Origin: Cyanobium sp. ATX 6A2
Lineage (GTDB): Bacteria > Cyanobacteriota > Cyanobacteriia > PCC-6307 > Cyanobiaceae
Reading direction: 5' to 3'
Assembly: GCF_024346355.1 (NCBI RefSeq)
Contig: NZ_JAGQCU010000024.1
Span: 1 to 36,116, forward strand
DNA length: 36,116 nt
Of the stretch, positions 1 through 36,116 are shown piece by piece. A program made the position numbers and the translations under genes. The notes under the pieces were generated by a model. It worked only from the letters and a program-made list of their open reading frames with translations, had not been told where the DNA came from and ran no database searches. How positions within the stretch are numbered: position 1 is the first letter of the stretch; each line of letters starts with the position of its first letter.

Positions 1-152
<152 letters not shown>

Positions 153-167
153 CCATCAAGGCCGGTT

Positions 168-998
168 TCACAGCGCCCCACCCGGGGCGCTTTTTTTTGT
201 GCCGTTGCCCACCCGCCGCCAGAAGCTGCGTTCGGCGGCCTGCTGGCGGGTGTTGGCCTCGCGCAGGAACGGTGCCAGCGCCGCCAGGTTCAGCAACCAG
301 TGGTTCAACGTCGACAGCGGCCAACGCAGAGGCCGCTCGAAGTCCACGAACAGCACCACCCGGTAGCCATCGGTGTCGTTCCACACCTGATGGTTGTAGG
401 TGTCGTCGAACACCAGGCAGCGCCCTTCGTGCCAGCTGTGCAGCTCATCGGCGATGCGGATCCGGCAGCGCTCGGCCGGTTCCGGCACCACCAGCGCCAG
501 GTGCAGACGCAGCACCCCCGCCCAGGCGCCCCGATGGGGAGGGATGCATTTGTGCGGCGAGAGGATCGAGAAGAAGGCGGTGGTGCAACCCGGAATCGCC
601 GCCAGCAGCTTCATCGTCTGCGGGCAGCGGCCGGCGTTCTCACTGCAATCCATGCCCACCCCCTTGAGAAAGAAGGTCTTCCAGTCGTCGTCCTTCTGGA
701 TCGTGCTCACCTCCCGCAGGATGTCCTGAAAGTTGGGCATCGCCGCCCGGTGCTCCATCAGCCCATCCAGTTCCTGCCGCACCCCCTGCCAGTCGGCCTC
801 CACCCGCCGGATCCAGGGAAACTGCTCGGCGGCGAACACCGGTCGGTCGCCGGGGATCGAACACCACCCCACCAGCTGCTCCAGGCCGCCATGGACAGCA
901 CGCCGCAGCCGAGCCTTACGCGATTTCGCCGGAAAGGTCCAGTGCCGACGGCGCAGCGATTGCGGGCTGCGGCCTGGCGGGCTCGGGCATGTCGCCAT
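168..998 (-). CDS. Aspartyl/asparaginyl beta-hydroxylase family protein
   Basis: This encodes a 276-residue 2-oxoglutarate/Fe(II) dioxygenase-like protein of the AspH/LpxO family. The catalytic cupin domain spans about residues 90-225. Probable iron ligands are His155 (in PPHRGAWAG) and His203 (in FDDTYNHQVWN), and Arg213 in GYRVVLFVDF probably binds 2-oxoglutarate. The first ~50 residues are basic and not conserved in my view, so a later start near residue 45-55 cannot be excluded. The natural substrate in cyanobacteria is not known to me; relatives hydroxylate lipid A acyl chains or Asp/Asn residues. The last codons (SAPGGAL) overlap the psbD terminator stem, so the protein tail is constrained by that hairpin. 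A TAGGGT box lies 37 bases upstream. Confidence 0.85.
   Translation of the reverse strand: MATCPSPPGRSPQSLRRRHWTFPAKSRKARLRRAVHGGLEQLVGWCSIPGDRPVFAAEQFPWIRRVEADWQGVRQELDGLMEHRAAMPNFQDILREVSTIQKDDDWKTFFLKGVGMDCSENAGRCPQTMKLLAAIPGCTTAFFSILSPHKCIPPHRGAWAGVLRLHLALVVPEPAERCRIRIADELHSWHEGRCLVFDDTYNHQVWNDTDGYRVVLFVDFERPLRWPLSTLNHWLLNLAALAPFLREANTRQQAAERSFWRRVGNGTKKSAPGGAL
172..198 (+). terminator. Rho-independent terminator after psbD
   Basis: An 8-bp perfect stem (AGCGCCCC 172-179 with GGGGCGCT 184-191) with a 4-nt loop is followed by a run of T to 198. It starts 19 bases after the psbD stop. It lies inside the last codons of the convergent hydroxylase gene, whose stop is at 168-170. Confidence 0.9.
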
Positions 999-1034
999 GG
1001 GATTGCTGCGCGCGCCGCGCTCTGCTCGGCCCCG

Positions 1035-1040
1035 ACCCTA
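1035..1040 (-). promoter_or_regulatory. Possible -10 element (TAGGGT) for the hydroxylase gene
   Basis: Read on the minus strand, CCTAGGGTCGGGGC lies 37 bases before the hydroxylase start. TAGGGT fits the loose cyanobacterial -10 pattern TANNNT, and the same TAGGGTCGGGGC string precedes uppP at 29639. No clear -35 was found. Confidence 0.35.
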
Positions 1041-1197
1041 GGGATCACGTGCGCCCGCTTCTCGCGCCCGCCGTTGGCGGCCCCTACGATTCACGAGTTC
1101 TGTCAGCAGTGGCGTGGCTGCAGCTCCTGAACCACGGTTTTCGAGCTTCAGCCGAACACGTCGCCGGCTGGCCCAATCCCCCAAGGAGGAGGTGCCC

Positions 1198-1251
1198 GTG
1201 CGTTCCAGTTGTTTCACCAAGGGTCTGCTGATCGCGGAGAACGCCGCCTGA
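1198..1251 (+). CDS. Putative 17-residue leader peptide or small protein
   Basis: A GTG-started ORF encodes MRSSCFTKGLLIAENAA. It is preceded at ideal spacing by AAGGAGG (1183-1189), the best Shine-Dalgarno sequence in the window; most large genes here have a weak one or none. An in-frame GTG at 1192 is a less likely start because it abuts the ribosome binding site. A strong hairpin follows 56 bases after the stop. I do not recognise the peptide. It could be a leader controlling the downstream hairpin, a small protein of its own, or the remnant start of a lost gene. No function is assigned. Confidence 0.4.
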   Translation: MRSSCFTKGLLIAENAA

Positions 1252-1307
1252 TTACGGCGCCTCAACCCTGATCAAACGGTTCCGCGACCGACGCGGACCC
1301 GGCGAGA

Positions 1308-1350
1308 GCCCCCGGCGTCCCTGATTCAGGGATTCCGGGGGCATCGCTTT
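1308..1350 (+). terminator. Strong hairpin with weak T-tail (terminator or attenuator candidate)
   Basis: The outer stem GCCCCCGG (1308-1315) pairs with CCGGGGGC (1335-1342). Inside it lies a second 6-bp stem, TCCCTG (1318-1323) with CAGGGA (1327-1332), around a 3-nt loop, and the two stems are separated by a 2x2 internal loop. The tail ATCGCTTTT is only weakly U-rich. It stands between the 17-codon ORF and the porin gene, where it could end the small transcript or act as an attenuator. Confidence 0.5.
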
Positions 1351-1473
1351 TGTGGCACCTCTTCTCCCCGCTCGGCGTCCCTGCCCGCGGCAGGGCCATT
1401 GCACGCTCTGGCACAGCCGTCCTGGGTGGGAATGACCACGGGCGACACACTGTGCTCGGCGCATTGCGCCTCT

Positions 1474-1485
1474 TGTGTGAGGAAC
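1474..1485 (+). promoter_or_regulatory. Porin RBS region: sRNA target site and anti-3'UTR site
   Basis: TGTGTGAGGAAC lies 7 to 18 bases upstream of the porin ATG (1492) and contains the Shine-Dalgarno-like GAGGA. A small hairpin GGCGC-ATT-GCGCC (1458-1470) sits just before it. The GTGTGAGGA core is complementary to the conserved UCCUCACAC of the cyanobacterial sRNA Yfr1, which is reported to repress porin (som) mRNAs in Prochlorococcus. The same 12 bases are perfectly complementary to 2961-2972 in the porin 3'UTR. Confidence 0.6.
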
Positions 1486-1491
1486 ATCCCC

Positions 1492-2931
1492 ATGAAACTC
1501 TTCCAGAAACTCCTGGTTGCTCCTGCGGCGCTTGGTCTGCTGGCCCCTATGGCCGCCACCGCTGCTGAGATCAACCTGGATGGCGTCAACCAGTACGCCA
1601 GTGACGAACAGGTCACCAGCATCTCCCAGTTCCCCGACGTGCGCCCCACGGACTGGGCCTACCAGGCGCTCGCCAACCTGATCGAGCGCTACGGCTGCGT
1701 GGCCGGCTACCCCGACGGCACCTTCAAGGGCCAGCGGGCCATGACCCGCTTCGAGGCCGCCGCCCTGCTCAACGCCTGCCTCGATCGCGTCACCGAGGTG
1801 ACCGACGAGCTCAAGCGCCTGATGGCCGAGTTCGAGCGGGAACTCGCCATCCTCAAGGGCCGCGTCGATGGCCTCGAAGCCAAGGTGGGTGAGCTGGAGG
1901 CCAACCAGTTCTCCACCACCACCAAGCTGCGCGGTATCGCCACCATGACCGTGGGCGGTGCCGGCGAGACCGGCCTGGGCGACAACGTCACCGTCAACTA
2001 CGACGTTCGCCTGAACTTCGACACCAGCTTCACCGGCAAGGATCTGCTGCGCACCACCCTGCGTGCCGGCAACTTCGGTGATTCGGTGTTCGGCAGTGGC
2101 AACACCACCATGGAAGTGGCCTTCGAGGGCGCTTCCGGTCCCGATTCGGTGGAAATCAACCGCCTCTTCTACCAGTTCCCCGTTGGTGAGAACTGGACCG
2201 CTACCGCCGGTGCCAAGGTTCGTCAGGACGACATGCTGGCCATGTGGCCCAGCGCCTACCCGGCCGACACGATCCTTGACATCTTCACCTATGCAGGTGC
2301 ACGGGCTGCCTACAGCCTGAACACCGGCGCCGGTGTTGGTATCTGGTACAAGCCTTCAGAGGGCGGTTTCAACGCCAGCGTCAACTACGTGTCGGCCTCT
2401 GACTCCGCTCGTGATTCGTCCGAAGGTGTCGGTGAGGATTACACAGTCACCGCACAGGTGGGCTATGCAGGCGAGAACTGGGGTGCGGCTTTTGCCTACA
2501 CCTATTCCAATCTCGACTACATCTTCGACAACAGCTCCAACAACATCGGCCTGAGCGCCTACTGGTCTCCCGCCGAGTCCGGTTGGGTGCCTTCCATCAG
2601 CGCCGGCTTCGGCTACAGCGACTTCAACACCAGCCGCCCCTTCGACGAGGGCTACAGCTGGATGGTGGGTCTGCAGTGGGAAGACATGTTCATGCAGGGC
2701 AACGCCCTGGGCATGGCCATCGGCAGCGCCGGTCAGTCCAACCGTGGCAGCGGCCGCATCGACACCCTCGGTGTCTGGAGCGACCCCGGCAGCGACACCC
2801 TGGCCTACGAGCTCTGGTACAAGTTCCAGGTCACCGACAACATCAGCGTCACCCCCGCCTTCTTCTGGGTTGATCGCAGTGGTCGCGATGACACCTACGG
2901 CGGCGTGATCAAGACCACCTTCACCTTCTGA
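1492..2931 (+). CDS. Outer-membrane porin with SLH domain (SomA/OprB type)
   Basis: This encodes a 479-residue outer-membrane porin for passive uptake of small solutes. A signal peptide (MKLFQKLLVAP...AATAA) ends near residue 25. An SLH domain (about residues 40-100, with FPDVRPTDWAYQALANLIERYG and the typical GYPDGTF) anchors to the peptidoglycan-linked polymer. A coiled coil follows (about 100-145), then an OprB-type beta barrel to the end, closing with the terminal Phe expected for BAM-dependent insertion. The ATG at 1492 is chosen because it opens the signal peptide and follows GAGGA; the longer frame from 1399 would put 31 extra residues before the signal. The 5'UTR and 3'UTR are structured (see 1474-1485 and 2949-2989), and a terminator follows at 3040. 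Confidence 0.95.
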   Translation: MKLFQKLLVAPAALGLLAPMAATAAEINLDGVNQYASDEQVTSISQFPDVRPTDWAYQALANLIERYGCVAGYPDGTFKGQRAMTRFEAAALLNACLDRVTEVTDELKRLMAEFERELAILKGRVDGLEAKVGELEANQFSTTTKLRGIATMTVGGAGETGLGDNVTVNYDVRLNFDTSFTGKDLLRTTLRAGNFGDSVFGSGNTTMEVAFEGASGPDSVEINRLFYQFPVGENWTATAGAKVRQDDMLAMWPSAYPADTILDIFTYAGARAAYSLNTGAGVGIWYKPSEGGFNASVNYVSASDSARDSSEGVGEDYTVTAQVGYAGENWGAAFAYTYSNLDYIFDNSSNNIGLSAYWSPAESGWVPSISAGFGYSDFNTSRPFDEGYSWMVGLQWEDMFMQGNALGMAIGSAGQSNRGSGRIDTLGVWSDPGSDTLAYELWYKFQVTDNISVTPAFFWVDRSGRDDTYGGVIKTTFTF

Positions 2932-2948
2932 TCGCCTGATCGCCTGAT

Positions 2949-2989
2949 CCCCAGGGCCTGGTTCCTCACACACCCGCCTGGCCCCGGGG
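2949..2989 (+). ncRNA. Porin 3'UTR hairpin displaying a Yfr1-like anti-RBS motif
   Basis: CCCCAGGGCC (2949-2958) pairs with GGCCCCGGGG (2980-2989) with a single A-C mismatch and leaves a 21-nt loop. The loop contains GTTCCTCACACA (2961-2972), the exact reverse complement of the porin ribosome binding region at 1474-1485. A pyrimidine-rich stretch (about 3001-3035) and a terminator (3040-3065) follow. This is the layout of 3'UTR-derived regulatory RNAs: displayed seed, unstructured linker, terminator. Whether it is processed or separately transcribed cannot be seen from sequence. Confidence 0.5.
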
Positions 2990-3039
2990 ATTCCTCGATC
3001 AGTCTTCTCCTTCCACACTTCTCCTCGTCGTCCTCGACA

Positions 3040-3065
3040 AACCCCGGCTCCGGCCGGGGTTTTTT
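3040..3065 (+). terminator. Rho-independent terminator of the porin transcript
   Basis: A 9-bp perfect stem (AACCCCGGC 3040-3048 with GCCGGGGTT 3053-3061) has a 4-nt TCCG loop and a T run to 3065, followed by GTTG. It lies 109 bases after the porin stop, leaving room for the 3'UTR element. Confidence 0.9.
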
Positions 3066-3084
3066 GTTGCCGCCGCGGGTTTCC

Positions 3085-3090
3085 TAGGGT
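3085..3090 (+). promoter_or_regulatory. Possible -10 element (TAGGGT) for the J-domain gene
   Basis: TTCCTAGGGTGCAGG lies 30 bases before the TTG start at 3120, just downstream of the porin terminator. TAGGGT fits TANNNT. The -35 candidate TTGTTG (3064-3069) is only 15 bases away, so this is a weak call. Confidence 0.35.
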
Positions 3091-3119
3091 GCAGGTCTTG
3101 CCGCAGTCGCCCTGCTGAG

Positions 3120-3815
3120 TTGAGTTCCCACAGCGTCCCCACCGCTGCCGCCGCCCCCGACCCCTACCGGGTGCTGGGCGTGTCGCCCGAGGCCAGTGGC
3201 GCGGAGATCAAGGCCGCCTACCGCAGCCTGGTGAAACAGCACCACCCCGACGCCGGGGGCGATGAAACCACGATCCTGGCTCTGAACGCGGCCTGGAACG
3301 TGCTCCGCGACCGGGAGCGCCGCCGCGGCTACGACCGCCAGCGGGCCGTGAGCCGCCGCAGCGCCACCTCCGCCGCCCGTGCGGCCGCCAGGTCGCCCGC
3401 CGGCCCCGCAGCGTCTGAAGAACAGATGCTGGCCTGGCTGCGGCAGGTGTATGCCCCCATCGACCGGCTTCTCGCTCAGGTGGTGAATCCCTTTCCCGCC
3501 CAGCTGCGCTCCCTGGCCGCCGATCCCTACGACGACGGGATCATGGAAGCCTTCTGCGCCTTTCTCGAGCAGAGTCAAACGCGCATGGGCCGGGTGGAGA
3601 GTCTCTTCCGCTCCCAGCCCTGCCCCGCCGGTCTGCAGGAGTTCAGCCTGGAGCTCTATCACTGCCTGAGCCTGGTGAAGGACGCCCTGCTCGATCTGGA
3701 GCGCTACACCATGGGCTATGTGGATTCCTACCTGCGCGACGGCCGCGAGCTCCTGCGCAAGGCCGGCCTGCGCCGCCGGCAGCTGCACGAGAGCCGCCGG
3801 CAGCTGCAGCGCTGA
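3120..3815 (+). CDS. J-domain (DnaJ-like) co-chaperone
   Basis: This encodes a 231-residue protein with an N-terminal J domain (about residues 14-75) that carries the HPD motif at 42-44, needed to stimulate Hsp70 ATPase. There is no Gly/Phe region, zinc finger or DnaJ C-terminal domain, so it is a class III J-protein that recruits DnaK to a specific client. The rest is helical and unrecognised. No ATG is available in frame upstream of the domain, so TTG at 3120 is taken as the start. Its stop codon abuts the stop of the convergent ndhO, the two forming TGATCA (3813-3818). The client is unknown. Confidence 0.85.
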   Translation: MSSHSVPTAAAAPDPYRVLGVSPEASGAEIKAAYRSLVKQHHPDAGGDETTILALNAAWNVLRDRERRRGYDRQRAVSRRSATSAARAAARSPAGPAASEEQMLAWLRQVYAPIDRLLAQVVNPFPAQLRSLAADPYDDGIMEAFCAFLEQSQTRMGRVESLFRSQPCPAGLQEFSLELYHCLSLVKDALLDLERYTMGYVDSYLRDGRELLRKAGLRRRQLHESRRQLQR

Positions 3816-4073
3816 TCAGGCTGGGAAGGCCTCCAGCTGGTCGAGCCGCAGCCACACGTCCGGCACCGGCCGGCGCCAGCGCAGCTGGGCATAGCCGCCG
3901 CTCACAGCCAGGATTTCGCCTGGCCCTTCAAAGATGTAGTCCGGTGCTTCGCTGTCGCTGGCGGCCGCCTCGAGGCTGGCCGCGTAGGCCTGGCGGTTCA
4001 CCCGCACCAGGGCCCCCTTCTTCAGGGCCGGCTTTGCCGGGGCCTGGTCGGTCTGGCTGGGCGTTTCGGCCAT
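3816..4073 (-). CDS. ndhO: NAD(P)H-quinone oxidoreductase subunit O
   Basis: This encodes an 85-residue NDH-1 subunit specific to oxygenic phototrophs. NdhO sits on the peripheral arm of the thylakoid complex, which takes electrons from ferredoxin for cyclic flow, respiration and CO2 uptake. The core has the family signature: LKKGALVRVNR, then YIFEGPGEIL, then RWRRPVPDVWLRLDQLE. The ATG at 4073 gives the usual length; a longer frame from 4130 would add 19 proline-rich residues that look like leader sequence. It is divergent from the antiporter gene and convergent with the J-domain gene. The minus-strand TAGCCT near 4110 may be its -10 box. Confidence 0.93.
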   Translation of the reverse strand: MAETPSQTDQAPAKPALKKGALVRVNRQAYAASLEAAASDSEAPDYIFEGPGEILAVSGGYAQLRWRRPVPDVWLRLDQLEAFPA

Positions 4074-4138
4074 GACAGGTGGTGGCGGAGGCGGGGTCAG
4101 CGGGTCCAGGCTAGGGCCCATCCCGCGCACCCCCAGCC

Positions 4139-5371
4139 TTGAGCCCCACCCTCGCCCTGTTCCTCGCGGTGTTCGGGGCGTTGCTGCTGGTGGCGGTGCT
4201 GCTGGATGACATGGCCGCCCGCATCCGGGTACCCGGCATCCTGCTGGTGCTGGTGCTCGGCCTGCTCACCGACAACCGCCTCGATGCCCTGCCTGGCCAG
4301 GTCCCACCGCTGCTCTCCCTCAGCCACGCCGACCAGATCGCCCAGCTGGCCCTGGTGCTGGTGCTGTTCTTCGGCGGGCTCACCACCAACTGGCGGGAGC
4401 TGCGCCCGGTGCTGCAGCCGGCCCTGCGCCTGGCCACCCTCGGCTCTCTGCTCACCGCCCTGCTGCTGACGCTGCTGGTGCTGGCCCTCGGCAGGGTTCC
4501 TCTGCCTGTGTTCGCCATCCCCCTCAGCCTGCCCCTGGCGCTGTTCGTTGGGGCCATGGTGTGCAGCACCGACGCCTCGGCGGTGATCGCCCTGCTGCGG
4601 CCCCTCAACAACCACCTGCCGCGGCGTCTGATCGATCTGATCGAAACCGAATCGGCGTTCAATGATCCGGTGGCGGTGGTGCTGGCGGGTCTGGCCCTGG
4701 CGATGGCCTCCGGCCAGGGCTCGGGGAGCCCCGCCGAGCTGGTGGCCGCGGTGCTGCGCCAGTTCCTGCTTGGTGCCCTGCTGGGTTTCCTGGGCGGCAG
4801 CCTGGCCCGCCAGCTGCTGGCGGGCCAGGCTGCCGCCGCCGCAGGGCCCCTGCTGCCGGTGCTCAGCCTGGCGGTGCTGCTGCTGCTGGTGGGAGCCACC
4901 CAGTTGCTGGGGGGCTCCGGCCTGCTGGCGGCTTACATCGCCGGGCTGGTGCTGGGCAATGCCGGCGACTGTGACCGGCCGCTGCTGGTGGACGCCCATG
5001 CCGGCTTCGCCAAGATGGCGGAGCTGATGCTCTTCCTCTGCATGGGGCTGGTGGTGCAGCCGGAGGATGTGGTGCGCGAGGTGGTGTGGGCGGTGCTGCT
5101 GTTCGCCGCCATGCTCCTGGTGCGCTGGCTGATGGTGCAGTTGCTGCTCGTGAACTCGGGCTTCGACCCCGCCGCGAAGCTGTTCGTGGCCGCCTCGGGT
5201 CTGCGTGGGGCGGTGCCGATCGCCCTGGCGATCCAGGCCGCCGCCTCGCCGATCCCCTGGGGCCGCGCGATGCCGCCCCTGGCCCTCGGCGTGGTGCTGC
5301 TGGGCCTGGGGCTGCAGGGCTTGGCCCTGGTGCCGATGGCGCGCCGGCTGGGCCTGAGCGAGCGGGCCTAG
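4139..5371 (+). CDS. Cation:proton antiporter (CPA1/NhaP type)
   Basis: This encodes a 410-residue inner-membrane protein with about 11-12 hydrophobic segments. It is a monovalent cation/proton exchanger of the NhaP/CPA1 family and would export Na+ or K+ in exchange for protons. Family motifs include STDAS (143-147) and ESAFNDP, with the ion-binding Asn175-Asp176 pair. The start is TTG at 4139, directly at the first membrane segment; no ATG lies nearby. It lacks a C-terminal TrkA or cytoplasmic regulatory domain, so it is a short member. Na+ versus K+ specificity cannot be read from sequence. The epimerase gene follows 29 bases downstream and may be co-transcribed. Confidence 0.88.
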   Translation: MSPTLALFLAVFGALLLVAVLLDDMAARIRVPGILLVLVLGLLTDNRLDALPGQVPPLLSLSHADQIAQLALVLVLFFGGLTTNWRELRPVLQPALRLATLGSLLTALLLTLLVLALGRVPLPVFAIPLSLPLALFVGAMVCSTDASAVIALLRPLNNHLPRRLIDLIETESAFNDPVAVVLAGLALAMASGQGSGSPAELVAAVLRQFLLGALLGFLGGSLARQLLAGQAAAAAGPLLPVLSLAVLLLLVGATQLLGGSGLLAAYIAGLVLGNAGDCDRPLLVDAHAGFAKMAELMLFLCMGLVVQPEDVVREVVWAVLLFAAMLLVRWLMVQLLLVNSGFDPAAKLFVAASGLRGAVPIALAIQAAASPIPWGRAMPPLALGVVLLGLGLQGLALVPMARRLGLSERA

Positions 5372-5400
5372 CCTTCCCCCCAACACGGGGTGATCAAGGC

Positions 5401-6336
5401 GTGCGACTGCTGTTGCTGGGCTGTTCGGGGTTCGTGGGGCGCGAGCTGGTGCCCTTCCTGCTCGAGCTCGGCCACAGCCTCACCCTGGTGAGCCGGCAGG
5501 CCCAGCCCTTCCCCCAGCTGGTGGGCAACCGCCTGGCCTGCCTGCAGCTCGATCCCAGCCAGGCCGCCAGCTGGGAGCACGAAGGGCTGCGGCAGGCCCT
5601 GGCCGCCGCCGAGGGGGTGGTGAACCTGGCCGGCGAGCCGATCGCCGAGAAGCGCTGGACCCCGGCCCACCGGGAGCTGCTGATGGCCAGCCGGGTGGCC
5701 ACCACCGAGCAGCTGGTGCTGGCCCTGCAGCAGCTCGAGACTCCGCCGGGAGTGCTGCTGAACGCCTCGGCGGTGGGCTACTACGGCACCAGCACTGAGG
5801 CCCGCTTCAGCGAGGCCAGCGGGGCGGGCTCCGACTATCTGGCGGAGATCTGCACCCGCTGGGAGGCGGCGGCCGCCGCCGTGCCGGCCGCCACGCGCCT
5901 GGTGATCCTGCGCATCGGCATCGTGCTGGGTGCCGACGGCGGGGCCCTCGGCCGCATGCTGCCGGTGTTCCGGCTCGGCTTCGGCGGGCCTGTGGGCAAC
6001 GGCCGGCAGTGGATGAGCTGGATCCACCGCCACGACCTCTGCCGCCTGATCGCCACCGCCCTGGAGGATGGCAACTACCGCGGCGTCTACAACGCTGTGG
6101 CCCCAGAGCCGGTCACCATGGCCAACTTTGCAGCCGCGCTGGGGCGTGCCATCGGCCGCCCCAGCCTGCTGCCGGTACCGGGGCCGGTGCTGCAGCTGCT
6201 GCTCGGCGATGGCGCCCAGGTGGTGCTTGAGGGCCAGCAGGTGCTGTCCGAGCGCCTGCTCAGCCAGCGCTTCCCGTTTCAATACGGTGAGCTCAGCGCT
6301 GCCCTCGCCGCTGCCACCAGCCCATCAGGCCGCTGA
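5401..6336 (+). CDS. TIGR01777 family epimerase / SDR protein (YfcH-like)
   Basis: This encodes a 311-residue extended short-chain dehydrogenase-like protein of the YfcH family. The N-terminal dinucleotide motif GCSGFVG is at residues 7-13, NLAGEPIAEKRW is characteristic of the family, and the ASAVGYYG stretch supplies the catalytic tyrosine region. The C-terminal DUF1731 part ends near residue 305. The substrate is unknown; the Arabidopsis relative is GIANT CHLOROPLAST 1 and relatives in cyanobacteria are named SulA-like, but a cell-division role has mixed support. The GTG at 5401 begins directly at the Rossmann strand. Its 3' end overlaps the convergent small membrane protein gene by 44 bases. 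Confidence 0.9.
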   Translation: MRLLLLGCSGFVGRELVPFLLELGHSLTLVSRQAQPFPQLVGNRLACLQLDPSQAASWEHEGLRQALAAAEGVVNLAGEPIAEKRWTPAHRELLMASRVATTEQLVLALQQLETPPGVLLNASAVGYYGTSTEARFSEASGAGSDYLAEICTRWEAAAAAVPAATRLVILRIGIVLGADGGALGRMLPVFRLGFGGPVGNGRQWMSWIHRHDLCRLIATALEDGNYRGVYNAVAPEPVTMANFAAALGRAIGRPSLLPVPGPVLQLLLGDGAQVVLEGQQVLSERLLSQRFPFQYGELSAALAAATSPSGR

Positions 6337-6556
6337 CCAGGGCCGCCGCCATCAGCAGGCCGATGGCCGGCGTGAACAGGGGCTCCCACAGCCGCTGAAA
6401 CAGCTCCAGCGGGGCCTCCACCTGGCGGCTGTGGCAGATCACCGCCACGGCGAACCACAGGGCACCGGCGATCACCAGGAACACATTTGCCACCAGCAGC
6501 GCGTCGAGCCCCGCCTTCAGGCGTTGCAGCATCGGCATCGGTGTGGTGTCGGACAT
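6293..6556 (-). CDS. Small conserved membrane protein of unknown function
   Basis: This encodes an 87-residue protein with two predicted membrane helices (about residues 20-43 and 60-80), a short charged N-terminus and a basic end (WWQRRGQR). It resembles small hypothetical proteins found next to LpxB-like genes in picocyanobacteria. It starts 45 bases after the LpxB-like stop on the same strand, so the two may form a transcription unit. No function is assigned. Confidence 0.7.
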   Translation of the reverse strand: MSDTTPMPMLQRLKAGLDALLVANVFLVIAGALWFAVAVICHSRQVEAPLELFQRLWEPLFTPAIGLLMAAALVSGLMGWWQRRGQR

Positions 6557-6601
6557 GGATCCCGGGGTGATTGGGGCGTGTGGAGGTGTTGCCTGGAGGT
6601 G

Positions 6602-7840
6602 TCAGCTGGCCGTGCCGCCGTGGCGGCCCAGCAGATCCATGATCGCCGCCGCCAGGCGCTCGCTGCCGCCGGCGGCACCGAGCCGCTCGGCGGCAGCGCT
6701 GGCCCATTGCCGCTGCAGAGCAGGCCCCTGCCGGGGGTCGGCCAGGCGCTGCAGCAGTTCGGCCCCCAGGGCTGCTGTGGCATCCAGGCTGGGCGGCTCT
6801 CCAGCGGCGCAGAGCACGGCGGGGCCCAGCAGGCGCCGCTGGGCCTCGGCGAAGCTGCTGGTGAACTGGGGACCGCGGCCCACCAGCTGCAGCACCGGCT
6901 TGCCCAGCCCCACCGCCTGCTCGGTGGCGGTGCCGGCCATCGCCAGCACCAGATCCGCCGCCGCCAGCCGGGTGGCGAAGCCCGACCATGCCAGTTCAAG
7001 CTCCAGGCCGTGGCGATGGCGGAGCCCCTGGCTCCCGCCCGCCCGCGGGGTCGGCATCCAGCCCAGGGGCGCTGCCAGCTGGTGAACCGCCTGCGCCGAC
7101 AGGCTGCCCACCAGGGCGGCGCTGATCCGCAGCTGCTGCGGGTGCGGCAGTCGGCTGGTCAGGCGGGGAAGCAGCTGCAGCAGCAGGGCCAGGTTGTGTT
7201 CCGCCTCTGGCAGGCGGCTGCCGGGCAACAGCAGCAGCTGTTGCCGAGCCCCGCTCCCAGCGCCGCCCCGGCTGCTGTCCGCCCCGGTGATCACCGCATC
7301 CAGGAAGGGGTTGCCCAGGAAGCGCACCGGCCGCCGCAGCTGCCCGCTGAGGTCCTCGGCGCTGCGGCGGTCGCGGGCCCAGATCACAGCGATCCGGTGG
7401 CGCCGCAACAGCCAGCCGCAGGGCCAGGGCAGGCGGAGCCGGCCTTCGTAGTGGCTGGAGTAGGCCACCAGATACACGGCGGCCGGCCGGCCGCTCAGCC
7501 AGCTGCCCAGCACCGCCACCACATCCCCCACCGCTACAACCAGATCGGCGCCCCGGCTGCGCTGCCGCAGCCGCGCCAGTTGCAGGATCACGTGCAGTGT
7601 CTGCCCCTCCAGCAGCTCGCGCACCTGGCCGGCCAGGCTGGTGAAGCCCAGCCCGCCGGTGCTGAAGGCGCGCGTGCGGCCCAGCACCTCGATGCCGCTG
7701 CGCCGGTAGGGCTCGCCATGGCCTACCAGCGGCAGGGCCACCACCGGCACGCCCCGGCGCCGCAAGGCGCTGGCGATCAGAGCGCCGCTGAGGTCCTCGC
7801 CGTGCCCGTTGCTGAGCAGCAGCACCCGGCCCTGGCCCAT
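6602..7840 (-). CDS. Lipid-A-disaccharide synthase-related glycosyltransferase (LpxB-like, TIGR03492)
   Basis: This encodes a 412-residue GT-B fold protein distantly related to LpxB. The N-terminus (LLLSNGHGEDLSG) carries the glycine-rich acceptor loop of the family. The C-terminal half has the donor-side signature MAGTATEQAVGLGKPVLQLVG, as in LpxB/MurG-type transferases. Cyanobacteria of this group lack typical Kdo-lipid A, so the substrate is uncertain; a role in envelope glycolipid or lipid A-like synthesis is inferred. The stop lies 45 bases ahead of the downstream 87-residue membrane protein. The TPR protein gene upstream ends 14 bases before this start, which supports an operon. Confidence 0.85.
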   Translation of the reverse strand: MGQGRVLLLSNGHGEDLSGALIASALRRRGVPVVALPLVGHGEPYRRSGIEVLGRTRAFSTGGLGFTSLAGQVRELLEGQTLHVILQLARLRQRSRGADLVVAVGDVVAVLGSWLSGRPAAVYLVAYSSHYEGRLRLPWPCGWLLRRHRIAVIWARDRRSAEDLSGQLRRPVRFLGNPFLDAVITGADSSRGGAGSGARQQLLLLPGSRLPEAEHNLALLLQLLPRLTSRLPHPQQLRISAALVGSLSAQAVHQLAAPLGWMPTPRAGGSQGLRHRHGLELELAWSGFATRLAAADLVLAMAGTATEQAVGLGKPVLQLVGRGPQFTSSFAEAQRRLLGPAVLCAAGEPPSLDATAALGAELLQRLADPRQGPALQRQWASAAAERLGAAGGSERLAAAIMDLLGRHGGTAS

Positions 7841-7854
7841 CGGATGCGTGCCAG

Positions 7855-8277
7855 TTAGCTGTGCAGCCAGGCGCGCACCTTTTCCATGGCGCGCCAGCCA
7901 GGTTTGCGCTTCAGGCCGTCGTCAATCGAGTTCTCCAGCTCCTGGGCCAGTTCCGGTGCCATCGCCATCACCCGGTGCACGATGTCAATGTGCTCGCGCA
8001 CGCCTTTGGCGCCGGTTTCGAGCATCGCCAGGCTGAGGTTGATGCGGGCCTGGGGATCCTGGGGATTCAGTTTCACCGCGTTGCGGGCGGAGCGCAGGGC
8101 GTCGAGGGGTTGATCGGCCAGCAGCTGCAACCAGGCCAGGCAGGTCCAGCCGGCCGACTGGCGCGGCGACTGCCGGGTGATCGCCACGAACTCGGGGATC
8201 AACTCGGCGGGGTCGTCGCCCGCGTTGTAGCGGGCGATGGCCTGGTCGAACTGGGAGTCCGCTGAGCTGGCCGTCAT
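7855..8277 (-). CDS. TPR repeat protein
   Basis: This encodes a 140-residue helical protein with about two tetratricopeptide repeats (around residues 40-95, including ALRSARNAVKLNPQDPQARINLSLAM). It has no signal peptide and is probably a soluble adaptor. It lies between the IscA-type gene (66 bases upstream on the same strand) and the LpxB-like gene (14 bases downstream). No specific partner can be named. A HIP1 octamer lies just upstream at 8289-8296. Confidence 0.8.
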   Translation of the reverse strand: MTASSADSQFDQAIARYNAGDDPAELIPEFVAITRQSPRQSAGWTCLAWLQLLADQPLDALRSARNAVKLNPQDPQARINLSLAMLETGAKGVREHIDIVHRVMAMAPELAQELENSIDDGLKRKPGWRAMEKVRAWLHS

Positions 8278-8343
8278 GGCAGGGGAACGCGATCGCTCGA
8301 TTCAGATTCCCACGCCGCCTAGGCCGGCTCAGGGCGGCCGCAC

Positions 8344-8778
8344 TCAGACGGCGAAGGAGCTGCCACAGCCGCAGGTCTGGGTGGCGTTGGGGTTGGAGAA
8401 GTTGAACCCGCCTCCGATCAGGGCACTGGAGAAGTCGAGCTGCATGCCGTAAATGTAAAGCAGGCTCTTGGGATCGCACACCACCTCGAAGCTGGGGCTG
8501 TCGGCCGGCTCGTAGACGTAGCGCTCGTCGTCGTTACGGATGTCGCCCGTCTCCACGAAATCCATCGTGTAGCTCATGCCGCTGCAGCCACCGGAGCGCA
8601 CTCCCACCCGCAGCACCTTCTCGGTGCCCTCCTGGCGAACCAGTGCGGCGAGCTGTCGCATCGCCGGTTCGCTGATCAGGATGCCCTTGCCGTCCCGGGC
8701 GGTGTGGGCCGCTGTGGACTGGCCAGCCTGGGTCGGGGCGGATGACGGGGTTGGCTGGGTCGCCAGATCGGGGCTCAT
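8344..8778 (-). CDS. HesB/IscA/SufA-type iron-sulfur cluster assembly protein
   Basis: This encodes a 144-residue A-type carrier that accepts Fe-S clusters from the SUF scaffold and passes them to apo-proteins. The three conserved cysteines are present: one in RSGGCSGMSY and two in the C-terminal TCGCGSSF. The N-terminal ~35 residues are low-complexity (Pro/Ala/Gln/Thr) and precede the domain, which starts near ILISEPAMRQL. The ATG at 8778 is chosen because the open frame upstream runs through the antisense of crtQ and has no meaning. It is divergent from crtQ across a 108-base promoter region; a minus-strand TAGCAT at 8817-8822 is a plausible -10. Confidence 0.92.
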   Translation of the reverse strand: MSPDLATQPTPSSAPTQAGQSTAAHTARDGKGILISEPAMRQLAALVRQEGTEKVLRVGVRSGGCSGMSYTMDFVETGDIRNDDERYVYEPADSPSFEVVCDPKSLLYIYGMQLDFSSALIGGGFNFSNPNATQTCGCGSSFAV

Positions 8779-8855
8779 GGCGGAGGCGCGCGCAGCGCGG
8801 GGCTGGTTGGCCGCCGATGCTAGGGACCCAGCCACCCTCTGAGGGTTCAGCTCCA

Positions 8856-8861
8856 TAGAGT
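8856..8861 (+). promoter_or_regulatory. Possible -10 element (TAGAGT) for crtQ
   Basis: TAGAGT fits TANNNT and ends 25 bases before the crtQ start. Transcription would begin near 8868, placing the palindrome at 8872-8885 in the first bases of the mRNA. No convincing -35 was found. Confidence 0.35.
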
Positions 8862-8871
8862 CGAGATCTGT

Positions 8872-8885
8872 TTGTGAATTCACAA
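8872..8885. promoter_or_regulatory. Perfect 14-bp palindrome directly before crtQ start
   Basis: TTGTGAATTCACAA is a perfect inverted repeat ending one base before the GTG start of crtQ (8887), in the place where a ribosome binding site would be. In DNA it could be an operator. In RNA it can form a UUGUG/CACAA stem with an AAUU loop. The half-site resembles CRP (TGTGA/TCACA), but the spacing is 2 instead of 6. Confidence 0.5.
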
Positions 8886-8886
8886 G

Positions 8887-10398
8887 GTGCGCGTCGCCAT
8901 CGTCGGGGCAGGACTGGCCGGCCTCTCGGCCGCCGTTGATCTGGTGGATGCAGGCCATCAGGTGGATCTCTACGAGGCCCGGCCGTTCATGGGTGGCAAG
9001 GTGGGCAGCTGGGAGGACCCCGACGGCAACCACATCGAGATGGGGTTGCACGTGTTCTTCTTCAACTACGCCAATCTCTTTGCCCTGATGCGCAAGGTGG
9101 GGGCGATCGACAACCTGCTCCCCAAGGAGCACACCCACCTGTTTGTGAATCGGGGCGGCGATCTGCGCGAGCTCGACTTCCGCTTCCCGATCGGCGCTCC
9201 CTTCAATGGCCTCAAGGCCTTCTTCACCACCCCCCAGCTGGACTGGATCGACAAGCTGCGCAATGCCCTGGCCCTGGGCACCAGCCCGATCGTGCGTGGC
9301 CTGGTGGACTACGAAGGGGCCATGACCGTGATCCGGGACCTCGATCGGATCAGTTTCAAGCAGTGGTTTGTCAGCCACGGCGGCAGCCCGCGCAGCATCG
9401 AGCGGATGTGGGATCCGATCGCCTATGCCCTGGGCTTCATCGACTGCGCCTCGATCTCGGCCCGCTGCATGCTCACCATCTTCATGATGTTCGCGTCCCG
9501 CACGGAGGCCTCCAAGCTCAACCTGCTCAAGGGATCCCCCCACCGCTGGCTCACCGGTCCGATCCTGCACTACATCGAGCAGCGCGGCGGCCGGCTGCAT
9601 CTGCGCCACCGGGTCACCGAGGTGCATGTGCAGGAGGGGCCGGCCGGCTCCGATGGCCTGCCCGCAACCCACGTCAGCGGGCTCAGCCTGGGAACGCCGG
9701 AGGGTGAGATCCAGGTGAGGGCCGACGCCTACCTGGCGGCCTGTGATGTGCCTGGCATTCAGCGGCTGATTCCCCAGGCCTGGCGCCGTTGGCCAGTGTT
9801 CGATCAGATCTACAGGCTCGAAGCGGTGCCGGTGGCCACTGTGCAGCTGCGCTACGACGGCTGGGTCACCGAACTGGGTGAGGACGCCGCCGCCGGCGAG
9901 GCCCGTGCTGACGTCACGCGCGCCACCGGCCTCGACAATCTGCTTTACACCGCCGACGCCGATTTCAGCTGCTTCGCCGATCTGGCCCTGGCCAGTCCGG
10001 CCGATTACCGCAGGGAGGGCCTGGGATCTCTGCTGCAGTGCGTGCTCACCCCCGGCGATCCCTGGATCCCGAAAAAAAGTGAAGAGATCGTGGCCCACAC
10101 CGACGCCCAGGTGCGCGACCTGTTCCCTTCCTCCCGCACTCTCACCCTGGTGTGGAGCAATGTCGTCAAGCTGGCGCAGTCGCTGTATCGGGAGGCGCCG
10201 GGCATGGAGCCCTACCGCCCGGCCCAACGCACCCCGGTGAGCAACTTCTTCCTGGCCGGCAGTTATACCCGCCAGGATTACATCGACTCAATGGAGGGGG
10301 CCACCATGAGTGGCAGGCTTGCGGCCGCTGCGATCCTGGACCAGCCGGTGGCTCTGGCCTCCAATGTCGCTGCCGCTGCTGCCACAGCTGCCGCTTGA
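8887..10398 (+). CDS. crtQ: 9,9'-di-cis-zeta-carotene desaturase
   Basis: This encodes a 503-residue FAD enzyme that converts di-cis-zeta-carotene to prolycopene with plastoquinone as acceptor, the step after CrtP in plant-type carotenoid synthesis. The N-terminal dinucleotide motif [14 protein letters not shown] binds FAD. The segments [14 protein letters not shown] and [13 protein letters not shown] are typical of zeta-carotene desaturase rather than phytoene desaturase, and the C-terminal [20 protein letters not shown] is the second FAD motif. The enzyme is membrane-associated. It starts at GTG 8887 with no Shine-Dalgarno, only a palindrome. The alanine-rich tail is an unremarkable extension. 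The SRPBCC and lipoprotein genes follow at 31 and 20 bases and probably share its transcript. Confidence 0.95.
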
Positions 10399-10429
10399 TC
10401 CCGCCCCAACCCCCCTCAAGGAGCACCGC

Positions 10430-10873
10430 ATGGGCCGTTGGCTCGAGCACAGCGTCACCACCACGATCCAGGCCCCCGTGGAGCAGGTGTGGGCTGTGTG
10501 GAGCGATCTGGAGGCGATGCCGCGCTGGATGCGCTGGATCGAGTCGGTTGATACCGTCCCCGACAATCCCGATCTCACCGACTGGACCCTGGCGGCCCAG
10601 GGCTTCCGCTTCCACTGGAAGGCGCGTATCACCCAACGGGTCGAGGCCCAGCAGCTGCACTGGGAGTCGGTGGGTGGCCTGGCCACCAAGGGCGCCGTGC
10701 GCTTTTATCCGCAGCCGGAGGGCCCCACGGTGGTGAAGCTCAGCGTCAGCTACGAATTGCCCGGGGTCTTGGCACCGCTGATGGATCCGAGCATTCTGGG
10801 GGGCATTGTCACCAAGGAACTCCAGGCCAACCTCGACCGTTTCCGGGATCTGGTCGAACGCACCCCCTGCTGA
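10430..10873 (+). CDS. SRPBCC family protein (polyketide cyclase/dehydrase-like)
   Basis: This encodes a 147-residue START/Bet v1-fold protein with the family start (WLEHSVTTTIQAPVEQVWAVWSDLEAMPRWMRWIESV) and a long C-terminal helix (ELQANLDRFRDLVE). Such proteins bind hydrophobic ligands in a cavity. The tight link behind crtQ is common in picocyanobacteria and suggests a role with carotenoids or membrane lipids, which is inference. The ATG at 10430 has a good Shine-Dalgarno (AAGGAG at 10418-10423). Confidence 0.88.
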   Translation: MGRWLEHSVTTTIQAPVEQVWAVWSDLEAMPRWMRWIESVDTVPDNPDLTDWTLAAQGFRFHWKARITQRVEAQQLHWESVGGLATKGAVRFYPQPEGPTVVKLSVSYELPGVLAPLMDPSILGGIVTKELQANLDRFRDLVERTPC

Positions 10874-10893
10874 TCCTCCGCTGCCCCTCCCCG

Positions 10894-11439
10894 ATGTCGT
10901 CGTATCCCCTTCCCGCTGGCCGCCACCTGCTGTTGGTCTCCCTGGCCTGCGGCACCCTGCTGCTGGCGGCCTGCTCGCGGGATCAGCCTGAGGCCGAACT
11001 CCAGGACCCTGCCGCGGAGGCGGCACCGACGGCGGTGGCCCCACTGGCGGCCCCGGCGGCGACCGCCGACGTGAGCGGCTTCACCTCTCTCCCCAGCACC
11101 AACCAAGTGCTGGCCTCCAATCCCATCGGCCGCAGCGATCCCTTCGCCTCCTATCGACCGGCCCCCGCCATCACGGCTTCCCCCCAGCCAGGCCGTCCCG
11201 CACCACCCCCGCCCCTGCAGCTTCCTCCCGATTTCCTGTTCAGTGGCGTGATCCGCGTCGGCGCTTCACCCCAGGCCATGGTGCAGCTGGGCCCCAACAG
11301 CGGCGCTTTGAGCATCGGTGCACTCGGCGGCCGCACCACCGACCTGCTGCCCGCTGGCTGGGCGGTGTCTTCCATCGACGTCGGCCGCGGCCGTCTGGTG
11401 CTCCGTCAGGGGGGCCAGACCGTTACCGCGGAGCTCTGA
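10894..11439 (+). CDS. Putative lipoprotein with PilP/GspC-like C-terminal region
   Basis: This encodes a 181-residue protein with a lipoprotein signal: a hydrophobic segment at residues 11-26 and the lipobox LAAC with Cys27 as the lipidated residue. A proline/alanine-rich linker follows. A small beta-rich domain (about 108-181) has the pattern FSGVI...AMVQLG...GWAVSSIDVGRGRLVLRQGG seen in PilP and GspC proteins of type IV pilus and type II secretion assembly. The sequence RSDPFASY before it also fits such proteins (NPFGR/DPF). The pilus role is inferred from pattern alone. It is the third gene after crtQ and overlaps the convergent hemD end by 17 bases. Confidence 0.7.
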   Translation: MSSYPLPAGRHLLLVSLACGTLLLAACSRDQPEAELQDPAAEAAPTAVAPLAAPAATADVSGFTSLPSTNQVLASNPIGRSDPFASYRPAPAITASPQPGRPAPPPPLQLPPDFLFSGVIRVGASPQAMVQLGPNSGALSIGALGGRTTDLLPAGWAVSSIDVGRGRLVLRQGGQTVTAEL

Positions 11440-12301
11440 GCGGCCGCCCCTCCAGCGCCCTGGCGCAGGCCTGCACGAGGCCGGCGAGGTCGTGGGGGTC
11501 GGCTTCGGCGTCAACGCGGCCCAGACAGCTGCGGCAGCGTTCGCTGGTCTGAGGTCCGATCGACACAATCGCCAACGGGCGCAGCCGCGCCTGCCAGTCG
11601 CTGCCGTAAGCCGCCTGCAGCAGCTGCAGCGTGTGACTCACGGTCTTGCCGCTGCTGAAGGTGATCGCATCCAGCTGCTCCTGTTGCAGCGCCGCCAGCG
11701 CGGCACTGGGAAGCCCCTGGGGGCAGCGTGTCTCGTAGGCCGGCACCTCCACCACCCGGGCGCCCGCCGCCGCGAACGCCTCCGCCAGCAGCGTGCGGCC
11801 ACCGCTCTGCACCCGTGGGATCAGCAGCCGCAGACCCCAGCCCGACACAGGGAAATGCTCCAGCAGACTGTCGGCCACGAAGGCGGGCGGCACGAAGTCG
11901 GCCGGTGCGCCCAGCTCCTCCAGCCGGGCGGCGGTTTTGCGGCCCACTGCCGCGATCTTCAGGCCGCCGGGGCGGTGGGCCAGCCGCCGGCCCAGCCGCA
12001 GCAGCCGATGCTCCACAGCCTCCACACCGTTGGCGCTGGAGAACACCAGCCAGTGAAAGTCCTCCAGCTCAGCGAGGGCGTCATCGAGGGGGCCCCAGGA
12101 GTCAGGGGGTGTGACCACCAGAGCCGGCAGGTCCACCACCTCGGCCCCGGCCGCCATGAACAGCCGCCGGGCAGCCCCCAGCTGGGTTTCGGCCCTGGTC
12201 ACGGCCACCCGCCGCCCCACCAGCGGGGCGGGGCCGCCCGGGGTGGGGTCAGGAGAGCCAGAGGAGGGATCAGGTGGCTGGGTCATGCCGTGGGAGATCA
12301 C
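11423..12301 (-). CDS. hemD: Uroporphyrinogen-III synthase
   Basis: This encodes a 292-residue enzyme that closes and inverts hydroxymethylbilane to uroporphyrinogen III, the branch compound for heme, chlorophyll, bilins and cobalamin. The two-domain HemD fold is recognisable: the N-terminal VAVTRAETQLGAARRLF, the hinge region with FSSANGVEAVEHRL, and the C-terminal ITFSSGKTVSHTLQLL followed by IVSIGPQTSERCR. The GTG at 12301 is used; an ATG 15 bases later is an equal alternative, and neither has a clear ribosome binding site. It is the last gene of a minus-strand series after the GT2-TPR gene (22 bases). Confidence 0.93.
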   Translation of the reverse strand: MISHGMTQPPDPSSGSPDPTPGGPAPLVGRRVAVTRAETQLGAARRLFMAAGAEVVDLPALVVTPPDSWGPLDDALAELEDFHWLVFSSANGVEAVEHRLLRLGRRLAHRPGGLKIAAVGRKTAARLEELGAPADFVPPAFVADSLLEHFPVSGWGLRLLIPRVQSGGRTLLAEAFAAAGARVVEVPAYETRCPQGLPSAALAALQQEQLDAITFSSGKTVSHTLQLLQAAYGSDWQARLRPLAIVSIGPQTSERCRSCLGRVDAEADPHDLAGLVQACARALEGRPLRAPR

Positions 12302-12323
12302 TGATGGGGCGAGGTCTGGGCGT

Positions 12324-13565
12324 TCATTCGTCGAGTTTCACCAGCGGGCCCAGTCGCCGGCGCAGATCCTCGGCGGCAGCCGGCTGGCCCTGCTGCCGCC
12401 AGAGCTGGATCGCCTCGCGGAAACCACGGCGGGCCCCATCCAGGTCGCCGGCCAGCAGCTGGGCTGCGCCCAGATTCTGATGCCACTCGGGCTGGCCTGG
12501 ATCGAGGCTGATGGCCCGCTGGTAGGCCTGGATCGCTGCCGCCAGATCACCCCGGCGGCGCTCCACCTGGGCCAGCCGGGCCCAGGCCAGCCCCAGCTCT
12601 GGTGCCACTGCGGCTGCCTTGTGGGCGAGCTGCGCCGCCTCCGCCAGCTGCTCCCGGGCGGTGTTCCCCTCCCCGCAGCTGCCGGCGAGGTCCGCCAGCA
12701 GGCCGGCCAGGTTGAGGCGCGCCCCCAGGCTGATCCGCTCCGCCAGGGGTAGGGCCAGAGCCTGGCGGTAGAGGGCGATGGCCCGCAGCGGCTCGCCTGG
12801 TGTGCGGGCGATGGCCAGGTGCAGCAACAGCTCGTAGCGCACGGCCGCGGCCGCTGCAGCGCAGTGGGCCAGGCCCTGCTCCAGCAGGGCTATGCCGCGT
12901 TCATGGCGACCTTCGCTCACCTCCAGGCTGCCCAGCTTGGCGCAGGCGTAGGGATCCCCCGGGCGCTGCTCCAGTTCCCGTTCCATGGCCTGGCGCAGGC
13001 GGCGCGCCTTGTCGCCGCTCGCCAGCAGCTCCGGCCGGTAACCGTCGTGCACCAGGGCCGGCTCAGGGCAGTCGGCGATGCGCCAGTGCGGCTCCTGCTG
13101 GATCAGCGCCAGCACGCTGTCGTCCACCATCGCGTGGTAACGCCCGCTCCAGTGAATGGCGGCATGGCGGCGGAACAGGCGACTCACGCTGGAGTAGGGC
13201 GACTGGCGGGCGCCGCGCTCGAAGCGCAGCAGATTCACCAGCAGCAGATCGGGTTCGGCCATCAGCTGGCGCAGCGGTTGCCGAGCCTGCGGCCGCAGTT
13301 GTTCGTCGGCATCCAGCACCAGCACCCAGTCGCCGCGCACCAGCTCCAGGGCGGCGTTGCGGGCCGGGGCGAAATCCCCCGGCCAGGCCAGCCGGTGCAC
13401 CACGGCTCCGCAGCGCTCGGCGATCGCCACGGTGGCGTCGCTGGAGCCGGTGTCCAGCAGCACCATCTCGTCCACGAAGCCGGCCACCGAGGCCAGGCAG
13501 CGCTCCAGCCGCTCGGCCTCGTTGCGCACGATCATCGACAGACTCAGGTTCAGGGGATGGCTCAC
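12324..13565 (-). CDS. Glycosyltransferase family 2 protein with TPR domain
   Basis: This encodes a 413-residue protein. Residues 1-~190 form a GT-A glycosyltransferase of family 2 (SLSMIVRNEAERLERCL, the VLLDTGSSDAT motif, and the metal-binding DAD at 85-87). The remainder is a series of about five tetratricopeptide repeats (for example AIQAYQRAISLDPGQPEWHQNLGAAQLLAGD). This is the SunS/OGT-like SPBc2-type arrangement found in many bacteria, where the TPR part may bind a protein or polymer acceptor. The substrate is unknown. It lies 7 bases after the GH3 glycosidase gene on the same strand, so it probably belongs to the same operon. Confidence 0.88.
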   Translation of the reverse strand: MSHPLNLSLSMIVRNEAERLERCLASVAGFVDEMVLLDTGSSDATVAIAERCGAVVHRLAWPGDFAPARNAALELVRGDWVLVLDADEQLRPQARQPLRQLMAEPDLLLVNLLRFERGARQSPYSSVSRLFRRHAAIHWSGRYHAMVDDSVLALIQQEPHWRIADCPEPALVHDGYRPELLASGDKARRLRQAMERELEQRPGDPYACAKLGSLEVSEGRHERGIALLEQGLAHCAAAAAAVRYELLLHLAIARTPGEPLRAIALYRQALALPLAERISLGARLNLAGLLADLAGSCGEGNTAREQLAEAAQLAHKAAAVAPELGLAWARLAQVERRRGDLAAAIQAYQRAISLDPGQPEWHQNLGAAQLLAGDLDGARRGFREAIQLWRQQGQPAAAEDLRRRLGPLVKLDE

Positions 13566-13572
13566 GGGCGCT

Positions 13573-15192
13573 TCAGTCGGTGAACCCTGCCGCGGCCGAG
13601 CAGGCCGTGCCCAGCCCCAGGCCGAGCAGCACGGCCTGCTGGGCCAGCGGCATCTGGCCCGGGCTGTGGCCCGCCGGCAGCCCGGCGGGCAGGAGCTCCT
13701 GCAGCTCGTCCCACAGGTAAGGGCTGCCGTAGACCACCACCCCCGCCAGCCGGCCGGCGCCCAGCAGTTGCCTCAGGGCGGCCGGCCATGGTTCGCGCCC
13801 GCCGGCATCGCCGCGGAAGGGATTGCCCCGTACGAACAGCTGCACCAGCACCGGCCCCTCCCCCAGCCGCTCCAGGGCCAGGGGGGCCTGGGGGTCGCCG
13901 CTCCAGGGCGAGCAGGTGTCGCCGGCCAGCAGGCAGGGCCGAAAACCGGCCTCAGCGGCGATCGTGATGGCTGGCGCCGCCGCCGGCAGAAAGGGTGCCT
14001 GCAACGCCTGATCGAGGCGGATCAGGTTCACCCCCGAGCTGCCGGCAGGCGGCGGCTGAACCCGGCCGCGGGCGTCCAGCGTGGCCGTCACCAGGTGCTT
14101 GGCCAGGTCGGTATCCGCTGCTGCGGCCAGGCAGGGGTCGGCCGCCGTGCGGCCCTGCTGCGGCAGGCCAGCCAGGGCGGCGCGGCGGCGCTCAACGCTG
14201 GCGTCCAGCCGCCCGCGGTCAAGCCGGCCATCGGCCACGGCCGCGGCAATGGCGGTGATCGCCAGGCGGGCATCGGCCGGCATCAGCACCAGATCGGCAC
14301 CGGCCTGCAATGCCAGAACAGCAGCCTCCCCGGCCCCGTAGCGGCCGGCGATGGCCTCCATCACCAGGGCGTCGGTCACCACCAGGCCCGCGAAGCCCAG
14401 CTCCTCCCGCAACAGGCCGCTGAGCACCGCCGCCGAGAGGGTGGCGGGCCGATCCCGATCGATGGCCGGCAGGCTCAGGTGGGCGGTCATCACCGCCGCC
14501 ACACCGGCGGCGATCGCATCTCGGAACGGCGGCAGTTCCACCGCCTCCAGCCGTGCCCGGCTGTGGGGCAGCACCGGCAGCTCCAGATGGGAATCGCAGT
14601 CGGTGTCCCCGTGGCCGGGAAAGTGCTTGGCGCAGCCCAGCACCCCCTCGGCCTGGAGCCCCTGGGTGAAGGCGGCCGCCAGGGCGCCGGCGGTGGCCGG
14701 ATCCTCGCCCCAGGCGCGCACGTTGATCACTGGATTGGCCGGGTTGTTGTTCACATCACACACCGGCGCCAGCACCCAGTTCAGGCCCAGGGCGCCGGCC
14801 TCGCGACCTGTGCAGCGTCCGTAGCGCTCGGCCAGCTCCAGGGCCAGTCCGGGCGCGCGGCCGTGCAGTCGGCCCAGGGCCAGGGGCGGCACCAGCCAGC
14901 TGGCCCCGTCGAAGCGCTGACCCACCCCCTCCTCCACGTCGGCGCAGAGCAGCAGGGGCTGCCCGGCCCAGCTCTGCAGCTGGCGAGTGCGCAGGGCGAG
15001 TTCAGGGGCACTGCCGCCGAGCAGGATCACCCCGCCCACCCCGGCCTCGAGCAGCGCCCGTAGCTCGCTGTTGGCCAGTTCCCAGCGGGGATAGCGGCGC
15101 TGGAGATCGCTGAGGTGGCCGCTGGCCCGCACCACGAGCAGCTCGGCAATCAGGCGCTGCAGTCCGGCGTTCGGCGCTGCCCCATCGCTCAT
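13573..15192 (-). CDS. Glycoside hydrolase family 3 protein (beta-N-acetylhexosaminidase, NagZ-like)
   Basis: This encodes a 539-residue enzyme. The N-terminal TIM barrel (to about residue 340) bears the NagZ signature KHFPGHGDT (189-197) followed by SHLELP, with Asp274 in VVTDALVM as nucleophile. NagZ removes N-acetylglucosamine from muropeptides during peptidoglycan recycling; that substrate is inferred. An additional C-terminal region of about 190 residues resembles the extra GH3 domain of cyanobacterial members and is longer than E. coli NagZ (341 residues). There is no signal peptide, so it is cytoplasmic. Its start overlaps the rbfA stop by 4 bases (ATGA), indicating translational coupling. 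Confidence 0.9.
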
Positions 15193-15647
15193 GGGTCGCT
15201 GTCGTCGGACTCGGGGATGGACTCGGGGATGGACGCGTTGTCCGCACCGCCGCTGTCCGCGTTGCTGGGATCGGTTGGCTCCCCCTTCAGGCTGCGCTGA
15301 TGCTCCAGCTGAGAGAGCAGTCCCAGCACCGTGCTGCCCTGCTCGATGCCCCGGTCGAGCACGAACACCACCTCGGGAGTGCGGCGCAGCTTCAGCCGCC
15401 GACCCAGCTCCCCCTTCACGAAGGGGGTGGCGGAGCTGAGGCCCGCCATTGCCTGCTCGCGGTCGGCTTCCGATCCGTACACGCTCACGCCAATGCGGCA
15501 GTGCTGCAGATCCCCCGCCACCTCCACCGTGGTGACGCTCACCAGGCCCCGGCCCACCCGCTCATCGCGCAGGCCGCCCTGGAGCAGTTCGCTCACCTCG
15601 CGGCGGATCAGGGAAGCCACCCGCTCCACCCTTCGGCTCCGTGCCAT
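15189..15647 (-). CDS. rbfA: 30S ribosome-binding factor A
   Basis: This encodes a 152-residue KH-fold factor that binds the 30S subunit and matures the 16S rRNA 5' end. The N-terminus [22 protein letters not shown] and the segment [20 protein letters not shown] are typical. The last ~30 residues are an acidic, Ser/Asp/Pro-rich tail ([13 protein letters not shown]) not needed for the fold and common in cyanobacterial copies. The ATG at 15647 is chosen over longer frames because it begins the conserved region. It lies between DUF751 (2 bases upstream) and the GH3 gene (4-base overlap). Confidence 0.93.
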
Positions 15648-15649
15648 GG

Positions 15650-15856
15650 CTATGCCATTGGTTGGGAATTCACCATCGCACGCAGGATCAGCCCCAAACT
15701 CAGCAGTCCACTCACCGCTGCAGCGATCAGGGCCACCGCCGTGACGGGATTGCTGGCCCTGGCGGCCAGCGGCTCGAACACCGAGTTGGCCACGCCCAGG
15801 GCCAGCGCGACCAGGTAACGCGGATAGCGCGTCACGTTCAGGAAGAACTCCCTCAT
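15650..15856 (-). CDS. DUF751 family membrane protein (Ycf33-like)
   Basis: This encodes a 68-residue protein with the family start [21 protein letters not shown] and two hydrophobic segments (about residues 13-30 and 40-60). DUF751 includes the algal plastid protein Ycf33 and occurs only in cyanobacteria and plastids; its function is unknown. A good Shine-Dalgarno (TAGGAG on the minus strand) precedes the ATG. It opens the minus-strand series leading to rbfA, the GH3 gene, GT2-TPR and hemD. Confidence 0.9.
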
Positions 15857-15906
15857 GCCATCTCCTACCGCTGGCTACTCTGCCGCTTGGCACCGGGCCC
15901 TGAAGG

Positions 15907-16626
15907 ATGCAGCTGCACCAGTTCCGCCATTCCGCCTTCTGCGAGAAGGTGCGACTGGTCTTGGCGGCCAAGGGTCTCGACTACGCCGTGGTGGAAGTCA
16001 CCCCGGCACTGGGTCAGCTGGAACTCTTCCGCCTCTCCGGCCAGCGCCAGGTGCCGGTGCTGGTGGATGGCTCCGAGGTGATCGCCGACTCCACTGCGAT
16101 TGCGCTGCATCTGGAGCGTCACCACCCCCTGCCGGCCCTCCTGCCGGCTGATCCGGCCGAGCGGGCTCAGGTGCTGCTGCTGGAGGACTGGGCCGATACG
16201 GCCCTGGCCTCAGGCTGCCGCCTGGCGCTGCTTCAGGCCGCCGGAGCCGATCCGGTGCTGCGGTCCGCCCTGTTGCCGGATGCCACCCCGGCTCCGCTGC
16301 GCCAGCTGGTGTCGGGGCTGCCCAGTGGGCTGATGGGGGGCATGGGCGAGGCCATCGGTGAGGTATTGGGCCAGCAGCAACGTCGCCAGCTGCAGAGCAA
16401 CCTCGAGCAGCTGGCCCTGCTCACGGGCTCCTGCCACCACCTGGTGGGCGATCAGCTCAGCCTCGCGGATCTGGCGGTGGTGGCCCAGCTCTCGCTGCTG
16501 CGCTTCCCGGCCAGCAGCGGCGCGCCGCTGGCGGGTCGGGGCGTGAACGGCATCGCCGACAACCCCATGCTCGAGCCGCTGTTCAGCTGGCGCGATCGGG
16601 TTCTGGCTCAGCTCGGACAAGGCTGA
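15907..16626 (+). CDS. Glutathione S-transferase family protein
   Basis: This encodes a 239-residue protein with an N-terminal thioredoxin-fold GST domain ([24 protein letters not shown], then [19 protein letters not shown], the cis-Pro and glutathione gamma-Glu site) and an all-helical C-terminal domain (ending [18 protein letters not shown]). Cys12 in place of the usual Ser/Tyr could make it an omega- or beta-like or non-catalytic member. It is divergent from DUF751 across 50 bases. Its 3' end overlaps the next gene, on the opposite strand, by 44 bases. The substrate is unknown. Confidence 0.88.
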
Positions 16627-17296
16627 GCGTCAGCTGCTCGCCACGCTTGGCCCTGGCGCTCAGCCCCAGCGCCGGGGAGGGGTAGCGCGCCTGCCACTGC
16701 TGGGCGGTGATGTGATCGGGGTCCAGCAGCTCGAAGCGGCTGAGGGTTTCCACCCGGCTCACCGCCGGCTCGCCGGCGCCATGCACGACCTGCAGGCTCA
16801 GCTCATCGGCTAGAAACAGCTCGACGGCGGGCGTCTCCGTGCGTCGTCCAACCACCGTTGATTCCAGCTCCACCGTGCTGCCGCCCGGCCCAGCCAGGCG
16901 CGCCAGCTGGCGGTTGGGATTGCGCGGATCGTCGGATACCGAGCGCAGCTGATCCGCCAGCAGTGCGGCTCCCACCGCGGCGGCGTTGCCGGCCCGATCC
17001 CCCACCACCCGGCCGCGGCCATCGCGGAGAAAATCCACCTGGTAACTGCTGCCGTCACTGCTGAGCACCTCCCAGCTGCCGGCGAACCAGTCGGGATAGT
17101 GGAGGTCGCGGCGGCCCGGCCGCTCCAGGGGCGCCGGCAGGGTCCACTGCGGCCAGGCCTGACGGCGCGGCTCCAGCAGCGAGGCCGGGGCTGCTGCTGC
17201 TGGGGCGGCTGAGGCAAGCAGCAGCACGAGCGCACCGAGGGCCGCCAGGCAGGGGATCAGGCGGGCCAGGATGCCGCCACGCGCTGCGCTTGCCAT
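16583..17296 (-). CDS. Secreted/lumenal protein of DUF6816 type
   Basis: This encodes a 237-residue protein with an N-terminal signal sequence (basic GGILARLIP, hydrophobic core, cleavage near AAPAAAAPA at about residue 36). The mature part begins with HYPDWFAGSWEVLSSDGSSYQVDF, a lipocalin-like start found in cyanobacterial proteins and plant thylakoid-lumen relatives. Beta-rich pattern follows to the end. Function is unknown to me. Its ATG (17294-17296) shares two bases with the ATG of the divergent CRR7 gene, so the two starts overlap. The 3' end overlaps GST by 44 bases. Confidence 0.75.
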   Translation of the reverse strand: MASAARGGILARLIPCLAALGALVLLLASAAPAAAAPASLLEPRRQAWPQWTLPAPLERPGRRDLHYPDWFAGSWEVLSSDGSSYQVDFLRDGRGRVVGDRAGNAAAVGAALLADQLRSVSDDPRNPNRQLARLAGPGGSTVELESTVVGRRTETPAVELFLADELSLQVVHGAGEPAVSRVETLSRFELLDPDHITAQQWQARYPSPALGLSARAKRGEQLTLSLVRAEPEPDRAS

Positions 17297-17561
17297 GTCT
17301 GATCCCCTGCTGCGGGAGCTCGATCATTACGTGGTGCTGGAGCCCGCCGCCGCTGAGCGCATCCTCACCGCCGCCGAAACCCTGGGCTGGTTGCAAGAGC
17401 AACTGGCCGGCCTGGCGGAGGCGCCCGCCGATCTGCGCGATCTGCCCTCCCGCGCTGAGCAGGCCGAACGGCTGCTGGACACCGCCTGCCAGCTGGAGCT
17501 CGAACCGGGCCGCAGCGTGCAGTGGTTCGCGGTGCGTCTGGAGCCACCCGGCCAGGCCTGA
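17295..17561 (+). CDS. crr7: Chlororespiratory reduction 7 (CRR7) family protein
   Basis: This encodes an 88-residue protein with the family pattern LDHYVVLEP (residues 8-16), a central helix TAAETLGWLQEQL and the C-terminal SVQWFAVRLEPPG. In Arabidopsis CRR7 is needed for accumulation of the stromal part of chloroplast NDH; the cyanobacterial role is inferred. The start at 17295 opens the conserved region; an upstream in-frame ATG at 17271 would add 8 residues. It overlaps the divergent start of the DUF6816-type gene, so its promoter must lie within that coding sequence. A 14-nt tandem triplet follows its stop. Confidence 0.8.
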   Translation: MSDPLLRELDHYVVLEPAAAERILTAAETLGWLQEQLAGLAEAPADLRDLPSRAEQAERLLDTACQLELEPGRSVQWFAVRLEPPGQA

Positions 17562-17569
17562 GCCAGCCT

Positions 17570-17611
17570 GCTCAGTTCAGTGATTTCAGTTCGGCGATTT
17601 CAGTTCAGCGA
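17570..17611. repeat. Three tandem 14-nt repeats between crr7 and aroK
   Basis: Units are GCTCAGTTCAGTGA (17570-17583), TTTCAGTTCGGCGA (17584-17597) and TTTCAGTTCAGCGA (17598-17611). The last two differ at one position. The third unit encodes the last residues and stop of AroK (stop at 17600-17602). Confidence 0.85.
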
Positions 17612-18226
17612 CGGGGTGATGCGCCCTTCTCCGTCCTGCAACAGCACGCCACCGGTGGGTGCCTGGGGGAGCTCGCGCAGGATCCCCGGCAGGGCCGCCA
17701 GCACCTGCTCAGCCACCTGCTGCGGTTGTTCCTCGCCCTGCCGGATGCGCAGGTCGGCCTGGTCGTAGAGCGGCAGCCGCTGGGCCAGCAGCTCCTGCAG
17801 GCGGATCCCGGGATCCTCGCTGCGCAGCAGGGGCCTCTGGCCGGGATCCTGGCGCAGGCGCGCCAGCAGCCGTTCTGCCGGGGCGTCCAGCCACACCACC
17901 ACGCCCTGGCGCAGGTGACCCCAGTTCTGCGGCCGCGTCACCACGCCACCGCCGGTGGCCACCACCAGGGAATGCCAGGCACTGAGCTGGCCCAGTACCG
18001 CCGTCTCGAGATCCCGGAAGCCGGGTTCCCCGTCAGTGGCGAAGATCTCCGGGATCGTGCGTCCCGCCACGCCCTCCAGGGCGGTGTCGGCATCGAGGAA
18101 GCGGTAGCCCAGCGCTGCAGCCAGGGGACGGCCGACGGCGCTTTTGCCAGCTCCCATCATCCCCACCAGGTAGATGTTGAGACCCCGCAGCCGCCGGGCC
18201 AGCTCTGCGTGGGTGGTCCCGGCCAT
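17600..18226 (-). CDS. aroK: Shikimate kinase
   Basis: This encodes a 208-residue enzyme that phosphorylates shikimate at the 3-hydroxyl in aromatic amino acid synthesis. The Walker A loop GMMGAGKS is at residues 22-29. The shikimate-binding segment has DADTALE and the G-rich ATGGGVV, and the lid carries RQDPGQRPLL. The C-terminal ~25 residues (ELPQAPTGGVLLQDGEGRITPSLN) exceed the usual fold, and the end runs into a 14-nt tandem repeat, so the tail may have been extended by repeat growth. It is divergent from queD. Confidence 0.94.
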   Translation of the reverse strand: MAGTTHAELARRLRGLNIYLVGMMGAGKSAVGRPLAAALGYRFLDADTALEGVAGRTIPEIFATDGEPGFRDLETAVLGQLSAWHSLVVATGGGVVTRPQNWGHLRQGVVVWLDAPAERLLARLRQDPGQRPLLRSEDPGIRLQELLAQRLPLYDQADLRIRQGEEQPQQVAEQVLAALPGILRELPQAPTGGVLLQDGEGRITPSLN

Positions 18227-18261
18227 GGCCAGTCGTCGGCGTATGGGAAGGCGTTTCTAGG

Positions 18262-19395
18262 ATGGAGCATCTCAGAACCAAGGCCATGCCGGCGAGCGCC
18301 AAGGCCCCAGCCACCGCCAAGGCCCCAGCCACCGCCACGGCAGCATCCCCACCGGCGTCCACGTCTGGATCCTCGGCTCCATCCACGCCCATCCGTCAGG
18401 CTCCGGATCCAGCCCTTCCGGGGGGGCGGGTGAGCGCCCCCCTCCCCCACGGCCAGGGGCGGCCCTGCGTGATCACCCGGCGCTCCACCTTCAGCTCCAG
18501 CCATCGCTATTGGCTGCCCGAGCTCAGCCCCGAGCAGAACCAGGCCCGCTTCGGCCCCTGCAGCCTCGCCCCCGGGCACGGCCACAACTACGAACTGATC
18601 GTGGCCATGGGCGGTGGTCTCGATGCAGACGGCATGGTGCTCAACCTCTCGGATGTGAAGCACGCCATTCGCTCCCAGGTCAGCGCCCAGCTCGACTTCC
18701 GCTATCTCAACGACGTCTGGCCGGAGTTCGATCTCTCCCGGCCCGAAGGCCGGCTGCCCACCACCGAGGCCCTCGGCCAGGCCATCTGGACCCGGTTGGC
18801 CCCCCTGATCCCCCTGGTGGGTCTGCGGCTCTACGAACAACCCAGTCTCTGGGTGGATCTGCTGCCCTCGCCCGCCACCTCCAGCGCTCCAGCCCCCAGC
18901 CCCGCCACCCGTCACCACGTCGCCCCGATGGAAGCCTTCCTCTCGATCCGCACCCACTTCGCCGCGGCCCACCGGCTGGCCCGCCCCGAGCTCAGCCAGG
19001 CCGAGAACGAGGTCATCTACGGCAAGTGCGCCCGGCCCCACGGCCACGGCCACAACTATCTCCTCGACATCACCGTGCGCGGGCGCGTCGATCCCCGCAC
19101 CGGCATGGTCTGTGATCTGGCGGCTCTGCAGAAGCTGGTGGATGACCGGGTGGTGGAGCCCTTCGATCACACGTTCCTGAACAAGGACGTGGCCCATTTC
19201 GCCTCCACCGTGCCCACCGCCGAGAACATTGCCCTGCACATCGCCGATCTGCTCAGCGCGCCGATCGCCGAACTGGGCGCCAGCCTGCACAAGGTGCGCC
19301 TCCAGGAAAGCCCCAACAACGCCGCCGAGGTGTTCGCCGAAGTTCCCCAGCTGGAGATGCGACCCGCGGCCCTGGAGGCTCTGGCCGCTGTCTGA
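18262..19395 (+). CDS. queD: Tandem-domain 6-carboxytetrahydropterin synthase (PTPS/QueD family)
   Basis: This encodes 377 residues with two PTPS folds in one chain. Domain 1 (about 75-200) has His81, Cys100 and HGH at 106-108. Domain 2 (about 225-365) has His237, Cys256, HGH at 261-263, Asp302-His303 and Glu349, the full set of zinc ligands and catalytic residues. In domain 1 the Asp-His pair is Asp145-Arg147 (DFR), so the catalytic His is missing, while Glu192 remains. QueD makes the pterin precursor of queuosine and other 7-deazaguanines. The first ~65 residues are low-complexity and repetitive, so the true start may be ATG 18286 or GTG 18430. The RibD-type gene follows, probably within the same mRNA. 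Confidence 0.87.
   Translation: MEHLRTKAMPASAKAPATAKAPATATAASPPASTSGSSAPSTPIRQAPDPALPGGRVSAPLPHGQGRPCVITRRSTFSSSHRYWLPELSPEQNQARFGPCSLAPGHGHNYELIVAMGGGLDADGMVLNLSDVKHAIRSQVSAQLDFRYLNDVWPEFDLSRPEGRLPTTEALGQAIWTRLAPLIPLVGLRLYEQPSLWVDLLPSPATSSAPAPSPATRHHVAPMEAFLSIRTHFAAAHRLARPELSQAENEVIYGKCARPHGHGHNYLLDITVRGRVDPRTGMVCDLAALQKLVDDRVVEPFDHTFLNKDVAHFASTVPTAENIALHIADLLSAPIAELGASLHKVRLQESPNNAAEVFAEVPQLEMRPAALEALAAV
18298..18333 (+). repeat. 18-nt tandem duplication in the queD 5' region
   Basis: GCCAAGGCCCCAGCCACC occurs twice head to tail (18298-18315, 18316-18333) and a partial third follows (GCCAC). It encodes AKAPAT repeats of the low-complexity N-terminus. Confidence 0.85.
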
Positions 19396-19426
19396 ATCCG
19401 GATCCGCTGGCCCCTGGCTGCGGCTG

Positions 19427-20101
19427 GTGCTGGCCGTCAGCCTCGATGGGCGCCTGGCCCCCCCCGCCGGCGGTGCCGCCCAGCTCGGCGGGGCCGGCGA
19501 CCGCCGTGCTCTTGAAGAGGCCCTGGCCTGGGCCGATGCGGCCCTGCTGGGCGCCGAGACCCTCCGCCGCCATGGCAGCACCTGCCTGATCCATGCCCCC
19601 GACCTGCTGGCCGCACGAGGCGGGCAGGGCCGCAGTGCCCAGCCCACCGCCCTGGTGCTGAGCCGCAGCGGCCACATTCCCCCTGGCCTGCCCTTCTGGC
19701 GGCAGCCGCTGCAGCGCTGGTGGCTGCAGCCGGCCGGGAGGCCCTCCGAACACGATCAGCCGGCCCACCCTGAGCCTGGGCCCCGGCCGCGAATGCTCCC
19801 TGGCTGTGATCGCGTGCTGGCCTTCAGCTCCTGGGTGCAGCTGCGTAGCGCTCTGGCCGCTGAGGGGCTGCGGCGGCTGGTGCTGCTGGGCGGCGCTGAC
19901 CTGGCCGGTCAGCTGCTGGCCGCCGAGCAGGTGGACGAACTGCAGCTCACCCTCTGCCCCCTGCTCCTGGGCGGCCCCCACAGCTGGCTGCCCCCGTCCC
20001 TCGGCCTCCGGCTGTCGCACTGGCAGCTGCTGGAGCAGCGGCCGCTGGGGGGCGATGAGCTGCTGCTGCGCTACCTGCGGCGGCCCGTGCCGGTGCCCTG
20101 A
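19427..20101 (+). CDS. RibD C-terminal-type reductase (dihydrofolate reductase fold)
   Basis: This encodes 224 residues of the RibD C-terminal family, which reduces 5-amino-6-(5-phosphoribosylamino)uracil in riboflavin synthesis. Visible parts are LAVSLDGRLAPP at the start, ALLGAETLRRHG, VLLGGADLAGQLLAAEQVDELQLTL and PLLLGG near the end. The N-terminal deaminase domain of bifunctional RibD is absent, so this is a stand-alone reductase; a role in riboflavin or a related pterin reaction is inferred. The start is uncertain. GTG 19427 begins directly at the first strand and has no ribosome binding site, and the frame stays open upstream into queD, so coupling with queD is possible. It overlaps the next convergent gene by 31 bases. 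Confidence 0.72.
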   Translation: MLAVSLDGRLAPPAGGAAQLGGAGDRRALEEALAWADAALLGAETLRRHGSTCLIHAPDLLAARGGQGRSAQPTALVLSRSGHIPPGLPFWRQPLQRWWLQPAGRPSEHDQPAHPEPGPRPRMLPGCDRVLAFSSWVQLRSALAAEGLRRLVLLGGADLAGQLLAAEQVDELQLTLCPLLLGGPHSWLPPSLGLRLSHWQLLEQRPLGGDELLLRYLRRPVPVP

Positions 20102-20523
20102 GGGCTGGACACACCGAAGCGATCGGCCAGCTGCCGCAGCGACAGGCCCTCCAGGCTGCCCGCCGGCAGGCCCACCAGCTGGGCGATGCAGCGTTTCACG
20201 ATGCGCTCACTTTGCGCTCCCAGCTCCTGCCGCAGCAGCTCCGTGAGCACCGTCAGTTCCTTGCCGCTGGCCGCGGTTTCCCGCACCAGGCAGCGGCTGG
20301 TGGGGGCGGCGAGCTGGCGGCAGGGCTGCCGCAGCTGGGCGGCCAGCTGGGGCGCGCCGCCCGCCAGGGCATCCACACAGGCCTGGGTGATGCGGGTTTC
20401 CAGCTGGGGGCGCATCACCTCCAGCACCGGTTTCATCAGGCTGGCCTGGGCCGGGGTGGCCTGCAGGGCGGCCAGCGCCGCAACGAGCAGCAGATGGGGA
20501 TGGAGCAGGGGCACGGGCGACAT
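20071..20523 (-). CDS. Small secreted protein of unknown function
   Basis: This encodes 150 residues with a signal peptide (LLLVAALAALQATPAQA, cleavage near residue 27) and a helical mature part containing four cysteines, in TQACVDAL, RQPCRQL, SRCLVRE and KRCIAQL. These could form two disulfides in the periplasm or lumen. I do not recognise the family. The C-terminal segment overlaps the end of the convergent RibD-type gene by 31 bases. Confidence 0.65.
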   Translation of the reverse strand: MSPVPLLHPHLLLVAALAALQATPAQASLMKPVLEVMRPQLETRITQACVDALAGGAPQLAAQLRQPCRQLAAPTSRCLVRETAASGKELTVLTELLRQELGAQSERIVKRCIAQLVGLPAGSLEGLSLRQLADRFGVSSPQGTGTGRRR

Positions 20524-20546
20524 GGCCTGGGCGGGGATGGTTAGTT

Positions 20547-21809
20547 TTGCCTCCCCCCGCCGCCGCGGCCTTGGCCGAGCTGCAAGTCCGCTGGCACCAG
20601 TCCACAGCTGAGGTCCCGCCGGCGGCCTGGGAGCGGCTGCTGCAGCCTGCGCAGCAGGACCCCTTGTCGCCGGATCCCGCCGAGCTGCCCTTCTATCGCT
20701 GGTGTTGGCTCAAGGAGCTGGAGGCCAGCGGCAGCATCGTGCCCCGCGAGGGCTGGAAGCCCTGCCATCTGGGCCTCTGGCGAGGCGAGGAGCTGGTGGC
20801 CCTCGCTCCCCTCTATCTGAAGGGTCACAGCTACGGGGAGTTCGTGTTCGATCAGAGCTTCGCCCAGCTCGCTGGCCAGCTGGGACTGCGCTACTACCCC
20901 AAGCTGGTGGGGATGAGCCCGGTGAGCCCGGTGCAGGGCTACCGCTTCCTGATCGCCGCTGGCGAGGACGCGGCCGAGCTCACCGCGGTGATGCTGGAGC
21001 TGATCGATGGCTTCTGCCGCCGCAACCGCATCCTCAGCTGCAACTTTCTCTACGTGGATCAGGCCTGGCGGGCGCTGGCTGAGGCCGCCGGCTGCGCCAC
21101 CTGGATCAACCAGCAGAGCCAGTGGAGCAACCCCGGCCACGCTGACTTCAGCGACTACCTGGCCAGCTTCAACGCCAACCAGCGGCGCAACATCAAGCGT
21201 GAACGCAAGGCCGTGGCTGCGGCGGGCCTGAGCGTCACCCCCCTGGAGGGGGAGGCGATCGCGCCGACCCTGGTGGGCCGCATGCACGACTTCTACGCCC
21301 AGCACTGCGCCCGCTGGGGTCCCTGGGGCAGCAAATACCTCAGTGAGAGCTTCTTTCAGGCCCTGGCTCACGAACCCCAGCTGCGCCGGCATCTGGTGCT
21401 GTTCAGTGCCCACCGGGGTGATCCCGCCGAGCCGCTGGCGATGTCGCTGTGCGTGCGTGGTGGGGATCACCTCTGGGGCCGCTACTGGGGCAGCGACGTG
21501 GAGATCGACTGTCTGCACTTCGAGGTGTGTTATTACGCGCCGATCGAGTGGGCGATCGCCCATGGCATTCGCCACTTCGATCCCGGTGCCGGCGGCAGCC
21601 ACAAGCGGCGCCGCGGCTTCGTGGCCCAGCCCCGCGCCAGCCTGCACCGTTGGAGTGATCCCCGCTTTGATGCCATCCTGCGCGACTGGCTGCCGGGGGC
21701 CAACGCCCAGATGGCGCGTGAGATCGAGGCGATCAACGCCGAGCTGCCGTTCACCGCTGCCTACGATTCCCCCCATGCTTCACACCTGCGAACCGAGCCA
21801 GCGGCGTGA
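20547..21809 (+). CDS. GNAT-fold transferase, FemAB/peptidogalycan biosynthesis type (COG3146)
   Basis: This encodes a 420-residue protein of the COG3146 family with two GNAT-like halves. The segments WCWLKELEASGSIVPREGWKPCHLGLW, FNANQRRNIKRERKAV and FDPGAGGSHKRRRGF are typical; the last is the family's most conserved motif, near the cofactor or tRNA site. Family members are annotated as peptidogalycan or wall-related acyltransferases, with no firm biochemistry in cyanobacteria. The start is TTG at 20547, close to the divergent secreted-protein gene (23 bases). The 3' end overlaps the DUF4346 gene by 35 bases. Confidence 0.87.
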   Translation: MPPPAAAALAELQVRWHQSTAEVPPAAWERLLQPAQQDPLSPDPAELPFYRWCWLKELEASGSIVPREGWKPCHLGLWRGEELVALAPLYLKGHSYGEFVFDQSFAQLAGQLGLRYYPKLVGMSPVSPVQGYRFLIAAGEDAAELTAVMLELIDGFCRRNRILSCNFLYVDQAWRALAEAAGCATWINQQSQWSNPGHADFSDYLASFNANQRRNIKRERKAVAAAGLSVTPLEGEAIAPTLVGRMHDFYAQHCARWGPWGSKYLSESFFQALAHEPQLRRHLVLFSAHRGDPAEPLAMSLCVRGGDHLWGRYWGSDVEIDCLHFEVCYYAPIEWAIAHGIRHFDPGAGGSHKRRRGFVAQPRASLHRWSDPRFDAILRDWLPGANAQMAREIEAINAELPFTAAYDSPHASHLRTEPAA

Positions 21810-22164
21810 GCTCGACGAGAGCCTGTCCCAGCGCTTCATCGACCTCGATCCGTGCGGTTATTTCCTGATCAAGCTCGACCGCCAGGCCGGCGAGCTGATC
21901 GCCGAGCACTACGGCAATGCCATCGATGAGCGCGGTCTGGCCACCGACCCGGCCACCGGCGAGGTGATCAGCTGCCGCGGCGCCGGCCCGCGCGCACCCC
22001 TGGCGGTCTTCCGGGGCCGCAGTGCCAAGGAACTGGGGATCGCCCTCAGCGAAGGGAAAGGACCCCATCCCCTCAGCCGCCTCGACCATGCCCTCTATCT
22101 CGGGCGTGAGCTGCAGAAGGCCGAGGATGCCCTGGAATCCGGCCACGACTACGTGCAGGACTGA
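21775..22164 (+). CDS. DUF4346 domain protein
   Basis: This encodes 129 residues with the DUF4346 pattern: LDPCGYFLIKLDRQAGELIAEHY, then DPATGEVISCRG, FRGRSAKELGIAL, and the C-terminal SRLDHALYLGRELQKAEDAL ending YVQD. Such domains occur alone in cyanobacteria and fused to tetrahydromethanopterin methyltransferase-like proteins elsewhere; function is unknown. The ATG at 21775 lies within the end of the GNAT gene (35-base overlap, different frame), which suggests translational coupling. Confidence 0.85.
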   Translation: MLHTCEPSQRRELDESLSQRFIDLDPCGYFLIKLDRQAGELIAEHYGNAIDERGLATDPATGEVISCRGAGPRAPLAVFRGRSAKELGIALSEGKGPHPLSRLDHALYLGRELQKAEDALESGHDYVQD

Positions 22165-22173
22165 GCGGCAGCT

Positions 22174-23802
22174 TCAGTTGGGCACCAGCACGGGCTCGGC
22201 GGGCACCCGGGCCCGCTCGGGCGGATCCGGAGGCAGCAGGGCGAGCTGGTCTTCGATCTCCCGGCGCACGATGCCGCGGTATTCGAGGAAGTGCTCGTTG
22301 TGGGCCAGGATCGAGATGAAGCCGGTGAACCGGGCCGGGTTGTGGCGAGCCATGCCGAACAGGGAATTCCAGAAGCGCCAGCGGGTGTCCCGGCGGATGC
22401 CCTGACGCCACACCACGATGGCCAGGGCGCGCAGATCCACCCAGGAGATCCCTCTCTCTGCGGAGGCCTGAGGTCCGCTGGGAGGGTTCTCCCTGCGGAT
22501 CTGCTTGTAGCGCTGGGGCGGCAGCTTGAGGAAATAGCTGTACACCCGATCGATGTAGGCGTTGGCTTCGTAGAGATCGGCAAACGCCTCCATGTATTCC
22601 TCGGCGATGTCCCGGATCGGTCGGGTCGGCTCGAAATTGAGCAGGTTGGTCTGGTTCACGCCCTTGGCCGCATCTGAGTCCTGAATCAGCCGTCCCTCCT
22701 GCTCCAGCCGCGTCCACATGGCTGTGTTGGGCAGAGCCTGCAGCATCCCCATCATCGCGTGGGGGATGCCGGTGCGATTCACGAACTCCACGATGCGCTG
22801 ACCGGCGCCCTTCTGCTCGCCGTCGAAGCCGATGATGAAGCCGGCCATCACCCGCAGGCCGGTGGCGGTGATCTTCTCCACCGATTCCTCGAGGGAGCTG
22901 CGGGTGTTCTGCAGCTTGCGGGCGGTTGCCAGGCTGGCGGCATCGGGCGTCTCGATGCCCAGAAACACGCTCTCGAAGCGGCACTCCACCATCTGGTCCA
23001 TCAACTCCTGATCGGCCGCCAGATCCACCGAGGCCTCGGTGGCGAAGCTGAAGGGGTAACCGTGCTCGATCTGCCACTGGCGCAGGGCCGGCAGCAGCAG
23101 CTTCACATTGCGCTTGTTGCCGATGAAGTTGTCATCCACCAGAAACACAGAGCGGCGCCAGCCCAGCTCATAGAGGCACTGCAGCTCAGCCACCAGCTGC
23201 TGGGGGGTTTTGGTGCGGGGCTTGCGCCCGTAGAGAACGATGATGTCGCAGAACTCGCAGTTGAACGGGCACCCCCGCGAGAACTGCACCGACATCTCCG
23301 AATAGGCGTCGAGCTCGAGCAGATCGAAGCGGGGCACTGGGGTGCCCGTCACATCGGGCTTCTCGCCACCGGCCGTGAAGCGGCCACTGGTTTCGCCCCG
23401 TGCCAGGGCCTCCACGAACAGGGGCAGGGTGATTTCGCCCTCATCGAGCACCTTGAAATCGGCCCCCTCCAGTTCTGGAGCGTCGGGGGTGGAGCTGGCG
23501 AACGGACCGCCCACCGCCACCGGCAGGCCGCGGCTCTTGGCTCGGGCGATCTGCGTGGCCATGTCGGCCTTCTGCACGATCATCCCGGAAATCACCACCA
23601 GCTCGGCCCAGTCCCATTCCTCCTGGCGCACCTCCCGAACATTGCGGTCCACCAGCTTCATCTCCCAGCTCTGGGGCAGCAGGGCCGCCACGGTCAGCAG
23701 CCCCAACGGGGGCAACAGCACCTTGCGGTTGATCAGCTCCAGGATCTTTTCGTAGCTCCAGAAGGTCTTCGGAAACTCGGGGTAGATGAATAGGGTGCGC
23801 AT
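22174..23802 (-). CDS. B12-binding-domain radical SAM protein (DUF4070, HpnP-like group)
   Basis: This encodes 542 residues. The N-terminal part (1-~150) is a cobalamin-binding-type Rossmann domain (LFIYPEFPKTFWSYEKILEL, DRNVREVRQEEWDWAELVVISGMIVQK, VAVGGPFASS) lacking the DxHxxG lower-ligand motif. The radical SAM domain has the CxxxCxxC cluster at Cys178, Cys182, Cys185 and FLGIETPD. The C-terminal DUF4070 region follows. Relatives include HpnP, which methylates hopanoids at C2, but the substrate here is not decided by sequence. The ATG at 23802 begins the conserved region; the longer open frame is a chance extension. It is divergent from petL, and a TAGCGT -10 candidate lies on the minus strand at 23871-23876. 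Confidence 0.88.
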   Translation of the reverse strand: MRTLFIYPEFPKTFWSYEKILELINRKVLLPPLGLLTVAALLPQSWEMKLVDRNVREVRQEEWDWAELVVISGMIVQKADMATQIARAKSRGLPVAVGGPFASSTPDAPELEGADFKVLDEGEITLPLFVEALARGETSGRFTAGGEKPDVTGTPVPRFDLLELDAYSEMSVQFSRGCPFNCEFCDIIVLYGRKPRTKTPQQLVAELQCLYELGWRRSVFLVDDNFIGNKRNVKLLLPALRQWQIEHGYPFSFATEASVDLAADQELMDQMVECRFESVFLGIETPDAASLATARKLQNTRSSLEESVEKITATGLRVMAGFIIGFDGEQKGAGQRIVEFVNRTGIPHAMMGMLQALPNTAMWTRLEQEGRLIQDSDAAKGVNQTNLLNFEPTRPIRDIAEEYMEAFADLYEANAYIDRVYSYFLKLPPQRYKQIRRENPPSGPQASAERGISWVDLRALAIVVWRQGIRRDTRWRFWNSLFGMARHNPARFTGFISILAHNEHFLEYRGIVRREIEDQLALLPPDPPERARVPAEPVLVPN

Positions 23803-23981
23803 GAAGGGCTCTGGAAGGGGGGGGGGAGGTGCCAGATCGCTCTCGCGGCGCTGGAACCCTCGTCCCGGCAACGCTAATGGGATTGCCCGGATCCATTGGC
23901 TGGACCACCTCCAGCACTGGATCTGAGCTCCGCAGCCCCCGGACCCTGGCCGGCTGTGCCGGAGCTCTGCGTCCGGGAGTC

Positions 23982-23990
23982 TGCTGTAAT
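23982..23990 (+). promoter_or_regulatory. Extended -10 promoter candidate for petL
   Basis: TGCTGTAAT has the extended -10 TGn followed by TGTAAT (one mismatch to TATAAT). Transcription would start near 23997, about 20 bases before the petL ATG. No -35 was seen. Confidence 0.45.
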
Positions 23991-24017
23991 GGCCTTTCCC
24001 TTTCGACGGCAACGGCC

Positions 24018-24110
24018 ATGGGCGCGGCGATCTATCTGGCACTGGTGGGTGGCGGGCTTGTGGCCGCCATCGCCGCCTCCTACGTGCTGCGCGGCATCAA
24101 GCTGATCTGA
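24018..24110 (+). CDS. petL: Cytochrome b6-f complex subunit PetL
   Basis: This encodes a 30-residue single-helix protein ([20 protein letters not shown], then [10 protein letters not shown]). The length, single membrane span and C-terminal R-G-I-K-L-I fit the small b6f subunit PetL, which stabilises the dimeric complex in the thylakoid membrane. PetG, PetM and PetN do not fit. The short 5'UTR lacks a Shine-Dalgarno. Its last 14 bases overlap the end of the convergent rimO. Confidence 0.85.
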
Positions 24111-25506
24111 GCGCCGTCAGGGCCTCGTTCACCATCGCCCTGGCGCCCACCACCTCGCCGATCAGGTCATAGGTGTCGGCGGCGGTGATGCGCACCGGCA
24201 CCATCGTGCCCGGTGCCGCGCACAGGCCCGATGCACCCGGAATCACGCGTACCTCGCCATCCACCTCCGGGGCGAAGCGGGCGCAGCGGCCGAGCATCTC
24301 CCCGGTGCTGGGGTTGTCCTGCTCGATCAGCACATCCACGATCTTCCCCACCCAGCTGGCGTTGGCCTGGGCAGCGATCGGTTGCTGCAAGGCCATCAGC
24401 CGGTGCTTGCGTTCAGCGGCCACCTCGGCCGGCACCTGGTCTGGCAGCTCCGCGGCCGGGGTGCCCTCTTCTGCCGAAAAGGTGAACACGCCCACGTGGT
24501 CGAAGCGCTGCTCGGCCACGAAATCGATCAGGTGCTGGAACTGCGCCTCGGTTTCACCGGGGAAGCCCACGATGAAGGTGGTGCGCAACACGGCCTCGGG
24601 CAGTTGCTCGCGGATGCGACGCAGCACGCCGCCGGTCACGTCGGCCTGCCAGGGGCGGTTCATGGCCCGCAGCACCTGCGGATGGCTGTGCTGCAGCGGC
24701 AGATCCAGATAGGGCAGCACGTTGGGCACGTCCCGGTAGGCCGCCAGCACCTCGGGGGTGAGGCCGGTGGGGTAGGCGTAGTGGACGCGGATCCAGGGGA
24801 TCTCCACCTCCCCCAGGGCCCGCAGCAGCTCGGCCAAGCGGGGCCGGCCGTAGAGGTCGAGGCCGTAGTTGGTGGTGATCTGGCTGATCAGCACCAGCTC
24901 CTGCACCCCCTGGCTCGCCAGCTGCCGGGCCTCGGCCACGATCGATTCGATCGGGCGTGACCGTTGATCGCCCCGCAGGTGGGGAATGATGCAGAAGGCG
25001 CAGCGGTAGTCGCAGCCCTCGGCCACCTTCAGGTAGGCCACCGCCTCGCTGGTGGTGCGGTAGCGGGGCAGGTGCTCATCCCCCACGAAGGTGGGCACCG
25101 CACTCACCCGGTTCACCCGCTCTCCGGCCTCCACCCGCTCCAGCACGTTCACGATGTGCTGGTAGTCGCCGGTGCCCACGATCGCCCTGGCTTCCGGCAG
25201 GCTGTCCAGCAGGTCCTCCTGGAAGTGCTGGGCCAGACAGCCGGCGATGATCAGCTGCTTGCCCTGCTCCGCCAGCTCCACCAGGGTCCGCACCGACTCC
25301 TCGCGGGCGTCCTGGATGAAGCTGCAGGTGTTCACCACCACGACGTCGGCATCGCTCTCATCGGCGCTCACGCCGTACCCGGCCTGGGCCAGCAGGCCGA
25401 GCATGTGCTCGGTGTCCACCCGGTTCTTCTCGCAGCCCAGGTGGGCGAAGGCGACGGTCCTGCGGGGGGGGACGCCCGTGTGGGCAGTGCCGGTGGTCGT
25501 GGTCAT
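24097..25506 (-). CDS. rimO: Ribosomal protein S12 methylthiotransferase
   Basis: This encodes a 469-residue radical SAM enzyme that adds a methylthio group to the S12 aspartate. The N-terminal UPF0004 domain has its three cluster cysteines in LGCEKN (Cys25), NTCSF and AGCLAQ. The radical SAM domain has [11 protein letters not shown], and the region [21 protein letters not shown] is characteristic. A TRAM domain ends the protein. This is a full-length member of the expected size, RimO rather than MiaB by the overall motifs. A TAGGGT box lies on the minus strand 24 bases upstream. Confidence 0.94.
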
Positions 25507-25529
25507 GGGCGGGGCGGGGCCGATCCACC

Positions 25530-25535
25530 ACCCTA
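25530..25535 (-). promoter_or_regulatory. Possible -10 element (TAGGGT) for rimO
   Basis: Minus-strand CCATAGGGTGGTGG lies 24 bases upstream of the rimO ATG. It matches the TAGGGT box seen before three other genes here; -35 unclear. Confidence 0.35.
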
Positions 25536-25620
25536 TGGCCAGGGTCCCTGGGAAAGCTGGCCCGGTTTGGCCGACGGGGCAGGGCCGCGACTGCGAGAGT
25601 GGTTACGACGCTTGATAGCC

Positions 25621-26544
25621 GTGACCTCCAGCCGCCTCAGCGAACGCCTCAGCTCCAACCGCCGCCGTGGTGATTCCGGCAACCGCTGGATCCGTGTGGC
25701 GATGGCCGTGCTCGCCACCGTGGGGGTGATCGACACCGGCTCGATCACCCTGGAACGCTGGGGTCTGTTCGGGAATCTGAGCTGTCCTGGAGGCGCCGAC
25801 GGCTGTGACAGGGTGCTGGCCAGCGCCTGGGGCACGGTGCTGGGCCAGCCCCTGTCGCTGTTCGGCTTCCTGGCCTATGCCGCCGCGACTGTACTGGCCC
25901 TGCTGCCCCTGGTGTTTCGGGGGGAGTCCAAAGCCCGCCTGGCCTCGCTGAGCTGGTGGGGGCTGCTGTTGCTCAGCACCGGCATGGCCGTGTTCAGCCT
26001 GGTGCTGATGGGCGTGATGGTGTTCAAGATCCAGGCCTTCTGTTTTTTCTGCGTGCTCTCCGCAGTGCTGAGCCTGGCGCTGTTCGTGCTCAGCCTGATC
26101 GGCGGCGACTGGCCCGATCGCGGCCAGCTGCTGTTCCGGATCATCGCTCTGGCCCTGGTGGTGGCTCTGGCCGGTCTGGGCTGGGCCGCGGCTGCCGATC
26201 CCTCCGGCAGCCCCATCGCCGAGGGCCGTGTGTCGCCTCCGGTCACCACCACCAGCAGCCCCGAAGCCATTGCCCTGGCCGAACACCTCACCGAGAGCGG
26301 TGCGGTGATGTATTCGGCCTACTGGTGCCCCCACTGCCTCGACCAGAAGAAACTGTTCGGGCGGGAGGCCACTGAGCTCCTCACCGTGGTCGAATGCGCG
26401 GCCGATGGTCGCAACAGCCAGAAGGAGCTCTGCGACAGCAAGAACATCGAGGGCTTCCCCAGCTGGGAGATTCAGGGTCGCCTGGAGGCCGGCGCCAAGC
26501 CCCTGGAGCGCCTGGCCGAGCTCAGTGGTTTCCCACCGTCCTGA
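25621..26544 (+). CDS. VKOR family protein fused to a thioredoxin-like domain
   Basis: This encodes 307 residues. The membrane domain (about 25-190) is a vitamin K epoxide reductase homolog with loop cysteines Cys55 and Cys62 and the active CFFC at 141-144. After a short linker, a periplasm- or lumen-facing thioredoxin-like domain carries CPHC at 236-239. Such fusions form disulfides in exported proteins, using a quinone as acceptor, and in cyanobacteria and plants (LTO1) support photosystem II assembly. The GTG at 25621 is used; TTG at 25612 is an alternative. It is divergent from rimO and overlaps the nadB end by 23 bases. Confidence 0.93.
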   Translation: MTSSRLSERLSSNRRRGDSGNRWIRVAMAVLATVGVIDTGSITLERWGLFGNLSCPGGADGCDRVLASAWGTVLGQPLSLFGFLAYAAATVLALLPLVFRGESKARLASLSWWGLLLLSTGMAVFSLVLMGVMVFKIQAFCFFCVLSAVLSLALFVLSLIGGDWPDRGQLLFRIIALALVVALAGLGWAAAADPSGSPIAEGRVSPPVTTTSSPEAIALAEHLTESGAVMYSAYWCPHCLDQKKLFGREATELLTVVECAADGRNSQKELCDSKNIEGFPSWEIQGRLEAGAKPLERLAELSGFPPS

Positions 26545-28231
26545 CCGCGGCGGTGCGGATCCCGCTGCGGCGCTGCTGCAGCGAGTGCCGTCGCCAGTGG
26601 GGCTGGGGGCTTGGAGCGTCGGTGCGGAAGTGGCCGCCGCGGCTTTCCTGCCGGAACAGGGCAGCCTCGAGCAGCAGTTCGGCCAGGGTGAGGCGCTGAT
26701 GCCATTCCTGCAGGCCCACCAGTCGCAGGCTCTGGTCTCCGGCCAGCTCCAGCCAGGCCCGGCGGGGGAGGTTCTGTAGCCAACGCCAGCTGGCATCGGC
26801 CTCCACTGCCTGCCGTTCGCGCCGCACGAGCGGCAGGGCCTGGCCCAGGGTGTGGCCGCGGCGCTCCACGCCGGCCACCCGCCAGCAGAGATCACGCAGA
26901 TCGGCGATCCGCCCCTCGAGGCTCTCCAGATCGGGCAGGGTCCAGGGCCACGCCCGGTCCTGTTCCACCAGGTCCGGCCCCTCCAGATCGGGGCGCGCGT
27001 CCTCGATGGGGGGCTCCAGCCGGATGTGGCGCAGCTGGCGGGCGAACACCAGGCACTCCATCAGCGAGTTGCTGGCCAGGCGGTTGGCCCCGTGCACCCC
27101 CGTGCAGGCCACTTCCCCCACGGCATAGAGACCGGCAATGCTGGTGGCCGCATTGAGATCGGTGGCCACGCCGCCCATCCAGTAGTGGGCGGCCGGAGCC
27201 ACCGGCAGTGGCTGGCCCAGGGGCTCAAGGCCCAGGGCCCGGCAACGCCCCAGGATCGTGGGAAACTGGCGTTCCAGGCGGGCCTTCCCCACGGGCCGCA
27301 GGTCGAGCCAGAGGTGCTCCACCCCCTGCTCCTGCATCGTCCGTGCCAGGGCCCGGCTCACCTGGTCGCGGGGGGCCAGATCTCCCCCCGCCAGACGCTC
27401 CACCGGGCTCCTCCCCTGGTGATCCCGCAGGCGGGCTCCCTCGCCCCGCACCGCCTCGGAGATCAGGAAGTGGGGGGCTCCGGGGAGCATCAGTGCGGTG
27501 GGGTGGAACTGCACAAACTCCAGGTCGCGCACCGCCGCGCCGGCCTGCCAGGCCATGGCCACCCCATCGCCGCTGGACTGGGAGGGATTGGTGGTGTGGG
27601 CGAACAGGTGGCCGCCGCCGCCGGTGGCCAGCACCACCGACCGGGCCCGCAGCCAGCCGATCCGGCCATCGCAGAGCACCTGCAGGCCCTTGCAGTGCCC
27701 TGCTTCGACCCAGAGCCGCAGGACCACGCTGTCATCCAGCTGCCGCAGCCCGGGCCGCTGCCGCACCTCTCGCTCGAGGGCATCCACCAGGGCACCGCCG
27801 GTGCGGTCCTGGGCATGCAGCACCCGGCGGTGGCTGTGGGCGGCTTCCAGCGTGGTGCTCAGCCGGCCGCCGTCGCGGTCGAAGGCCATGCCCAGCTCCA
27901 GCAGCCGTTGCACACAGGCCGGGGCCTGATGCACGAGCAATCCCACAGCATCGTGGTCGCACAGGCCTGCGCCGGCCCGCAGGGTGTCGTCACGGTGGCT
28001 CGCGAAGCTGTCCTCCACCGCTGTCACGGCAGCAATGCCCCCCTGGGCCCAGCGGCTGGCTGACCGTGGTTTGCGCTCCTTGTTCAACAACAGCACGCTG
28101 AGCTGCGCGGGCAGCTCCAGGCAGGCCATCAGTCCGGCGGCGCCCCCCCCCACCACCACCACGTCCCACACGCGCTGCAGGTGGCCGTGCCGCTGTTCGG
28201 ATCGGTGCTGCTCCGCGAGGTGGTCTGCCAT
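26522..28231 (-). CDS. nadB: L-aspartate oxidase
   Basis: This encodes a 569-residue flavoenzyme that oxidises L-aspartate to iminoaspartate, the first step of de novo NAD synthesis. The N-terminal VVVVGGGAAGLMACLEL binds FAD. SRWAQGGIAAV, the substrate-site segment LEFVQFHPTAL, SEAVRGEGARL, and the HGANRLASNSLMECLVFA FAD motif mark the succinate dehydrogenase/NadB family. The C-terminal helical part has AGVERRG. The ATG at 28231 is preferred over an in-frame ATG at 28264, because the latter starts within the tail of the psbU terminator. It overlaps the convergent VKOR gene by 23 bases. Confidence 0.93.
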   Translation of the reverse strand: MADHLAEQHRSEQRHGHLQRVWDVVVVGGGAAGLMACLELPAQLSVLLLNKERKPRSASRWAQGGIAAVTAVEDSFASHRDDTLRAGAGLCDHDAVGLLVHQAPACVQRLLELGMAFDRDGGRLSTTLEAAHSHRRVLHAQDRTGGALVDALEREVRQRPGLRQLDDSVVLRLWVEAGHCKGLQVLCDGRIGWLRARSVVLATGGGGHLFAHTTNPSQSSGDGVAMAWQAGAAVRDLEFVQFHPTALMLPGAPHFLISEAVRGEGARLRDHQGRSPVERLAGGDLAPRDQVSRALARTMQEQGVEHLWLDLRPVGKARLERQFPTILGRCRALGLEPLGQPLPVAPAAHYWMGGVATDLNAATSIAGLYAVGEVACTGVHGANRLASNSLMECLVFARQLRHIRLEPPIEDARPDLEGPDLVEQDRAWPWTLPDLESLEGRIADLRDLCWRVAGVERRGHTLGQALPLVRRERQAVEADASWRWLQNLPRRAWLELAGDQSLRLVGLQEWHQRLTLAELLLEAALFRQESRGGHFRTDAPSPQPHWRRHSLQQRRSGIRTAAVRTVGNH

Positions 28232-28265
28232 GGCTGCAGGTGGCTTCCCGGCAGCAGCCGGCATT

Positions 28266-28293
28266 AAAAAAGCCGCCGGCTGGCCCGACGGCT
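28266..28293 (-). terminator. Rho-independent terminator of psbU
   Basis: Reading the minus strand, AGCCGTCGG and CCGGCGGCT form a 9-bp stem with one G-U pair and a 5-nt loop, followed by six T. It lies 50 bases after the psbU stop and only 34 bases before the nadB start. Confidence 0.85.
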
Positions 28294-28342
28294 GTCAACG
28301 GTTGACCGAGTGTAAGGAGAGTCGCGGAGCGAACCTGGATGC

Positions 28343-28720
28343 TCAGCGGTACTGGCCGTCGTTGATGCGATCGAATCCCTCGTTCAAGGCGATCTCCGCA
28401 GGGGTGACCGTGAAATTGTCCTTGTATTTGTTGAAGAGCTCGCGCTGGCGATCAGTGAGGTCGAGACTCAGCACATCGTCCACGATTACGTAGGGCCCCC
28501 CCAGCACGATTTTGCCGGCGAGGGTGGGATACATCCCGGGGAACGCCTGAAAGCGCCGGACTGAGCTGTTGTTGAGATCCACCTTGTCGCCACGTTCGGC
28601 GATCTTGTCATCGGCGCTGTTGCGCAGCTCGGCGGCCTGGGCGGTGGGTGCCATCGCCAGACCCACCAGGAGACCCACCAGAAGCACTCCACTCATCAGC
28701 CAGGCAACCAGCCTTTTCAT
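28343..28720 (-). CDS. psbU: Photosystem II 12 kDa extrinsic protein
   Basis: This encodes a 125-residue lumenal protein that shields and stabilises the manganese cluster of photosystem II. A signal peptide (to about residue 29, APTAQA) precedes the mature chain. The conserved segments VDLNNSSVRRFQAFPGMYPTLAGKIV and YVIVDDVL are recognisable, and the helix-hairpin-helix-like core fits PsbU. The ATG at 28720 opens the signal peptide; the frame from 28771 adds 17 residues without signal character. The leader contains a short hairpin (28753-28767), and a terminator follows the stop. The minus-strand TAACGT near 28780 may be the -10. Confidence 0.94.
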   Translation of the reverse strand: MKRLVAWLMSGVLLVGLLVGLAMAPTAQAAELRNSADDKIAERGDKVDLNNSSVRRFQAFPGMYPTLAGKIVLGGPYVIVDDVLSLDLTDRQRELFNKYKDNFTVTPAEIALNEGFDRINDGQYR

Positions 28721-28752
28721 CGCGAAATACCGTGATCGGGAAGGGAGTTCAG

Positions 28753-28767
28753 GTGGTCGGAGACCAC
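28753..28767 (-). promoter_or_regulatory. Hairpin in the psbU leader
   Basis: GTGGTC (28753-28758) and GACCAC (28762-28767) form a perfect 6-bp stem with a 3-nt loop, 33 to 47 bases upstream of the psbU start. It could stabilise or regulate the psbU leader; no function is shown. Confidence 0.4.
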
Positions 28768-28851
28768 TCATGGCAACGTTACAGAACGGCTCGATCAGGC
28801 TCCCTGTCGTCGTCTCGGCCCTTTGCGTTTCTTCAGATCAGGTCAGGCTGC

Positions 28852-29583
28852 TCAGACCAGGCCGCTGAGCCGGGGAGCCAGCAGTGACAGCAGCACGAAC
28901 AGGCCGTCCACAGCAAGCGTGGTGGCCAGGGCTGCCCCGGCCACCTGGCCGGTGTCTCCCTGGTGCCAGCACCAGCGGCTGAGCTGTATCAGGCTGCCGC
29001 CCAGGCCTGCAATCACCAGCAGGGAACCTGGCCGCAGGGCCGCCTCAGCGGCGAGCCGCAGCAGCTCGCCGGCCTGCTGCGGCTCGGCAGCCAGGGCCTG
29101 GGGCCAGAGGGGCATCAGGCCCGTCAGGAGGATGCCGGCGTCGGTGGCGGCGGTGCCGAGCAGGGATCCCAGATAAAACCCGCAGGCCAGCCGCCAGCGG
29201 CTGCTGAGGCCGGCCAGTGCCAGGGGCAGGGCCATCGCCTCCAGAGGCAGGTGATACACCGGGTGCAGCCGTGCCCAGCCCCAGAAGAGGGATCCCGCCA
29301 GCCAGCTGCCACAGAAGCCCACCAGCAGCTCCCCCGCCCGCCGCCGCTGGGGATCGTCGCTGTGGGCCAGCAGCAGGGCGATCGTCAGCAGCAGCGCGGT
29401 GAACGCCGTGGCACTGAACGGGTCGTGCCGCACCCAGGGTGCCTGGACGAACACCGGCAGGGACACCAGCAGGCCACTGAGGAGCGGCAGGGCGATGGCT
29501 CTGGCCCTGGGCGCCAGTCCCGCCTCAGCACCCACTCCAAGGGGCAGAGCCCTGCTCGCTGTGCCGGGGGTGCCCGCGATCAC
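28852..29583 (-). CDS. DUF3120 family membrane protein
   Basis: This encodes 243 residues with about six hydrophobic segments and a conserved N-terminal stretch around residues 30-55 (LPLLSGLLVSLPVFVQAPWVRHDPFSA), typical of DUF3120, a cyanobacteria-specific family of unknown function. The GTG at 29583 opens the frame; a later GTG would trim about 16 residues of unconserved sequence. It is divergent from uppP over 81 bases. Confidence 0.85.
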   Translation of the reverse strand: MIAGTPGTASRALPLGVGAEAGLAPRARAIALPLLSGLLVSLPVFVQAPWVRHDPFSATAFTALLLTIALLLAHSDDPQRRRAGELLVGFCGSWLAGSLFWGWARLHPVYHLPLEAMALPLALAGLSSRWRLACGFYLGSLLGTAATDAGILLTGLMPLWPQALAAEPQQAGELLRLAAEAALRPGSLLVIAGLGGSLIQLSRWCWHQGDTGQVAGAALATTLAVDGLFVLLSLLAPRLSGLV

Positions 29584-29638
29584 CAGGCCTGTGAAGAAAG
29601 ATGTGTAACCTTAAGGGTTGCCGGGTGCGGCAGCGCCA

Positions 29639-29644
29639 TAGGGT
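29639..29644 (+). promoter_or_regulatory. Possible -10 element (TAGGGT) for uppP
   Basis: CATAGGGTCGGGGC lies 20 bases before the uppP ATG. TTGCCG (29618-29623) is a -35 candidate at short 15-base spacing. The 12-base TAGGGTCGGGGC also occurs before the hydroxylase gene. Confidence 0.4.
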
Positions 29645-29664
29645 CGGGGCGCTTCAGGTTTTTC

Positions 29665-30603
29665 ATGGATTCGTTGCTCCACCTCTGGGCGCACGCCATG
29701 CCAGTGCTGGCGGTTGCTGGCCCAGCTCAGCCGGGCGTTGGCGCGGAGCTGGGGCTGGCTCAGGCCTGCTTGAGGGCACTGGTGCTGGGGGTGGTGCAGG
29801 GTCTCACGGAATTTCTGCCGATCAGCAGCACCGCCCACGTGCAGGCGGTGCCGATGCTGCTGGGCTGGGGTGACCCGGGGGTGTCAGCGATTGCCGTGAT
29901 CCAGCTGGGCAGCATCGCGGCGATCGTGGCCTACTTCTGGCACGATCTCGCCCAGGTGCTCAGAGGCGTCAGCCGGGCCCTGCGCGAGGGCCGCTGGGGC
30001 TCCACGGATGCGCGCATGGGCATCGCCATCGCCCTCGGCAGCATCCCGATCCTGCTGGCGGGGATGGCGATCAAGCTGATGGTGAGCGACTTCGACAACT
30101 CGCCCCTGCGCAGCCTGACATCCGTGGCGATTGTCTCGATCGTGATGGCCCTGCTGCTCGGGCTGGCGGAGCTGCTGGGCCGTCGCCGCCGCCAGCTCGA
30201 CGATGTCCAGCCCCGCGATGGGCTGATCGTCGGCCTGGCCCAGACCCTGGCGCTGATCCCCGGAGTCTCCCGTTCCGGCAGCACCCTCACGGCTGCGCTG
30301 TTCGACGGCTGGGAGCGCACGGCAGCGGCGCGCTTCTCCTTTCTGATGGGGATCCCCGCCATCACCCTCGCCGGTGTGGTGGAACTCAGGGAGCTGTTCG
30401 CTGGCCCGGTCGACGGCGGTGTGATGGGCGGGGGTGTGCTGCCGGTCCTGGTGGGCATTGCCTCCTCGGCGGTGGTGTCCTGGCTGGCGATCGCCTGGCT
30501 GCTGCGCTTTCTGCAGCACCACAGCACCTGGGTGTTCGTGATCTACCGCCTGGCCTTCGGGATCGCCATCCTGCTCTGGCTGCGCGGCACAGTGGGCAGT
30601 TAA
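29665..30603 (+). CDS. uppP: Undecaprenyl-diphosphatase
   Basis: This encodes a 312-residue membrane enzyme that dephosphorylates undecaprenyl diphosphate to recycle the peptidoglycan and glycan carrier lipid. The catalytic signatures are EFLPISSTAH (with the acidic and Ser/His residues of the active site) and PGVSRSGST; about eight membrane segments fit the BacA fold. The start ATG at 29665 adds a short N-terminal segment (MDSLLHLWAHA); ATG 29698 is an alternative. It leads a co-directional series with TIGR03279, tolC, the BCD carrier and the IMPase-family gene, with gaps of 27, 14, 12 and -4 bases. Confidence 0.94.
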   Translation: MDSLLHLWAHAMPVLAVAGPAQPGVGAELGLAQACLRALVLGVVQGLTEFLPISSTAHVQAVPMLLGWGDPGVSAIAVIQLGSIAAIVAYFWHDLAQVLRGVSRALREGRWGSTDARMGIAIALGSIPILLAGMAIKLMVSDFDNSPLRSLTSVAIVSIVMALLLGLAELLGRRRRQLDDVQPRDGLIVGLAQTLALIPGVSRSGSTLTAALFDGWERTAAARFSFLMGIPAITLAGVVELRELFAGPVDGGVMGGGVLPVLVGIASSAVVSWLAIAWLLRFLQHHSTWVFVIYRLAFGIAILLWLRGTVGS

Positions 30604-30630
30604 AGCCAGCCCATCCGCTCGCCTCCCCCC

Positions 30631-32049
30631 ATGTGGAACGAACCCTCCGCCGGGATTGCGGTGGTCGTGGATGCCCAGGCCCGCCAGGCGTTGGCGGGTC
30701 AATCCCCAAGCCGCCTGCCCCAGCCGGCCATCGTGGCCACGGTGGAGCCTGGTTCAATCGGCGAGGAGCTCGGTTTTCAGCCCGGCGATCGCCTGCTCAG
30801 CATCAACGGTCACCGGCCCCGCGATCTAATTGATCTGCAGCTGCTGGTGGGTGACGAAGAGCTGGTGCTGGTGGCGGAAGACCCTGACGGGAGCCAGCAC
30901 ACGATCGAACTCGAGAAGGATCCCGACCAGACCCTCGGCCTGGGCTTCACCGAAGCCCTCTTTGATGGCCTCAAACAGTGCAACAACGCCTGTCCCTTCT
31001 GCTTCATCGACCAGCAGCCCCCGGGAAGGCGCCGCAGCCTCTACCTCAAGGACGACGATTATCGACTGAGTTTTCTCTACGGCTCTTACCTCACCCTCAC
31101 CAACCTCACGGAGGCCGACTGGCTGCGGATCGAGCAACAGCGGCTCTCGCCGCTGTATGTGTCCGTCCATGCCACCGAACCGGAGCTGCGCAGCCGTCTT
31201 TTGATGAACCCGCGGGCGGGGCTGCTCCTGGATCAGCTCGCCTGGTTCTCCGAGCGCGATCTGCAGATCCATGCCCAGGTGGTGGTGTGCCCCGGCCTCA
31301 ACGACGGCGCGGCCCTGGAGCGCACCCTCACGGATCTGGCGATGTTCGCCCGGGGCGAGTGGCCCGCGGTGCTCTCCGCTGCGGTGGTGCCCGTAGGTCT
31401 TACGCGCTTCCGTCCCGCCGGGGATGACCTGGTGCCGGTGGATCGGAGCTGCGCCCGCCGGGTGATCGCCCAGGTGGAACCGCTGCAGGAGCACTTCCAC
31501 CGGCAGCTCGGCAGCCGCTTCGCCTGGTTGTCCGATGAGTGGTATCTGCTGGCCGGTCTGCCGCTGCCCCCACGGCACCAGTACGAAGACCTGCCCCAAC
31601 AGGAAAACGGGGTGGGCAGCATCCGCGCCTTCCTGGAGTCCCTCGATCAGGCCACCGCTTCCCTGCCGGCCCGTCTGGATCGCTCCCGACGACTCAGCTG
31701 GGTGGTGGGGGCCCTGGTGGCCGAGGCGCTCACGCCCGTGGTGGAGCGTCTCAACCGGGTCGATGGACTGGAGCTGGTTCTCCATGGCCTGCCCAGCCCC
31801 TACTGGGGCCAGGAGCAGGTGGTCACCGGACTGCTCACCGGCTCCGACCTGCTCAGCGGCCTGGCCCAGCGGGATCTGGGGGAGCAGCTGCTGCTGCCCT
31901 CGGTGATGCTGCGTCAGGGAGAACCGGTGTTTCTCGATGACCTGCGCCTCGAGGACCTGGAAGCCCTGCTGCCGGTGCCGGTGCAGCTGGTGCGGAGCGC
32001 AGCTGACCTAGTGGCCGCCTGCACCGGTGAATCCGGCCGGCCTTCTTAA
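30631..32049 (+). CDS. TIGR03279 family radical SAM protein (PDZ plus DUF512)
   Basis: This encodes 472 residues. A PDZ-like domain (about residues 30-98; GSIGEELGFQPGDRLLSING) is followed by a radical SAM-type segment with Cys117, Cys121 and Cys124 in KQCNNACPFCFIDQQPPG, then LYLKDDDYRLSFLYG. The C-terminal half is DUF512. The family is widely present in cyanobacteria and uncharacterised, and related PDZ/DUF512 proteins occur in Clostridia. The ATG at 30631 is the first in the frame. The location between uppP and tolC hints at envelope work, but the cluster-binding cysteines suggest a redox or radical reaction. Confidence 0.9.
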   Translation: MWNEPSAGIAVVVDAQARQALAGQSPSRLPQPAIVATVEPGSIGEELGFQPGDRLLSINGHRPRDLIDLQLLVGDEELVLVAEDPDGSQHTIELEKDPDQTLGLGFTEALFDGLKQCNNACPFCFIDQQPPGRRRSLYLKDDDYRLSFLYGSYLTLTNLTEADWLRIEQQRLSPLYVSVHATEPELRSRLLMNPRAGLLLDQLAWFSERDLQIHAQVVVCPGLNDGAALERTLTDLAMFARGEWPAVLSAAVVPVGLTRFRPAGDDLVPVDRSCARRVIAQVEPLQEHFHRQLGSRFAWLSDEWYLLAGLPLPPRHQYEDLPQQENGVGSIRAFLESLDQATASLPARLDRSRRLSWVVGALVAEALTPVVERLNRVDGLELVLHGLPSPYWGQEQVVTGLLTGSDLLSGLAQRDLGEQLLLPSVMLRQGEPVFLDDLRLEDLEALLPVPVQLVRSAADLVAACTGESGRPS

Positions 32050-32063
32050 ACTCCCGCTGCCCA

Positions 32064-33785
32064 GTGCCCACCGGCATGACCCACACCGCTCTTCGACTGG
32101 TTCTCCTGGGAGCGCTGGGTCTGCCCCTTGCCGGTGGGGTGGCGGTGGCCGATGACCTCTCCCCTTTCCCGGGCGACAGCACTGCCGTGGAGGAAGGGGC
32201 CGCCCCGAGTGCTGCCGTGGATTCTGGGGGACCGCCCGTGTACGCCCCTTCGGCCCTGCCCAATGCGATCGACAGCAAGGGTGATCGGCCTCGGGTCAAC
32301 CCGCGGCTGGTGGCGCCGGCCGCCACGCAGCTGGGCCCGGATCTCGATGACCTGCCGGCGCCCGATTCCCTGGCCCTGCCCACCCGCCCCGAGCAGGTGC
32401 AGATCCGTGAGCTGCGTCCCCTCACCCTCCCCCAGGTGGAACGCCTGGTGGAGGTGAACAATCCCAGCCTCAAGGCGATCGCGTCCCAGGTGGATCAGGC
32501 CCAGAGCAACCTCAGGGCCCAGATCGCCCAGTGGTATCCCACCATCGATCTGAACGCAGGCACCTTTCCCGGCTTCACCGCCTCGGAAACCCGTACGGAG
32601 TTTTTCGACGGGAGCAGCCGCACCAACAGCGAGCAGCGCTGGCGGGCGGCCGCCTCACTCCTGGCCCAGTGGGCGCTGATCGACCCCACCCGCACTCCCA
32701 GCATCGCTGCGGCACGCGACCAGTTCGAGAGCGCCAAGTTTCAATACATCATTGCCCTGCGGGATCTGCGGCTTCGGGCCAACCAGGCCTACTTCAGTCT
32801 CCAGCAGGCCGATGATCAGGTGCGCATCGGCCAGGAGTCCGTGCGCGCCTCGTTGGTGAGCCTGCGCGACACCCGGGCCCGGTTCCAGGCCGGGGTGGCC
32901 ACCCGCCTGGACGTGCTGGAAGCCGAAACCCAGCTGGCGCGCGACCAGCAGTTGCTCACGAATGGCCTTGCTGCCCAGGCCATCAATCGTCGCGCCCTGG
33001 CTGAGTTGCTGGATCTGCCCCAGGACGTCACCCCCACGGCCGCCGATCCCCCGCGGGTGCTGGGGATGTGGCAGCCCTCCCTGCAGGAGAGCATCGTGGC
33101 CGCCTTCGCCTTCCGCGAGGAACTGGATCAGACCCTGCTCGACATCTCCATTGCCAACAGCCAGGCCAACGCGGCCCTGGGCCAGGCCCAGCCCTTCCTG
33201 AATCTGTTCGCCAGCTTCGACACAGCCTGGACCGATCTCTCCGGAGCCACTGAAAGTCGGGTCGACGCCACCCGAAACCTCGACGCCTCGGTGGGTCTCA
33301 ACTTCAATTGGCGGCTGTTTGACGGTGGCGCCGCCGCCGCCCAGGCCCGGGGCAACCGTCAGCGCGCCGAGGAGAGCAGCTTTCGCTTTGCCGAACGGCG
33401 CGACAACATTCGCCAGCAGGTGGAGGAGAGCTTCTTCGAGCTGGAGAAGAACAACCGCAACATCGCCACCACGGCCCGAGAGGTCATTCAGTCGCGCGAA
33501 TCCCTGCGTCTCGCCCGCCTGCGTCTGCAGGCCGGGGTCACCACCCAGCGGGAGGTGGTGGACAACCAGCGCGATCTCACCAATGCTGAGGTGCGTTTCT
33601 CCGCTGCCGTCACCGACTACAACATCCGTCTGGCCGAGCTTCGCCGCCGCACCGGACTGGACGTGATCCTCAGCTGTCCGGCACGCAGCCTGCCCGCCGA
33701 GAAGCCCCGGCTCGACACCGACATCCCCGTGGAACCGATTCCGCTGCTGCCCGCCTGCCAGGCTTCCGATCCAAGCCTGCTCTGA
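32064..33785 (+). CDS. TolC family outer-membrane efflux protein
   Basis: This encodes 573 residues with a signal peptide (ALRLVLLGALGLPLAGGVAVA, cleavage near residue 29), a Pro/Ala-rich N-terminal extension of about 90 residues and two TolC-like helical repeats. Recognisable parts are LVEVNNPSLKAIASQVDQAQSNLRAQIAQWYPTIDL and VATRLDVLEAETQLARDQQLL, then a repeat ending in VTTQREVVDNQRDLTNAEVRFSAAVTDYNIRLAEL. It would form the outer-membrane channel of a type I secretion or drug-efflux complex. The GTG at 32064 is used; ATG 32076 is an alternative start that keeps the signal. Confidence 0.9.
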   Translation: MPTGMTHTALRLVLLGALGLPLAGGVAVADDLSPFPGDSTAVEEGAAPSAAVDSGGPPVYAPSALPNAIDSKGDRPRVNPRLVAPAATQLGPDLDDLPAPDSLALPTRPEQVQIRELRPLTLPQVERLVEVNNPSLKAIASQVDQAQSNLRAQIAQWYPTIDLNAGTFPGFTASETRTEFFDGSSRTNSEQRWRAAASLLAQWALIDPTRTPSIAAARDQFESAKFQYIIALRDLRLRANQAYFSLQQADDQVRIGQESVRASLVSLRDTRARFQAGVATRLDVLEAETQLARDQQLLTNGLAAQAINRRALAELLDLPQDVTPTAADPPRVLGMWQPSLQESIVAAFAFREELDQTLLDISIANSQANAALGQAQPFLNLFASFDTAWTDLSGATESRVDATRNLDASVGLNFNWRLFDGGAAAAQARGNRQRAEESSFRFAERRDNIRQQVEESFFELEKNNRNIATTAREVIQSRESLRLARLRLQAGVTTQREVVDNQRDLTNAEVRFSAAVTDYNIRLAELRRRTGLDVILSCPARSLPAEKPRLDTDIPVEPIPLLPACQASDPSLL

Positions 33786-33797
33786 TCTCCACAGCTG

Positions 33798-35222
33798 ATG
33801 AGCGTCTCGTCCTCAGGTGTTCCGGGCCCCAGGCTTGGCTTGACCAGCACCCTGAGGTTGGGTCTGTTCCAAGGCTGCCTTGGCTGTCTGGCGGTGATCT
33901 TCGCCGGCCTGTTGAACCGGGTGATGATCAGTGAGCTGGGCTTCCCCGGCCTGCTGGTGGGGGTAGCCCTGGCCTGTGAACAATTCGTGGCTCCAGCCCG
34001 GGTCCTGTTTGGTCAGCTCTCAGACACCCACCCGGTCGCAGGTCGCCACCGCGTCCCCTACATCTGGCTCGGGGCGGTCCTGTTCTGCACCCTGGCGGTG
34101 TTGTCGGTGCCCCTGATCTTCCAGGTGGGCCGCCTGCTGGACACCGGAGGCGGTTCCCTGCTGGCGGCCATCGCCGCCCTCTGTGGGCTGTTTGCGGCCT
34201 ATGGCCTGGCCATCTCCATGGCCTCCTCGCCCTACCTGGCCCTGCTCATCGACAGCACCAACGAGGAGGAACGACCCCGGGCCGTGGGCATCATCTGGTG
34301 CCTGCTCACGGTGGGCATCGTGGTGGGGGCCATCGCCATCGCCCTCGCCCTCGGCAGTCTCGATGGGGTCACCGATCCCGCCATCCTGCAGCCCGCCCTG
34401 CTTGGCTTCATGGTGCGCGTGGCCGGAGTGGTTCTGGTGCTCACCGTGATCGCCACCCTTGGCATCGAGCGACCCAGAACTGGCGCCTCCCTGGCCAGCG
34501 CGGAGTCGCCGCCCTCCCGCGACGACGCCATCACCCTGCGCCAGAGCTGGGCCCTGGTGACCTCCAGCCGGCAGGTGATGGTGTTCTTCCTCTTCCTGTT
34601 GCTGTTCACCCTGGGCCTGTTCCTCCAGGACCCCGTGCTTGAGAGCTACGGCGCTGAGGTGTTCGGCATGTCCATCGCCGCCACCGCCTCCCTGAACGCG
34701 CTCTGGGGCATTGGCACCCTGGTGGGGCTGCTGATCGCCGGCCTCTGGATCACCCCCAGGCTCGGCAAGTTCGCCACCGCTCGCCTGGGCTGTCAACTCA
34801 TTGTCGGCAGCCTTGCCCTGCTGCTGCTCTCGGGGATCACGGCCCAGGTGCCGGTGTTGCAGGGTGTGATGGTGCTGTTTGGCCTGTCGGCGGGAATCGG
34901 CACCAACAGCGCTCTGGTGCTGATGCTGGATCTCACCCTGCCTCAGGCCGCCGGCACCTTCGTGGGCGTCTGGGGTCTGGCCCAGGCCCTGTCCAGGGCG
35001 CTGGGCAAGGTGTTCGGCGGTGGTCTGCTGGATCTGGGGCGCTTCCTGCACCTGCAGGTCACCGGGAGCACCGATCCCTTCCCCGCCTATGCCCTGGTGC
35101 TCGGTGTGGAATTGCTGGTGGCGGCCGCCGCGCTGCTGCTCTTGAACCGGGTCAACCTGCGTCAGTTCCGGGAAGATACGGGCCGCAGTCTGAGCAGGGT
35201 GCTTGCCCTCGAGATCGGATGA
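33798..35222 (+). CDS. BCD family MFS transporter (PucC/LhaA-like chlorophyll delivery protein)
   Basis: This encodes 474 residues with 12 predicted membrane segments and the family start LRLGLFQGCLGCLAVIFAGLLNRVMISELG. The loop GQLSDTHPVAGRHRVPYIWLG is the family hallmark. In purple bacteria PucC/LhaA help assemble light-harvesting complexes; in cyanobacteria the homologs are proposed to handle chlorophyll during photosystem or HLIP assembly, which is inference here. It lies 12 bases after the tolC stop and overlaps the next start by 4 bases (ATGA), so the last two genes are translationally coupled. Confidence 0.91.
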   Translation: MSVSSSGVPGPRLGLTSTLRLGLFQGCLGCLAVIFAGLLNRVMISELGFPGLLVGVALACEQFVAPARVLFGQLSDTHPVAGRHRVPYIWLGAVLFCTLAVLSVPLIFQVGRLLDTGGGSLLAAIAALCGLFAAYGLAISMASSPYLALLIDSTNEEERPRAVGIIWCLLTVGIVVGAIAIALALGSLDGVTDPAILQPALLGFMVRVAGVVLVLTVIATLGIERPRTGASLASAESPPSRDDAITLRQSWALVTSSRQVMVFFLFLLLFTLGLFLQDPVLESYGAEVFGMSIAATASLNALWGIGTLVGLLIAGLWITPRLGKFATARLGCQLIVGSLALLLLSGITAQVPVLQGVMVLFGLSAGIGTNSALVLMLDLTLPQAAGTFVGVWGLAQALSRALGKVFGGGLLDLGRFLHLQVTGSTDPFPAYALVLGVELLVAAAALLLLNRVNLRQFREDTGRSLSRVLALEIG

Positions 35223-36028
35223 CCGCGGCTCCCGTTTCCCCGTCCCTGCACCCTGGTCTGGCGTCGTTACTGGACCGGGTCGGCGACCGCCAGCGTCACG
35301 ACTTCGGCCATGTGGTCTCCGATCTCAAACCCGACGGCAGCCTGATCACGGCCTGCGATCGCTGGAGCGATGCGGAGCTCGTGGAGGGCATCTCAGCGCT
35401 GTTCCCCGGCGACGGCGTGCTCAGCGAGGAGGGGGAGCGTCGGGTGCCCGATACCCCCGCCTACTGGGTGGTGGACCCCCTTGATGGCACCACCAACTTC
35501 GCCGCTGGAATTCCCTACTGGGCCATCTCCCTGGCTCGCTTTGAAGGCGGCAGGCCCGTGCTGGCCGTGCTGGATGTGCCGCCCTTGCGCCAGCGCATTG
35601 TGGCCGTGCGCGGTCAGGGCGCCTGGCGCAACGGCAAGCTCCTGCAGCCGCCTTCCGGTCATGCCCCCACCTCTGGTTGTGCTTCCCTCTGCAGCCGCTC
35701 CATCGGCGTCCTGCAGAAGCTGCCGGATCGCCGTTTTCCCGGCAAGATCCGTCTGCTCGGTGTGGCCAGCCTCAATCTCGTGAGTGTGGCCATGGGGCAG
35801 ACCGTGGCGGCCCTGGAGGCCACTCCGAAGATCTGGGACCTGGCCGCGGCCTGGCTGGTGCTCACCGAACTGGAGTGTCCAGTGCGCTGGCTGCGGATCT
35901 CCCCAGCACGGCTCAGCCCTGGATCGGATCTCGCGGAGGTCGACTTCCCTGTGCTGGCGGCGGATCGTGCCACGACCCTGGAGCGATTTCTGCCGTGGGG
36001 GGAAGCGCTGGTTGCCAGAGGTGGGTAG
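35219..36028 (+). CDS. Inositol monophosphatase family protein
   Basis: This encodes 269 residues of the metal-dependent FIG/IMPase fold. Metal ligands are visible: Glu70/Glu71 in LSEEGE, and Asp86 and Asp89 in WVVDPLDGTTNF, with a later Asp in the KIWDLAAAW motif. Substrates of the family include inositol phosphates, fructose-1,6-bisphosphate, histidinol phosphate and PAP; the exact one cannot be decided. The ATG overlaps the BCD carrier stop by 4 bases. The stop codon TAG at 36026-36028 lies in the GTA-N8-TAC palindrome of the next promoter. Confidence 0.88.
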   Translation: MTAAPVSPSLHPGLASLLDRVGDRQRHDFGHVVSDLKPDGSLITACDRWSDAELVEGISALFPGDGVLSEEGERRVPDTPAYWVVDPLDGTTNFAAGIPYWAISLARFEGGRPVLAVLDVPPLRQRIVAVRGQGAWRNGKLLQPPSGHAPTSGCASLCSRSIGVLQKLPDRRFPGKIRLLGVASLNLVSVAMGQTVAALEATPKIWDLAAAWLVLTELECPVRWLRISPARLSPGSDLAEVDFPVLAADRATTLERFLPWGEALVARGG

Positions 36029-36041
36029 CAGGTGCTACGGT
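36012..36041 (+). promoter_or_regulatory. Sigma-70-type promoter with extended -10 at the window edge
   Basis: TTGCCA (36012-36017), an 18-base spacer and TACGGT (36036-36041) preceded by TGc form an extended -10 promoter. Transcription should start near 36048 and run rightwards off the window. No gene it would serve starts inside the window. Confidence 0.6.
36025..36038. promoter_or_regulatory. GTA-N8-TAC palindrome (NtcA-like site) over the -10 promoter
   Basis: GTAGCAGGTGCTAC has 6-bp inverted arms (GTAGCA/TGCTAC) and matches the GTAN8TAC consensus of the nitrogen regulator NtcA. It overlaps the -10 and spacer, so NtcA would more likely repress than activate there. Confidence 0.45.
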
Positions 36042-36116
36042 AAAGAGCTGCGCCCGAGAGGGAGCAGAGCCTGAAGCCCCGTGAAGCGCGAGCGAGCGGT
36101 GTTGTAGGTTTTCTGA
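36029..36116 (+). other. Start of an unidentified downstream transcript (truncated)
   Basis: The 88 bases after the IMPase-family stop follow the extended -10 promoter and contain no ORF that I recognise. A GTG-led 8-codon ORF at 36081 is unremarkable. The sequence could be the 5' leader of a downstream gene or the start of a small RNA; I could not match it to RNase P RNA, 6S, SRP or tmRNA. Confidence 0.4.

Follow-up and report, generated by a model that had tools for sequence, protein, structure and literature searches.

The window, by which we mean the whole 36,116-nucleotide stretch of Cyanobium sp. ATX 6A2 DNA analysed here, belongs to a genome of 3.0 Mb (G000), and the region of interest within it is a porin gene together with its immediate 5′ and 3′ flanks (Table 1). 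The nearest relatives of this porin are Cyanobium sp. porins with 89-90% identity. A search for a sigma-70-like promoter in the interval 1000-3200 found none. Further upstream there is a short open reading frame (1198-1251) that has a GTG start, follows GGAGGAGG and has SSCFTKGLLIAENAA at its stop; the pattern of the final 30 bases is found again in front of porins in five other genomes of the same genus (loci L023, L024, L027, L028 and L029, with L156-L158 apparently being copies of three of these), and it is possible that this is a conserved small protein gene or a leader peptide. Closer to the gene, a sequence resembling the 1458-1470 hairpin, GCGCATTGCGCC, recurs 5′ of the RBS in many related porins.

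Table 1. Features at the porin locus, with positions in the window
Feature	Position	Strand	Basis
Short 5′UTR hairpin GGCGCATTGCGCC, directly 5′ of the RBS	1458..1470	+	Sequence
RBS element TGTGTGAGGAAC, containing GTGTGAGGA; complements the Yfr1 motif core and the 3′UTR loop	1474..1485	+	Core conserved
Porin CDS, 479 aa, SLH and OprB	1492..2931	+	ATG at 1492, stop at 2929-2931; PF00395, PF04966
Predicted 3′UTR stem-loop presenting the motif	2936..3002	+	Fold, 22 pairs in interrupted helices; stem covariation
13-nt apical loop with 8-nt core CCTCACAC (2964-2971)	2963..2975	+	Predicted fold
Pyrimidine-rich linker; TTCCACAC at 3011-3018 is a degenerate second copy	3003..3038	+	Sequence, fold
Intrinsic terminator, 10-bp stem and T tract	3039..3066	+	Sequence

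The first-pass annotation of this DNA noted that the sequence immediately before the porin start, TGTGTGAGGAAC (1474-1485), is perfectly complementary over 12 nt to GTTCCTCACACA (2961-2972) behind the stop codon, and that such a match is unlikely to occur by chance. Both observations hold. The two segments form the longest perfect inverted pair among the pairs listed for 1380-3080, and when the 100 nt preceding the start and the 136 nt following the stop were compared in 3000 dinucleotide shuffles, a 12-nt complement was never reached (0/3000), the longest being 11 nt, which was seen four times. The 3′ copy was also described as lying in a hairpin that is followed by a pyrimidine-rich linker and then by a terminator (3039-3062), all of which we find as stated, but the hairpin itself is larger than the 10-bp stem and 21-nt loop at 2949-2989 that had been proposed, with a fold that extends from 2936 to 3002 and closes on a loop of 13 nt. 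Of the 12-mer, the two leading bases (2961-2962) fall in a weak inner helix of 3 bp in this predicted fold. The hexamer TCACAC is enriched in the linker tails, being found in 12 of 48 among the matches listed, where shuffles averaged 3.0 and did not exceed 8.

The first-pass annotation missed that the cyanobacterial small RNAs Yfr1 and Yfr10 bind their targets through a motif whose core is the 3′ copy. The window's TTCCTCACAC resembles the motif ACUCCUCACAC that is ultraconserved in Yfr1 and shared with Yfr10 (PMC2190773, PMC2518516, PMC6778093), and the porin RBS carries GUGUGAGGA, a target site of the Yfr1 type that is also carried by Yfr2. With the Yfr1/Yfr10 core on one side and a target of the Yfr1 type on the other, the match is part of a known network (PMC6778093, PMC2190773) rather than an isolated pairing. 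A single code is thus written at four kinds of site, with Yfr1 and the porin 3′UTRs carrying CCUCACAC and Yfr2 and the porin RBSs carrying GUGUGAGG. Yfr1 has a stem-loop on either side of the motif, which is itself left unpaired, and Yfr10 has it in a loop atop a stem (PMC6778093). Two porin mRNAs are Yfr1 targets in Prochlorococcus MED4, and in E. coli the Prochlorococcus Yfr1 represses a porin 5′UTR reporter 4.7-fold, an effect that is reversed by Yfr2 (PMC6778093); the first report of porin targets of Yfr1 is that of Richter et al. 2010, as cited in PMC6974561.

The genome from which the window comes encodes its own Yfr1 (C1:222949-223007, 61.1 bits). It also contains an RF01701 (Cyano-1) RNA at C7:68978-69050 (47.6 bits), which we take to be Yfr2 and whose 5′ end, reading GTGTGAGGAGT, fits this assignment. 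A second Yfr1 match in the genome (C46:90225-90284) was not counted, as it scores 31 bits where the cut-off is 38, has a degenerate motif and is seemingly located at the end of a reading frame. We can dismiss a Yfr1 gene within the window, where there is no Rfam match at the gathering score and none in 1300-3200 at E values up to 10, and genome-wide the 9-mer TCCTCACAC is not enriched, with 13 sites for it and 13 for the reversed pattern. Elsewhere in the same genome, locus L009 at ~1495-1550 (C1 ~83275) contains GAAGTGTGAGGAG followed by a hairpin-like stretch with no Rfam match at E 0.1, and its sequence makes a second Yfr2-like RNA possible. At locus L016, near position 1500 (C9 62865-62873, minus strand), a Yfr1-like motif, TTCCTCACACACAATC, stands ~20 nt before an ATG in a possible 5′UTR, and a match to IsrR (RF01419, 160.6 bits) is located ~1 kb away in the same locus.

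Five porin matches are present in the window's own genome, and two of these have both motifs: the window porin itself and C4:22104-23588, with GTGTGAGGA at its RBS and CCTCACACA in its 3′UTR ahead of a terminator-like hairpin. The match at C46:37165-38649 has GTTGTGAGGA and CCTCACTC, while neither motif was seen at C46:38842-40248 or at C46:104097-105545 (86% identical to the window porin), the starts of both being uncertain. For comparison across the genus we used one porin from each of 13 genomes, this being the best-scoring match in 12 of them; in G007 a 55-aa fragment at a contig end (L047, 73% identity) was used in place of L034 (60%), which scores best but lacks both motifs. CTCACAC is found in the 3′UTRs of 11 of the 13 porins, the window included, with L047 having CCTCACTC and L032 (G006) having lost CTCACAC. 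It is kept in 10 of the 12 other porins, compared with a median of 1 of 12 for the 7-mers of the window 3′UTR, and is the best-kept block of that 3′UTR across the 13 genomes apart from the terminator region. In L032 the hairpin is kept, with GTTCCTCCGA as its loop; the CACAC is gone, the CCTC facing the Shine-Dalgarno sequence is kept, and the RBS is still TGTGTGAGGAAC.

A larger sample of porins was drawn from 24 new loci (L052-L075) and 80 regions taken by place, mostly higher-scoring, among the matches listed. There are 137 distinct porin ends among the matches listed, of which the 128 with both ends were used, and a further 49 distinct porins were added from 79 named-genome loci, the remainder being duplicates or incomplete. 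The 177 porins comprise the window's family and its named relatives, with a few named records possibly lying outside the family and one being a misnamed Bifidobacterium MAG; start codons were assigned by a script, and some may be wrong. Among these 177 porins from the matches listed, CTCACAC is present in the first 120 nt of the 3′UTR in 48 of the 119 that have the RBS motif and in 0 of the 58 that do not, and the corresponding figures for CCTCACAC are 40/119 and 0/58. For the 128 porins, again among the matches listed, CCTCACAC occurs no more than 120 nt after the stop in 34 of the 84 with GTGAGG at the RBS and in none of the 44 without it; against this total of 34/128, 200 shuffles gave 1.2 on average and 5 at most, and the shorter word CCTCAC gives a softer split (42/84 vs 3/44). 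Among the matches listed, the 3′ motif is absent from 71 of the 119 porins with the RBS motif, including the best porin of G006.

Outside this group, we took as an outgroup 30 porin ends, drawn from 15 genomes in other families of the same class, using an RBS rule looser than that behind the 177-porin count, and found the RBS motif in 18, the 3′ motif in 2 and both in 1; for one of the two porins with the 3′ motif no RBS motif was found. From these proportions the RBS site is widespread, and is presumably old, and the 3′UTR copy, which is rarer than the RBS site, occurs mainly in the sampled Cyanobium-like picocyanobacteria. On the porin tree the 3′ motif accounts for 25 changes, gains and losses not being told apart, and the RBS motif for 13. 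When the association between the two motifs is treated as a series of independent evolutionary events, using independent pairs on this tree, it is never contradicted but is not significant, with median p values of 0.25 (0.06-0.5) and 0.0625 (0.016-0.5).

The covariation between the two UTRs that the first-pass annotation looked to does not extend to the sequences flanking the core. Across the 42 genes that have both motifs, the mean contiguous extension of the pairing is 3.10 when a 5′ region is matched with its own 3′UTR and 3.08 when it is matched with a swapped one (permutation p 0.48), and the numbers of flank pairs are 4.14 and 4.05 respectively (p 0.22). A private 12-nt duplex between the 5′ and 3′ ends that is under selection is therefore ruled out by this comparison, and what is conserved is a core of 7-9 nt and not the 12-nt match as a whole. 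Because own flanks pair no better than swapped ones, the window's 12 nt consist of this conserved core and neighbouring bases that are not generally maintained. The same result bears on an intramolecular pairing of the icaR kind, in which the RBS and the 3′UTR of a single mRNA pair in cis and block translation. The 12-nt perfect match in the window would suit such an arrangement, and when the 1.67-kb mRNA is folded whole, the structure of minimum energy joins the RBS to 3008-3017, the linker copy in the 3′UTR; but the loop core is open in that structure, folds of this length are unreliable, and with own-gene flanks doing no better than swapped ones we consider pairing in cis to be improbable.

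In 26 of the 48 motif-bearing 3′UTRs among the matches listed, the motif is enclosed by a contiguous helix of 7 bp or more; flank shuffles gave 2.6 on average and never more than 8. This count replaces a first criterion of at least 6 non-contiguous pairs, which was too loose (31/48 vs a shuffled mean of 13.4 and maximum of 21). In an alignment of 26 distinct rows, changes on both sides of the stem are seen at 8 of 8 paired positions (61 cells) with 97.1% of cells remaining paired, and the covariation score was reached by none of 500 shuffles. Because this alignment was fitted to the model, because the seeds were picked for having the hairpin, and because the 29 rows include a weak match (L030 2955-2994) that is not on the porin's strand, more of the independent weight rests with the contiguous-helix count. 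In some loci, L048, L050, L126, L150 and L152 among them, the motif is near the terminator without a contiguous helix, an arrangement that recalls the 3′ half of Yfr1. The persistence of the motif in the loop while the stems change would fit recognition by a protein too, and a protein-binding motif has been raised as an alternative for Yfr1 itself (PMC2190773). Nonetheless, the core is the complement of the RBS and among the 177 porins from the matches listed it occurs only with that RBS, and we find it very doubtful that the loop serves to bind a protein or another RNA, or to stabilise the 3′ end, with the Yfr1 match as a by-product.

A covariance model (R1) was built from eight of the hairpins and run on whole genomes; it matches the window 3′UTR at 2954-2984 with 31.2 bits. 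At E <= 1 there are 15 matches in the 13 genomes of the genus, 12 of them (including four model seeds) directly behind a porin. One further match (L239) is in a poor assembly and has near-identical 3′UTR sequence with no porin match found, and the remaining two are weak and non-porin. In 121 genomes of the family, 18 of the 23 matches at E <= 0.1 stand directly behind a porin, including all 14 at E <= 0.0205, three of which are model seeds; the other five are weaker and are not behind a recognised porin. The model gave no match in 99 of the 121 genomes, absences that are soft because scoring was confined to the top candidates from a permissive initial pass and the 121-genome run used stricter filters. 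The best genome-wide matches to the hairpin thus stand behind porins. Three places (L270, L271 and L272, ~1501-1526; two in G073 and one in G130) share one sequence, a G+C-rich hairpin that contains ACTCCTCACAC and has no neighbouring porin match, which could possibly be a repeat or another Yfr10-like RNA. A chance match with no function is scarcely credible: the length of 12 nt in the window is partly luck, perfect runs ranging from 7 to 12 nt in the 42 genes with both motifs, but for the core this explanation is contradicted by its conservation, by the covariation and by the preference for porin 3′UTRs.

The predicted energy of pairing between the RBS and the 3′UTR core is -8.8 kcal/mol, the same as that between the RBS and Yfr1 (-8.8 kcal/mol), and it is -10.0 kcal/mol with the full 12 nt; the loop core is also predicted to be as accessible as the Yfr1 core. 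Yfr2 is a plausible partner of the 3′UTR loop as well, raising the alternative that the loop acts as a sponge, titrating Yfr2 by way of GUGUGAGGAGU in its 5′ tail, with abundant porin mRNA freeing Yfr1 to repress porins and its other targets. The candidate at C7:68978-69050 has GTGTGAGGAGT at its 5′ end and a predicted pairing with the 3′UTR of -7.4 kcal/mol. Yfr2 is known to bind both Yfr1 and Yfr10 and to counteract Yfr1 (PMC6778093), and SroC provides a precedent for a 3′ sponge whose parental mRNA is targeted by the sponged RNA (PMC9438474). We nevertheless regard a sponge as unlikely, although it is to be taken seriously: in prediction Yfr2 prefers Yfr1 (-11.0 vs -7.4 kcal/mol), and a sponge need not be limited to porins with the RBS motif, yet CTCACAC is in the 3′UTR of 0 of the 58 porins lacking it among the matches listed.

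Several known systems resemble the window element in part. As in Yfr10, the Yfr1-motif core, with 9 of the 11 motif bases in the window, is in a loop atop a stem in the predicted fold; Yfr10, however, is an intergenic sRNA that in MED4 is beside Yfr2 and has a common precursor with it (PMC2518516, PMC6778093), whereas the window element is in the 3′UTR of a target mRNA. The likeness to Yfr1 (RF01116) lies in the core UCCUCACAC, which is complementary to porin RBSs with an equal predicted energy, but Yfr1 is a separate gene with its motif between two stem-loops, and the window's motif core is in an apical loop. The intact 11-mer of Yfr1 is not in the window, which has GTTCCTCACAC (9/11), although porin 3′UTRs at L266 and L269 do contain it. 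With GUGUGAGGA at its RBS, the window porin has the mark of a Yfr1-regulated porin mRNA. OppZ and CarZ of Vibrio cholerae are cases in which 3′UTR sequence pairs with its own transcript and inhibits translation (PMC7398697), and the window has the same layout, with an element ahead of a terminator that is complementary to its own initiation region; release by RNase E and repression have been demonstrated for OppZ and CarZ (PMC7398697), whereas the window element is known from its sequence and shares its core with an sRNA family. The icaR mRNA of Staphylococcus aureus has a C-rich 3′UTR motif complementary to its own Shine-Dalgarno region (PMC3868564), but in the porins compared here the flanks give no support for a gene-private pairing, and the motif, carried by the loop of a hairpin, is part of the Yfr1/Yfr2 network. 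ApcZ of Synechocystis is a cyanobacterial sRNA from an mRNA 3′ end (PMC8136909, PMC9438474) that differs in its parent gene and its target, and no tie to the Yfr1 motif was seen.

The simplest account of these observations is a Yfr10-like 3′UTR element that feeds back on porins, alone or together with Yfr1, and that touches Yfr2. We consider it marginally probable that the porin 3′UTR is a conserved, structured RNA element of the Yfr10 type which gives negative feedback on porin translation and is tied to Yfr2. The hairpin loop would display the Yfr1 core CCUCACAC, with the linker and intrinsic terminator behind it, and upon full transcription of the porin the 3′ end would act, either as a released 3′UTR fragment or while still attached, by pairing with GUGUGAGGA at the RBSs of its own mRNA, of other copies of that mRNA and of sister porin mRNAs. 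This pairing would add to the repression expected from Yfr1 at porin RBSs, and Yfr2 should be bound by this loop as well. That the RNAs pair in cells, that translation is repressed and that a small RNA is released are what we infer from the conserved motif and its predicted energies. The first-pass suggestion that the 3′UTR could shut off translation of its own porin and of sister porins thus fits the evidence, in that the core is conserved and, by prediction, accessible in a hairpin whose stems covary, and CTCACAC occurs only with a complementary RBS among the 177 porins from the matches listed; its picture of an isolated, 12-nt pairing does not survive. Counting against the feedback reading are the presence of Yfr1 already in the genome, the prediction that Yfr2 binds the loop almost as well (-7.4 kcal/mol), and the flank complementarity, which is not gene-specific. 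The same holds for the 71 porins that have the RBS motif but not the 3′ motif, the softer split with CCTCAC, the outgroup porin with the 3′ motif alone, the non-significant independent pairs and the hairpin-model matches that do not stand behind a recognised porin.

By analogy, OppZ and CarZ (PMC7398697), icaR (PMC3868564) and the SroC sponge (PMC9438474) serve as precedents for such an element. Among the papers listed in our literature searches, no title or abstract opening mentions a Yfr1 motif in a porin 3′UTR; one of the Yfr10 RNAs reported for Synechococcus WH8102 (PMC6778093) might already represent an element of this kind. How the effect of Yfr1 on its targets is modulated is a question asked in PMC6974561.

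More tentatively, and with somewhat less than even confidence, we suggest that porin mRNAs of Cyanobium-type picocyanobacteria may be both targets and producers of Yfr1/Yfr10-type RNA, the seed of the regulator having entered the 3′UTR of its targets, such that each full transcript would release or carry an RNA unit able to repress every porin that has the RBS motif and to compete for Yfr2 with Yfr1. If this is so, the Yfr1-Yfr2 hub would sense outer-membrane protein load. A Yfr1 core conserved within target mRNAs would constitute a direct and testable feedback loop on outer-membrane protein supply, and with 25 changes on the porin tree it would show how, in nature, the seed of a small RNA can be gained or lost many times in the 3′UTRs of its targets.
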